DNA from: Diabrotica undecimpunctata
Lineage: Eukaryota; Arthropoda; Insecta; Coleoptera; Chrysomelidae
Assembly (NCBI RefSeq): GCF_040954645.1
Contig: NC_092803.1
Span: 13,951,230-14,015,229, forward strand
Direction: 5' to 3'
DNA length: 64,000 nt
Position 1 is the first letter of the stretch. Each line of letters starts with the position of its first letter. Below the pieces are notes generated by a model. It made no database searches. It worked only from the letters and a program-made list of their open reading frames with translations, and was not told the DNA's origin. This document shows, in pieces, positions 1 through 64,000 of this stretch. A program made the position numbers and the translations under genes.

Positions 1-213
1 GCCGTCATGTTGAGCAGCTCGCTGACGACTCTTCATTTTTGGTGCTTAATGATTGAAACTGTGAAATGTGTTTCTGCTACTTACTTAAGAGACTTAATAA
101 ATCCATTACCAATAACTAAGGGTTTTATGCATCTCAAGTCAAGAAGAGAGAAAAAAAGGGTCAACTTCACCTTTCCTAATATTGTTCGGAAGCTATTTTC
201 TCGTGGCATGTTA

Positions 214-423
214 AAGTAATTACTATTTAAATGGGAATAAGCCACAATTAAAGGTTAAAGTACGTTTATTGACGTTTCAATTTCCACTTCGGAAATCGTT
301 TTTTTTTGTTTTTCTCTTTTTCTCGAAATCTTCGAGAACGATTTCCGAAATGGAAATTGAAACGTCAATAAACGTACTTTAACCTTTAATTGTGGCTTAT
401 TCCCATTTAAATAGTAATAACTT
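214..423. repeat. Near-perfect palindrome of two Penelope-type termini
   Basis: The left arm (about 214-301) and right arm (about 338-423) are reverse complements with only two or three mismatches, around a spacer of about 36 bp that itself holds a small hairpin (ctcgaa/ttcgag). Each arm holds the same block found at 16482-16577 and, split, at 19232-19278 plus 19747-19788: a short hairpin (atttcc-gaag-tggaaat), then gaaacgtc, then a tail ending in cattattaaatagtaa-like sequence. In this window that block lies on both sides of a GIY-YIG Penelope-like fragment, so I read it as the terminus of that element family. Two termini lie head to head here with no coding sequence between them. Confidence 0.8.
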
Positions 424-438
424 TATTTTTTTTTGCAG

Positions 439-516
439 AACAAAAAACTTTCTAGAACCCTCAGCAAAAAAACACCAAGAGAAGAAGATTCAGAGGATGA
501 TGACGACATTATGTAA
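439..516 (+). CDS. Possible terminal exon of a host gene (acidic C-terminus)
   Basis: A strong splice-acceptor shape, a run of about 14 pyrimidines followed by gcag (ending at 438), is followed by 25 open codons and a TAA at 514-516. The peptide is lysine-rich and then very acidic, ending EEDSEDDDDIM, a composition typical of the C-termini of nuclear proteins. AATAAA-like polyadenylation sequence follows within about 40 bases (around 540-555). I cannot identify the gene. The preceding exon is not visible with confidence: the open frame at 7-219 does not join in a convincing phase, and the Penelope-type palindrome would lie in the intron. Alternatively this is a chance open frame. Confidence 0.35.
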   Translation, partial: NKKLSRTLSKKTPREEDSEDDDDIM

Positions 517-839
517 TTCAAGAAAATGAAGAATTGAATAATTAAAAATAAAAATAAGGAATATAATAGAGAAGAGATAATAGCGCTGAAAAAAGAAAAT
601 AAAGCAAGAATTTAAAGATGCACCTAACAGGAAATGTCGAAACATAATGTGCAATGATGCTAAGAAACAATATATGTCTGGTACAAATGAATAACTATGG
701 CAAAAAAATGAAAAAAAAGGGCAATGAAAAAAAAAGAAAACTCAGATTTCTTATTGGAGAAAGGGTCTACATCAAAAATGACCTGACCGAAAAAAAAAAA
801 AAATACAATTAAGCAGAAAATTGTAAATAAAAGCAAGGA

Positions 840-1390
840 ATTATTGATTAAGCATTTAAGAAAGAAACTTAAATCAACCTGAGACTGACCAAGAGTAACA
901 GATGTGCTGGGGCATGAATAAAATAATTAAGACCAAAGATATATCTTATAATACAAAAATAAGAGTATACAAAACTATAATTAGACTCATAACGCCATAC
1001 GCTGCCGCGACTATGACTATGGACTATGAACCAAACCATACAGAATAGATTGCAAGCATGGGAAAGAAAGAGACTTCGGAGAATTTTTGGTGGAAAAGTA
1101 GTAGAGGGAGAAAATGAAGAAGCCGAACTAATGTAAAAGTGTAATAAATGTATGCTAACGTAGACTAGAACGGCTCGGACATCTAGAAAGAATGCAAGGT
1201 AGTAGACTAGTCAAGAATATTGCTTGGAGAATACCAGAGGGCAAAAAAGAGAGGAAGGTCAAAAAATAAATAAAGAGATTTAGTGATGAAAGATGTCAGA
1301 GTTATGGGAATCAAAGATTAGAAGCTGACAGTTAAGAACAGAAAACGATGGAAATTATCTATCCAACAATGGGCCTATAAGGCCTGTTAA
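840..1390 (+). pseudogene. Decayed LINE, C-terminal part of the reverse transcriptase ORF
   Basis: Short conceptual segments in shifting frames match the usual tail of insect LINE reverse transcriptases: KIRVYKTIIR-like, a degraded ETWTL block, an LQAWERK-LRRIFGGK block, and near 1160-1290 an RLGHLERMQ block followed by a GRSKNK-like basic segment. Stops and frameshifts are frequent, so this is an old copy. The stretch 540-840 is A-rich and shows nothing else. Confidence 0.55.
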
Positions 1391-1399
1391 AGCTACACA

Positions 1400-2400
1400 T
1401 ACAAGGGTTTGGATCTCCCTCGCTATATATAGAAAAGCCTAAATAATATTGACACGTAATCCAAAACGTTTCAAAGGTCATGTCTCTTGTAAATAATTTT
1501 GATATAATATAATATGAAATTACATACTCTGTATAAAATGTATTTTACTGTATAGTGCTATATGGTAAATACATAAAAATTGGAAACGTTGTAACAATCG
1601 TCGTTTTAATTAATTTTACTATTTCTTATCCAAACCTTCTTATATACTTATAAAGTCAAAACTAGGTGCTATTTGAATGAAGTCTGATGATATTTTTTCT
1701 CCACTATTTACCAAACAAACATCCCTTTAATTATCCCCAGTTACTAAACACATTCTAAATATCCTTAAATTGTTACTCCCAATCAATCTCTTAAAGCAAA
1801 CATAACGACAGCGATACAAACATGCCACCGCGTCGCATACCAATAAAAAAACATCCAGTTTCCTTTAACGAGTTCCGGAGCTTCTGCTTGGAAAAAAACA
1901 TAAAGAAAACGCATAAAGGGTTGGTCATTCGAGGCATTATACAGGGAATGGATCGTCTAGGCTGTCAAGAAAATAGACCAGGCCTATTTAATGGTTGTTT
2001 ATTGGTCTCTCGGCGGGCTATACACTGTTCTGGTAGATGCAAAAATAAGATTACGAACACAGTTACTTAGATGAAAGAAAATGCTGAAATATGTCATTTT
2101 CGCTAGTGTCTAACGAATGCTGTTAGCTATAAAAGTTATTTTGGTATCGTATAACGTATAAATCAAATACAAGGATCCTCTGATAAAATAGTTGACAAGG
2201 GGGCAAAATGTCTATAGATATAATATTTGCAAAATGAAATTGCACATTGTATTTTTGATTTTGTTTTTTCGTAGTTAGTTTCTCCCAGTTCTCAAATAAA
2301 TAAACCCTTATCCACGACTTAGCTTTCCAATCAAAGCACGAGTAGCTGCTCGCAAACATTTCCATTTATTTGCTTACCCTATCTCCAAACCTAGTGATTG
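1400..2400. other. No recognisable gene
   Basis: AT-rich sequence. An 82-codon open frame at 1822-2070 (+) begins MPPRRIPIKKHP, but it has no family I recognise and no clear regulatory context. An 80-codon frame at 2123-2365 (-) looks equally accidental. I see no RNA gene or clear repeat here. Confidence 0.5.
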
Positions 2401-2414
2401 TTCAGTCCCCCTTT

Positions 2415-3060
2415 TCAACCCTCTATATGCAAAATAAAAATTGTTACAAAAGTAATTTTAATTTTATTAAAAAAAAATAAAATCTTTGTTTCTCCCAGCA
2501 CCGGGAGCGTAATGCTGTCTTTTTTTGTGAAGTTAACGATTTGTATTTTTTGAGCATTGACTATCTGTCTCTCTTGTTTACACCAATCGTCAACTATATT
2601 TAGGGCTATTTGCATTCTCCCAAACACTATCTGGGCAAATTTGTCCCAGACGATGATTGCAATATCGTCAGCGTAGCCTAGACAGTATTTTTTGTGTACA
2701 GATATTTGAGATCCTCTACCAATGCCCAAAGTAGAGGTGACCGAATTCCTCCTTTTGGAAACCCTCCACCTGCTTTTGATTTGATGGTTGATTTACCTAG
2801 AGTGGATATTACTTTCCTATTCTTCCCTGGGGTGCCCTCATCCATTTGTATATTACCGCAGTGTGGCTCGTCCACTCATTGCCATTATGATAGAGTTAGT
2901 AGCAACATTATTCAATGTCTCAAAATGTCTAAGTGAATCTAAAAAAGTGGCCATTATTGCTATCTATAGAACTTTACCTAGTCGGCCTATGGCCTATATT
3001 GGTTTCCCTATCTACAGTACTCAGAAATTTTTGAACGAAAGTGCATGTTTGTGAGTTCTC
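2415..3060 (-). pseudogene. LINE reverse transcriptase fragment (R1/I-like) with frameshift
   Basis: On the minus strand a degraded block corresponding to the catalytic-Asp region (near 2880-2960) is followed by GGFPKGGIRSPLLWALV (about 2720-2790), equivalent to the GxPQGGxLSPLLWNL motif. After a frame change comes GYADDIAII (about 2640-2675), the YADD catalytic box, and then the LNIVDDWC and FTK blocks. This order is typical of R1/I-type LINE reverse transcriptases. The frame break between the PQG-like and YADD boxes makes it a pseudogene. Confidence 0.7.
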
Positions 3061-3089
3061 TAATAATTTCTTTCTTCTTTGGTCTTCCT

Positions 3090-3530
3090 AAATTTGCCAT
3101 TAGTCTTCTTTAAGAAACCTATTTCTTTAATTGTAGCACCATCCTTTGCCATGACTTTATTGTTGCCATTACTAGAAAATGGTTTACATCAACATCTTGG
3201 CTTCTAATACGCTTGCATATCTTACCTGTCCTCATATTTTTTTGTTTACGGTTACATAATCATCTTAGTTCACGAGTTGTGAACTGTATTTATGAGTATG
3301 TCACTTTCTGAAAAAAAAAACCGTTTCGTTATTTTCAAATTATTCAAAGTTACAGAATGTCTTAAGAATTTACAATTTTCATTGCAGATTCTCTCTGAAT
3401 TTAAGCCGAGGATTTTTAGAATGGGTTTATTGCCAATTCTCTCATTAAAGTCTCCCATTTATATAATATTATCACTGTTATTGTACTTATTTATTAACAG
3501 GTACAGACTCTTAGTAAAAGGATTTTGATT
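3090..3530 (-). pseudogene. APE-type endonuclease fragment of a LINE
   Basis: A minus-strand open frame (3270-3458) begins MGDFNERIGNKP, the GDFNAxxG box of LINE apurinic-like endonucleases, and continues through a GLNSERICNEN block to LNNLKITKRFF. Further downstream on the minus strand, in another frame, VNHFLVMATI resembles the C-terminal SDHxLV box. It lies just upstream, in the minus sense, of the reverse transcriptase piece at 2415-3060, so the two may be one internally deleted element. The endonuclease style differs somewhat from that reverse transcriptase, so two elements are also possible. Confidence 0.6.
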
Positions 3531-3749
3531 TCTGTTTTCGTTCCTCTGGTGCATAGTTGTATTTCCTTTTTCTAGTTTTTATATTGATATCAGTTTGTGT
3601 TTTTTTATATATTCATAATTCTCACTAGAATTTGATCATCTTCTATGTATAAACAAAGGTACTCCCTTACTAGCTCCGTTCTTTTGTTTTTTACTTCACA
3701 ATATATTACTATAAAAGGGTTCACAAGTTAATCAATGTTAGTCAACAAA

Positions 3750-5270
3750 AACTAAATATATTGAAGATCTTTTCATGGACACAAGAACGGAACCAACACA
3801 AATTGATCACGAGGAAGCTCCAATAATATTAAAATCTGAAGTCCAACATGCTTTAAACAACTCAAAATCTCGCAGAGCCCCTGGGCTAGATGAAGTTCAT
3901 ATCGAGCTGATTAAACTGATAGACAAAGACAATTTAAGTGCAATAACTATACTCTTTAACAACATATACAAATCTGGTGAGATACCTACAGAATGGCTGC
4001 TATCGACCTTTGTTCCGCTACCAAAAAACAAGAACTCCAAACACTGTAATGACTATAGATTTATCAGCTTAATGTCACACTTATTAAAAACATTTTTGAA
4101 GGTTATACATGCAAGAATATTCAGAAAGTACGAAGCGGATATGAGTAATAGACAGTTTGGCTTTCGTAACGCCTTCGGAACAGTGGAAGCTCTGTATAGT
4201 TTCACAACTCTTGCCCAAAAATGTCGAGATCAACAAAAAGATCTTTTCGTTGCGTTTATAGACTATGAGAAAGCTTTCGACAAAGTTAAAAATAACATTC
4301 TCATGGAATGTCTACAGAGAAAAGGACTCGACAAAAATGACATTAACATAATGAGAAATCTCTATTGGAACCAACAGGCTGTGGTAACATTAAATGGAAA
4401 TAGCACGGATGCGCAACAGATAGAGTAGTATATAAGTAGAGGAGTGAGACAGGGCTGTGTACTTTTACCATTACTATTTAATATATATTCTGAAGAGTTA
4501 TTTACGCAAGCACTTGCAAACTTAGTTTGCAAGTGCTTGCGTAAGGGATCAAGATAAATAGTGAAAATATAAATAACATCCGTTATTCTGACAATACAGT
4601 CATTATCGCTGAAAGTGAGACACACTTGCAGACGTTTCTAAACACAATTTGTGATACTGGGGAACAGTTTGGTTTAACAATAAACATAAAGAAAACAAAA
4701 ACCATGGTTATCAGTAAGAAGATCTAAATCCGAAATCAGAAATTCCTTCAAGAATAGAGCAATCAAAAGCAGCCTTTTTGAAGATGAAAAGTTTCTGAGT
4801 AACCAAAGACTCAATCTGCAAATCCGATACCGGATGGTAAAATGTTATATCCAAAGTCTGGACTGTTAATGTTGACTTAATGAGAAAACTGGAAGCTTTT
4901 GAGATGTGGCTTTTTAGGAGAATTTTGAAGATACCATGGACCGATCATATTACGAACGAAATGGTGTTGCACAGAATGGGAGAGACAGAAAACTTTTGAC
5001 CATTAAAAGGCGAAAGACAGCATATTTGGGGCACATACTTAGAAATAATAAGTAGGAATTGTTGCAGCTGATTAATTATGAAGGGTAAAATCGAAGGAAA
5101 AAGGGGTTCTGGCAGACGACAAATATCCTGGCTGAAAACATTCGCGACTGGACCGGGTTAAACACATAGACGCTCTTAAGAAAAGCAGAAGATAGAGACG
5201 AGTTTGCAATGGTTATAGCCAACCTTCATTAGTGGAGACGGCACTAGAAGAAAAAGGTAACAAAGAGTAT
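3750..5270 (+). pseudogene. RTE/BovB-like LINE copy A (reverse transcriptase to 3' end)
   Basis: An open frame of 217 codons (3775-4428) carries the reverse transcriptase N-terminal half: SRRAPGLDEVHIELIK, a DYRFISLM block, QFGFRNAFGT and FVAFIDYEKAFDKV with the first catalytic Asp. After a stop, the frame resumes with RGVRQGCVL and an IRYSDNTVI box in which the YADD Ala is Ser and the second Asp is Asn. It then runs through the EAFEMW and GRRQISW-like tail to about 5265. The best-preserved relative is the copy at 51605-53528. A perfect 20-bp-arm palindrome interrupts it at 4502-4544. A pentanucleotide run follows at 5341. The mutated active site and several frameshifts show it is dead. Confidence 0.85.
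4502..4544. repeat. Perfect 20-bp inverted repeat with a 3-bp loop
   Basis: The arms 4502-4521 and 4525-4544 are exact reverse complements separated by tta. The left arm belongs to the reverse transcriptase reading frame (the segment after the NIYSEELF block). The right arm replaces the codons expected there, after which coding sequence resumes near 4548. This pattern fits a local template switch that copied the left arm back as its complement. Confidence 0.85.
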
Positions 5271-5340
5271 TAATGAGATTAATAGATCATTTAAAAATCA
5301 GTCGTATAAAAATAATTATACTTTAAAATATATCAAAAAA

Positions 5341-5366
5341 GAATAGAATAGAATAGAATAGAATAG
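5341..5366 (+). repeat. (GAATA)n microsatellite
   Basis: Five units of gaata, downstream of RTE copy A. It could be a modified element tail or an independent microsatellite. Confidence 0.85.
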
Positions 5367-5434
5367 AAATATGCTTTATTGTTACTGAAAATTGTACAAT
5401 TTTATGGACAAAGCCTAAAAAAAGTCATCATATC

Positions 5435-5686
5435 CTAATATTTCTCGTAGGATCTGGTTTGGGTGGTCAGCTTAGCAAATTTTACTCTGATTTTTTCTTC
5501 CATCGTCTCCATTACTATTACTTGCTTCAAATCTCTGAACAGGAAGCATTCAGCAACGTATCTGGACACGTTTGCGGCTTCTCTCAGGCATTTGATGTGG
5601 GCTACTTGGATCTTATTTTTGGTTGTGTTGCATCTGTGTCGCCATGTTAATTTACTTCTTCTTCCTATAAGTGCTATGGCGTTGTA
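5435..5686 (-). other. Unassigned 83-codon open frame without ATG start
   Basis: On the minus strand, TAA (5687-5689) is followed by 83 open codons to a TAG at 5435-5437. The conceptual peptide begins YNAIALIGRRSKLTW, includes AHIKCLREAANVSRY and FLFRDLKQVIV, and ends near TTQTRSYEKY. Composition and flow look protein-like, and it sits among transposon debris, so it may be the C-terminal end of a retrotransposon protein that I do not recognise. The plus-strand frames here (5459-5702) would be shadows. Confidence 0.3.
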
Positions 5687-5699
5687 TTACTTTTTTATT

Positions 5700-8440
5700 T
5701 AAAGTAAAATGCAAAGGCGGGCGTCACAGAACTAGCACCACAAGATGGCGTCGTCGTCACGCCACGTTACGGGTACCGTCACAAAATAGCGGTCTCTTGA
5801 TCAATTCGTTTCTAGTCATCATATATTTATTCTAAGCAGGTTTAACCTGGTCATAACAAAATACAGACATTAAATAAGAACAAATGTATATAAACGTTAA
5901 ATGTGGCGTTGGTCCATTGTGACTCATTAGAATTTAGCTTTATTTTTTTATTCGATGTGTCTGTCTTGAACTCTTGGCTGTTCTCTTCTCTTCTTTTTCT
6001 TCTTTCTCTTCTTTTTTGAACATAACTGCCAGTATTTTCTCTAGATCTATGTATATTTTCCCTTGGACACTCCATTCTTTCACCTGAAAGTATTCACAAC
6101 GAAAAGAATTTGGCACAAATTAACTAGCTTTGAAGAAAATAATGACTTATATTGAATGGCTGCTGAATCCTTTATATAGTCTCCGATTTCTGTTCAGTTT
6201 TGGTTCTTGTTACAAAAGTTATGTTCATTTCTTTTAGTATCTTAGTTTGATCAATTTCTTTTTGACTTTACATTAAAACTTGGATATATCCCCTAAATTA
6301 CAGTAATTTTTATGTGTCATAGATATACCATTCGACGTTTCAAACTGTGAAAGTTCCCATTTGTTTCGTCCAGCAGCATATTTTGTTTATCTACGACTAC
6401 GCCCATGGTTTTAAGATTAATCTGACAAAACAAGCGTTGCTTATAACCGAACTGATAGTGGAGAAATGTAAATTCCTAGAATTGCAAACCGCTAACCGAA
6501 TCATTTTTCCGATTTCTTTACTATCGAGGTTATCACCATGACTTCTAGTAATTAATAGAATTTAAAGCGGCAAATAGCGAAGCGAATACAAAAAAGGTTT
6601 TTATCAAATGTAGGACATGTTAGACCCCATAAATATTCACTAAGTGTTTGTGTTGACGAACGCTTTGAGGTAGGTAATTGTTTCGTTTTGTAAATAGATA
6701 GTTGCATAGCTATTTATCGACAGTTGCTTAATATAGCGTCTATTATATTAACATATCGAATTATCAGGTACTATATAAAAATTTAATTTGGATTATGGAA
6801 ATGCACTTGACTGCGTTTTTCTTTGATAATATATAAAGACAACAAACATACTAACACTTAAAGTCGACGAAAATAACGTGCAAGGTTATTGGTATAAAAG
6901 TAACAATTTTTTTTTTATTTGAAATCAATAATTTGTGTAGTTTATTCAAAATTCTTCGTTCTTTGTAATTGTCCAATATTAAGTGCTATATGGCAGTTAA
7001 GGGATGTATACAATAAATTAAATAATGAAAATGTAAACAAAAATCTCCTATGAAAAAATAAACACCATATAAAAGAAAATATCACGTAAATACACTATTA
7101 CTTACTAATTCCAACAATCTAGGCTTGTAGGGCCTTTAAAACAAATAAATATATCATAAACTCCAAAAGATATACAGAAAAACCGGTCCCCAGAAAAATC
7201 TCTGCTCAATCACTTCCAACTTACCCCAAAAGCTAAATAATAAATAGCATCTCAGGGACCGAAACGGAGGTTAATCTAAAGAAAAAGGACGTCGCGAAGA
7301 AATAAATACGCATTTTACTATCTAAAAAAGTGCACCCTTGATGCACATTATACTTCTGGAGTTTCGGACTCGGAAAAAGGGCTTCGGCGTATCTCAGAGC
7401 CAATTGTGGGGTGTAAAACACAGGGGAAGTTGACAAGGAATGTGAATAGGGTTAGTAGCAATTCTAGCTGGCTCTGTAATAATGCTGGACATTGACATAT
7501 TGCCCCCGCTTGCCGGGATGATATATAGAGAGAAATTGGATTTTTGAAGTATAGGTTATTTAGTGTATAAGGGAAATAACAGAAAATACAATATTTATTT
7601 GCCGAAAAGTATTTTTACGACAAGAATATTAATATGGGTAAGCGTTGTTTAACGGATGATTATCCGGTATTCTGGTAAACTTTAGTACAAAGTGAAGTCT
7701 AGTGACATTTCAGGAAAAAAAAATGAATAACATGTTTTATTCTTCTTCTCATGATTCCTTTTTTACCTGTTCAAATTTCATTTAATATTTTTAATACATA
7801 ATGTAAACTTGCACCAACAATTTGCGTTACCAAGAGCGATTTTAATTAGCACCCGTTATATAAGTATGTCTTAATGTATCAGGCAGAGTTGTAGAATAAA
7901 TGTTTGAGGAAATTCAGGTCTCGTTATTTTACATTTTAAGAAAAGTTCTTAACCATCAAATATGAAACATGTTTAATCATCCGGCAAATTCTTCCAAATG
8001 TTTGCGTTTACAAAATTCTATTAGCTATGCTCATGGCTAACAAATCCCAAAAAGAATTATGCTACGCTTTCTAATTAGCATATCGATGGCAAGTCATAAT
8101 TCTCTTATGATCCTTTTCCTTCTCTGAAACAAGTCAATAGCTTGTGCGTTTTATCTATCCACTAACCCTTTACTTCTAAGAACAGGTCCAATACTCTCGA
8201 TTCCCAATAAACCTCCGAAAATAAAGGAAGTCCCTTTCACCCGAGTCGCTCCTTAATTCTAAAATATTGTTAGGGCTAATCTCGTATGAGCCAAAAAAAT
8301 TCACTTCTTCAGAAAAAAATTAAGCTCTCATTGAGTCTGCTCTCAAACTGTCCCGGTAATTTCGATTTTTGTATTAATTATAGACTTGATGTCACTTCTG
8401 TTGGCCTTCATACATCATACTTAGTATCTGATATACAGGG
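5700..8440. other. Long stretch with no recognisable gene
   Basis: AT-rich sequence without any protein match I can make. The 74-codon minus frame at 5851-6075 is low-complexity Arg/Lys/Glu. Around 6333-6365 there is a gaaacgtc-like stretch on the minus strand that weakly resembles the Penelope terminal hairpin. No RNA gene is seen. Confidence 0.5.
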
Positions 8441-8745
8441 ATTACAGTAACAAAAGCATTCATAATACACGTCGAATGTAGACATGGAGTTCCTTTTTGA
8501 TCAAGGACGAAATTTTGAATCGTAGTTAAAAAGAATTTCTCCAAACTCCATCCTCAATCAGACAGAATGGTCGAAAGACATAATAGAACTGTTTGTCAAT
8601 ACCTTTCAATGTTTGCCGTTGATAATCAAAAAGATTGGGATACTTTAAGTCCTCTATTCCTGTTAGCCTATAGAAGTTCCAAATATAAATCAGTCGGTTA
8701 TTCTCCATGATGATCAGCGGAAGAGAAATGAAGCTTCCTTAATAT
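8440..8745 (+). pseudogene. Ty3/Gypsy integrase core fragment
   Basis: The plus strand encodes VTKAFIIHVECRHGVPF, then after a one-base frame change DQGRNFES, the second-Asp region of the integrase DD35E core. Further on come HPQSDRMVERHNRT (8549 onward, with the Glu of the triad) and DWDTLSPLFLLAYRSS, ending at a VGYSP block. Integrase inserts retrotransposon cDNA into chromosomes. The frameshift and stops make this a relic. The rest of the element is not adjacent, and the piece at 9735-9990 may derive from the same or a related copy. Confidence 0.85.
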
Positions 8746-9638
8746 ATTATTTTTGGAAGATTGCCTCATGAACTCTAGTCTTAAAATTTGTTAATATATT
8801 CCCTTTTGATTATATAACTCTAATTATTTGCAAACTAAACATCTAAATCTTTAAGTGGTTCAATTGTGTCAAAATTACCAACAAAGTTTCAGTATACTCC
8901 CCTGCGCCGCAGGCCGATTTTTAAAAACTTTTATATCACTTTGCATAAAGTAACCAAGTACTGTACTTGTAGAACTTGAAGGCATAACCACGATAGCAGT
9001 TTCTTAAGATAATCCTGTACTTTTAAGGAAATAAATAATAAAAAAATTTAAAACAAGTGTTCTAAGATTTTCAAAAACTAAGCCCAGTTCCTAATAATAT
9101 AACACTTCTCGGTTACCTTGTTTATGTTGTGAAATTACAATTTATCGTTTAAGACTCGTCGCGAGTGTCCTGTGAAGGAATCAGACATTACATGGATTTA
9201 CTAAGAAGTCTATGACAGGAGGTTTGTTTCAAAAGTTTAAAGAATATATTATCAAAACCAACCAATTTTTTATGTTCATAGCTTTGGACAACTTTTATAA
9301 TTTTTAAATGAGAATATGGCTGTTGTTAGGCTGGACAATCCTAGAGCCATAAATTTAAAATGAAATGTTAATCCTATTAACAGAACATAAACGTGCTTTC
9401 TTTGTCAAATTGGGGTCAATTGACAATTGTCAATTGTCAAAACAAAATTTCATTGCTTAAGAATTAAGTTAGAAGCTTATTCCTAAATAACTTACTTCTT
9501 TAATTGGAAGATTTTTCATTGGTATCATTAACAGTGATATACCTCTATATTTTGTTTTCAATTAAGTAAGTATTGTATTAATCAAATTTTTAGGTTGAAA
9601 CTAAATGCAATTTTTGCTTCTTATTTTCTACGGAAAAA
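8746..9638. other. No recognisable gene
   Basis: AT-rich spacer between two Gypsy integrase pieces. A nested palindrome built on caattgacaattgtcaattg lies at about 9416-9440. Nothing else is recognisable. Confidence 0.5.
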
Positions 9639-9712
9639 AGGAAGAATTGGCAGTTGACAGACAAAGAAGAATTGACAGTTGACAGACAAAGAAGAATTGA
9701 CAGTTGACAAAT
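9639..9712 (+). repeat. 25-bp tandem repeat, about three copies
   Basis: A unit of about 25 bp (gaagaattgacagttgacag plus acaaa) is repeated nearly perfectly, directly upstream of the Gypsy integrase C-terminal fragment. The first copy differs by one base (ggcag for gacag). Confidence 0.85.
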
Positions 9713-9734
9713 GGTTTCGGTATTGTCTAAGCTT

Positions 9735-9990
9735 TATGGTTGGTTGGTAATGCAGATTCAACGCTTACCGACAGTGTCGTCACACTGTCTCACCCAAGTG
9801 CCCCATACTCTGCCTCAGTATGCGTATACAATCCCACACGTAAGAAAGGACTTTGTCCGAAACTTCAACGAAACTGGGAAGGTCCGTACACCGTCCTGCA
9901 GAAAATAAACGATGGAATCTACCGCATCCAGTTTTCAGCTAGAAGTTAACCCAAGGTAGTTCATAGCGAGAGACTACATATAACAAAACC
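9735..9990 (+). pseudogene. Ty3/Gypsy integrase C-terminal domain fragment
   Basis: The frame opened at 9740 reads VCVYNPTRKKGLCPKL, then NWEGPYTVLQKINDGIYRIQ, the GPY/F module of Ty3/Gypsy integrase C-terminal domains. After an in-frame stop at 9947-9949 it reads PKVVHSERLH, the expected next block. This domain helps choose the insertion target. The sequence beyond 9990 shows no macrodomain, unlike the element at 43550-44698. The following 200 bp include an AATAAA-type signal (near 10190) and could be LTR sequence, but I cannot find its partner. Confidence 0.8.
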
Positions 9991-9999
9991 CTTGACAAA

Positions 10000-12340
10000 A
10001 AAGAAGAAGTAGTCCGAGAAGACACAAGATAACATCGAAAATTAATAAAATGTATGGTAAATGTTCGAACGTAAGAAAATATATATAAACAGATGTATTT
10101 GACAGTTAAATAGTAGTATTTTGAGTTTTGAAGTTTACAGTTGTCATTGAGTTATCGTAAACAAGTATTGTAATATTGTTGATGTTCAATAAAGCTAATT
10201 TTCAAGAAGTGTAAAAATATATACATTTTCGAATTTTACATACATATTTCTTGATTTAATTGTTATAGTGAACCTCAGATTAATTACTATGATTTATTCT
10301 TTTGAATCTTTACTGTTTCATGTTAGCACAAATGCTTTAATGATAGAGGTGTTTGAAGCCGTGCATAATTCATCGATGATTTTATTTAAACTTGCGGCAG
10401 TAATACCCAGGTATGTTATTTTTTTTTTTTGAAATTACCGCTCTGTCTGTATGAGCTTAACCTAATGTCATTCTTGATTCGGGTATATTCGGATGTGTTG
10501 AAATTAGCATCTTATTACAAGTCTTTTTCTTATTAGTACTATTAAAGTGTTCAAGTGGCATTCCGCTAGTAATATATAATAAATTTCACTTGTACTTAAA
10601 TTGAAACAACGTGGTCAAATGATGTTATCTTAAGGTAAATATAAAACTTATTAATGTTAAATCAATAAAGAGTATCAGTGTTTTTGAAATCCTGTTTGTG
10701 CTCAATCCTAGAAGAATATTCTGTACTGTTTTTATACTTTTGTTCTTTGCACTGTTTTTACTTAACAAAGTACGCACGGATTGAAAACAAAATTTATATT
10801 AATCCTTTTCTTTTTTTCGCATCCTGATAATAGAGCTTTCATAAGATATTTTTATAGTGTATTTTTGCAGTGTAGTGGCCAGCTGTAATGCACTGAATGT
10901 TTTGTATTTTATACTTAGCATAAATTTCTACTAAATAAACAACTTATTCCGATTATTAATCTAACAACATCTTCATACCTTTATACTACCAGAGTTTAGT
11001 CGTAATTTTTCACATAACAGATGCAAAATCAAAAGAGAATATTGCACCGAATATCCGATACGAAAAGATTGATCAACGCTCACTGAAATTTTATTACATC
11101 TAACAAAAATCCAACATCAAACATCTTGTGTTCCAGTTCCACGGCCCTTTGTTCTCAGTTGTTTCTCCCGCTGTTCGCCATCCCAAACACGAATATTTAT
11201 GCAGTTGCATGGAATGTTATTTCGAAACTACAACTTCAATAAAATTGAACGGAGTTTTCATAGAATTTCTATAAAACCAGGGAAAACCAGTGAGATTCTG
11301 GATGCATCGGATAGGAATCGATAGCGCGTAGAAATCAACGATGCTAGTGTCTTGTGAAGTTGCAAAGATTTGTTTTTATCAGCACAACAAGTTTTGTTTT
11401 ATGATTTTATAATCTGGATTAAAGTCTTACACAATATTTTTAATACAACTTAAAAAACAGGGAATTACAAAACTGATGATGCTGTTTTGATAGCCAGGGA
11501 TCAATATGTTTTAGGTCATGGTAACTCTAACTTTGGAAATGACTACCCTAAAAAAGTATTTTAATATGCAACCATTTAATGAGATCAACTCGAAAACCTT
11601 CAAAATTCTAAAAAATGTTTTGTTCCCTTCCCTTCAAGTCCTAAAACGTCCATTACTCGAAATCTCAACCGTTATTAGTTGAAATAATCAGTGAGTCTCT
11701 GCAAGTAGTATTTTCCCTCTATAACTCTAAAAATTAAATTGCACTTCTGTATCCCGAATAGAGCAAGATTTTATTTTACCACTCGATTGTTTGAAAGTTA
11801 TTACATACCTCTATAGTTCTAAGAAAAATAAGTTACCGACTTTAAGAATTTGCCAACAATGTATACCATTGTTTCTTAGAATATAATTTAGGATTATACA
11901 ATAAATAGGATTACCACTTAAGGAAGTTGTGACTCACTTTAACACGTACTTGTTTGCTTGGTGTCAGGTATTATTTTATTATTTTTGATTTCATTTGAAC
12001 TTTGCGAAGCACATTTGGTGTCGATTAAAAAATTGACAGAAGTAGTTTGGTTCTTCCACAATACACATCAATTTGTACAACATTTTACAAATAAAATTGT
12101 TAAAACATAAGTGCCGTGAAACGTAAACTGAAAACATAAACTTTCGCTAAAACTTTCGCTAAAAAAAAGTTAAAACAAGCTAAAATGTTTCTAAACAGTA
12201 TAGCTTACCAATGAGTACTCTGTCAACAATAATAAAAAATGAATCAGAAATGATGAAAAAAATTCAAAAAAGTCAAAATTTGTCCTGATAAAGTCGACGA
12301 ATTGCAGAATTTCCAGGCTTATAGGAGTGCTTACTTAAAT
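10000..12340. other. Long stretch with no recognisable gene
   Basis: AT-rich, with no coherent coding frame and no clear repeat. The first 250 bases may be decayed Gypsy LTR or 3' sequence. Confidence 0.5.
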
Positions 12341-12439
12341 GGTTTGAGCAGTATCAGATCACAATATGGATAGACTATCAATATACATTATGTAAATAAG
12401 CGAAATGAGTTAGACGACATCTGAGCAATGTGAAGTTAA

Positions 12440-12850
12440 CAATCATCACATATATTATTCAGGTAACCCCAACGAAAGACACGAAAATGGGGTAGGTATT
12501 ATCTTAAATCAAGAAACTGCCAGACATCTTAAAATCTTTGTACCCACATCGGAAAGAATGCTCCTGCTTTAACTTGATACCTACCCAATAGCAGCTAACA
12601 TTATCCAGGTGTATGCCCTTACAGCTGACAAACCAGACGACATAAGTGAAGCATTCTATATTGCATTATCCAACACCTTGAAATACCTTCCCAAAAAGAA
12701 TCTAACCTTGATTAGGGGTGATTTAAATGCCAAAATTTGTTGGGGACAATCGGGAGAATTCATAGAAAAGTTTGTGCTTGGAGAAAGAAATGAGCGAGGA
12801 GACCGATTGGGTGTTCAGACCACATAGTCAGAAATCAAATAAATTATAAT
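12440..12850 (+). pseudogene. RTE-like LINE copy B, endonuclease part
   Basis: The plus strand encodes YYSGNPNERHENGVGII, then PTSERMLLL and, in the frame opened at 12609, IIQVYALTADKPDD, LTLIRGDLNAKI and FVLGERNERGDRL. These are the endonuclease boxes of RTE-type LINEs; the GDFNAK box reads GDLNAK. The frame continues into a YRNQIDYIM-like block, where a second LINE is inserted (12868-13425). The rest of copy B resumes at 13426. Confidence 0.75.
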
Positions 12851-12867
12851 ATGATTAATAACAGATT

Positions 12868-13425
12868 GAAAATTATGATTGGCAGGGATAACCAGACTCA
12901 TGAACTGAAGAGAAGAATCGGCCTTGGGTGGGCAGCATTTGGAAAACTGAGAGAAACTTTTAAAAGTGAGCTGCCCACATGCCTAAAGAGAAAGGTATTT
13001 GATCAGTGCGTCCTCCCAGTCTTGACGTACGGAGCAAAAACACTTACTTTAACAAAAGCAGCAGCTACCAAACTGAGAGTCACGCAGAGAAGAATGGAGC
13101 GGTCCATGTTAGGAATAACTCTGCGAGACAGAATAACCAACGAAGACATCAGGAGAAGAACCGGAGTGACTGACATCATCGAGAAGATAGCCAGACTAAA
13201 ATGGAGATGGGCAGGACACATAGCCAGAATGACAGATGGGCGATGGACAAAGAGGCTATTGAAATGGAGGCCAAGGGAAGACAAGAGAAGCGTCGGTCGA
13301 CCACCTACAAGATGGACTGACGATTTAAGAAGACTCAATAAAAACTGGATGAGAGCGGCGCAAGATAGACGGGGTTGGAAACATGAGGAAGAGGCCTATG
13401 TTCAGCAGTGGACTCTTGAGGCTGG
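12868..13425 (+). pseudogene. Nested 5'-truncated LINE (reverse transcriptase C-terminal domain)
   Basis: An open frame to 13429 encodes a LINE reverse transcriptase tail: LGWAAFGKLRETFK, CVLPVLTYGAKTLTL, RRMERSMLGITLRD, KWRWAGHIARM, then GRPPTRWTDDLRR and YVQQWTLEAG just before the stop. It is flanked by a 17-bp duplication with one mismatch (12851-12867 and 13426-13442, atgatNaataacagatt). This shows that it inserted into RTE copy B. The 3' end is ggctgg followed by an ATGATGA-like tail. Only the last 190 or so codons of the element are present, as expected for incomplete reverse transcription. The clade is not assigned. Confidence 0.85.
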
Positions 13426-14635
13426 ATGATGAATAACAGATTTCGTAACAGCATAACATCAGTCAAGACATACTCAGGAGCCGATATCAAGTCAGACCAT
13501 AACCTACTGATTTGCAAAATGAGGGCCAGGAAAAAGAAGATTCGACGTAGTGTCAACCCAAAATACGACATCAGGCTACTTAAAAACCAACGCACAGAAC
13601 AGAGTGTAAAACAGTATATACATTGCAATTTGAATATTGTTATTCAAACGCATTTAATAGACCAGGAGCTTGAAAAATTGCATAGAGTTTCACAAGACAT
13701 ACAAGAAAAATTCCTCAAACCACCAAAAATTAAAAAAAATCGTAGATGACAAATGAGCTTCTAGATAGGATGGAAGAGAGGCGAAAGTTCAAAGATCAGG
13801 TAAAGACATTACACAAAAAAATAGACAAAGAGATCAAAAAAGCAATCAAAATTGCTAAGGACACATAGCTGAGAGAACAATGTGCGAAAGTACAGCTATT
13901 ACAACAGAAACACAATTAATTCAATATGCACAAAAAAGTTGTATAGCCGCAGGCTTATACAAGCCTAGAAGTGTTGGATGTTTGACAATCCACTACTAAG
14001 TCTGTAAGAGAGACTAGACACTTGGAAGAAATATGTGGAAGTAACATTTGCAGATGAAAGGCCGATTGCCATTGAAGACATAGAATGTCAGACAGGACTA
14101 CCGATTACCATTGAAGAAGTCATGGCAGCTATTAGAAAAACTAAAGATGGTAAAGCTGTAGGGTATGACAAACTTTATACAAAATTCCTGAAACTTATGG
14201 ACGAACAAGGAATAACATGGATAACGACTATATTTAACAAATATAACTGGAAATATTCCCCAAAGCTAGTTAAAGTCGACCTTCGTAAGTATACAAAAAA
14301 AAATTAATGTAAAAACATGTGAAGACTACAGAATAATTAGCCTAATAACACACTTACTTAAAATGTTTTTAAAAGTGATACATAACAGAATATACAAAAA
14401 ATGTGAAGAACAAAGTGTCATGTGTACAATTTGGATTCCGCGATACCTTAGGCACCCGAGAAGCTCTATTCGCTATACAAGTGCTTATCAAGAGGTGCAG
14501 GAATGTCAACTGTAATGTATATATTTGTTTTATCGACTACAAAAAGGCATTTAATAGAGTAAACCATGACAAGCTCTCATTTTTATCTTGAAAGAAGCGG
14601 GCTTGGATGATAGAGACTTGTGAATTATATGATCT
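13426..14635 (+). pseudogene. RTE-like LINE copy B, endonuclease end and reverse transcriptase start
   Basis: Resuming after the nested insertion, the frame 13426-13749 reads NNRFRNSITSVKTYSGAD and SDHNLLICKMR, the C-terminal endonuclease box. A linker follows (MTNELLDRMEERRKFKDQ), then the reverse transcriptase N-terminus at 14035-14307 (GKAVGYDKLYTKFLKL). Degraded QFGFRDTLGTREALFAIQ and ICFIDYKKAFNRVN blocks come next at 14403-14591. Coding sequence stops near 14632, so no YADD box is present. Stops and frameshifts are frequent. Confidence 0.8.
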
Positions 14636-14644
14636 CTTTTTTAA

Positions 14645-14870
14645 ATAACTTTAAAATAGTAAGTACGGTATGCCTTTTATTCCAAGATCATCCAAAGCAA
14701 TTAACTACTGCTGATGACTAGGAGTGTCAAATGCCTTAGCTAGATCCAAAAATATCACTAAAGTAGCTTAAAACAAAATTGTTTTGGAGACAGCAGCTCA
14801 AACTTTGTAAGATATTGATTTACTCGTTCTGTTAAGGACTTTTCAAAGATTTTTAAGAGCTCTTAGAGCT
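14645..14870 (-). pseudogene. Jockey/CR1-like LINE reverse transcriptase fragment
   Basis: The minus strand reads LLKIFEKSLTERVNQYL, then FELLSPKQFCF and, after a stop, VIFLDLAKAFDT followed by LIALDDLGIKG. These are consecutive conserved blocks of a Jockey/CR1-type reverse transcriptase, including the catalytic Asp of the LDLAKAFD box. It is oriented opposite to RTE copy B, which ends next to it. Confidence 0.65.
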
Positions 14871-15495
14871 CTTTTTATATTTTGTAATTTCCGTGAAAAA
14901 ATAACTGTTTTACCTCAATAATCAGTTTATTTAACTTGTTTTTGTAAATTGTGTATTTTTTTAATTTCAGGTAATCTGGGTTGTTCATAAATTTTCTGTA
15001 AAGCTCATTTTTTTATTAACTGATTTTACTAAGCCTTCGGTCATCCAGATATTTCGCTTAACCTCACAACTTTTTTTCTTATTTATTTGGTATTTTTGTT
15101 GATTAATGAAAACTGGCTCATAAATATTGATAAGAAAATGGCAAAAGATAAAAAATTCTTGTGTTTCGTTGTTAATTGTACATTGTACAGCCCATAATAA
15201 TATTCAATAAATGAAAGCAGTTAAAATGCAATATCGTCCTGCCAATACTACATCAAAATTAAAGTCTATGGATCAAGGTATTATTAAAAAAAGTTCCCAT
15301 TAAAGACACAAGAACAACATTTATTTAATACTTTACGGAATTTTGTAAAACAAACCAGCAACTCTGAAAAACAAGACTTTTCTGCTCTTTATGCCTTTTA
15401 GACAATACTATAGAACTGAATTATCTAAAGCAAAAAAAGTAAGTACTTTTTATTGCACTATTTTTTTTATTTTGATGTTCGACTTATAGAGATTC
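14871..15495. other. No recognisable gene
   Basis: AT-rich sequence with several T-runs; no coding or RNA feature recognised. Confidence 0.5.
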
Positions 15496-15497
15496 TA

Positions 15498-16480
<983 letters not shown>

Positions 16481-16481
16481 T

Positions 16482-16577
16482 TTGTATTTTGAGAACGATT
16501 TCCGAAGTGGAAATTGAAACGTCATTAAACGTAATTTAACCTTTAATTGTGGCTTATTCCCATTTAAATAGTAGTTG
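16482..16577 (+). repeat. Penelope-type terminal repeat, upstream copy
   Basis: It contains gtttgtattttgagaacg, the hairpin atttcc-gaag-tggaaat, gaaacgtc and the tail ending taaatagta. The same block recurs inverted at 214-423 and split at 19232-19788. Its position upstream of the Penelope coding remnants, with another copy downstream of them, fits the paired terminal repeats of Penelope-like elements. Confidence 0.75.
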
Positions 16578-16859
16578 GAGGTATAGTTTGGAAGAGGCCA
16601 ATGCTAGATTTGGGCTGTAGCGCCATCGGAGAGAGGGGGAGAGAGAGAGAAAATATGCTACGTCACAAAGAGCAACGTGAGACTAAATAGATCGATAATA
16701 TACTATATACTTATATAGAAATAGAGTTACACCATTAACAAACATTAGCTGTACGATGCGATGCCTAACTTTGGCTCACCTAGTCAGTGATAACAATTTA
16801 GTTCAAACTAGGCGATTGCGTTGCTTTTCAGTTTGAGTTTTACCATTCTCCTACAGACT

Positions 16860-16981
16860 TAATTGGTCTTAATTACTCATCGAAAAGTGCACAAAAAGTC
16901 TATAAAAATATATGTCTATATAAACACATAAGTCTACAGAAGAAATAATACAAGGAAAATAACAATACCATACATAAAAGA
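16860..16981 (+). pseudogene. Penelope-like element internal sequence, 5' of an RTE insertion
   Basis: A short A-rich stretch next to the target duplication of the RTE at 16982-17978. Because the sequence on the other side of that insertion (17991 onward) is Penelope coding DNA, this side should be the same element. The coding signal here is too weak to align by eye. Confidence 0.4.
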
Positions 16982-17978
16982 TTCTCAGAACTATACTGAC
17001 ACCAAACGGCAACAATTGAAATAGAGCACACAACATCCGAAGATATACAAATCCGACGAGGAGTGAGACAGGGTTGTGTCTTATCACCGCTACTGTTTAA
17101 TTTGTATTTGGAGTCTATATTCAGAGAAGCATTAGACGAGGTCCAAGGAGGAATTAAGATTAACGGAATCAGCATAGACAACATCAGATATGCTGATGAT
17201 ACCGTCTTAATAGCAAGCAACGCACAAGAACTACAAAATATAATAAATGCGGTAGTTCACCACAACGAAATATTCTGTTTACATCTAAACGTTTCCAAAA
17301 CCAAAACTTTAGTATTTTTAAAGACACCGATAAGTGTACATGTGTATACCAAGGGTCAAATAATAGAACAGGTAAATTCCATAAAATATTTGGGAGTAAA
17401 TATCAATAGTCAGTGTAATCCAAAAAAAAAAAAGAAATCCTATCAAGAATCGAACAAGCAAGGAAAACATTCATGAGCATGAAACAATTTTTTACAAGAT
17501 CAGACAGACCTTAGTCTGCAGCTTAGAATCCGAATGATCAGATATTACGTTTTTTCTCTCTGACTGTATGATTGTCAAAGTTGGACAATTGACTCTGAAA
17601 TAGAAAAAAGAATAGATGCCTTTGAGATGTATATATACAGACGAATGTTGAGAATTCCATGGGTACAAAGAGTTACTAATGTTGAGCTACTTCGTCGCAT
17701 GTGTAAACAAAAAGAATTACCAAGAATAATCAAAGAGAGGAAAATGAAATACTTGGGTCATGTGTTTAGAGGCGAAAGATATGAATTACTTCAAGTTATA
17801 CTGGAAGGAAAAGTACAGGGCAGAAGATGAGTGGGAAGACGCCAGAACTCGTGGCTGAAAGACCTGAGGAGATGGTTCGACCGCTCATCCGCAGAAATCT
17901 TTCGCGCAGCAGTTTCCAAAACTACAATTGCTATTTGGATCGCCAATCTTCGAAAGGAGACGGCACCATGAGAAGAAG
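16982..17978 (+). pseudogene. RTE-like LINE copy C, 5'-truncated, with 12-bp target duplication
   Basis: The plus strand encodes the second half of the reverse transcriptase: RRGVRQGCVLSPLLFNLY (about 17055), IRYADDTVLIAS with an intact YADD box (about 17186), and YLGVNIN. In another frame come DAFEMYIYRRMLRIPW, KYLGHVFRGERYELLQ and the GRRQNSWLKDLRRW tail. It ends ggcaccatgagaagaag. Flanks atacataaaaga at 16970-16981 and 17979-17990 are identical, giving a 12-bp target duplication. It landed inside a Penelope-like element. Frameshifts after the YADD box show it was never, or is no longer, functional. Confidence 0.88.
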
Positions 17979-17990
17979 ATACATAAAAGA

Positions 17991-18104
17991 ATAATAAGAA
18001 AAGTTTAAAAAGTTATTCAACATTTCAACAACATTCAAAACAACAAATACATTGAGATCTATTTTATCTAAACCTAAACCTACAATGAACAAGAAAGAAC
18101 AAAG
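17991..18104 (+). pseudogene. Penelope-like element, reverse transcriptase to GIY-YIG linker
   Basis: From 18031 the plus strand reads TFKTTNTLRSILSKPK, followed by NKKEQRNV. This is the connector found between the reverse transcriptase and the endonuclease of Penelope-like elements (the xxTTNTLxxxL pattern). A one-base frame change separates it from the GIY-YIG frame starting at 18105. Confidence 0.65.
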
Positions 18105-18431
18105 AAATGTATTTATAAAATACCTTGTGAATGCGATCAGTTTTATTTAGGTAAAACATCAAGGCCATTAAATGTTAGAATAAATGAACATCAATCTTAT
18201 ATTAAAAATAGAAAATTTGATAGATTTCAAATATGTAAAGACACATGGAAAAATGAACCTAGGGTTCAATGGAACTATTGTAAAAAGAGAAAAATCAAAG
18301 AAGCGGCTCTAATTATGCTAAATGGGACCAATTGTGTCGCAAATTCTTCAACAGAATGTAGTAGAATCTGGTTACCCATATTAAAAGAGGAAGTTAATAA
18401 AAGGAAAATACCATTTTTAGTAAGTCAGTAA
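18105..18431 (+). pseudogene. Penelope-like GIY-YIG endonuclease domain
   Basis: An open frame of 108 codons without its own start reads CIYKIPCECDQFYLGKT, where YKI and YLG correspond to the GIY and YIG elements and the Cys pair fits the metal-binding insert of Penelope endonucleases. It continues through SRPLNVRINEHQ, with the catalytic-type Arg, to EAALIMLNGTNCVANS and IWLPILKEEV, ending at TAA 18429-18431. The domain nicks target DNA for insertion in this retroelement group. The frame break upstream and the missing reverse transcriptase core make it a relic. A second RTE copy sits 47 bp beyond the stop. Confidence 0.85.
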
Positions 18432-18478
18432 CATATCGAGGATATGTATATCATTTATGTTTTTTAAACAACATACAT

Positions 18479-18795
18479 TCTTCTTCTTCTTCTGGTTCCT
18501 ATCCGTTTCGGATGTTGGAAATCATATTGGCAAGCATGACCTTGCTCGCTGCGGCTGGAAACAGCTCCGTTGAGGTTATCTTAAACCATGTTTTTATAAA
18601 TTCCGCAGCCATGATATTCTCCTTCTACCGGGTCCTCTCTTACCTTTGACTTTATCTTGCAATATAGACTGCAGCAGGGAGTAACGGTGCTGATTTCTCA
18701 TAACGTGTTTACTTATCGTATACACAATCTCTGGTTCCTTCTTCATTTTTTCTAGAACTTCCTTGTTCGTGATAACATATAAAATATACATACAT
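18479..18795 (-). pseudogene. RTE-like LINE copy D, short 5'-truncated insertion
   Basis: The minus strand encodes TNKEVLEKMKKEPEIVYTI, then RNQHRYSLLQSIL, KVKGKRGPGRRRISWLRN, and ends in a GAA-rich tail (seen as cttcttcttcttct at 18479). The flanks acaacatacat at 18468-18478 and 18796-18806 are identical, an 11-bp target duplication. The insertion is about 317 bp long and holds only the last hundred or so codons. It lies in the 3' region of the Penelope-like element. Confidence 0.88.
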
Positions 18796-19231
18796 ACAAC
18801 ATACATATAAAATCAGAATTTGATGTTTAAGGAGAGTAAACTAACTTTAAGACCAAATACTTACCATGTCGGGATAGTATTATGAGATTTTTTTCTGGTT
18901 TTTCCTCATGATTTAGTATGGAATCACCAACAGGAGAATTCTACTGTTATCATGAAATGTGGTTATCTTTTTAAAGACGAATCACATGCTATAATTTCTT
19001 CTGACGGTTATTCTCAAGTTAAAGTTAATTTCATATAATCGAATGAACTATATATTTTACAATAAAGTCGTCCCAGGAACTCAACTCAGCAATATCGGCA
19101 ATATCATTTTGAAGTCGTCTACTTTAAAATTTATAATGTATGTCTGAATTATTAATATAAATAAGTCAGATAAAATTAAATTATTAGAAGAAGTCTTTAC
19201 CGAGTAACAAAAAACAAAAATTGTTAAATTA
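18796..19231 (+). other. Probable 3' untranslated part of the Penelope-like element
   Basis: Non-coding sequence between the second copy of the target duplication of RTE copy D and the downstream terminal repeat. It is assigned by position only. Confidence 0.4.
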
Positions 19232-19788
19232 ATAATGTTTGTATTTTGAGAATGATTTCCGAAGTGGAAATTGAAACGATAATTTTTCGACTGTTCTAAC
19301 AACCATTCAAATTTCGTCATTTTGTGTCATGTGGAACAATTTCACCCAATCATGTCAACATTAGACTGATAATTGCATTCAGTGCAATTTTCAATCCCTA
19401 TGACAACACGATCGAGTTTGACAACTTCATCCAAATAAATTTCAAAATGTCACGTTTGGGCAATGAGAATGTTCAAAGTATAAATGCGCTAATCAAAGAA
19501 AAAATTCCCAGAAATACAACCTACAGTCACAAATATATTTTTTTTTTCGAAAAATTATCCGCCGAATATCCCTCGGACATTGATGAATGCCTCATAATTT
19601 CATGACAAATTTCTCAAGCTCGTTGCTTGGTAACAGCACTCAGCCTTCGCCTTCGTGCTGTTACCAAGGAACGAGCTTTCGATTGTCATGAAATTATCTC
19701 GTCTGTTATCAATGACCTAGGGATATTACTACTGACAATATACTTATTTTAACTTCAATTGTGGCTTAATTCCATTAAAATAGTAATT
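19232..19788 (+). repeat. Penelope-type terminal repeat, downstream copy, split by an insertion
   Basis: The left part (19232-19278) matches gtttgtattttgagaa, the hairpin, and gaaacg. The right part (19747-19788) matches the aattgtggctta to aaatagtaa tail. About 465 bp of unrelated sequence separates them, whereas in the copy at 16482-16577 the two parts are contiguous. Confidence 0.75.
19279..19746. mobile_element. Insertion carrying a long imperfect hairpin and a short open frame
   Basis: It interrupts the Penelope terminal repeat. Arms ataatttcatgacaa (19594-19608) and ttgtcatgaaattat (19683-19697) are exact complements. Inside them, aagctcgtt-cttggtaacagcac pairs with gtgctgttaccaag-aacgagctt with single-base interruptions, around a short loop. 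A 93-codon plus frame (19324-19605) ends just at the hairpin, and its last 50 residues (from MSRLGNENVQSINALIKEK) look protein-like. They vaguely recall the N-terminal core-binding region of tyrosine recombinases, but I cannot confirm this. I saw no clean target duplication. Confidence 0.45.
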
Positions 19789-19795
19789 ACACTTA

Positions 19796-19990
19796 TGGAA
19801 ATATCAAGAAGCAATGACATCAGAAAAACATACAGGATAGACAAAATAAATAAATGTGTGCAATGTTGAAAGGAAGAACTGAACAGTCGCATAAACAAAA
19901 GGTAAAAAATAGGAAGTATAGGCAATGTTAAAGAAAAATCGGAAATATACCTACCTAAAAGTAGTGGAAGAAGAATTAGAAGTAAATATT
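19796..19990 (+). pseudogene. Small LINE C-terminal remnant
   Basis: The plus strand reads EISRSNDIRKTYRIDKINK followed by a stop and EELNSRINK. This resembles the IDKINxWVQRRREEWNxHI block seen near the C-terminus of some insect LINE proteins. Very short and decayed. Confidence 0.35.
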
Positions 19991-20600
19991 AATGGTGAAA
20001 AATTTTAAAATTGTTCCCTTAATTAACAATGAATTATAATTTTTTAATTTGGTTTTTACTATTTTTTAAGTTTTATCGAATGGTATGTTTGTAAATAGAA
20101 TATTTATATCAAAATTTACTAATATATTACTAGCATTGGATTATATTTTGGAGTTCAAAAGCCCAAAATGTTAGATAAATGTTTGATAATTTATCAAATC
20201 GTTAGATTTTTAGTGTAACGCCACTGGCAGTTACTTTTTAAACTTCAATCGAAAACTGAATCGAGGTCAATTAGCCAGCAGAAGAAGAGCTATTAATCAT
20301 GTTAGTTGTGTAAACCGGAAGTGAATTAGGTGGTGCAAGGATTAATCTTAAGTTTGTTAGGAAGAAACTACTCGTGGAGTTGTCGAGCCCAATCCAATAT
20401 GGCTCGTTCGGTTGGATAACTCGGGAAAGGGGATTAGTGGTACGGCAAAAAGGGATCCGGTTTCGCGGATGTTGATACTTCTTCTAATCAAAGTTTGGAA
20501 CGTGTGCGTGTTTACGGGTCACTCGGCTCCTATGAGAAATTAATACCGGCCAATAAAGTTACATAAACTAGTGTTTCTTTGAAACAAGAAGTAACAAGAC
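19991..20600. other. No recognisable gene
   Basis: AT-rich to about 20220, then a somewhat more GC-balanced stretch (20220-20580) without any coding frame I recognise. Confidence 0.5.
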
Positions 20601-20860
20601 AGATTAAGATATAATCCTCTTTTAGAAAAAGCTGTGGAAAAGCAAGAATTCAGCAAAACTATAAACATTGTCATAGTAATAATCTAAAAAAAAATTAAGG
20701 ATTATGCAAAAAGAAATACAGAACAGGATTTAGATTAAGATAGAATCCTCTTTTAGAAAAATCTATGGAAAAGCATGAATTCAGCAAAATTATAAACATT
20801 GTGACACTAATAATCTAAAAAAAAGATTAAGAAATATGCAAAAAGAAATACCAAGCAAGA
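20601..20860 (+). repeat. 131-bp tandem duplication
   Basis: The segment beginning agattaagatataatcctc at 20601 is repeated at 20732 with about ten percent differences, including small indels in the A-runs. The second copy fades near 20855. No coding frame is apparent. Confidence 0.8.
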
Positions 20861-21044
20861 TTTAGGCGTAATTTTTGGTCGGTTATGGATCAAAATGCAC
20901 GGACTAAAAGAAACACAAGCAACCTATTATGAACATAGAGAGTTATAGAAGCAAAACTAGCGATCTGCATATTTTCTCCAAATTGAGTTATTGCTGCCAT
21001 AGTATTTATATATAACGAGGTAACAGACAATCATAAAGTTAAAG

Positions 21045-21440
21045 AATAAAAAGGAAAAGATAGTTAAGATTTGATTTCACGTACAGGGCGCTTGCGCATT
21101 CGCTTATACGTATTTCGGCCCAATAGGCCTCATCAGAACGGCTTTCGCAATCGCTCTGAATGTGAAATAAATCTTTTCTGTCTTAGGAAGCAACTCTAAC
21201 ATGGCTTCGTATAGATGCAATGTAGCGACATCTGATAATAAAATCGTAGACTAATTTTCGAAACCAAATTCAGAATTTCGCTTTAATATGTGCCTTCTAA
21301 GAACTGCAAGGCAAAACAGACGTTGATAAAGATGTTAAGAGAGACATGGAGAATCTAAAAATTGCATTCCACAACATATCCCCTCAACTAAGCAAAATTC
21401 TTAGCGAATTGGTTTCTAGTACTCATACAGAGTATATCGA
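21045..21440. repeat. 396-bp tandem repeat, unit 1 (hammerhead-bearing)
   Basis: The unit starts aataaaaaggaaaaga and is followed directly by a second unit starting at 21441 with the same sequence; the offset is exactly 396 bp at several anchor points. Each unit holds a hammerhead motif on the minus strand. On the plus strand a 73-codon frame runs across the unit boundary (21301-21522). Differences between units are mostly point changes and one 13-bp deletion in unit 2 (around 21585). Confidence 0.9.
21088..21154 (-). ncRNA. Hammerhead ribozyme motif (type I), copy 1
   Basis: On the minus strand the conserved core is complete: CTGATGA (21136-21130), stem II GGCC-TATTG-GGCC (21129-21117), then GAAA (21116-21113). 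A short stem III formed by ATACGTAT (21113-21106) follows, with the ATA cleavage triplet ending at 21105. Stem I has a 4-bp inner helix, an asymmetric internal loop, and a nine-position outer helix (21146-21154 with 21096-21088) with one mismatch. A very short stem III and an internal loop in stem I are typical of hammerheads in animal satellite DNA and Penelope-like elements. Predicted cleavage is 3' of position 21105 in the minus-strand RNA. Confidence 0.85.
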
Positions 21441-21775
21441 AATAAAAAGGAAAAGACAGTTAAGATTTGATTTCACGTACAGGGCGCTTGCGCATCCGCT
21501 TATACGTATTTCGGCCCAATAGGCCTCATCAGAACGGCTTTCGCAATCGCTCTGAACGTGAAATAAATCTTTTCTGTCTTAGGAGGCAACATGGCTTCGT
21601 ATAGATGCAATGTAGCGACATCTGATAATAAAATCGTAGACTAATTTTCGAAACAAAATTCAGAATTTCGCTTTAATCTGTGCCTTCTAAGAATTGCAAG
21701 GCAAAACAGACGTTGATAAAGATGTTAAGAGAGACATGGGGAATCTAAAAATTGCATTCCACAACATAGAATTTT
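21441..21775. repeat. 396-bp tandem repeat, unit 2 (truncated)
   Basis: The second unit is intact to about 21770, where it meets an inverted partial copy. It repeats the hammerhead core exactly and most of the remaining unit with few differences. Confidence 0.9.
21484..21550 (-). ncRNA. Hammerhead ribozyme motif (type I), copy 2
   Basis: Identical core to copy 1 at a 396-bp offset: CTGATGA (21532-21526), the GGCC stem II hairpin, GAAA, the ATACGTAT stem III and the ATA cleavage site ending at 21501. One base differs in stem I (cgcatccgc versus cgcattcgc on the plus strand), and the change would add one G-C pair next to the inner helix. Conservation of the core between units while flanking bases drift is consistent with a functional motif, though the units are probably young. 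Confidence 0.85.
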
Positions 21776-21935
21776 GCTTAGTTGAGGAGATATGTTGTGG
21801 AATGCAATTTTTAGATTCCCCATGTCTCTCTTAACATCTTTATCAACGTCTGTTTTGCCTTGCAATTCTTAGAAGGCACAGATTAAAGCGAAATTCTGAA
21901 TTTGGTTTCCAAAATTAGTCTACGATTGTATTAAA
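21770..21935. repeat. Inverted partial copy of the 396-bp unit
   Basis: From about 21770 the sequence is the reverse complement of the unit from its cctcaactaagcaaaatt region back to the atcgtagactaatttt region, about 160 bp. It forms a long inverted repeat with unit 2. The hammerhead segment is not included. Confidence 0.85.
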
Positions 21936-21954
21936 GAATAAAATTTTCGAAATA

Positions 21955-23085
21955 TTTTTAACAAATGTTTCAACTTGGGGTTTGGAACACCACGAACGGA
22001 TGTATGTTCTACTTGTTTGTCATTTGATGAGCAAATCAAAGTTGAAACAAATAATGCATATAAAAAGAAAGACCTATTTTTCAACAAACGCGTTCATAAA
22101 CTAAAAGCAAAGGCTTTTTATTCACTATTGCGAGAGACTAAAGATGATTTAATTGCAATAAGCTTCGACTGTCAAAAAAATTAAGTACTTCCAAAGGTCC
22201 TGGATCAAAACGCTTACTATAGCCGACAGTTGTATATTTATAACCTTTGCTTTGTACAAGGATCATCAAAAATAAGCAAACCAAAGAAAAAACTTTCATA
22301 TATACATAGACCAAAAATGAGTTTTATAAAGGATCCAGTGAGGTAAGTTCCGCTTTATTTCATGGACTTAATGAAACAAATTTGGACGGCATTAAAACTT
22401 TGAGATTGGTCTTCGATGGATGCGGTGATCAAAATAAAAATTGCATTATAGTCGCTACATGTGCTAGATGATTTTGGATGCCGCACAAAATTTACATTTT
22501 ATTGAACTTATATACCCAGTCACAGGTCACTCATTTCTTCCAAGCGATCGCATTTTTAGCAGAATCGAACAAGTATTGAAGAAAATAGAAGTTATTACCA
22601 GGTCAGAGCAATACAATAAGGTATTCAGTCAATTTGGCAAAGTAATTTGTATCGGAAAAGATTTTAAGTTGCTAATTGGAAAGAAGAAGCCTATAGGGTG
22701 TTAAAAGGCACTGCCTTTTGACACTTTAAGTTTTCGATTATTAAACGTATTATTTTAACCAAGAATAAAAATGGATTAAACGTTTTGGTAAGGGGAGAGC
22801 CGCACTATCGAAGCGATATTGGAAAACCAAAAAATGTTTGTAAGGCTAGAAAAGATATCAGGATGATTCTTCCTGATATTATTAAATTAGGAGCTATAAA
22901 AGTTAACCCCTTAAAACTTTGGGACGTTAATAAACTCCTAACAAAACAGTTTGGAAAAGAGTGGAAAACTTTGAAAATCTTAAGTTTTACCATAACGCTT
23001 TAAACACGAATAATGATATGCTAGAAAATTTTATTGATTCTGAAGAAAATGAAGGAGATATTGTAATGAAATTTCAGATTTAGTT
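21955..23085 (+). pseudogene. Decayed DDE-type transposase-like gene (FDCQKN family)
   Basis: Consecutive plus-strand segments belong to one family: LGFGTPRTDVCSTCLSFDE (from 21975), LIAISFDCQKN followed by a stop, VLPKVLDQNAYYSRQLY, VRLVFDGCGDQNKN-like, LIYPVTGHSFLPSDRIF (22505-22560), and LVRGEPHYRSDIGKPK (22780 onward). I recognise this order (CxxC, FDCQKN, YYxRQL, DGCGGQNKN, PVTGHSF) from insect transposon-derived proteins; I recall the domain label DUF7869 but cannot verify it. At least three stops or frameshifts break it. The FDC and DGC aspartates are candidates for catalytic residues. Confidence 0.7.
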
Positions 23086-23219
23086 GTTTAAAACTTTTTG
23101 TTGCATAAATATCTGTCTTAAGATTTTTTTTAATAAAAATTTAGTTTTAAGGAAGATGTGTGTGTTTTGCTTTCATATATTGTTTTTTCTGTTGCAAAAT
23201 CGGCAATATCCAAGTGTTT

Positions 23220-23400
23220 GAAGCAAAACCAGAAATCTCCAAACTTAAATTCTTAATTACTTAAAATTTAATGAAATAATTAGAATAATTTTGTAAATAA
23301 CTAAAGCCAATGTACAAATAAATATAAATAACAAAGAAAATAAAACTTTAAAAAAACTTCCTGACAAAATTGTCAAAGTGGAGATTGCTGGTTTTGCTTC
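23220..23400. repeat. 22-bp inverted repeats bounding about 180 bp
   Basis: gaagcaaaaccagaaatctc and two further bases at 23220-23241 match the reverse complement of 23379-23400 with a single mismatch. The interior is AT-rich without coding sequence. This could be a small non-autonomous DNA element or the remains of the transposon that carried the upstream transposase. Confidence 0.6.
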
Positions 23401-23559
23401 TGGACCCCTCATAAACCCTCACTGTATTCAATTTTCATCGGTTTTAAACATACAAATAACAGAATAAAAAGGGACTTAATGTGTCAGGCAATGAGAGATC
23501 TAAGATGTAAGTCAAAATTTTTAACTTATCTGGCAACTTTCTAACCAATTTCAAATGCT

Positions 23560-23763
23560 TCACTTTATGATCATTGTCTGTTGTTGTAAAGAGTCCAAAA
23601 AATCGACTGCAGAAAATATTATAGGTTTTTGTTGCAGAGGTCCGTAGGTACTACTCAAAATAACTGCCGTTTGCTTAGCAGGTTCAGTGTCACAAACAAG
23701 GTACTTTTTTTTATTTCCCTGATCTATAAGGCCTATTATTTGATAGTCTTCACATTTTTTCAC
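23560..23763 (-). other. Unassigned 67-codon open frame
   Basis: The minus-strand frame begins MKKCEDYQIIGLIDQG, continues KKKYLVCDTEPAKQTAV and ends near FLDSLQQQTMIIK. It looks protein-like but I do not recognise it. It lies close to transposon inverted repeats on one side and a LINE fragment on the other, so transposon origin is more likely than a host exon. Confidence 0.3.
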
Positions 23764-23839
23764 AATGGGATTTTAAGGTATTGTTTTAAGGGGTATTAAA
23801 GGGTATGTTTTAACTTCGATTTATATTATTAAAGATCAA

Positions 23840-24290
23840 GGTAAGTCTTTTTACTGCGCCTTTGTCCATAATTTTCAAAAGTTTTGCGTTTAAGTCTTCT
23901 TGTCCTGCGGCTTTTCCCTCCTTAATCCTGTTATATAGCAGCTTTTATTTAGAATTCTAGAATAGGTCGTCCGGTATCGTTGTTACCATTTTGTGTGAAA
24001 GTGACACTCCTATTGTCGTGTCACATAGTTGATTTATGTTGTTTTTACGTCTTTAATATCAACTATTAGATTTCCTTGCCCGTCTGTTAAGTGTCTTAGT
24101 CTTTTTGATTTATAAAGGTCTGCTGCTTCTTTGATCTTTGGTGGAGGTTGAACTAATGATGCTTACGTTCTAATACCCCGATTTCTTCACACTGTTGTTG
24201 TAATAATAATATGTGGTGCAGTCTTTCCTCTTGGATTTTCTTCATCCGTCCATCATTTATAATATCCTATAAATTATTGTTGTTCTCTTT
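23840..24290 (-). pseudogene. RTE-like LINE fragment (linker and reverse transcriptase start)
   Basis: The minus strand reads CEEIGVLERKHH followed by a stop and FNLHQRSKKQ, then KSKRLRHLTDGQGNLIVDIK, and further on YNRIKEGKAAGQEDLNAKLL and IMDKGAVKRL. These are the region between endonuclease and reverse transcriptase and the first reverse transcriptase block. The other LINE starts immediately to the right at 24322, so this may be the target into which that one inserted. Confidence 0.6.
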
Positions 24291-24321
24291 TTTGTCGAGG
24301 GATTGGATATATAATAACGGA

Positions 24322-26640
24322 TAATTACGGCTGTCGCCGCTTCTCCGCCCCCAATTTCCATCTTTTTCTGTCATATGCAGTTGCCTCTTCTAAGTCTCTT
24401 GCCGCCATTGCTTCATCAATATCGTTGCGCCAACTTCTCCGTGGTCGTCCTCTCTTTTTTCTTTCAGGAGGGATCCATTCCAGTACTCTCCTAGGCCATC
24501 TGTACTCTTGCATTCTTTTAACATGTCCGAACCAGATTAATTGTTTTCTTTCTATGTCATCATTGATATTTCTCTCCATTTTCATTTCGTTTCTTATTTG
24601 TCCGTTTCTAACTCTCTCCAGTTTTGATCTACCGCAGCTTCGTCTCAGATAATCCATTTCTGTCGTAATAAGTTTGTTTCTATAAGCTTTGGTGACGTCC
24701 CATACTTCCGAACCGTAAAGTGTAATACTTTGGACTATACTACCGTAAATGTGTTTTTTGGTTTCTCGTCGAATTGTTTTTTGCCAGAGAAGAGAGTTTA
24801 AGGCACGGGTCGCTGCTCTGCCCTTGTTTATTCTTTCCCTGATTTCATCTGCGCTATTTCCCTTCTTGTTGAAAATGACCCCCAAATATTTGCAGGATTG
24901 CACGCCTTTGATTTTGTCGTCTTCCAAGACTATTCACATTTTGTCATATTCATGTCTAGACCTGCCACCTCATATTCTTCTTGCAGTTTTCTTACCATAA
25001 CTAAGATCGTAGCTGTCTTCGACAATTACTACCTGGTCATCCGCAAAGAAAAGTGTATATAGTTTGTTTTCTTCCACCGTTATTCCCATGTTTCTACATT
25101 TTTTAACCCATTTCACTAAGGATCTGTCCAAATAGATTTTAAATAAGATGGGTGACAGAGAGTAGCCTTGTCTTAGTCCCTTTGTTGTTTGAAAAGGAGA
25201 GGTGATTTCTTGTCCCATTTTAATTCTTGCAAAGTTTTGTTCGTAATATTTTTGAGTGGCGTTAATAAGAATTGGGTTTATTTTCAAGTTACCCATTTCT
25301 ATCCATAGTTGGGAGATCGGTACACTGTCATATGCTTTTTCCAAATCTATTAAAGCTATATGAGTTTCTCTATTTCTCTGCACTCGTTTTTGCATTGCAA
25401 TTTTTAATGTGAAAATATTATCCATAGTGGAGCGTCCGGCCCTAAATCCCGCTTGTTCTTCGAGTTGTTTGTCTTTAATATCATTTTCTATCAGGTTTCG
25501 TAGTACTTTTGAGTATAGTCGGCCTATAGTAGCAATCACTGCGATCCCTCTATAGTTTTTAGGATCCATCTTTGTGCCTTTCTTGTGTATTGGAGAGATA
25601 TACGATTGTCTCCATTCCTCTGGAACTTCTTCTCCGTTTAAGCATCTTTCGAATAATTTTCGGATCATCTCAAACAGTTTTGATGATCCATACCCAATCA
25701 ACTCTGGATGTATTCCGCCGGGGCCTGGAGATTTTTTAAATTTCATTCCCTTAACTGCTTCTTTCACTTGTTCTATTGATATTTCGATTCTTCCTTCTAC
25801 TTCCACTTGTTTATTTGTCTGTTTAAATCTTTCTCTTCTCTCTGTTAATAAGTTCTCAAAATGCTATACCCATGTGTTCTCTGGTATTCTATTTATTATG
25901 ACTTGGTTTTTTGTCGTTGTTCTCATCGTTTTTATAGTTCTCCAGGCTTCAGAGCTCTTTGTCTCTATATGGTTGTCTAGGTATTGGCATTTTTGTTCCC
26001 ATGCACTATTTTTCTTTTTAACCACTTCTCGTTTGACTTCTTTATTCAAGTTTTTATATTGTTGTTTTGTATGTTCGTCTCCCTGTTATAATAACTTTAG
26101 ATATACTTCCTTCTTTCTTTTTATCTTTTGTTCCACTTCTTTATCCCACCAATATGGTTTATCTACTCTCCGTACCTGTGGCCCTAAGGCTTCTAGCGCT
26201 GCGTCTTTCATGCAGTTTTTTATATGTTCGTATTCATCCGTCGTTGATCTGTGTGATTCCTGTAGTTTTTGTGTTAGTCTCCAGGAGTAAAGTAAATGTG
26301 TGCTCTCGTTATATAGATTATCTAAGGTGTACGTAGTTCTTTCTATTTTTTCTCTGTGTTCTTTGTTGATGTCTGTGTGGTTCCTGTCTACGAATGGTGT
26401 ATATATTTTTCCTATTATCAGGCAGTGGTCCGAGCCGCACTCTGCTCCTCTATTCACCTTTACGTCCTGTACTCTTAACTTAGTTTGTTGTCTTGTTATG
26501 AAATAATCTATTATCGATTTTAGTCCTCTTGTGTGCTGATACCAGGTGTATTTGTGTATGTTCTCGTGGGCGAAAAAACCATTCAAAATCTTTAACTCAT
26601 ATTGTTGGCATATATTTATGAGTAACTGTTAACAACTGAC
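24322..26640 (-). pseudogene. LINE with endonuclease and reverse transcriptase, clade unassigned
   Basis: On the minus strand, reading right to left, an endonuclease C-terminal half comes first (26586-26086), with YTWYQHTRGLKSIIDYFI and GSDHCLIIGK. A linker (YWWDKEVEQKIKRKKEVY) follows. The reverse transcriptase (25806-24970) shows SPGPGGIHPELI, NYRGIAVIATIGRLYSK, EQAGFRAGRSTMDNIF, HIALIDLEKAYDSVP with catalytic Asp, KGLRQGYSLSPILFKIY and LFFADDQVVI with the FADD box. In another frame comes a C-terminal domain (24927-24325): YLGVIFNKKGNS, LYGSEVWDVT, IWFGHVKRM and KKRGRPRRSW. Stops between the parts, near 25830 and 24950, break it. The related LINEs at 34225-36300, 37479-40265 and 41262-42520 share this style. 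Confidence 0.85.
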
Positions 26641-27700
26641 TAACTGTTAACAACAACGGAGAAAGACTCGTAAATATATGCAAGATATTGGATGCTCTAC
26701 AATATTCAGATATTAAAGATTTTTGAAGAAGATTCATTCCTTTAATTTACCCAATGCTGGACGCTGGTTTAGAGTCTGGTTTTATTGATGTTAATAAAGT
26801 TAGAGCCTACTTATTTGGTCAAACATCTATTCTTTCTACTACTATTTGTGTCGTTTTTGGTTGAAATTTTTAGTAATTAGTAGGATATTGTCGACAAATC
26901 TATACTCCTAGTAATTATTTTGAGCAGTAACGATTTTTATAATATATTATGAAACCAATCAATAATGGTTTTCGTCGCAATGTCAATTAAATAGTGTTTG
27001 TATTTATCACTTATAAATTTTGTAATACAAACTAAACTTAATTTAGTTTTTATTCTACAGAAAGCATATAATGCTTCAACTTTTCGCATTACAAATCTTT
27101 TGTTGAAGTAAATGGTTCAACCGAGAGATGATTAATGCACTTTAAAAAACTCATTCAAGCACTGTTAGCCCCGAAGGGTCTTCAAGGCTTAAAAATATCC
27201 AAATTGCGATTTGCTTATGGAAGTTCGTTGACTCATTGACTTCAGAAAACCGTTACGATTACATAAATAGTCGTATGCATATCAGAAAAGCCATCAATTA
27301 CCGAACATGACGATCAACATTCGACGGTTCTGAACGCGTTATACAACAGAAACTTCTAAGTCATCCATCGGGTTATTTATCTTAAATTTGGCTGGAGGAT
27401 GGCGGTGGTGTGGTGTAGGGTGAAGTGGAGCAATATGAATAAGTATAGAAGAACGTATAATAGGCCGACAAAATAGCTGGAGTCAAAATAGTTACGACAA
27501 ATTAGCTGGTGACAAAATAGTTGCACTAAAATAGCTGGATAGTGGATAGCATGTACTGAATAAGACGATATATTGGAATATTAATGGAATCAAATAGTTA
27601 TTTTACAAACTTTGTATATATCTTTTGACAATATAAAAGTTTGATCTTTATTTGATTTTGAAAATACCAAACGAATTATATTTATGTGAATAATTCTTTT
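26641..27700. other. Mostly featureless; short inverted LINE piece at the left edge
   Basis: At about 26640-26690 the plus strand reads NNNGERLVNICK, an endonuclease-like block in the orientation opposite to the adjacent LINE, after which similarity ends. At about 27468-27545 a short motif (aaaatag followed by ctgg or ttgc or ttac) recurs roughly every 16 bp four or five times. Otherwise nothing is recognisable. Confidence 0.45.
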
Positions 27701-29335
27701 TCTTCTAGAGGCCTCCTATATTTTTTGCCTCCACCCTTGCTCGTCTGTGGCTGATCTTCCCTATACACGGACTCCTAAAAGGGCTTATGCGTCGCTGTTT
27801 ACTGTGTCTTCCCAGTGTTTTCTTGGCTTTCCAACCGGTCTCTTTCCCTGCATTCTAGCAGTTAGTGCTCTTTCTGGTAGCCTATCCTCTCCCATTCATA
27901 TCACATGTCCGGCACATTGTAATCTTTGTATTCTAATGAAGTGGTGCTTCCTTATAGAGTTGATAAAGCTCGTTGTTGTATTGACTTCTGAAGATTCAGT
28001 TTTCCCTCACAGGTCGTAGTATTCTCCTCAATGCTTTCCTTTCGAATGTCTCGAGTATGTTTTTGGATGTTTCTTTCAGGACCCATGCATCACTGCCATA
28101 ACATGCTATTGGTCGAATTAAGGTTTTATAGATTCTTATCTTTGTATTTCGGTGGACATTTTTAGACCGAAATATATGGGAGAGGGCAAAATAAGCTCCG
28201 TTTGTGTGCATCGTTCTCATCGGTATTTCTCCATCTTGTGATCCTTTAGCATATATTTCTACTCCCAAGTATGTAAACTTTCCAACGGTTTCAATGTCAT
28301 CTTTATGTATAATGTTTTGTAGGACTACATTTCTTCTCGTCTGTATCATTATTTTTGTTTTTTCTGTGTTAATTTCCATACCTAGCTTTTTTGTTTGCGT
28401 TTTATACTCTGCGTATGTTTCCTGTGCTCCTGTTGATGTTCTATTGATAATATTAATATCATCAGCATACACGACCAGTTGAACCGTTTGGTTGGTCAGT
28501 AGGTTTCCTCGTCCACTTTGCATTTGCCTAACCGCATAATCCAGTGTCAGGTTAAACAAAGTTGGGGCCAGCCCATCTCCCTGCTTTAGTCCCTTAGAAA
28601 TGTTGAAAAAGTTTGTCCGGTGGTTTTGTATTCGTACACATGCCTGAGTTTCATCCATTGTGGCTTTAATGAGTCTAATTAGCTTGTGTTTTATTGCGAA
28701 TTCAATGAATATATTGTAGAGTTTTTTTCTATTTACTGAGTCGTATGTCTGTTTGAAATCTACAAACACGTGAACATCTGATACTCTCGTATCTGAAGCC
28801 CGTCTGATACTCTCCAATAATATTTTCTGCTAGTGGTTGGAGCCGCTAGTTTATAATATACGTGAGGACTTTATATGCTTTACATAGTAGAGAAATTTCA
28901 CGGTAGTTTTTGCACTTTAGTTTGTCTCCTTTTTTATATATCGAGTATACTATACTTTTCTTCCAGTCGGTGGGTATTTTCTCTTCTTGCCATATGTCTT
29001 TGATGAGCGCGTGGATGTGATTTGCTAGGTGGTAGCCACCTACCTTATACAATTCTGCTGGTATTTCCTCAACTCCCGGGGCTTTATTGTTTTTCTAGGC
29101 CTTAATAGCTTCGAGAAATTTCTCTATGCTTGGAGCTTCTACACCAGTCTCTAGTTCATTCTCTTCTACGTAGTTTGTACCCATTTTATCTTCCATGTCT
29201 ACTTGTGTATCAAGTAGGGTCTGAAAATAATGCTTCCAGGTTTCTGTGACCTTCAGTTGATCACTGATCATTTGCCCACTTTTATCTTTATATAGACTGG
29301 TTTGAAGTTTATACCCACTTTTTATCATTTTTAGG
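27700..29335 (-). pseudogene. LINE reverse transcriptase copy (second family), minus strand
   Basis: Right to left: a linker (29328-29095) with MISDQLKVTETWKHYFQ, then reverse transcriptase blocks in 29052-28846 (WKKSIVYSIYKKGDKLKC, NYREISLLCKAYKVL) and 28817-27996 (VFVDFKQTYDSVN with catalytic Asp, KGLKQGDGLAPTLFNLTL, VVYADDINII with YADD, YLGVEIYAKGSQ, RIYKTLIRPIACYGSDAW). The C-terminal segment to about 27700 holds RIQRLQCAGHVIRM and GKPRKHWED. Three frame breaks make it a pseudogene, although the central 273 codons are open. It lies head to head with a related LINE on the plus strand starting near 29500. Confidence 0.85.
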
Positions 29336-29499
29336 TATTAGTAAGCCCTCTAATTTCATTGTTTTTAAAATTTTCTTCCATTTTTTCTATTTGTCCATTT
29401 TCATAGGCGCTTTTTTTATTTCTACATGTGAATTATTCTACCTCTTCATCTTCTATTACTCAGTATCTCCTACGTAATTCCTATCTTCACCTCCAAGTT

Positions 29500-32340
29500 G
29501 GTACACACCGGTAACCTGAGCAATCCCACTGAAGATTGGGTAACCGAACCCAGTGGAAGGTGGGGTCAGGGCTGACGAAGAAGGGAGAATTGGTCCTCCG
29601 ATGAATAGGGGGTTGAGCGAAGGACTAACAACCCTTCCCTGTAAAACTCAATTGTTGCGAATACATTGGCTAATGAAACAAATGGACGGATCTCACAATT
29701 ACGAACAGCAAAGAAAAATGGACATGATTATGGATTTAAAATTTGGAACCTGGAGTGTGTGAACCTTCTTAAAGGCAGGAGCTATGATAAGTATGGCAGA
29801 AGAAATTAAAAAACGGGGTTCAAATATTGGCACTGCAGGAAATCAGATGGAAGAGCCAGGGAGAAATTCGTAAAAATAAGTTCTTACTATACTACTCCGA
29901 AAATGAAATGAGACAAGGTGAAAGAGGAGTAGGGTTTATAGTAACCAAAAGACTGCGAAACGCCCATATCCCATTTATACCAATCAGACAGAATTTGCAC
30001 CATAAGACTCAAAGGTAAACAACATAACGTAATAATAGTTAATGTATATGCACTGGCGTAAAAGGCAGATGAAGACGAGGTTGAAAGATTCTATGGAGAA
30101 CTTCAGGAAGTATGTGATAAAATCTAAAGACACGATGCTGTTATAACATTAGCCGACTTTAATGCTAAGCTAAGGAAAGAAGAAAATTTTGTAAACATAT
30201 TTGGGAAACATAGTTTGCATAATGAAACTAGTCAAAATGGACTTAGGGTTGCACAATTTGCAACAGCAAATAATTATGTAGTTGTCAGCATTAACTTCCA
30301 GAGAAAATATATTCATAAAGGAACATGGAAAATACCAGGAACCAATGAAGTCGATCAAATTGATCACATCCTCATCTTAAAAAGATGGGCAACAGACATA
30401 ACTAATGTCAGAACGTATTGCGGGCCGAACTCTGAGTCAGATCACTATCTTGTGGGGGCAAAATTGCGACAGAAAATCGCGACAGTGGCAAAAGGGAAAA
30501 ATAGCCAAATTAAAAAATGGAATGTTGAAGGATTTAAAAGTCCAACAAAGACACAAGAATATCAAAATACTCTCCTAATAAAACTTAACGGAATCAGAGA
30601 GGAAGATACTGCAGAGGAAGAATGGAGACAATTAAAAATAATAATAATGGAAGAAATGCGGAATGGTATGATCATGAATGCAGAACTGCAGTAGGGGAAA
30701 AAAGGCAAGCTTGGCTTAACCAACTTCAAAGAAACGCAAGAGAAATTTATAACAAAAAGAGAATACAAGCGACTAGAATATGCAAAAGAAAAAAAGAGAG
30801 GCTTTGAAAAAATAAGTACAACAAATCCTAAAACATAACAACAGACATGAGAGTAGAAAAGTCCATAAAATAATAAAAGAAAGCACACAGTCATTTAGAC
30901 CAAAATTGACAATATGCAAAGACAAGGACGGAGAACTAATAACAGAGAAACAAAAAATTATAATGAGAGGGAAAGAATACTTTGAGGAAAACCTAAATGC
31001 AGAAAATGGAAATGATCAAAACGAGACAATTATATTTTACGGCGCAGCAGCACATTGGGGGGAACTTTGAGGAAGATTCCATTACCTGATAAAGTTTATA
31101 TGGACCAAGAAGCAAATGCTGGAGGAATGAGTAGTTGGTCTTATACAGCCAATATATAAAAAAGGAGATAAGAGGAAATGCCAGAATTACAGACCAATTA
31201 CATTGCTAAATGTAATATACAAAATCCTTTCTGGTATTATCTACACTAGATCAGAATACTCCGAAAATATAATTGGTGATTATCAAAATGGATTCAGACA
31301 AAATAGAGCCACTACAGACAACATATTTATACTTAGAATAATACAAGAGAAAGTTTATGAATACGACATAGAACTATATAATATGTATATAGACTTTAAA
31401 CAAGCTTTTGATAGTGTGAAAAGCAAAATGCTGGAAGACCTCCGAAATCTAGGTTTACCAAAAAAATATGTCAGCCTTATAAAAATTACTTTGCAGTGTT
31501 TGAAAGCCGCAGTTAGAATAGATGGAGAACTGTCTCCCCTTTTTGACGTCAACATGGGGATGAGACAGGGAGACGCACTTTTAACCATGCTGTTCAACCT
31601 AGTTCTGATTAATTCAACCTAATTGAGTCTGAAGCATAAAAAAGAGGTCTTAAAATAAACGAAAGATGAGAAACAAAACATAACTATATGACCATCAAAA
31701 GAACATCTGAGAATAAAAATAATATAGCAATAGATAACTATACTATTGAACGTGTGGATGCCTTCACATATCTGGGCACAGAAATCAATCAGAAGAATTC
31801 CGTAAGCAGCGAAATTAATGCACGTATTTCCAGTGGAAATTGTACATACTATGCTAATAAAAGATTAATGACATCGAAATTATTAGACAAAAGAACCAAA
31901 ATGACTATCTACAGAACTTTGATTAGACCCGTAGTAACCTATGGTTGTGAAACCTGGGTAATAACAAAAAAACAGGAAGCCCAACTCAGGACATTCGAGA
32001 GAAAGATACTGAAAAAAGTGTATGGCCCGGTGCAAGAGGAAGACGGCACATGGAGAATCAGGAAAATGGACGAGGTTAATGAACTGAATGAAGGGTATGA
32101 CGTTGTAAGATTTGTGAAAAGTCAAAGACTGTCATGGCTGGGACATGTTCAGCGACAAGAAGACACCAAAACAGCAAAAAAGATGTTATAGTGGAAGCCG
32201 GTAAGCCAGGACAAGATGGTTGGATGACGTGGAAGACGACCTAAAAACCATGAATATAACACAATAGAGGAGAAGGGTTCAAGAGAGATCTGAATGGACG
32301 GACATAGCCAGACAGGCAACGACCCATCCAGGGTTATGAT
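29500..32340 (+). pseudogene. LINE of the same type, plus strand, YADD box deleted
   Basis: A GC-richer leader (29500-29690) precedes LKFGTWSV, the endonuclease start (about 29738), then MALQEIRWKSQG (29827), ERGVGFIVTK, a degraded ADFNAKL box (about 30150), NGLRVAQFATANNYVVV (30237), IHKGTW, DQIDHILI and SDHYLVGAKLRQK. Reverse transcriptase blocks follow: IQPIYKKGDKRKCQNY, PITLLNVIYKIL, NGFRQNRATTDNIF, MYIDFKQAFDSV and MGMRQGDALLTMLFNLVL. Coding then jumps to GLKINE-like and MTIKRTSENK, so the YADD segment is missing near 31620-31660. The C-terminal domain (31688-32191) has YRTLIRPVVTYGCETW and RLSWLGHVQRQ. Many stops are present. Confidence 0.85.
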
Positions 32341-32344
32341 GCCA

Positions 32345-34000
32345 AAAGAAGTCTCCTAGCCATTTTTCTCAAAATTTATTTAAATACCTACTTCGAACAC
32401 CAATGTAATATTCAGTTTAATTTATTTGAACACTAAAACACGAAGAATTTATACCGTTTATTTATTTAACCGTACAAATATATTTGTTAGACTAATTCCT
32501 TAATTTTTAATTGCCCTTATATACAGTTCGACTCTTTCTTGGAAGTATTTATAGAATTCAGTGGAACTCTCGCTATGTCGGAACAGCCGTAAACACCTAC
32601 TGCGAATCGCCTAGGAAATCACCTACATGATGTTTTTAAGAATGTGTTTGAGATTTACAGTAATTAATTAAATATTTGGGAGGCGTTTTATTTCTTAAGT
32701 TTCGGTATATGAATTCATAATGTAGATTTATATCGTTTATATAATTATTTTTATTTTATATTTCTCTTAAGATACCATAAAACATTTAATTTCTAAATTA
32801 ATCTCAATACAATCAATCAACTCTTATTAGCTGTTCTGATTTTTATGAAACTCAGCATATGCATTCCAAAATAAGAAATTACATATAAGACAACTTTATA
32901 AATTTTCTACCAGACCGACAAGCTTGATTAAAGATCCTCTTCACTCTTCCCCATCCGCCAAAATTTCGTTCTTAAAGTAATTCGCGGTAGCGGAATAAGG
33001 GTAAGGACAAACAGAAAGCGGGATATCTGCCCGAATTTATCTCTCGTCATCATTTTCTTTAATAAATGGTGCTAATCTCCCGGAGTGACATTACCGCTTT
33101 CTTTTGTTCAAGTTGCTTATCAAGGGTGTCTCGATCCGAGCAAGATGTTTTTATTCTCGGAAACCTGTACACCCAGATGAGTAACTTCAATGGAAATTAG
33201 CTTGATAGGTATTGAAATCGGGAGAATTTCTGTTTTATAGGGTCTTCAGGGAGTCGAGAAGTGAAACTTTTGACGGATGAGAGGAGTTTTTATTTGTACA
33301 TAAAAACTTATTTATGAAATGAAGTTAGATTTTAAAGATATAAGATATATACAGGACGTCCGTAAACGCCTTTAATAAGAAAAGGGTTTAATATTTGAAT
33401 CTTAGTTTAAGGTGAATCATTTTATGCACAAATATTAAGAATAGAGTCCTAACATGAAGTTAATATTATATTTATATGGAATTAAGTCATAATATTAAAA
33501 ATAAACTATAAAAATACTGTAGATAAGGCTTCACAAAATGTTCAAGGTTGCAAATGAATACAAGCAAAGAAAATTTGGAAAATAGAGGAAATTCTAGGAT
33601 AATTAATTCTAGGATTCAAAATAAGGAAGATTAAAAATAAATTGATAATTAAAAACTGCAGACCAATTCGAGCTTTTTTTTTTTATACATGTGTAGCAAT
33701 TTCTTTTGTAATCGTTTGTACTTCGCTCTTCCTAGTACATTGGATATATCAGGGAAGATTAATCACTTCGTAGGCAAATTCATATCTTGCAACTAAAAGT
33801 CAAGATAGTTGGTGTACACTATAAAGGGGATTAAAATAATAGCAGGATATATTACAGTTATATCAGATGGTCCAATAAGGAATGTGTTATGTGAAATAAA
33901 GCAAGTTAGTTAAAGAAGAAGTCGTTGCTGAAAATGTTAATATTTAGCTGATAAAATTGGTGGTTAAAGGCTGTTTATGGACCTCGAGGGTAATATGAGA
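32345..34000. other. No recognisable gene
   Basis: AT-rich sequence without coding or RNA features that I can support. Confidence 0.55.
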
Positions 34001-34134
34001 CATCGACTCTTATATCGCAATAAAACTCTGAGAAAGTCCACCCATTTCCCAACGAAAGGGTTGAGGGTTCTTTAAACAGAACTCGGCTCTGCCAGTAAAT
34101 CCTACTCTTACGTCCTCGAAGACATATCGCGTAA

Positions 34135-34158
34135 CGACATATGTCGCGACATATGTCG
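34135..34158. repeat. 24-bp perfect palindrome made of a doubled 12-mer
   Basis: The 12-mer cgacatatgtcg, itself palindromic, occurs twice in a row, so the 24 bp is its own reverse complement. A degenerate relative (gacatatcgcg) lies just upstream. It sits shortly before the leader of the LINE that begins near 34225 and could be part of its promoter region, which is inference only. Confidence 0.8.
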
Positions 34159-34224
34159 CGTAACCACCAGGTATATGGCGGTACAATGGATGTGCGTTAC
34201 ATAGCAGCGGAGAGAGGGTGAAAG

Positions 34225-36300
34225 GCAAGTTTCTGGTGCCTTAAAACTGGAACATGTCGACTAAAGGAAGAAACCCCAACAGAAAATCCTGGTCCTCCAA
34301 GCTTGGGAGTTGGAGCGATGGGCCAGTCGCTCATTATCTGGAAAAAACTCTTTTGACTAAAAATTCTAACGCCAATCCTCAGAATATGGATGGAAACTTA
34401 CGACGACAACACCTGGCAAAGAAGAGGACTTTGAAAATTGGTACTTGGAACACTCAAGGCATGACTCACAAGACAACGGAAATTTTAACTGAAATGACAA
34501 GCAAAAGATGGACATCATAGTGCTCTCTGAAACCAAAAAAAAGGCCACGGACATCAACAGATTAAAGACTACATTCATATACGGTCAGGAGTAGAGAAAC
34601 ACGTACACGATAAATCAGAGGTCTCAATTCTTATACAAAAATCGTTAAAAAAATATATAAAAGACTATGCGTACATCTCTGAAAGAATTCTGACAATAAC
34701 TGTCACATTTTACGGCATCGAAACAATAGTTGTTGGAGTCTATGCGCCAACAGACGATTCAAATCAACAAGTTAAGGATTCCTTTTATGAAGAGTTATCA
34801 TACATTTGTGATAAAATAAAAAGTCGTCAAGAAATAATACTGTTAGCTAATCTTTTGTGTCCCTTTAAACAATAATACAAACAGAACACCTAAAGTGAGA
34901 GAAACAATACTACACAGTACAAAACGGTGAAACATAAATTGCATCTTTTATTTCAACCAAGTATTAAACATCTTTTTTAATCTAGATTAGAAAAGGAACT
35001 AAATGAGATGGAAAGAAATGTGGATGTAGAACAAGAATACAACAAACTCAAAACGGTAATAAAACAAATTGCTTATGAAGTATTAGGAACAGAGAACAAC
35101 GACAAAAAACACCACGAACCACGATGGATGACAGAAAATGTAAAAGAAATGATACAAGAAAAAAACAAAATATATAAGAAATGGCTAACAATAAAACATC
35201 TAGCAATAGAGTAACATATCAGAGGAAAAACGGAGAAGTACGCAATCAAATAAAAGAAGCAAAAAACAATTTCTGGGAACAAAAATGTCTCTAAGTTTAA
35301 AATTTAATTGGTGGTTCTCAGACTACGGAAACATGGAGAACTATCACTAATCTAAAGAAGAACACCCGTAACTTCTTAAGCAACTTAATTCCTATAGAAA
35401 AGTGGAAAAATCATTATAGAAATTTACTCCAAGAGTCCATATTGGAATATATGGGAGAGGAATACAGTATGGAGAGACAAATAAATAGTAACATTAATAC
35501 TACTAAAAGCGAGGTCCGTACTGCGTTAATTAAAATGAAAAACGGGCGATCTCCAGGGCCTGGCAATATAGCTGTAGAGTTACTTAAAGTAGAAGGTACA
35601 CTCGTAATAGAACGAATAACTTTTCTAATCAATCAATGCCTACAAAAAGTTAAAGTACCATCTGAATGGAAAAGCGCTCGCCAACTGTCTATCTTTAAAA
35701 AGGGTAATCGAAAAGATCCTAACTGCTATAGAGGATTAAGTGTCCTGCCTACTTTCGGGAGATTGTTTGGAAAGATGATGTAGGACATCTAATTAGCAAA
35801 GACCAAAGTGGATTTAAGCCTGGTAGATCTTACACTGATAACTTGTTTATAATCCAACAATTAATAGAAAAAAGAATAGCGGTTGGTACCGAAATACATC
35901 CAGCCTTCATCGACCAAGAAAATGCGTATGATACAGTTCCAAGATTTAAATTGTGACAAGCTTTACAACAAGTCGGCATTAGTGAATACCTTTTAGAAAT
36001 AATTCCAGAAGTATACTGGGATAACACTACTTACCTAAAAATCGGATGTAAACTATCAGAGCCAATATAAGTAACTAAAAGACTAAGACAAGAATGCAGT
36101 ATGTCATCCTTACTGTTTAATTTATATATTGAGGCAGCCCTCCAAAATTGGAAAAACCACTGCCAGGGAATGGTAATCCCCGTAGGAAATGACGTACTGT
36201 CCTTCCTAAGATTTTTATGATCTAGAATTTATGATAAAGCGTCTATATAGAAAATATGTAAAATAGGGGTTAAGCGTCAGCATAAAGAAAACAGAATATT
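34225..36300 (+). pseudogene. LINE, plus strand, endonuclease and partial reverse transcriptase
   Basis: An open frame (34254-34520) ends in LKIGTWNTQGMTHKTTEI, the endonuclease start, preceded by about 60 residues of leader peptide beginning MSTKGRNPNRKSW. Degraded endonuclease follows to about 34920. The linker frame 35008-35214 has RWMTENVKEMIQEKNKIY. The reverse transcriptase (35442-35783) shows NGRSPGPGNIAVELLK and NCYRGLSVLPTFGRLFGK, then in other frames QSGFKPGRSYTDNLF, AFIDQENAYDTVP and an RLRQECSMSSLLFNLYIE block (about 36080). It fades near 36250 before any YADD box. It is related in style to the LINE at 24322-26640. Confidence 0.8.
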
Positions 36301-36309
36301 GAGTTACCA

Positions 36310-37470
36310 ATTCAGATGCAAGGTTTGTGGGCAATAAATAAAAATGTAAAAGGGATATGCGAATGAAGAAAATAGAAGAGTAGGAAAATCTTATATAAAC
36401 CTAAAAGCTCTGTATTATCAAAAGTGGAAGGCATTAACAAATACAGCATGCTCCAGTGGGAGCCACATCAATTACATCAAGTAAATAATAAGCTAAAGTG
36501 ATTGTCAAACCATAAAATCAAAAGGTTGCATTAAAAAAGAACACACGTTAAAAAGAATTGACCAATATCCTTCCGAAACACCTAAACTACTTTTATGAAA
36601 TATATTTGTATACAAATATCGAGTATTACTACACTTTCTACACCTATTCATTACCAAAGATTCATAGTAGTAACAATTTGAATAAATTTGCATCAACTCC
36701 TCATGTTATTTATTATAATGACGCAATAAAAACAATATCTGCGAGTGAAATGGTTTAACTACCATACAAATATGAAATACACTGTCATAAACTGTCAATG
36801 TTGAACATCGTTCTCACAGTTAATTTTTTACAATAGTTTATAGCAGGATTATGTTAAATTTATTGAAAATATAAACGAGGATATTAATATGTATTTATAT
36901 ACAAATGTGTTTGCTTTCGTTTAAAACAAGATTGCATGCAGAAAATGGTGGCATTTTAAAAAATGGAATCTTCTACCTATTTTAGAATAAAAAAAGCTTT
37001 TTGTAAATGTAGTAGAAAAACTGGAGCTTCTTTTAACTTTATTTGTTTAGGATGGGTTCGCAAATTTATTATGACTGATATTTATTAGAAAAATATAAAA
37101 TATAGCCTAAAAAGGTGAAAAAAAAAATCTATAAGGTTTTTCCATACATACATAAGTGTATTTGTGTTTGGTTTAATGGTCTTGGTCTTAATCAATTGCC
37201 CAGTTTGTAATCTTTTTACGGATCTACACTTACACTAAATAAGACCTTTTCTATAAGGCTATGCAACTCTGCTATACCAATCCTGGGATCCCATCACGCA
37301 ATATATGGAAAAGGAGGAGGAAGAGAAGTATCAACTTCGTAAAAAATCAGAGAGAATGGTCAATGGCTTTGAATACAGAAGAGACAGACGTATCTCATCT
37401 GATGGATATAGATGAAGAAACAAACAGGGAAACTGGCCTCTTTAGTTTGGTAAAGTAGGTGACATTACCC
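36310..37470. other. No recognisable gene
   Basis: AT-rich sequence. The first part may be decayed LINE 3' sequence. The 65-codon frame at 37261-37458 (+) leads towards the LINE start at 37479 and could be its leader. Confidence 0.45.
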
Positions 37471-37478
37471 GGTCCTCC

Positions 37479-37736
37479 TTGGATTTACGTACTTCCAACT
37501 TTTTATCTACAAGAAAATCTAACCGCAAAATTTCCCGAGCGCTAAAGAAAACCAGACAGACATTGCAAAAAAAGACTATGTTTTTTAGAACCTGTGATGT
37601 CAAAAATTTAAACAGTAAATATACGGAAATAATAGAAGAACTGAAAAAACACAAAGTAGACATTTTCAGATTTACAGAACTTAAAAAGAATGGCATGGGC
37701 ATTGAAGAACGAAATGATTACGAGCGCCTTCCCATA
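37479..37736 (+). pseudogene. LINE endonuclease N-terminus, split by a Tc1 element
   Basis: The plus frame begins MDLRTSNFLSTRKSNRK, reads FFRTCDVKNLNSKYTEII and HKVDIFRFTELKKNGMG, the first boxes of a LINE endonuclease, and runs into the Tc1 terminal repeat. Coding sequence of the same domain resumes at 39309 on the far side of the insertion. Confidence 0.75.
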
Positions 37737-39306
37737 TCAGTTGGCCCAACGTTAGATTGATAAGAAAATTAAATTTTAGAGAACAAAAATAAAAGCACAG
37801 CCTAAATTTTATAAGTTTTATTGCATTGAACAATATTTTTGAATTATAGAAAAACGTCTCTCTTAATTATAGACAATATTTTATACCGTAATGAAAACTT
37901 TTGATTAAACAGAATAATAATAAATTTAAAAAAAAACACATAGAATATGTAATATTAACAAAAAAAAATGTGAAAGTTTACCACTAAGTTACATCTCCTG
38001 TATTTTTAATAATATCCATAATTCTTCGAAGCATAGTTTTTACCAAGTTCTGACAAAATTCTAATGTAAACGAATACCATATTTCTTGCAATTTTTCCTT
38101 CAATTCGTTGACGGACCTGGTAGGATGTTTTCTCGAAGCTTTTTTTATTTGGCGTTAAAAAGTTTCTATCGGGACCAAGTCGGGACTGTTAGAAACCCAT
38201 TCCAGAAATGGTATGCCATGTTCTTCAATTTATTTTAAATTCTTTTTTGAGGTATGACAACCTGGGCCGTCCTGTTGGAAGACAAAATCTTCTGCTGAAA
38301 TATATTCAAATATACCGTTAGAAGACGTGCTGTCCCAGATCATGACAGATGCAGGAAATTTAACTGTTTTCTTCAGACAGTCGGGATGGAAAGCTTCATT
38401 TTTCCCGTGAATGACCCGATTCCTACTGTCTCCAACACACTCTTCAAATCGGGACTTATCACTCCATTGTATTGAATCCCATTGCAACTGATTCCAATCT
38501 TTATGCTCTTTTGACCATCTTATTCTATTTTTCTTTTGTTGTAGGGATAAAAGTGGCTTTTCCTTAGCATAAAATAAAACGAAATTTATTAAAAACAATT
38601 CGCATTAATTTTTTCAACTATAAAACTTACTTTGTAAGTGCCAAATCCTAATTTGTGGTCTTCTCGGTGACATGTTGATCTAGAAACGCGTATTCCAATA
38701 ACGTCACTCCATAAAACGCTTAACTCCATATAATTTGTTCGTCGATTTTTCACTATAATACGTCTTAATGTACCTGTAATTTTGCATCTTCTGACTATAT
38801 GTCTTACACTATAGCGTGAGAATTGCAACATATTCCGATTGAAATAGATTTCCGAATTGAATTTTCCAGAGTTAAAAAATTTAATAATGATTGAACAAAT
38901 TTTCTCATCGATAACTTGACCTCGATCCATTGTACAATCTACAAACGGCAAAAAGGTGTTTACAATACTACAAAATACATTTGACATTAACTGACAATAT
39001 TAGTATTTTGATGTGATTTTTCCATAGCTACCTCTGGATTTAACGTAATTATGAAAAAATCAACATATGTTGACATAACCAGCGTTTAGTAAATTTTTTA
39101 ATTGTTAAAAATAAATACAAAACCATAAGGGTAATGTTTTTAATAAATATTAATAAGAATGCCATAATAATTACTATAAGAACTTATAAAAATATGCAGA
39201 GTATAATTTGTTTATGGTAATCGACTTAAACTGCAATATTCATTCCATCTTCCATCCCATTCATTCCATTTATTCCATCCAAATATTCCATCAGTGGGCC
39301 AACTGA
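37737..39306 (-). mobile_element. Tc1-like DNA transposon, 1,570 bp, inserted in a LINE
   Basis: Both ends carry the terminal inverted repeat TCAGTTGGCCCA (37737-37748 and 39295-39306) and are flanked by TA (37735-37736, 39307-39308), the standard Tc1/mariner target duplication. The transposase is encoded on the minus strand. The insertion divides an endonuclease reading frame. Outside the transposase the element is AT-rich; near the right end there is a CATTC-rich run (39240-39285). Confidence 0.9.
38012..38935 (-). pseudogene. Tc1-type DD34E transposase, interrupted
   Basis: The N-terminal frame (minus, 38987-38589) contains MDRGQVIDEKICSIIIKFF, probably the true start near 38930, and a degenerate DNA-binding region. 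The second frame (38598-38230) has WSDKSRFEE with the first catalytic Asp, KTVKFPASVMIWD, and FQQDGPGCHTSK with the second Asp. A TAA follows KKNLK, after which the frame continues with NSPDLVPIE, giving 34 residues between the second Asp and the Glu, the Tc1 spacing. It ends with a LVKTMLRRIMDII block near 38010. The internal stop and the change of frame near 38590 make it a pseudogene. Confidence 0.9.
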
Positions 39307-39308
39307 TA

Positions 39309-40265
39309 TGGAAAGGGGCTCGTACATCCATATGTACAGCAGAGTTCTCAAAGATATGAGAGCAAAAGCAGTAGTTTTTATTTTAAAGAAGAAACAACTT
39401 CAGATATTTATCACTAGTTGGAATCAGACTAACGAAGGAATATGCGTCTGTTAACGACGACTCTGACGCAGAAAACACTAATTTATTGAACAAATTGTTA
39501 AGCATTATGAACTTAATAAGCCACTGTTAAGACGTGATACTGCTAGGTAATATAAAATAAAAATAGAAAAATTAGCATAACACGAGTAGTAGTAGGCCCC
39601 CATGAAGAAGAGTCATTAAAATAGTAATGCAAGAGACTAATAGATTTATACTATCAGCCAACATTAAAAATCGCTAAGGGATGGTTCCAACACAAATACA
39701 TACACTGTTTTACTTGGACACAACCAACACGTAATGTCAAGTCCAACACGTATTAGATGTTAGAATAAAAAAAGGTCTCGAAAGCAGTCAGGGGCTTTGG
39801 AAGCATTGACAAAAATCACATGCCAACGAAAAGCAAAAAATAACTACAAGAGAAATCGCTGGCGACAAATGCTCCAGATTACTCGAAAGAATATCATAGA
39901 ACCAGAAGAGAGGAAAAAATTGCCAAATAAAGCAAAAAATGATATATAGGAAAAGTGGTGCTCTGAGATAAATAACTATAATGAAAACGCTTGAGACAAT
40001 AAAGCATGTAATTAGAACAGACAATAAGAAACATAGAATTAATTGGAAGGGATAAATGGAAAAAATATTACAAGTCTCTACTTATAAAGAACAGGAAAAA
40101 ATTTTTGGCAGACAACAACCAACCAATTTTAATTGAGGGCTTCGCAGAAGATGACGACATATCCCCTGCAGAAGTTAAAAAGATCGCCCAAAGATAAAAA
40201 AACGGGTGTGGCAGTCCAGTGGGACTGCCGGTAGAAGCTATACACGCGTTCGCCATTAGAAATTT
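39309..40265 (+). pseudogene. LINE continuing after the Tc1 insertion
   Basis: The plus strand resumes with MERGSYIHMYSRVLKDMRAK and WNQTNEGI, endonuclease boxes. After long decay a linker (EERKKLPNKAKNDI) and the reverse transcriptase start appear at about 40100-40260: NNQPILIEGFAEDDDI, SPAEVKKIAQ and GLPVEAIHAFA. It ends abruptly near 40265. Multiple stops. Confidence 0.7.
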
Positions 40266-40269
40266 ATAT

Positions 40270-40825
40270 GGGAGTCAATCTGCACAATCATTACCTATGT
40301 AATGCTATAGGTAAGAGAGAACAGAAAGAAAAAAATAATTAGGTATATGGTGCATCGTTTGCTGTATAAGGAGTATACAGAGTATTCGTCCTGTATTAGG
40401 AGTATAGTAAATGAAGGATTGAATCAATATTTTAATAAAAATATATATATTTTTATTTTCATATATGTATAAAAGGAGTTGAATGCAAAAAAAAATGTTT
40501 TACACATACTCTGCAGTAAAATTCATTGTTTATTTTGTTATTAATATAAAAATACAATACAATATATTGCAACATAATTCAATATAATAATACAATACAA
40601 ATTAAAATGCAATATTCATAAGTATTTAAAAATGACAATATACATAACTTACTTACGGATATGTTTAATTTACCATAATAATAATATTATTAAAAAAATA
40701 ATATTAATAAATATTAAATATAATTTTCATTTTATTTTAAAATTTAGCATTTTTGCGTATATTACATATATTTAATAAGATTAACGTGGGGTTTTTAAAT
40801 ATCAAAAATAAAAAAGGGAATTCAT
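40270..40825. other. AT-rich spacer
   Basis: Repetitive aata-rich sequence (for example aatacaatacaatata near 40555) without genes. Confidence 0.5.
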
Positions 40826-40829
40826 ATTG

Positions 40830-40905
40830 GGATTCGAACTCACATATACCAGCGTATGAACCAAACACGTAAAAAGTTTGCCAATTAGACATAACGCTAA
40901 CGTAT
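40830..40905 (-). other. tRNA-like sequence (A and B box), possible SINE head or tRNA pseudogene
   Basis: On the minus strand GAGTTCGAATCCC (around 40833-40846) is a good polymerase III B box / T-loop. An A-box-like GTCTAATTGGCAA lies about 45 bases upstream. A convincing cloverleaf does not form: the T-stem pairs poorly and the acceptor ends do not match. I therefore favour a tRNA-derived SINE or degraded tRNA over a functional gene. Confidence 0.35.
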
Positions 40906-41029
40906 TTCAAAATTGACAGTTCTCGGTCATACAGTGATTTATTGTTATTTTGAAATACAGAATCCTAAAATAATTATGAACATTTAATAAATAATACAAA
41001 ACATATCACATAAATAATAATATTAATAT

Positions 41030-41038
41030 ATATTATAT

Positions 41039-41085
<47 letters not shown>

Positions 41086-41110
41086 TATAAATAATATAAT
41101 ATTAAATATA
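41030..41110. repeat. (TA)n-rich tract
   Basis: An alternating TA run of about 36 bp inside a longer stretch of TATAATATTA-type sequence. Confidence 0.9.
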
Positions 41111-41261
41111 TATACAAAAGGAACATTTTTATTCTCGAGAGAGAAAGAGAGAGAAAATATATCTTCTGTCTCTCTCTTACTCATATCTTACATATGTAAT
41201 GATTTCACCGATTCACTCCCGTGAAAATTTCCAATATCGAACGCGCGTATAGAAGTATAAC

Positions 41262-42520
41262 TTCAAAAATGCAAAAGCTCCTGGATCCGCTAACATTCCG
41301 ATAGAGCTAATTAAGGCAACTCTTGGACAAGTGTTTCAAATACTAGCAACTATATTTACGCGAAGTCTCAAAGGTAAATGAATGGAAGCAAGCATTCATT
41401 TCATCGATATAGAAAAAAAACAGTAGGTCGGAGTGTAGCAATTACCGAGGTATCAGTGTTTTGTGCGCGATTGAACTTCTATCTGAAAGAATTATTTAAA
41501 CTCGAATAGGAGATAATATGACAGAAAGCGAAGAGCAAGCTGGTTTTAGAGCTGGGCGTACACTCGTTAATAATAAATTTGTTTTAAGACAGCTTATTGA
41601 AAAACAATAGCAAAAGGGCAGACCTGTTTACCTAACTTTTGTAGACCTCCAAAAGGCATATGATGGTGCACCACTCTCGAGACTATAGCCAGCATTGCAA
41701 AAACAGGACAAACACCCAATTATAAAAGCTGTAAAAGAGTAGTATAAAGATGGGTGCAGAAATAACAAAAAACTAAGGCAAGGGAGTTGTATTGCTCCAA
41801 TTCTTTTTAAAGTATACACGAACGAAGTCTTAACACACTGAAAAATGCGGCATGATAGGAATGCCAATAGAAGACACGACAGTGTATACTCTTCTACTTT
41901 CTGACGATATATATGGTTATCGTAGCAGCTGATTTGGACGACGCATCCTATAGGATGAGAAAAATATAATAGTTAGCTTAATATGCCTGGAAATTAATCT
42001 AAGGAAAACAGAGCTATGGTAGTCCTAAAGAAGAACTCAAACTTGAGAATGGTGAGGTTAAAATTTGAGAAAATTTTAGATGTGTATGTTTCACACTCTC
42101 TAATTTAGGAACCTCTCATGTAGATATAGATAATAAAACAGCTCAACTTAGCTCTAAAGCAATTGAAATCCGTTATTATGGAATGATAAGAAGTCTGGTT
42201 AGGAAATAACACACGCAAAGAAAATTTAAAGGCTATGGAGATCGATTACTGGAGAATAAGCTGAAGAATCTTCAAGCTTAAATGGACGGACATGGACAAG
42301 GAATGATGAGATCAGACGGAGAATACAAGTAAAAGACAATATTCTCTATGCCATTAATAATAAACAGCTTATGTGGTATGAACACCTTCAGATAATTGAA
42401 GAAAGTAGATGACCGAAAAGAATGTGGCAGTGGACTTCCGTTAAAAGGAAGAAACTAGGACAGCAAAAGAGGAACGTTAAGTTCTAAGCAGCAAACGCAA
42501 CCGGGGAATTAGGTCAAAAT
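41262..42520 (+). pseudogene. Decayed LINE reverse transcriptase to C-terminus
   Basis: The plus strand reads NAKAPGSANIPIELIKATL, NYRGISVLCAIELLSERI, EEQAGFRAGRTLVNNKF, YLTFVDLQKAYDGAP with the catalytic Asp, and KLRQGSCIAPILFKVYTNE. The YADD region near 41890-41910 is degraded (a YSTF-like remnant). C-terminal blocks (MEIDYWRIS, RIQVKDNILYAINNKQLMWYEHL, RMWQWT) end by 42520. Stops are frequent. It is of the same style as the LINEs at 24322-26640 and 34225-36300. Confidence 0.75.
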
Positions 42521-42529
42521 GACTGTAGT

Positions 42530-43405
42530 TGCGGCGTCTATATGCATAAGAAATTTTTTTGTGGTAGATTTTTTTGCGTACTATATTATAGGTCACCTAA
42601 GACTCGATAATACAGAAATACTTAGCATAAAGCTTAATCCTTTTGGTACTTTAAGTACTTTAGAGCTTGAATAAGTTATTTTTTTCACCTTTTTGTTTTT
42701 TATGATTGTCTAAGAAATCCAATAAATTTTTTAACACCAAAAAAAAGTTATTATACTTTGGGTATCTTATACATCTGGATATGTTACAAATCTAGCTCTT
42801 GATAAATTTAGTGTTCTAATAAATCTATTTATATACTCCACATATATTTATATTTTAAAAAAAGAAAAGAGAAGAATATCTGTTGTATCGTTCGAAAGCT
42901 TGTTTATGAGACGAAAACCGTGTAACCAGTTCTACGGGCACTTAATCATTACCTAATTAGAAAATCTCGTCCGGATGTTTGGAACATTGTGTTAGACAAA
43001 TTTGCGGTAGACTTGCTTGAGTTGTTCGCACTAATTAAATCAGAAATTTCGGTGTTTCCTGGTAATCGACACACCTTCTTTGACGTATACATAGTGAATT
43101 AAAATATGAAAATAATAAATAATTAGTATATCTGTTGGCGTAAAAGATAGGTTTCTTGAAAGTTTTATTAGGTATAATTAAACAATGCCAATCTGTACAG
43201 TTAATGTTATCATTAGAATATTGTACAAAACTTGATATTAAAGAGGTTTTGAAACTGTTTTATTGTGGCATGATTAAGTTAAATATACAAAAATACTGAT
43301 TGTAATGAAAATTACATTTTACATTTTTTTTACCTTTCGATCTGAAAACCTGAAAATTATTTTTAAAAATTTGTAGAAATGAAGAATTATGTTAACTAAA
43401 TAATG
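42530..43405. other. No recognisable gene
   Basis: AT-rich spacer without supported features. Confidence 0.5.
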
Positions 43406-43549
43406 TTAAATGTCTAGCGATTGACACTTTGTAGCAGTCAATTTGAAGGTTGACACGTTGTATCCTCGGATTGATATTAAATTCTGATCTAGTAAGTTAT
43501 TAATTTTTTTGCCATGACGAAAGTTTTTGGTCATGTTTTTATACAATAT

Positions 43550-43832
43550 TGTAGCGAGATTAAATAAAACGAGCGGTTCGAAATTATATACATACATTTA
43601 TTTATAACTTTACAGTTCGGTAGTATCTTAACAACTAACTCTACTTCTAACATTGTTACCTATATATACTACAGTTACTAGGTTCGAGAATATTCTGGCG
43701 TTGTCCCACCTCTAATTCGCCTACGTGACCGGTTATTCTCTCTCGCACTCGATACGCCTCGAAGTTTCGAGAAGAGTATTAGAGATGCAATGCAACCGTT
43801 ACCTGGGCCATGCCGAGAGCATGTTCGTAACA
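43550..43832 (-). repeat. 3' LTR of the Gypsy element
   Basis: In minus-strand sense it starts TGTTACGAACATGC and ends CTCGCTACA, the TG...CA boundary. It contains a TATA-type promoter (agtatatatagg near 43660-43671) and an AATAAA signal (near 43600). The part 43725-43832 repeats at 44591-44698 with one mismatch. The adjoining polypurine tract AAGAGGGGAGCAG (43845-43833, minus) identifies it as the 3' copy. Confidence 0.9.
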
Positions 43833-43845
43833 CTGCTCCCCTCTT
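43833..43845 (-). other. Polypurine tract
   Basis: Minus-strand AAGAGGGGAGCAG immediately precedes the 3' LTR and overlaps the end of the pol frame; it primes plus-strand cDNA synthesis in LTR retrotransposons. Confidence 0.85.
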
Positions 43846-44590
43846 AAATCTGATCGTCCCGATCAGCAACTCTATATGTAGGCACACGATGGCGGAATCT
43901 ACAGGACTCTCCAGCTCTGCATGAACCCTTTAGAAAGAAATAACAGTCTACTGACTTTGAAGGATACGATCTCATCGGGTTAATGCAACACATAGTAATT
44001 CGTACGCCGGTTTCTCGGAAGATTACTTCAAGCATGCTTCTGACAATCTTCCAGTCCAGATTATCTAGTGCATGGTCTATCTTGGGTAAGGCCAAATTCT
44101 TGATGTCGTAATTGCACACAATTTTCTTCAAATTAGTTAGAGCACGCCATATATCCTCGTAGCTTGCCCTGTCTGTATAAGACTTCCTGGTCACCATATA
44201 CAGCAAAGATCGGGAACCATCTTCTAATCTCAGTACTCTTCCAACTTTAGGCTGCTGGTTTTTTAACTCGTCCAAACGACCGAATTTCTTATAAAATACG
44301 GATGAGATTCCTTTAGTCATCTTAAGATCTTGGGCAACACAGTGGGCTAGAGAGACGTTATGCGGAACACTAAAAAGATCCTGCTGAACTTCTGTGGTCA
44401 CGCCGAATCTAGCACTCTTTCTCTCTGCGGAATTTGACATAAATTCATTAAAGCTTGGTCGCCGGTCATCTTTGATCTCATGTTGAAGGGTTCGTGCTTC
44501 TCCTGTTTCATTTGAGCCAGCATATGGTGCAAGACGATTTATGTGAACTACTTTTGGTTTACCTTTCGGCAACTTCTTAATTCGGTATAT
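43844..44590 (-). CDS. Gypsy pol C-terminus fused to TARG1/OARD1-like macrodomain and CCCH zinc finger
   Basis: The open frame (counted from a GTG at 44614 inside the LTR; there is no ATG) has three parts. Residues 10-33 (YRIKKLPKGKPKVVHINRL) are the end of the integrase C-terminal domain. Residues 77-210 match TARG1/OARD1-type macrodomains: DLFSVPHNVSLAHCV, KGISSVFYKKFG, NQQPKVGRVLRL, YMVTRKSYTDRASYED, ALPKIDHALDNLDW. Such domains bind ADP-ribose and can remove it from proteins. Residues 224-242 form a C-x7-C-x5-C-x3-H zinc finger, usually RNA-binding. The Asp of the family (human Asp125) is present as D184. The position of the catalytic Lys (human Lys84) is Arg143 with Lys next to it, and the glycine loop reads DHALD. 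The frame is intact to TAA at 43844-43846, next to the polypurine tract. Confidence 0.85.
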   Translation of the reverse strand: MYRIKKLPKGKPKVVHINRLAPYAGSNETGEARTLQHEIKDDRRPSFNEFMSNSAERKSARFGVTTEVQQDLFSVPHNVSLAHCVAQDLKMTKGISSVFYKKFGRLDELKNQQPKVGRVLRLEDGSRSLLYMVTRKSYTDRASYEDIWRALTNLKKIVCNYDIKNLALPKIDHALDNLDWKIVRSMLEVIFRETGVRITMCCINPMRSYPSKSVDCYFFLKGSCRAGESCRFRHRVPTYRVADRDDQI

Positions 44591-44698
44591 GTGACCGGTT
44601 ATTCTCTCTCGCACTCGATACGCCTCGAAGCTTCGAGAAGAGTATTAGAGATGCAATGCAACCGTTACCTGGGCCATGCCGAGAGCATGTTCGTAACA
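44591..44698 (-). repeat. Truncated 5' LTR of the Gypsy element
   Basis: The first 108 bp of the LTR (minus sense) are joined directly to pol sequence. At the joint, CGAATTA occurs both in the complete LTR and in the pol sequence, a possible microhomology. The LTR TATA box and polyadenylation signal are absent from this copy. Confidence 0.9.
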
Positions 44699-44702
44699 AT
44701 AT

Positions 44703-44920
44703 GTTGCTTAAATTCTTTCATAAAAGTGTCTCCTGATAATAGAGATAATGAAGAGCACATGGCTAGTCCAAAATCTTGCCTATAAAAATCATTGTCTAGT
44801 TTAAAATAGGCTTTGTCTGTGCACAGTGTTAATAATTTCAAGATATATGATACATTCAGTTTGGTTTTTGTTGTTAGTGTATCATCATCCTCTAATTTCA
44901 AACAAAGTGGAGTCAACTAA
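44703..44920 (-). pseudogene. Possible Penelope-like reverse transcriptase fragment, split by the Gypsy element
   Basis: The minus frame 44916-44665 reads NVSYILKLLTLCTDKAYFKL, FYRQDFGLAMCSSLSLLSGD and FMKEFKQHI before entering the Gypsy LTR. The pattern FYxQxxGxAMgsxLSP is the conserved Penelope-like reverse transcriptase block preceding the YxDD box. Here the Gly-Ser of that block reads Cys-Ser. The Gypsy insertion breaks the sequence. The continuation on the far side (minus, below 43549) is not recognisably reverse transcriptase. Confidence 0.5.
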
Positions 44921-46640
44921 AGAAATGTCCAGTTTTAGTTAAATTTCTTCTTTAGTTTTTATCTCATAAATCACCGACCCTTTCATACATTATATTCTAA
45001 AAAGGATTATTTACATAAAATCTGAGGGGCCCAAACAATTTGAATCGATTTTATACACCTGTATATATAAATCAGACCCCTTTTTATATATAATATTTAC
45101 AGTGTTAATCTTAGGCATTAGTATAGGCAAAAATTCTTTTATGGTCATGAAAAACAATTCGAACCACACCCCTGTATTTTTTATCGTTCTATTCTCACTA
45201 AAAGGTTTTAATAGCCGGTCTAAAATATTAGTAAAAATTTCACATCGTTTAAAGTCTTTATAAAATGCTAGTTCTTTGCAATAAGACAATCTTTAGTCCA
45301 CGGTAAGGCAATTTTCTTGACGCTCTATTACACAAGATTTCCGACTACTTAATAGGACACACATCTCGACGCATTATACGAAATATATATTGTAGTTGTC
45401 AGTTAATAGAATCATATCTCGCCTTAGTGCACATCTCGTTCTCTCTACATAATAAACGTACATACTCAACATATCAAAGTGGTCATTTAAACTCAGTTAT
45501 TTTCAAGACAAATTGTACAATAAAAGTGTTTGTAGATTAAGTGTGCTTTAATAAAATAAAAATACTTAAATTTGCAGTCTAAAATATTTCTTCAAACTAA
45601 TCGTAATGTTCATACTTCGCCGAAGATAAATTAATCGGAGCCTTTCATAATCAACCACTAAGAAGTTTGGTTCTCGTCTTATATTGGAGGAAATAGAAAA
45701 ATCACAACAGCTACTTTTTGTAGAAAATGCTGTGAATTATTTACAAAAGTATTCGTGTTATGTGCTAATGTTCGTATTATATCTAGGAGAAACTTTGGCA
45801 GTTTGCTGTAAGAACCCATGAAGCTGCAAGTTGGTTTGGGAGGGTGTACATTTTCGATGTGTATTTTTGGGACTTCATATAGGTGCAATGTCCTGCTGTA
45901 GTGGAGTGTTAATGTTCTTCTTTGGTGGTCTTTCAATTATTCCTTAAATTTAGATAGTGTTCTGTATACTTTATTCTCCAATAATTTGGTCGGGTCCAAA
46001 TTTTTTTTTGGCATTTTTTATAGAATTAATATGTTTTTTTTGTTTATTCTCTTATTTAACTCAGTTAAATTAATAAGTAAAGTTTAGTAAGAGTAAAGTT
46101 TTTGAAGCGAAGTGCGTACGGTCCTAATTTCTCAGTCTATCGCCAAACTACCACACACCTACCACAGTGCTGACACGAGAGGCATCGCTGCGCGCCGTAA
46201 GACCAACATTGCATTCTAACTGTGGCTTCTAGTATAGTATTAAATTTTTGTATAACAGTTGCGTTACCCATGAGAGCTAATAAGATTATTATCGATTCTT
46301 TCAATCTTCTTTTAGAACTTTAATAGTGCCTCTTTAGTTCCATTTGCTATAGATTTTGTACTTTTTTTAGTTTCATTGTACACAGTACTCTATATTCTTT
46401 TTCAGTGTCACTAATTATATCCAGTTAAGAAACTGATGGGCAGGTTACAGCAAAATTTTGATCTTTTGAGAGCATCAGGTTCTCTATTGTGTTAACTGTC
46501 TTTTATTATATTGACAACTGTGATAATTTTTCATTGCGTCCTTATTAAAAATATTATTTTGTTCTAAGAGATCAACATTCCCTAAACATTTCTAAAAGAT
46601 AAAAATTTATAGAATAAGACAATTTTTACTTTAAAAAATT
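44921..46640. other. No confidently recognised gene
   Basis: A 92-codon minus frame at 45289-45011 (beginning MSYCKELAFYKDFKRC) is protein-like but unassigned; being upstream of the Penelope-like fragment it may belong to the same element. The 85-codon minus frame at 45679-45936 is probably accidental. The remainder is AT-rich. Confidence 0.4.
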
Positions 46641-46649
46641 TTTATAAAC

Positions 46650-46738
46650 CTTTTCCCGATTGGAAATCGAAACATCAAAATCAAATGTAAAATGTAATTC
46701 GCATTAAAATCAATTGTGGTGAAATTTCATCTAAATAA
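46650..46738 (+). repeat. Degenerate Penelope-type terminal repeat
   Basis: Contains ttttcccgattggaaatcg, gaaacatc, a spacer and aattgtggtg followed by catctaaataaaa, matching the block at 16482-16577 at reduced identity. An old copy. Confidence 0.5.
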
Positions 46739-46739
46739 A

Positions 46740-47930
46740 ATACTTGTCCCAAAGGATTTAACCATACAACATCTTTCAAAGGTGAGATTAGGAAAAAAGG
46801 AATAAATTACTAACGAAATTCTAGAACTTATGGAAAGACAGAGGATACACAGACAGAGACTGAAATATTTATACCACGATACACGTGAAAATAAAAAATA
46901 AGATACGAAGAGCAAAGAAAAATGTTAAATCAAATTAAGTTATTAATTAGTTAATCTAGTACCAGTTCCTACACATACAGCAATACCAGGTTAATCCTCA
47001 TCAATAAAACATATTTTACAGAAAAATGCAGTTGACCATCTACGCTGGTAAATATGTCTGTGATATATGTAATAAACTTTTTAATCTGTCATTATCTGAA
47101 TTCTTTTCGCACAGTTAGTGCGTCGTGAAAATTAATCAAATATTTGTCAGAATTCCCGAAAAACACCCCGATTTAATAGTCTTACGGATGCTGCCAAAAA
47201 ATAACAACAAAAACGCGTTTTTCTTAAAGTAACATCATCTGAAAGGAACACATATATCACGCACTATTCAAAGAAATCCCCGCCATCCAGAGCGAAAGGT
47301 TTCTCATTTGTTATCTATAACTTTTTGCGCACTATAAGAAATTATGGCAATAAATTGGAAGCAAAAAAGGTGAATGTTTGAAGGGAGATAAACTTCCTTA
47401 TAGATGTTGTCAATAAATCTATCAAAAATAATAGACGAAGTTTTATTTCAGTTTTATCTTAAAGGGATTTTTAGCGACGAGATGGGCGATCTAATATTTT
47501 TGCTGCTTACAAATTACTTGTTTGTATTAATATATTGAGTGCTTGTCTAGAAATATTTGATTGATTATCAGTAGACGTAACCTCAACCTTTTAGAGCCAA
47601 CAACCTTTTGTTCCGTTTACTTCATATTTTTTTATAGTATGGTGTTTGTTTATAAAAAAATAGTAGGCATTGACGCTAAATAGGGCAGAAGTAGATATTT
47701 TGTCATTACTGATCCTAACTGAAGTAGACCGCTAAATGGAACAAATTTTCTTCTCTGTAAATATATATAGTGATGTAGATAATTTTATCAAATGCATTGT
47801 ATTCTCTGCTGACAGTAGGAAAAAGTATAATAACTTCTACAAGAAAATTAACATCTTGGTGTAATTAACGTTGTGCAAATTCTGTAAAATAATACAAAAC
47901 TGCTCTTCATAAATACCGCCGAAACAAAAG
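46740..47930. other. No recognisable gene
   Basis: AT-rich spacer with no supported feature. Confidence 0.5.
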
Positions 47931-47934
47931 TGGC

Positions 47935-49543
47935 GAAAACTTGATTTGTTTTAAAAAACTTAGAGCGAAGGCGAGGTATATCTTAAAATAAAGTAAAAAA
48001 ACACTCATGGAAAAACTACGTTTCCACTTTAACTCATAATAGTGCTCCTTCTCAAGAGTGGAAGAAAGTTAATCAAATACGGGGAAAAAATACGTACACA
48101 AGAATTCCAGCTCTTTTACATAAAAGTAATTTAGTAACTTATAAGCAACAAATCGTCAATGTAATCGCCGAAAATAATATCAACGGTTTAAAACCAAGAA
48201 TATACTCAAAGAAATAAATCCTCCTGTACAATATCCTTCCTAAACTTTCAAATTTGACTCTACTGTCTTAAATACTTCATTTACACTACAGGAACTCTTA
48301 ATAAGGTGCAGGTCCCGATAACATCCCGTTCATATTTCTTAAAAATCTTCCCATATCTACCGTAAAAAGATTGCTTATTACTCGTACAATATAATATGGA
48401 CCAATCAGAAATTTCCAATATTATGAAGGGAATCTATCGTTATATCAATTAAGAAACAGGATAAATCCCCGAATAATCCAAATTCCTACCGTCCTATCTC
48501 ACTGACATGCACATTGTGTAAGCTGTTAGAAAAACTAATAAATAAAAGACTTATGTAGTATCTAGAAAAACACGAAAAGCACGGCTGACAACCTGTTATG
48601 TAATGTTACAAACAGATATCACAACCGTCTTTCAAAACAAGCAAGATTTAATAGCAACATCATTTGACATTGAGAGCGCCTTCGACACTCTATTATGTTC
48701 TACTGTATTGACCAAATTAACAGAATACATTATTATGGGAAATACATTATCTTTAATCAAACAGTTTCTTTTTAATCGCCACTTTAAAGTATTAGTTGTT
48801 AACAGAAAAGCTTCCTCAACCTACTTTCAGGAAAATGGGGTACCTCAAGGATCAGTTCTAAGTTCCACTTTATTTATAATAACTATTAATGATATTTGCA
48901 AGAATATTGACAACTCCTTTATGTACAACTTATATGCCGATGATCTGATTTTATATTGCCGCGGTAAAGATACGTTCACAACTACAAACTTATTCCAAAA
49001 AGCAGTAAGTGAACGAACTTCTTGGTCTATTAGCTTTGGTATTCATTTCTCAGCTAAAAAAAATTAAAAGTATTCAAATTCAGTCGAAGAACACGTAGTA
49101 TATTATTACTTCAAATCAAATTAAATGGTACTCTGCTCACAGTAGGTAATGTACACAAGATACTAGGTTTAATTTTTGATTGTCGACTAACATGGAAACC
49201 ACAGATTACAAACATCAAAGCTAATTGCTTAACTAGATTAAATCTATTAAAATCTCTAGCAATCCATCACTGGGGAGCTGATAAAAATATCCTAATTAAG
49301 GTTTACAGATCTATCATTTGGTCTCGACTGGATTATGGATGCTTTGTATACATGTCAGCATCAAAGACTTATTTAAAGACTCGACATTATTAAGAATATC
49401 GCAATACGAATATGTCTCTCAGAGCTTTCAGATCCAGACCCGCTGAAAATATTCGATGTGAGGCAGGTAAACTTCCCCTTTCGCTTCGCAAGCAACAACT
49501 TCTTCTGATATAATTTGCTAGAGTGTCTTTAAATCAAAAAACA

Positions 49544-49613
<70 letters not shown>

Positions 49614-50790
49614 CTGATATACAAACCCTATTATTGTGAACCTAACAATAAATACCAGACATTACCTCAAATTTTACTCCCACTTTCACGACCTGTTGAT
49701 TTTTCATTAACAGATACTCATATACAATTATCAACTCCTCCTTGGATTAAAAACATACAAAAATTAACCTTTCGCTTAATAATTATTACAAAAATGAAAC
49801 CAATGGCCAAATTCTGAGGCAATCTTTCCTAGGGATTGTCAACACAAACTTCTATGACGAGATTCCCTACACAGATGTATCTAAAACTGAGACATTTGTC
49901 GAATATTCTGTAATAACTTCAAATTGTATCATTTAGAAGTTCTGCCTTCCACAATCCACCTCTATCCATACAGGGAACCTCTACGCTATCCTACAAGCAT
50001 TAAAAGGTTTATGTAAACAAACCTAAAGCCAAAAACACTGCAATATGTACAGATTCGATGTCCTGCATTGACTTGATTAAAAATATATATTCCAAACATC
50101 CATTAGTTTATGTCATACATGAAGCAACAAACTGTCTCACTTCTTCTGAAACAAACATAATATTAATCTGGATTCCTTCACACGTTGGCTTTTTAGGTAA
50201 TGAGACTGCTGATACTGCTGTAAAAGAAGCAATTACAACCAAATTAAAAATCAAATATATTCAACTAGCATCAGATCTAGTCCCAAAACAAAAACTCCTC
50301 GCAAAACCAATGAGAGAATTCAACCTCAAAATTACACAAAGTACAACCTACCATCGAAACCTTTCAGCTAGCTAACTTAAGTAGAAGGGACAAATTAATC
50401 ATTCACAGGCTAAGAATTGGTCACACGCGGCTGACACATAGACACCTGATGGCATCAGAGAAATCACCTGTTTGTGAAAATGTAGTGACTCATTAGCCGT
50501 TCAACATATTCTTACACAATGTCAAATTCGAGCAAGAACAAAAAAATACTCTATACAAGGTTATACAAATGTTATCCTAAGCCAATTAGAACTTTTTCAG
50601 AATGTACTAGATTTCCTTTGAGAAACTAACTGTATTACAAAATTTAGTGTATTCTTTTTTATTACTTTCTCTTTTCTCTTTCACATATTCTCTTTATTGT
50701 AAATTATACCTAATGTAATGTAAAATATATAGTAACAAAATTGACCCAGTGTTAATAACCTTGTAGTTGAGACACAATAAACTAAATAAA
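47935..50790 (+). pseudogene. I-type LINE with reverse transcriptase and RNase H, decayed
   Basis: A linker (SWKNYVSTLTHNSAPSQEW, near 48005) precedes the reverse transcriptase. An open frame of 154 codons (48603-49067) holds ATSFDIESAFDTLL with the catalytic Asp, NGVPQGSVLSSTLFIITIND and YNLYADDLILYC with YADD. Decayed blocks follow, including CEAGKLPLSLRKQQ. An RNase H domain lies at about 50040-50260 (DSMSCIDLIKNI, ILIWIPSHVGFLGNETAD, with the SHVGxxGNExAD signature). The C-terminal RLRIGHTRLTHRHL-like and CQIRARTKKYSIQG blocks come next, and an AATAAA-rich A-tail ends near 50790. A (TA)n tract has expanded inside it at 49548. RNase H beyond the reverse transcriptase points to the I group. 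Confidence 0.85.
49548..49611. repeat. (TA)n microsatellite inside the I-type LINE
   Basis: About 64 bp of uninterrupted TA repeats between the reverse transcriptase and RNase H parts of the LINE. Confidence 0.95.
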
Positions 50791-50799
50791 AAAAGTGAT

Positions 50800-51590
50800 C
50801 CTATTTGCGATGAATAAAACAGTGATGATAATGAATTTTATCAAAATATCTCCAGCGGCAAATAAACTTTTCAGTCTTATGTAATTCTAAACGCATGATA
50901 GCGGTAGTAATATAGTTATAAATGTGACACAAAAGAAGTTGAGGAAGGTGACATACAAGAAAATAAATGAATTAAAAGTAACACTAAATCAAAAATACAT
51001 AGATAATTTTTAAATTAAGATATTTATATGACTTAAGAATAGTTATATATAAATAATAAATATGTATAAATAAAATTAATTTTTATATGTTATTAAAGAA
51101 TACGAGGTAAATTAACATCTAGTTAACTTCTTTAGCGGTAAATGACTCCACCGGATGGCTAAAGACTTGCAGCAGCTGTGTTATGATTAAATTCACGTAG
51201 AAAATCCCATTCCTTACGCAATCTTTGTTTTGCTGCGGCCTAGACGTGTACACAGCCAATTCAGTTAACGAACTCTATACAGAAATAACTAGTTCCAGCT
51301 AGCAGTGGCTAGCATTCCACTCTCTGGTGCTGACGAACGGAATGAGTCGACTGTTTGAAGATTTGTTGACAAGGAAACCAATAAATCAAGATCGTAAAAA
51401 TTCGGTGTTTTATGATACTTAATTATTATTGAGACGAGATAAGTATATTGAATATTCTTTTGTTCAGGCGGTTATAAAACTACTTGAAAAGAATAATTGT
51501 TTAAGTTTGTTTTCACAAACATTAAACATTTGGTTGAACACAATAAAATTATTTATATGCACTATAAAATGATATATAGAATTTTCCATA
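50800..51590. other. No recognisable gene
   Basis: AT-rich with a more balanced stretch (51120-51370). No coding feature is supported. Confidence 0.5.
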
Positions 51591-51604
51591 TAAAAATGAG
51601 TGCA

Positions 51605-53528
51605 TTCGAAAGAAGAACGAATGGATGTCTGATGAGATAATGGATATGATGGATGAAAGACGTAAATTCAAGAATAAAAATGAAGAAAAATACCAGCAGA
51701 TCCACAAAATCATAAGAACGAAAATTCGAGAAGCCAAAGAAAAATGGTTTTCCAACGAATGCAGGGAAATAGAACAATACGAACGAAAATACGACAGTTA
51801 CAATATGCACAAAAAAATAAAATCAATGACAAACAAGAGGAAATTCAATAAGTCACCCAACAGCATAAAAGATGGCGATGGAAATCTTATCTCGGAGCCA
51901 TCAACGATCTTAGAAACATGGAAATCATACATAGAAAAATTATTTGCATCTGACAGGACTGATGATCACCTATATGGAGAAGGAGAAACAGGACCTTCAA
52001 TCCTTAAATCGGAGATAGAAGATGCCATTGCAGCACTAAAAAACAATAAGTCAGCAGGTCCGGACAATGTACCCTGCGAAATATTAAAGATCCTATGTAA
52101 ATCGGACAAACAGTTCCTTGATAATCTAGTTGAACTTTTTAACAACATATATAATAGCGGTAAAATCCCGGAGAACTGGCTGCAGTCAACATTTATTACA
52201 ATCCCGAAGAAACCAAAGGCCCAGATCTGTGATGACTACCGGCTTATAAGCTTGATTAATCATGTCACTAAAGCGTTCACTAAGATCATTCATAGAAGAA
52301 TATATGATAAATGTGAGTCAAATATTGATAGATCGCAGTTTGGCTTTCGGAAAGCGCTTGGAACTAGAGAAGCAATTTTCGCTCTCCAGGTGCTTATACA
52401 GCGGTGTAGAGACGTTGATAAGGACGTGTATTTGTGCTTTGTGGATTTTAGAAAAGCATTTGACAATGTCAATCATGAACAATTGATAGATATTCTGCGA
52501 AAGACAGGTATTGACGACAAGGACATTCGAATTGTGGCAAACCTATACTGGGGTCAAACAGCAAGAGCAAAAATTGGCAACGAACTCACTAAAAGTGTGC
52601 AGATCAAAAGAGGTGTCCGTCAGGGTTGTATATTATCCCCACTCCTATTCAATATTTATTCCGAAGAAATATTTAATAAATGTATGGAAAATGCAAATGA
52701 GGGCATAAAAATAAACGGCGAGTTAACAAACAATATAAGATATGCCGACGACACGGTGATCCTTGCCAGTACCATAGACGAATTACAGCAGGTAATGGAA
52801 AGAGTTTATTTAGTTAGTGAGGAATACGGCCTGAGCCTCAACTTCAAGAAGACAAAGTGGATGCTGATAAGCAGGAAGCAACAGCCTGCTCGACAGTTAC
52901 GGATAAGTAACATACTAATTGACCATGTAGAATCTTATGTGTACCTTGGCACCAACGTAAATGTAAAATGGGAACAGGCCACAGAAATTAAGGCGAGAAT
53001 AGAACGAGCTAGAGCAGCATTTAGCAATATGAAAAAGCTCCTCATAAGCAGGGATTTGTCTCTTCCCCTAAAACTACGACTAGTTAAATGCTACATTTTT
53101 CCGATCTTACTGTATGGTGTGGAGGCCTGGACGCTGACGGAGACGCTCACGAGAAAACTAGAAGCATTCGAAATGTGGGTGTACCGACGCATTCTTCGTA
53201 TATCCTGGACCGAACATGTCACCAACACAGAGGTAATCCAAAGAATCGGAAAGGAGAAAGAAATCGTGAATACAATTAAACAAAGAAAGCTTGAATATCT
53301 AGGCCACATATTGAGACACGATAAGTACCGTCTACTGCAATTGATTGTCCAGGGAAAAATAGACAGTAAGCGAGGGCCAGGCAGGAGAAGACACTCGTGG
53401 CTCCAAAATCTGAGGAAGTGGTTCGGGCTCACATCGGTCGAACTATTCAGAAGCGCCGCAAATAAGATCAGAATTGCCATGTTAATAGCCAACGTTCGCA
53501 ACGGACAGGGCACTTGAAGAAGAAGAAG
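51605..53528 (+). mobile_element. Young RTE/BovB-like LINE insertion, 5'-truncated, 13-bp target duplication
   Basis: The flanks aaaaatgagtgca at 51592-51604 and 53529-53541 are identical. The element starts abruptly inside the endonuclease-reverse transcriptase linker and ends in a gaagaagaag tail. All of the downstream coding region is uninterrupted. Loss of the 5' part is the normal result of incomplete target-primed reverse transcription. Confidence 0.93.
51625..53517 (+). CDS. RTE-like reverse transcriptase, 630 open codons (endonuclease missing)
   Basis: The frame is open from the truncation point; the first Met (51625) is not the native start. Residues 1-100 are the linker (MSDEIMDMMDERRKF). 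From about residue 130 come the reverse transcriptase blocks: NNKSAGPDNVPCEIL, DDYRLISLINHVTKAF, SQFGFRKALGTREAIF, LCFVDFRKAFDNVN (catalytic Asp at 274), RGVRQGCILSPLLFNIY (from 330) and IRYADDTVILAS (YADD from 373). The C-terminal domain has YLGTNVNVKWE, LLYGVEAWTLTE, EAFEMWVYRRILRISW, YLGHILRHDKYRLLQL and RGPGRRRHSWLQNLRKW. All catalytic aspartates are intact. Lacking the endonuclease, the copy cannot transpose by itself. It is the best reference for copies A, B, C, D and the minus-strand fragments. Confidence 0.92.
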   Translation: MSDEIMDMMDERRKFKNKNEEKYQQIHKIIRTKIREAKEKWFSNECREIEQYERKYDSYNMHKKIKSMTNKRKFNKSPNSIKDGDGNLISEPSTILETWKSYIEKLFASDRTDDHLYGEGETGPSILKSEIEDAIAALKNNKSAGPDNVPCEILKILCKSDKQFLDNLVELFNNIYNSGKIPENWLQSTFITIPKKPKAQICDDYRLISLINHVTKAFTKIIHRRIYDKCESNIDRSQFGFRKALGTREAIFALQVLIQRCRDVDKDVYLCFVDFRKAFDNVNHEQLIDILRKTGIDDKDIRIVANLYWGQTARAKIGNELTKSVQIKRGVRQGCILSPLLFNIYSEEIFNKCMENANEGIKINGELTNNIRYADDTVILASTIDELQQVMERVYLVSEEYGLSLNFKKTKWMLISRKQQPARQLRISNILIDHVESYVYLGTNVNVKWEQATEIKARIERARAAFSNMKKLLISRDLSLPLKLRLVKCYIFPILLYGVEAWTLTETLTRKLEAFEMWVYRRILRISWTEHVTNTEVIQRIGKEKEIVNTIKQRKLEYLGHILRHDKYRLLQLIVQGKIDSKRGPGRRRHSWLQNLRKWFGLTSVELFRSAANKIRIAMLIANVRNGQGT

Positions 53529-53544
53529 AAAAATGAGTGCACGT

Positions 53545-56500
53545 CATCCATGATTTACGACGCCAGAACCCTACGGTGTTGCCAAAACATCACAATAGTT
53601 AATAAGTGAGTAATTTTTTAAATGTCAACTATTTAAGAATACGATACACTAGTCAATTAAATTTTTAAAATGTACTTAAATAAGTAAAAAAACTCAAAGG
53701 TTTTATAAACTTAATAAACCTAATGCTAATAATAATATATAATTAACGAATTGACTAATGTGACTAACATTTTACCACCGGTTTGGTGGTTCTGACAGCT
53801 CTCTTCATTTTTCCATGACCAAAATATTGTTTCATTTTGGATGATCCATGTTTCATAAAAAGAAAACAAAATTTCGCAATATAATTTCTTAAAATAAAGT
53901 TCTCTTTACTGCAATATTAGGCAGCTTCATGACTCTACTCCTTGGAGAATCTTTTTTCATCTGAAATCTAATTCGTTTAATAACCTTCATAAGGTTATAA
54001 TGGTACCATTTGTAACGAGTCCGTTACTTAAATAATCGTTTACCTTTTTTTTGTGACTGGAATCTTTTAATTTAATTCTAAATTAAATTCATATTGAAAT
54101 ATTCTTAAACTAAATATTTAAATAACTCCCAGTAAATCTTATTTTCTAAGGTTGGCATTAAACCGCGCCACCAGTGGTAAGATTCTGAAAGTACATCCAC
54201 TCGACGACTTGTAGAACCTTAACAGGTACTTGTCAACTGGATGTGATCGAAGAAAGATCGTTTCGATCAGAATAGTAGCGGCTGGGAAGTGCCATTTTTC
54301 CCGAATTAAGTTTAAGTTTATTTTATTGTCAAGAGCTGTTCGTTTTAGAAGAAATCATTTGAGTTATTTTGTTGTTTGTACGAGGATACTTTCAGTTGGG
54401 TCACCCTAGCCGGTAAGATGAAATTACAAATAAATTATAAGGAAAAATCCTTCATATCATCCGCCATTGTTAGTAAAATTCAGATCTATTTTAATTTCTT
54501 CTTTGACAGGTATTTCATATATTTTATACATGTCGTATTTCACCTTATTTCATTAAGGAAAATGTTTTATACCTAAATAAATTATAAGTATTAGATTCTA
54601 TTTCTATCTCAAATTTTTATTTCCTTTCAAGAGTGAAAGCAAACAATTATTTATTTCAATTTCATACCGTTTAAACCGGCTAATATCTCTTTTTTTTTCT
54701 ATTCTATAATATATAAAGATCATGCTTTCCGTTAAAACTATCTATTTAATATATCCATACATTATAAAAACATTGTCACACCATTCGAAGGTCACTATTT
54801 ACCGAAAACCATTAAGGTTTTTATTTCAATTTAAGGTCACTTGTTGACATTTCTTGTATCGCTTTTCAAAGTTGATAAACCTTGTGTTTTTCCTTACCTT
54901 TTGTACGTACAAAGAACATGAAGTAACACAATTGTTCCTTTTTAGCCTACTCCCAGAATCCAGTTGCAAGTCAGGGGAAGAAATCTTTTTAGTTTTTTTT
55001 TTGGGTTGTACTTACTAAGGACAAGGGGAAGAAGTTTTAAGTTCACTGGTTTTTATTGGAAATTTAAGAAGAATTTTAAGTTGACTTATTTGTCTAAGAG
55101 TACCTGATACAGAGAATCCAGGTTTGGTGTACCTTTTACCACCGGATCATCTTAAAGGGCAACCTACGGAAACCAGCAGGAAGAACTTACTTTTATTTTT
55201 GTTTCTCATTCAATTATTTTAAATAACTTTTGCTACGTCCTCTTCAAGGTTTTAACTTTTGGTTCACTTTTAATTTAAATATATATCCTTAATAATAAAT
55301 ACCTTCAATTTCTTAAAACATTAATCATTGTAACTTAATTTAATTATTTATTGTCTACCAAGGGATGAGGTTATAACTCTCCCTTGAATTTCTCTTTGTT
55401 AGGTTATCGTGTGCACACATATCCAGAGAGTTTTCACTTGAAAACCTAAACGATTCTTGAACGAAAACTAAACTATTAGTGAGTAGTATATAATTATATT
55501 TATTATTTATACATTATTATTGGATATAACTTTTGTCACGATTTGAAATTAAGGGGTATATCAGGGGCAAATTGTTTTATAATTATATTCAGGGATTTTA
55601 CTGTAAATATAGCTAAGTTAATTGTACATAAGAGGTGGTGGGTAGTATATAAGCATTTAAAATAGTCTGTACCTAAGTTTGGTAATTATTAAAGTTGTGG
55701 TTAAAATTTAATATTTCAATTAGTACCTATTTTTCATATTTCAGCAATACAAGATATCTTGGAAGAAAACATTTAACTTCCTGGCGCCCAAGTATTCATT
55801 AGAGCAACTTTTATCTTTCATCTGTTTATTTCTTGGTGGTTTTCTTGTCATTAGTTCTTATATCTTACGGTCTCTGTAGGGCATGCAAATTGGCCGAATC
55901 CTTCTTTGAGTGTCAAGTGGTCATTCTCCTGCATAGTCGCTAGCCAACACTTAATTCTGCTATATTTTAAAATTCATATTTACCCTTTATTTATTTCTTT
56001 TACATAATTTATTTCTATCTAATCCCTTCTATCTTCCGTTATTCCACATATTAGTTCGTTGGTGTATCAAGGTACATTTTAGAGTTCACCCTTTTGCTAC
56101 ACTGGATAGAGTCACCCAGACTCCTTAGCACATTTTTGTTACACATTGACCATCTGCTTCTTAACCAAATTGTCTCTTAATAATTTTAAAGTTACATGCT
56201 TTTCTACAAAAAAAACACTTTAATTCAATAAACATTTCTGATGAGCAATCATTCTGTCTACATTTGATAATTTGTCAAAGTTCTTACTTGTCTTGTACAT
56301 GTCGCAAACATCAAGAATACCACTGACATTCAACTCTTCTGTGTTAGTTTGTCTTTTTGTAATACCGTTTTTTAGGAGGTGATTTTAAAAGTTTATCATT
56401 TTTAACAGCTTGAGAAATATTAAAAACAGTAGATACATTTAATTTTAAGACTACTTCAACACAATAAAATATATAAGAAAACATTTTAATACAAAATTAT

Positions 56501-57670
56501 TTATTCTGAATTCTTTAACGTACCTTTTAGAGCATTTATTAATAAAAACGACCCGCCAATATTTCTTTTTAAAAAATAATTTATTAAAGCTTACCAACTA
56601 TTATTAGCTTTCTATAGAAAGGCTACTTAGTTGTTTTTGGTATAGCACAATCACAATACATAAGAATGATTAGTTTTTAAGGCTATTAAGCTAAATTTAA
56701 TTAATGTATTTCTAAAAACAATAATCAAATTGTATAAAACATTAAAACAAACAAAATTCTTACTCTAAAAAAGCAACAATACTGTAAACAATTTTGCCAA
56801 ACACTGAATTGTCATTTAAATTTGAACTATTCCCGTATCAGTGGCGTACGATTGTCTAATCTATTTAATTAAAATTATTATTTTGTAGAGTATTAAACTG
56901 AAACAGTTATTTCATAAAATTTATATTAATAACAACAAATATGTTTGGTTATTTAATCAATATAATTCTAAAATTCCCAGTATAATCATGATTACATTTT
57001 CTGATTATTATACCATGTTGACGCCTATGAAAGATCGAGCAGTTCCGTATGGGTGTCGTATTATTAGATGCGTTAGAGAAATTTGAATTCTAAGATTAAT
57101 GTTCTGGAAATTTTAAATACAAGTGACGTCTCTTTGTATAAATCGTGACGTGCAACGTTTTTACTTTAAAAAATAGGATAGGTACCACGATGAACAATCA
57201 CTACATTATTGAAACAAATGTGGGACATGAAAAGTTTGATATTTTTATATTAAAAAGAAGTAAAAATAAAATAAATGTTCTTTTTATGCAAAAAATAAGC
57301 TTTATTAAATTTAATTTCTTTTAAAACGTGTTATATAAACATCATTACCTTTAGTCAGAATCCCCATTTACGCCAAGTGCTTTAATGCCTATAAAATATG
57401 AATTACTATAACCATAACCGATAATATTGTTTAATACGTCTAGACACTTCAGTCTCTAGAGGGTTTTGCATTATAGGATTTTTACCCTTTTTATGAAACA
57501 GAAATGGAAAAAACTCCTACTTGAGAAAATGAGTAAGATATCAGATCATTTGATCCAGCATGAGTAACATATAACTCAATATTACAATATGTAATAACAA
57601 CTTTAGAAACTATGCCGTCAATTTTTATCGGTACAGGTGACTACACAGATAAGGTAAATTTACCACTCAA
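53545..57670. other. Long stretch with no recognisable gene
   Basis: AT-rich. Small palindromes (accaccggtttggtggt near 53775) and T-rich runs occur. A TGGCGCCCAAG at 55786 resembles a retroviral-type primer binding site, and a TATA-like agtatataagc lies near 55646, but no LTR pair or coding sequence supports an element. The 66-codon frame at 54376-54576 looks accidental. Confidence 0.45.
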
Positions 57671-57684
57671 GGGGGCATTTTGGT

Positions 57685-57722
57685 GGTAAAGAACATCCCA
57701 GAGGTACTTTTCAGTGCGTCAT
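57685..57722 (+). repeat. Inverted-repeat partner of 59734-59780
   Basis: aaagaacatcccagaggtac and the following bases to cagtgcgtca are the reverse complement of the block at about 59734-59780, except that a 13-bp piece (agagcatattcc type) is missing here. The two lie about 2 kb apart. Confidence 0.75.
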
Positions 57723-58024
57723 TAATTATGACGTCATATAATCAATTAGGTGTGTCGAGAATTATTTCATGTAATTAGTGAAGAATCTGACAGATGCCAG
57801 GATCGTACTTAGCGACAGGTGAAAAGCTTGTGGAATTACTAGTATTTTTAATGCATCTGAGTAGATTTGTTTATTATAAAATATGTTAAGATATATTTTT
57901 TTTTTGTAATGGGGGTAATCTCGTATATTAATAAAAATAAAAAGTAAACAATATTGTTTATTAAATTTATAAATATGGAAACATTTAAAATTGACGACAA
58001 AATGATTAATTTATTGAATTTTTG

Positions 58025-58965
58025 TATCTTCTTCTTCTCAAGGGGCTGTCTGAGCGTCGAAAGTTGGCAATCATCACAGCAATTTTTAATTTTAAGACTG
58101 CGGCTCTAAATAATTCGTTATTACATGAGTTAAGTCTCCTTCCTGTTGATTTTTTTCTCCGGATTTTCATTGCATAATGACCTGGAGTATTAGATATTTA
58201 TCTCCTCTCATCAAATGACCACCCATATATCCCACTTTTCTCCTCTTAATTGTTAGTACTTCTCTTTCCTTATGCATACGTCAAATTACCTCAACGTTGG
58301 TTATTCCATCTACCCATGAGATCTCTAGTACTCTTCGGTACATCCGCATCTCGAATGCCTTCAGTCTCCTCACGTCAATTTTCTTCAGTGTCCACACTTA
58401 GCATATAGCACCTCAGCAGTCGTATTTTCAACTTAAGATTTAAGTTTCTACAGCAGAGAAGCCTCTGTATTCTTGTAAATGCACTTCTGGCCTGTTCGAT
58501 TCTGATTCGTATTTCTTGAGAGCTGTCATTGTTTTCATTAATAGTTGTATATAGGTATTTGAATTCTCTTACTATTTCAATAGGCTGATTCTGTACATAT
58601 ATCTCACGAATGTCCTGAGTTGTCTTTGTTATTATCATATATTTCTTGCTCTATTGAGTGATGCTCCATATTCTTCTTCGCTTACTGCGGTCAGTAGGTA
58701 TTCATGTAATTCGGCTAAAAGAACTGTATTATCAGCGTATCTCAGGGTATTTATGATCATGTCATTAATTCTAATGCCTACATTTCGTTAATCCATTGCC
58801 TTACTTAATATGTCTTCCGAGTATATATTAAATAATACTGGTAAATATATACACCCTTGTGGAACAACTCTTTGTACTTCTATTTCTACTGATGTTATGT
58901 CTTCTATTCTCACTACTGCTTTTTGGCTATAGTATAAGTTACATAAAAAAGATTGTTTTCAAAAA
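58025..58965 (-). pseudogene. RTE-like LINE copy E, reverse transcriptase second half to 3' end
   Basis: The minus strand reads YYSQKAVVRIEDI, PQGCIYLPVLFNIYSED and LRYADNTVLLAE, where the YADD second Asp is Asn. The open frame 58638-58375 holds NQPIEIVREFKYLYTTINEN and RLLCCRNLNLKLKIRLLRCY. The tail has RLKAFEMRMYRRVLEISW, GYMGGHLMRGDKYLILQ and ends at the GAA-rich 3' tail (cttcttcttctc at 58029). Several stops and a mutated active site mark it as dead. No target duplication was clear. Confidence 0.85.
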
Positions 58966-59733
58966 TTTATAAGGTAACTTATAAAAAATTAATTACATAA
59001 ATAAAATATAATTCTAATCATCAAAACTATTTATTCACTAATGCGTAATAATAGGAGTTTATTGAAAACACTGAACAGTAGAATTTGAATATCAGTGTAA
59101 TAGAAAATTATAGAAAAATACTGCCAGTGGAGAGTTTCTTTAACGATATGTCCTTAGACGAATTCATGGTGAAAAATTTCGACCATAACCTAGCAAAACA
59201 TTAATTAGAGAAGAAATTTCTAACGCTTCAGAAACACGCTGAAATAAACAGTAAATAAAACAATTTTATTTTCAGGGTAATAAAATACTTAATTAATAAT
59301 TAAATACTTTACGAACAGCAAAATTGGTAATAATGTTTGTCCAGCTTCCTTTTCCAATTAAAAATATCTAAGTAATTTTAATATTATTACTTGTGCTTTT
59401 TCCGTATATCTTCCCATCTTTGCCCTACACAAATACAAATAAACACCCAATACTATGTACAAATACTGACCTGAACGACAGCCGTCACCTGCTGTTCAAC
59501 ACTTGGAAAGAATAGCCAGCATGGACGAAGTTTTACGACAACTGTCAGTAATAGGCAAATTTGATTGGCTAGAGAAAGCGTACATCTAAATATCAACGAA
59601 TCAAACGTAGGTTAGGAAAGAGCCGCTTATGTATGTAAGCTTATTCTAACGCTGCAATATAGTTCTGTTTAATCACGGAACTACCGCTTTTTCCGTCACA
59701 CCCAACTTAATGCATTAGAAAGAAATCGAAAAA
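58966..59733. other. No recognisable gene
   Basis: AT-rich spacer. Confidence 0.5.
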
Positions 59734-59780
59734 CTGTGACGCACTGAAAAGTACCTCTGGAATATGCTCTGGGATGTTCT
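59734..59780 (-). repeat. Inverted-repeat partner of 57685-57722
   Basis: tgacgcactgaaaagtacct followed by ctggaatatgctctgggatgttcttt-type sequence is the complement of the block at 57685-57722, with an additional 13 bp. The similarity does not extend clearly beyond these limits. Confidence 0.75.
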
Positions 59781-59810
59781 TTAATACAAAAAAGATGACC
59801 TGTGACCTAA

Positions 59811-60132
59811 TGCCGTACAAAAATATTGGTACCAGTGACAGGGAAAATCTTTGATTTTCGGAAAATTTTAACCCCATTTTCGGCAATTTGATACACTACG
59901 GCATTTATACACATAGTTTCATAGTTTACACCACTCTATTTTTAAGTACTACAAATAAGGTGATTTATTTGGTTGCATAAAACAATTTTGGACATGCCGT
60001 ACATTTTTCACGGTACATGTGCTTATGAGAGGAAAATTAATTTCCCTCTGATAAGTGGAAAATATTTCTGTACGGCATTAATATATTTTGTTAATATTGA
60101 CATTAATTATAAACAAAAACAAAATGCCGTAC
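59811..60132. repeat. Cluster of TGCCGTACA motifs
   Basis: The 9-mer occurs at 59811-59819, 59995-60003 and 60124-60132 on the plus strand and at 60069-60077 on the minus strand; a related tacggcatt lies near 59898. The first and last share atgccgtacaaaaa. The spacings (184, 74 and 55 bp) are irregular. Confidence 0.6.
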
Positions 60133-60625
60133 AAAAACAAGGGTTTTAAATGGCTTTAAAAGTATTAGTCCTAGTACTAGTCCAGGATGTGAGGCCGCTT
60201 CCGTAGGAAAAATGTTTCTGATTCTTGTGTAAAAATGTACCCATTAAACAAATCAGACGGTTAAAATTATTACGCAAAAATTTTTTGAACAATTTTTTAA
60301 ACAAATTCCAAAAATAACCGGTTTTTGCTCCAGGAAACACTTTTTTAGGTTTCTTAAGCCATATTAAACAAAAATTTTTATAATGTCACTTATCTCTAAA
60401 GTTAAGAGTTTTCAAGTTGCGATCCCGACACCTCAAGCGACGACCCAGCATCTCTCGTTCCATCCCATTGATCAACTTTTACGATTGGTAGGGACCAATA
60501 ACCTAGCAAGACTCCCAAGAGCAACTTGGACACAGCCGCTGCTGGAAATAAGGTACATTGAAAGTCTATTGGGTAAACAATAGATTAAAGAGTTCAATAA
60601 TTACATCAATAATATCTTAATCAAT
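60133..60625. other. No recognisable gene
   Basis: The 66-codon plus frame at 60383-60583 is unassigned and probably accidental. Confidence 0.45.
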
Positions 60626-60629
60626 GAGT

Positions 60630-61110
60630 TTTATTAATTTAGTACATCATCTGGTCCAGTAACTTTGCAATCTTTTGTGTTTTTGATGGCATAGATATCT
60701 TCTTCCTGCAATATTGGTGGTCCCATAACCTCTGTAATTTCTAATGGCAGTTCTTCTCTGCCATCACTAGTTGTTGGATTTAATTGGTCCAGTGACACAA
60801 TATCCCCTTCACATCAGTAATAATATTCATCATTTCTATGATTTTGTTGTCTAATTTAAAGCTATTATACTTTTTATCCAGATCTTATATATCCCTGCAT
60901 CTGTCGGAGAGCGACCTCTCTTTTGCCTCACAAATTATCTTTCTGATGTTTCTTTGAATGTCCTTGTATTTATTCAGATTTTGCTGTATGTTTTCTTCAT
61001 TCTTTCATAAGTTTAAGAACTTCTACCTGTCGTATAAGATTCTCTTTTTTCTCCAAGTGGTTTGAGGGTTTCTTTTCCAACTGATACAAGGGCATGTTGA
61101 TTTTTTTCTA
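60630..61110 (-). pseudogene. LINE fragment, linker and reverse transcriptase start
   Basis: The minus strand reads GDIVSLDQLNPTTSDGREEL, LEITEVMGPPILQEEDIYAI and NTKDCKVTGPDDV, the first reverse transcriptase block (KNGKAxGPDxI pattern) preceded by the usual linker. Further upstream in minus sense a basic, stop-ridden segment follows. Decayed. Confidence 0.6.
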
Positions 61111-62740
61111 ATTTATGGTCAATACTTAATTAGGGTATCCGCATCAACTTGCTTAACTTTATGTGAGTTTATTGTGTTAACTTTAAATAAGAGTTGTGAG
61201 AGAGCATCAATATTAGATCATAGTACTGAACAAAGTTATAAACAGTTTTTGCAGATGCCATCAGTTCAATATAATTTTTTTTATGTTAGAGAAGGTATTT
61301 TCAATGTCTGAATACTCTTTCTATTAATTTACCATTTTTACTGGAAATACTAAAATTTTAATTTAAAATATGTTTCCTTTAACGAACTCATTTCCACTTT
61401 GGAAATGTTTATTCTATTAGCATCAGATCCTGCACGATTTGACCAAAGTACCACCAATGCAACCAAAGAGCAGTATTAATCCCACAACCGCTTATATTTT
61501 TCTCTATAGCTTAGGATTCCTACAGTAAGGACTGTCCTGTAAGCCAATGTATTGTTGTCTGTATCTCGCTACGATAAGGCACGTACATTATATAAAAAGT
61601 ATAAATCATGAGTGAAACATGATATATATCATAAAAACGAAAGTAGGGAACAGACCACTTTAGGAAAACCCTTTAAAAGTTGGCCAAATAGATAACAATT
61701 ACTGTCACAAAGATGACTACAGCCTTAAGATCAAGCAAGAACAGTCTTAAGGCCTAATATGAGAATAAGTAGAGAAAAACCAGAAGAAGAAGTATTAGAA
61801 TAAAAATAAGAAAAAGTAGGAGCAGAAAAAAAGAATATATAGTTTCTCCGTTCTATCGTATAAACATCTAGCGATATCACCCTGCCCTTTCGCTGGTAAG
61901 TAGCGGAAATTTAAGAAAAAATAGGTCTACCAAAAAACATGGCCCTTTTGGCTCAAAAGACCCTTCCTCAGTTTTATATATGTTCGTGGAAAAAGTATTC
62001 TTAAAATGTGATATGTTTTTTGCCTTTTTAAATATTGTCCAATGAATTCTAAAATCTAATTAAAACAAATCAACATGGTTAACTCGGATTTTCGACACGA
62101 ACGAACTTAGGTATGCTCAAGGGCATAGACGTCTGCTACTACACCAACTTTATCGGGAAATTGTAAATTTCCCTCACGTTATCAGAAATATCCAAATTTT
62201 ACACGATTTTCTCGTGTTTGCTGAGCTCCTTAGTTTTGATTTATGATATAGTACGAAATAATATACAGACTGGATATTTATATTGTTCTTTTAAAAATAC
62301 TTGTTTCAATTATGTTTTTACTGAATTCTCTGACTCAGTTAAAAGTCTGATGGAGTTTTATTGAAATATTAGTTTCTGTAGAGAACAAGCAAATCTCAAG
62401 AACAGATAAAAAGCTCTTCCTCCTTTTTATTTTTGTCGATAGTCCCCTAAAACAAATAGTCTTTTTAATCATGACAGAATTGTTCAATCTCTTCTTAGTC
62501 GACATAGTCTTGTGTGGGTGATGCAATACATTCTATTACATTGTTGTTTACAGTTGTATCATTAATATTGTCGAAGTAATTAAACTTGGATTGGAAAAAG
62601 GATGCTCAGAAATTGGGCGATAACATCAGTAAGTCAAAATTAGAGATGAAATTGCCTCATAGACAACTTCAGTGTCACAATCAGTAAGACAACTTTAGCG
62701 TTACTATCAGTAAATACTCATCATCCTAGCCATTCTTCTC
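61111..62740. other. Mostly featureless; two weak Penelope-type hairpins
   Basis: At about 61386-61412 a hairpin (tttccactttggaaa) recalls the Penelope terminal hairpin. At about 61938-61975 the minus strand reads CTGAGGAAGGGTCTTTTGAG followed by CCAAAAGGGCC, which resembles a degraded hammerhead (CTGANGA, hairpin, then AAAA instead of GAAA). No gene is recognised. Confidence 0.35.
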
Positions 62741-62749
62741 GTCACAACT

Positions 62750-63261
62750 TCTTCTTCTTTAGGTGCCGTCTTCTTAGCGAAGGTTGGCGATGACCTCTGC
62801 AAAGTCTTCCCTATTTTGGTCTTTCCTTATTAAACTTTGAAAGTCTAATCCTGTCCAATCATTGATGTTGCGCAGCCAGGTCATTTGTCGTCTACCCGGG
62901 CCGCGTCTGCCTTCTATTTTCCCTTCTATAATAAGCTGAAGGAAGTTATACCTGTGCTGCCTAAATATGTGTCCAAGATAAGACGTTTTGCGCTTCTTGA
63001 CAATTTCTGTGATTTCACGTTCTCTATTCATACGCCTTAAAACTTCTTCATTTCTAACGCGGTCGGTCCATGGAATTTTCAGCATACGACAAAATACCCA
63101 CATCTCAAAGCTCTCTAAACGTCCTAACGAGTTGACTGTTAACGTCCAAGCTTCCACGCCGTGTAATAAATAGGACACTATATACATAACACTTTATCAT
63201 GCGGTATCGTAGGGACAAATCAAGATTACGGGTAGTGAGTAACTGTTGCATCTTTAAGTTT
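62750..63261 (-). pseudogene. RTE-like LINE copy F, 5'-truncated, 9-bp target duplication
   Basis: The minus strand encodes KMQQLLTTRNLDLSLRY, then after a frame change YLLHGVEAWTLTVNSLGRL, ESFEMWVFCRMLKIPW, SYLGHIFRQHRYNFLQLI and RRGPGRRQMTWLRN, ending with ANLR and a GGCACC-type 3' end with a GAA-rich tail. The flanks gtcacaact at 62741-62749 and 63262-63270 are identical. The last 137 codons are open (63187-62774). Confidence 0.88.
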
Positions 63262-63270
63262 GTCACAACT

Positions 63271-64000
63271 AATAGGGTCAAAACAAGGATAAAATAAGAT
63301 AAGGTTCAAAACTGAAATAGGAACCATTAAGGAAATGACCTCATCATTTTACGGATAATAATTGAATCCGGAATGTGGTTTTTATACAAATCACAAAGAA
63401 GTGTTCACTATACGTTAGCAAAATTCCAAAAGAGTCAAAATAAGATAGAGAAGGCTTTGAATCGTAAGTGCTTCAATTAAGAGTAGCACCAGAACTATCT
63501 AAGCTATTTAAAAAACGTGGTCTCAAAGTCAACATACCAAATATTAAGTCAAAGGAGACGGCGGTAGGTAACTTCTCCTTCGCGTAGACCATACCAAGAA
63601 CGCCACAGTAGGCGGCACCAAGTTCTTTTACCTCCGCTTACATAAACATAATAGCTCCTCCGGTCCAACTTCTTTCTCGGTGCCCAGAAGAAAAGTGTTC
63701 TAAATTCCCTCTCCGCGGTACCACACGAAGGGGTGTCTCCTTTTTTAGCTCGTAGAAAGGGATCAGCCAATCGCTGATCTATAATGATTGAAAACTTAGA
63801 TATTATTTTAAAATTACTATGGGCAAAAACGAAAAAAAAAACGAATTGAAAAGAGGCACAGCGATCGCTTTCTACTAAGGGCAATTTTTTCTTGTTTTAG
63901 CTTGGACAATTGTCATTCAGCCAGCCAATTGGTTGTGTAAATAAACATTTTTAGTATTTTTCTCGTTCGAAATTCTATAACGCAAATCACTATGTTGTTG
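63271..64000. other. Unassigned sequence; GC-richer 63545-63760
   Basis: A 111-codon minus frame (63884-63549) spans a stretch of more balanced base composition, but the peptide matches no family I know. The right end (63890-63990) contains AATAAAC. An LTR or a 5' region is possible but unproven. Confidence 0.35.

What the first reader, a model, noticed from the sequence alone, without database searches (positions are those of the whole stretch)
43844..44590. Ty3/Gypsy pol carries a TARG1/OARD1-like macrodomain plus a CCCH zinc finger
Seen: one uninterrupted minus-strand frame runs from the integrase C-terminal module (KGKPKVVHINRL) through about 134 residues with the block order of OARD1/TARG1 macrodomains into a C-x7-C-x5-C-x3-H finger, and stops at the polypurine tract. 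Known: TARG1-type macrodomains bind and hydrolyse ADP-ribose on Asp/Glu, and several RNA viruses use macrodomains against host ADP-ribosylation; CCCH fingers often bind RNA, and the antiviral PARP13/ZAP and related PARPs combine CCCH fingers with ADP-ribose biology. Inference: the retrotransposon family may have captured a host gene segment to counter or exploit ADP-ribosylation or RNA surveillance. I know of no described Gypsy element with this architecture, but I cannot search.
Basis: partly seen in the sequence, partly recalled or inferred. Interest (0 to 1): 0.9.

Follow-up and report, generated by a model that had tools for sequence, protein, structure and literature searches.

The report
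Beetle Gypsy retrotransposon carrying a macrodomain
A numerous jumping gene of the spotted cucumber beetle carries, on the end of its integrase, a captured protein module of the kind that recognises ADP-ribose tags, and natural selection keeps that module even though its textbook catalytic residue has been replaced.

The parts
43550..43832 (-). 3' LTR, 283 bp, TGTTAC...CTACA
   Evidence: Self-repeat; found in 3' and 5' positions of other copies; end placed
43546..43549 (.). target-site duplication ATAT, 3' side
   Evidence: sequence; 4-bp duplications in 4 of 4 sister pairs read
44699..44702 (.). target-site duplication ATAT, 5' side
   Evidence: sequence
44588..44698 (-). remaining 5' LTR fragment (first 111 bp), joined directly to integrase sequence
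   Evidence: 98% to 43722-43832
43833..43843 (-). polypurine tract GAGGGGAGCAG between stop codon and LTR
   Evidence: sequence
43844..44644 (-). open frame, 266 codons plus stop; only the part below about 44587 is pol, the rest is read from LTR
44525..44587 (-). end of integrase C-terminal module (Integrase_p58_C)
   Evidence: Pfam PF22938
44402..44524 (-). linker between integrase and macrodomain
   Evidence: alignments; poorly conserved
43988..44401 (-). TARG1/OARD1-type macrodomain
43889..43945 (-). CCCH zinc finger C-x7-C-x5-C-x3-H
   Evidence: Pfam PF00642 above cut-off; the four ligands conserved in 73, 73, 72 and 73 of 73 copies

Best explanation
Shown: this is the 3' remnant of one copy of a large, recently active Ty3/Gypsy family whose pol ends in integrase - TARG1-type macrodomain - CCCH finger. 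The macrodomain's predicted fold and most positions of its ADP-ribose pocket are kept and it is under purifying selection, but in Diabrotica it has lost the TARG1 catalytic lysine and the GxG loop. Inferred from relatives and a small tree: a Gypsy lineage once took up an animal TARG1-like domain that still had the catalytic signature. Inferred mechanism: in the Diabrotica lineage the domain is a binder, not an eraser. As the last part of integrase it holds the integration complex to ADP-ribosylated chromatin or nucleic acid, the way the chromodomain on chromovirus integrases recognises chromatin marks; the CCCH finger may add RNA or DNA contact.
For: Family trait: 150 of 150 scored copies (of 6749 first-look candidates) cover 248/248 residues at 95-100% identity; 15 of 15 integrase-selected loci have macrodomain and finger. 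Element context, from pieces of two copies: SAP, capsid, CCHC (second copy only), protease, RT and RNase H (first copy only scanned), integrase. Recent activity: 5 of 7 LTR pairs identical over 271-286 aligned bp. Constraint: macrodomain dN/dS 0.161, codon bootstrap 0.094-0.308, in 73 copies; about 0.22 in 13 integrase-selected copies against 0.055 for the upstream integrase piece. Pocket kept: positions D20, L21, F22, H32, C33, G43, I44, T83, P118, D125 invariant in 73 of 73, while 84 is Arg in 72 (Thr in 1) and 123 is Ala in 73. K84A abolishes TARG1 rescue activity (PMC8501950, passages). The position on integrase is that of the chromovirus chromodomain (PMC3605345, passages).
Against: No binding or targeting was measured. 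Insertion sites show a strict local sequence rule (TA in the middle of the 4-bp duplication in 63 of 63 flanks), which integrase alone may explain. Other pocket positions differ from human TARG1 (S35 to Ala in 71 of 73, L47 to Val in 72, Y150 to Cys in 72), so ADP-ribose affinity could be lost too. A lysine follows directly in 62 of 73 copies and might replace K84, though 11 of 73 have no lysine at either position. Two of 73 copies have lost Gly121. The macrodomain might be cleaved from integrase by the element's protease.
Confidence: 0.45

Rival explanations
1. Eraser: the domain removes ADP-ribose that the host puts on the element's proteins, RNA or cDNA, so it is counter-defence. The relatives with Lys84 do this by TARG1 chemistry; Diabrotica copies do it by altered chemistry with Asp125 and the neighbouring lysine.
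For: Four of four informative unnamed relatives (P0003, P0004, P0005, P0009) meet the published TARG1 pattern. Asp125 is kept in 73 of 73 copies. TARG1 reverses ADP-ribosylation of DNA and RNA ends and thymidine (PMC8501950, passages). ADP-ribosylation of KAP1 by SIRT6 silences L1 (PMC4695847, passages). Models similar to this macrodomain occur among insect-associated viruses, e.g. Kadipiro virus VP8, E 1.2e-16 (whether they are TARG1-class was not tested).
Against: The pattern is met in 0 of 73 Diabrotica copies; K84A kills TARG1 rescue activity; 11 of 73 copies have no lysine at either position; P0002 and P0008 and the integrase-selected copies L121 and L122 also replace Asp125 by Glu, as does P0001 by eye.
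Confidence: 0.3
2. Structural spacer: the macrodomain is kept only for folding or stability of pol (for example as the integrase end), with no ADP-ribose role.
For: Catalytic signature lost; constraint weaker than on integrase, about 0.22 against 0.055; some pocket positions changed.
Against: Adenosine and distal-ribose contact positions 20, 21, 22, 32, 33, 83 and 125 are invariant in 73 of 73 copies, which a spacer does not need.
Confidence: 0.18
3. One-off transduction of a host gene segment into a single copy.
For: None after the genome search; the host does have an OARD1-like open frame (L009).
Against: 150 of 150 scored copies and 15 of 15 integrase-selected loci carry it; relatives at 38-56% identity share the macrodomain.
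Confidence: 0.01

Closest known systems
Human TARG1 / OARD1 / C6orf130 macrodomain
   Different: Position of catalytic Lys84 is Arg and GxG is GxA in the Diabrotica family; fused to a retrotransposon integrase
Chromoviruses (Ty3/Gypsy with an integrase chromodomain)
   Same: A chromatin-type reader module as the last part of integrase (PMC3605345, passages)
   Different: A macrodomain, not a chromodomain; animal host; targeting role not shown
Fish epsilon-like endogenous retroviruses with macro-domain ORFs (Basta et al. 2009, cited in PMC4977317; one passage seen; the original, looked up by a recalled DOI, is not held)
   Same: A macrodomain carried by an LTR retroelement
   Different: Described there as an additional ORF in a retrovirus, not as an integrase fusion in Ty3/Gypsy; macrodomain class and sequence not compared here
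Ordinary Ty3/Gypsy elements (general anatomy recalled)
   Same: Gag, protease, RT, RNase H, integrase order, short duplications, LTRs
   Different: C-terminal macrodomain and CCCH finger. A SAP domain at the Gag start is also present; how usual that is was not checked

Membership tests
Ty3/Gypsy LTR retrotransposon | Gag-protease-RT-RNase H-integrase order in pol | tested here: met
   Pfam on pieces of a sister copy, L079-L081; the second copy, L082-L084, was scanned for Gag, protease and integrase parts only. The window copy itself has lost all of this
Ty3/Gypsy LTR retrotransposon | LTRs, polypurine tract and short target-site duplication | tested here: met
Ty3/Gypsy LTR retrotransposon | RT phylogeny within a named Gypsy clade | not tested
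   no RT tree was built
TARG1/OARD1 macrodomain | Sequence and fold closest to TARG1 among macrodomains | tested here: met
   the best-ranked solved structures are TARG1
TARG1/OARD1 macrodomain | Catalytic pattern TKx(30,35)Px[IL]GxGxD (PMC6397177, passage) | tested here: not met
   0 of 73 Diabrotica copies, nor P0002 or P0008; met in P0003, P0004, P0005, P0009, host L009 and human
TARG1/OARD1 macrodomain | ADP-ribosylhydrolase activity | not testable with these tools
   needs an enzyme assay
CCCH zinc finger | C-x7/8-C-x5-C-x3-H and Pfam zf-CCCH score above cut-off | tested here: met
   22.9 bits against 20.5; ligands conserved; not modelled with confidence
Chromovirus | Chromodomain at the integrase C-terminus | tested here: not met
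   no chromodomain family among Pfam matches of the window frame (E up to 1) or of the integrase pieces (E up to 0.01)

The most novel reading that the evidence does not exclude
A retrotransposon integrase uses a captured, catalytically retired TARG1 macrodomain as an ADP-ribose reader that steers or anchors integration to ADP-ribosylated chromatin (for example PARP-marked breaks), an ADP-ribose counterpart of the chromovirus chromodomain.
Probability: 0.3. Interest if true: 0.88.

Novelty: new variant of a known kind. Interest (0 to 1): 0.76.

Why it matters
It ties ADP-ribose biology to LTR retrotransposition in an element with many near-identical copies and identical LTR pairs, so the question can be tested with one purified domain. 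Relatives with and without the catalytic lysine give a natural comparison between eraser and reader. It also warns that some beetle genes named OARD1-like in databases are likely pieces of this transposon.

Tried and rejected
One-off transduction: rejected. Relatives in viral contigs: scans with one protein and with an alignment found none. Wider search with P0006 residues 332-424: 1 hit, itself, among 13 candidates. No genome-contig scan was completed (one search stopped). Named hosts beyond Diabrotica could not be shown: P0003 to P0007 and P0009 come without organism names. Tree: the 9 retro macrodomain rows form one side of a branch (89/93), next to the host OARD1-like L009 (91/92), but with 15 rows and only two animal non-retro sequences, so capture from an arthropod gene is a lead, not shown. 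Literature: ten searches used. Those on this question gave no paper on a macrodomain in Ty3/Gypsy, judging by listings and by passages in PMC4695847 and PMC4977317; the other listed papers were not opened for this. The library lacks most subscription papers and all preprints. Copy number: the 6749 first-look candidates are not confirmed copies; only 150 were scored. dN/dS figures are pairwise counts over related copies, not independent events, and most of the 73 copies were chosen by similarity to the window copy. A recount found that searches had counted one copy twice (L015 and L070 are the same place); one search repeats the counts on 73 distinct copies and the report gives those. It also showed that dN/dS of the CCCH tail (0.27-1.21) and of integrase end plus linker (0.23-1.54) cannot be told from neutral.

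Full report
WHAT IS IN THE WINDOW. On the minus strand the frame 43844-44644 is open for 266 codons. Pfam finds the Integrase p58 C-terminal module and a CCCH finger above cut-off; the general Macro model gives only 13.3 bits against a cut-off of 22. A sequence search of solved structures shows why: the middle part is the TARG1/OARD1/C6orf130 branch, E 2.5e-27 over residues 83-219. The stop codon is followed by an 11-base purine-rich tract and an LTR of 283 bp (43550-43832). Bases 44588-44698 are a 98% copy of the first 111 bp of that LTR. The copy therefore runs: ATAT duplication, 5' LTR fragment, end of integrase, macrodomain, CCCH, polypurine tract, LTR, ATAT duplication. It is an internally deleted remnant, and the first 18 or so codons of the frame are LTR, not pol. 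When the inner part was lost cannot be told.

WHOSE GENOME. P0002, an 'OARD1-like' protein of Diabrotica undecimpunctata, lies on a contig of 145,884,717 bases, exactly the length of contig C8 of the window's assembly. The assembly has 1.743 Gb. PMC8982398 gives 1.56-1.64 Gb and 2.26-2.59 Gb for two Diabrotica groups (abstract, cut short); that the smaller range is the fucata group with D. undecimpunctata follows from passages.

A FAMILY TRAIT. With the window frame as query, 150 candidates of 6749 were scored and all 150 match 1-248 of 248 at 95-100% identity; 2 of 150 have an internal stop; many lie in open frames of exactly 1414 residues and others in frames up to 1857. With P0003 as query, 126 of 7650 candidates were scored and all match integrase end and macrodomain in one piece at 51-54% identity. 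To avoid choosing copies by the domain itself, I took the top 15 loci found with P0007, an integrase protein without the domain (131 of 18328 candidates scored): 15 of 15 have the macrodomain (one, L124, in two frames) and 15 of 15 the finger. These are top-ranked loci, not a random sample.

THE ELEMENT. Pieces of one sister copy show, in order, a SAP domain, Gag capsid, aspartic protease, RT, RNase H, and integrase H2C2, core and C-terminal modules; no CCHC knuckle reached E 0.01 there. A second copy, scanned only in part, shows SAP, capsid, a CCHC knuckle, protease and the integrase modules. In the first copy Gag and pol share one frame; in the second Gag ends in a TAG that overlaps a different pol frame. 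Five of seven LTR pairs examined are identical over 271-286 aligned bp; one 5' LTR was not found; one pair differs mainly by gaps (85%, 2 mismatches). Duplications are 4 bp in 4 of 4 pairs read; 63 of 63 3' flanks have TA at duplication positions 2-3, ATAT in 33.

OTHER SOURCES. The protein searches gave Diabrotica virgifera P0008 (537 residues, integrase-macrodomain-CCCH, 86%), P0009 (1319 residues, RT-RNase H-integrase-macrodomain, 41% over 73% of the region), P0003, P0004 and P0006 (integrase part plus macrodomain, P0006 ending inside it) and P0005 (macrodomain and CCCH only). Identities to a sister copy are 38-56% for the five unnamed ones. P0004 and P0009 lack a CCCH finger; P0005 has it whole; P0003 has its start only. 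The finger is thus variable, the macrodomain common to these hits, which were found with it. In a 15-row tree the retro macrodomains are one side of a branch (89/93) with the host OARD1-like L009 next (91/92); sampling of host genes is too thin to name the donor.

SELECTION. In 73 distinct copies (79 BLAST rows; 3 dropped for gaps or partial cover, 2 because they are short overlaps of other pieces, 1 because it repeats another) mean pairwise dN/dS, with a 95% codon bootstrap, is 0.161 (0.094-0.308) for the macrodomain, 0.511 (0.230-1.542) for integrase end plus linker and 0.566 (0.266-1.211) for the CCCH tail; 5 of 73 have internal stops. Only the macrodomain figure is clearly below 1. Among macrodomain variants shared by at least five copies, 3 are nonsynonymous and 10 synonymous, where the site ratio over the 248 codons is 3.5 to 1. 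Less shared variants are closer to neutral (42 nonsynonymous, 31 synonymous and 2 stops among singletons; 15 and 14 among those in 2-4 copies). In 13 of the 15 integrase-selected copies (two dropped for gaps) the ratios are about 0.22 for the macrodomain, 0.055 for the upstream integrase piece and 0.47 for the CCCH tail; the linker has dN 0.032 and dS 0.007 on few sites. Decay after insertion pushes such ratios up, so the constraint on active copies is likely stronger.

ACTIVE SITE. In TARG1 Lys84 is the nucleophile and Asp125 resolves the intermediate; the published pattern is TKx(30,35)Px[IL]GxGxD (PMC6397177, passages). K84A cannot rescue from DNA ADP-ribosylation (PMC8501950, passages). 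The pattern is met by human, by the host open frame L009 and by P0003, P0004, P0005 and P0009, and not by P0001, P0002 or P0008; P0006 is truncated before it and uninformative. It is met by 0 of 73 Diabrotica copies. Positions 84-85 are Arg-Lys in 62, Arg-Arg in 10 and Thr-Arg in 1; position 123 is Ala in 73; Asp125 is kept in 73 of 73 but is Glu in P0001, P0002, P0008, L121 and L122. Positions 20, 21, 22, 32, 33, 43, 44, 83 and 118 are invariant in the 73 copies; positions 35, 47 and 150 differ from human in nearly all. So the domain looks able to bind but not to act by TARG1 chemistry in this lineage. That is an inference from sequence.

MECHANISM. Reader on integrase (0.45), eraser as counter-defence (0.3), spacer (0.18). 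The eraser reading is strongest for the relatives that keep Lys84 and may describe the ancestral state.

NOVELTY. Macrodomain ORFs are on record for fish epsilon-like endogenous retroviruses (PMC4977317 citing Basta et al. 2009; one passage seen), so a macrodomain in an LTR retroelement is not new. An integrase-fused TARG1 macrodomain with a CCCH finger in Ty3/Gypsy was not found. I rate it a new variant of a known kind.

Noticed in passing
L009 (G000:C3:100934209-100934598 and around): Probable host OARD1-like gene: 760-codon open frame with a macrodomain that keeps the TARG1 catalytic pattern, a long N-terminal part that looks low-complexity by eye, and more sequence after it; no Pfam match at E 0.1.
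   Followed up: partly
P0001 and P0002 (database proteins): Diabrotica proteins named 'ADP-ribose glycohydrolase OARD1-like' are 78% and 82% identical to the window frame and start in its linker; they look like transposon pieces annotated as genes.
   Followed up: partly
L079-L081 and L082-L084: Two Gag-pol frame organisations occur: one continuous frame, and a Gag ending in TAG that overlaps a separate pol frame.
   Followed up: partly
L079:1720-2499 and L082:1215-2000: SAP domain above Pfam cut-off at the start of Gag in both copies scanned.
   Followed up: no
3' flanks of 63 copies: Strict insertion-site rule: 4-bp duplication with TA in the middle in 63 of 63 (ATAT 33, GTAT 10, ATAC 6, others 14).
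   Followed up: partly
LTRs of the family: In 33 loci the window LTR aligns only from about base 111 on, against 42 where it aligns from the start, while the coding ends are mostly 97-99% identical to the window copy; exchanged U3 regions are possible.
   Followed up: no
window 51580-53514 (+): Uninterrupted 645-codon reverse transcriptase frame, non-LTR type by eye (RVT_1, E 3.5e-39); further RVT_1 fragments at 24973-25863 (-) and 27999-28829 (-).
   Followed up: no
window 18078-18428 (+): Frame that by eye resembles a GIY-YIG nuclease; no Pfam match at E 0.001.
   Followed up: no
Foldseek viral library: Macrodomain-fold models appear in insect-associated viruses, such as Kadipiro virus VP8 (32% identity), thrips virga-like and flavi-like viruses and invertebrate iridescent viruses; their macrodomain class was not tested.
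   Followed up: no
13 integrase-selected copies, linker between integrase and macrodomain: dN 0.032 exceeds dS 0.007 (36 codons, few changes), so relaxed or changing selection is possible.
   Followed up: no
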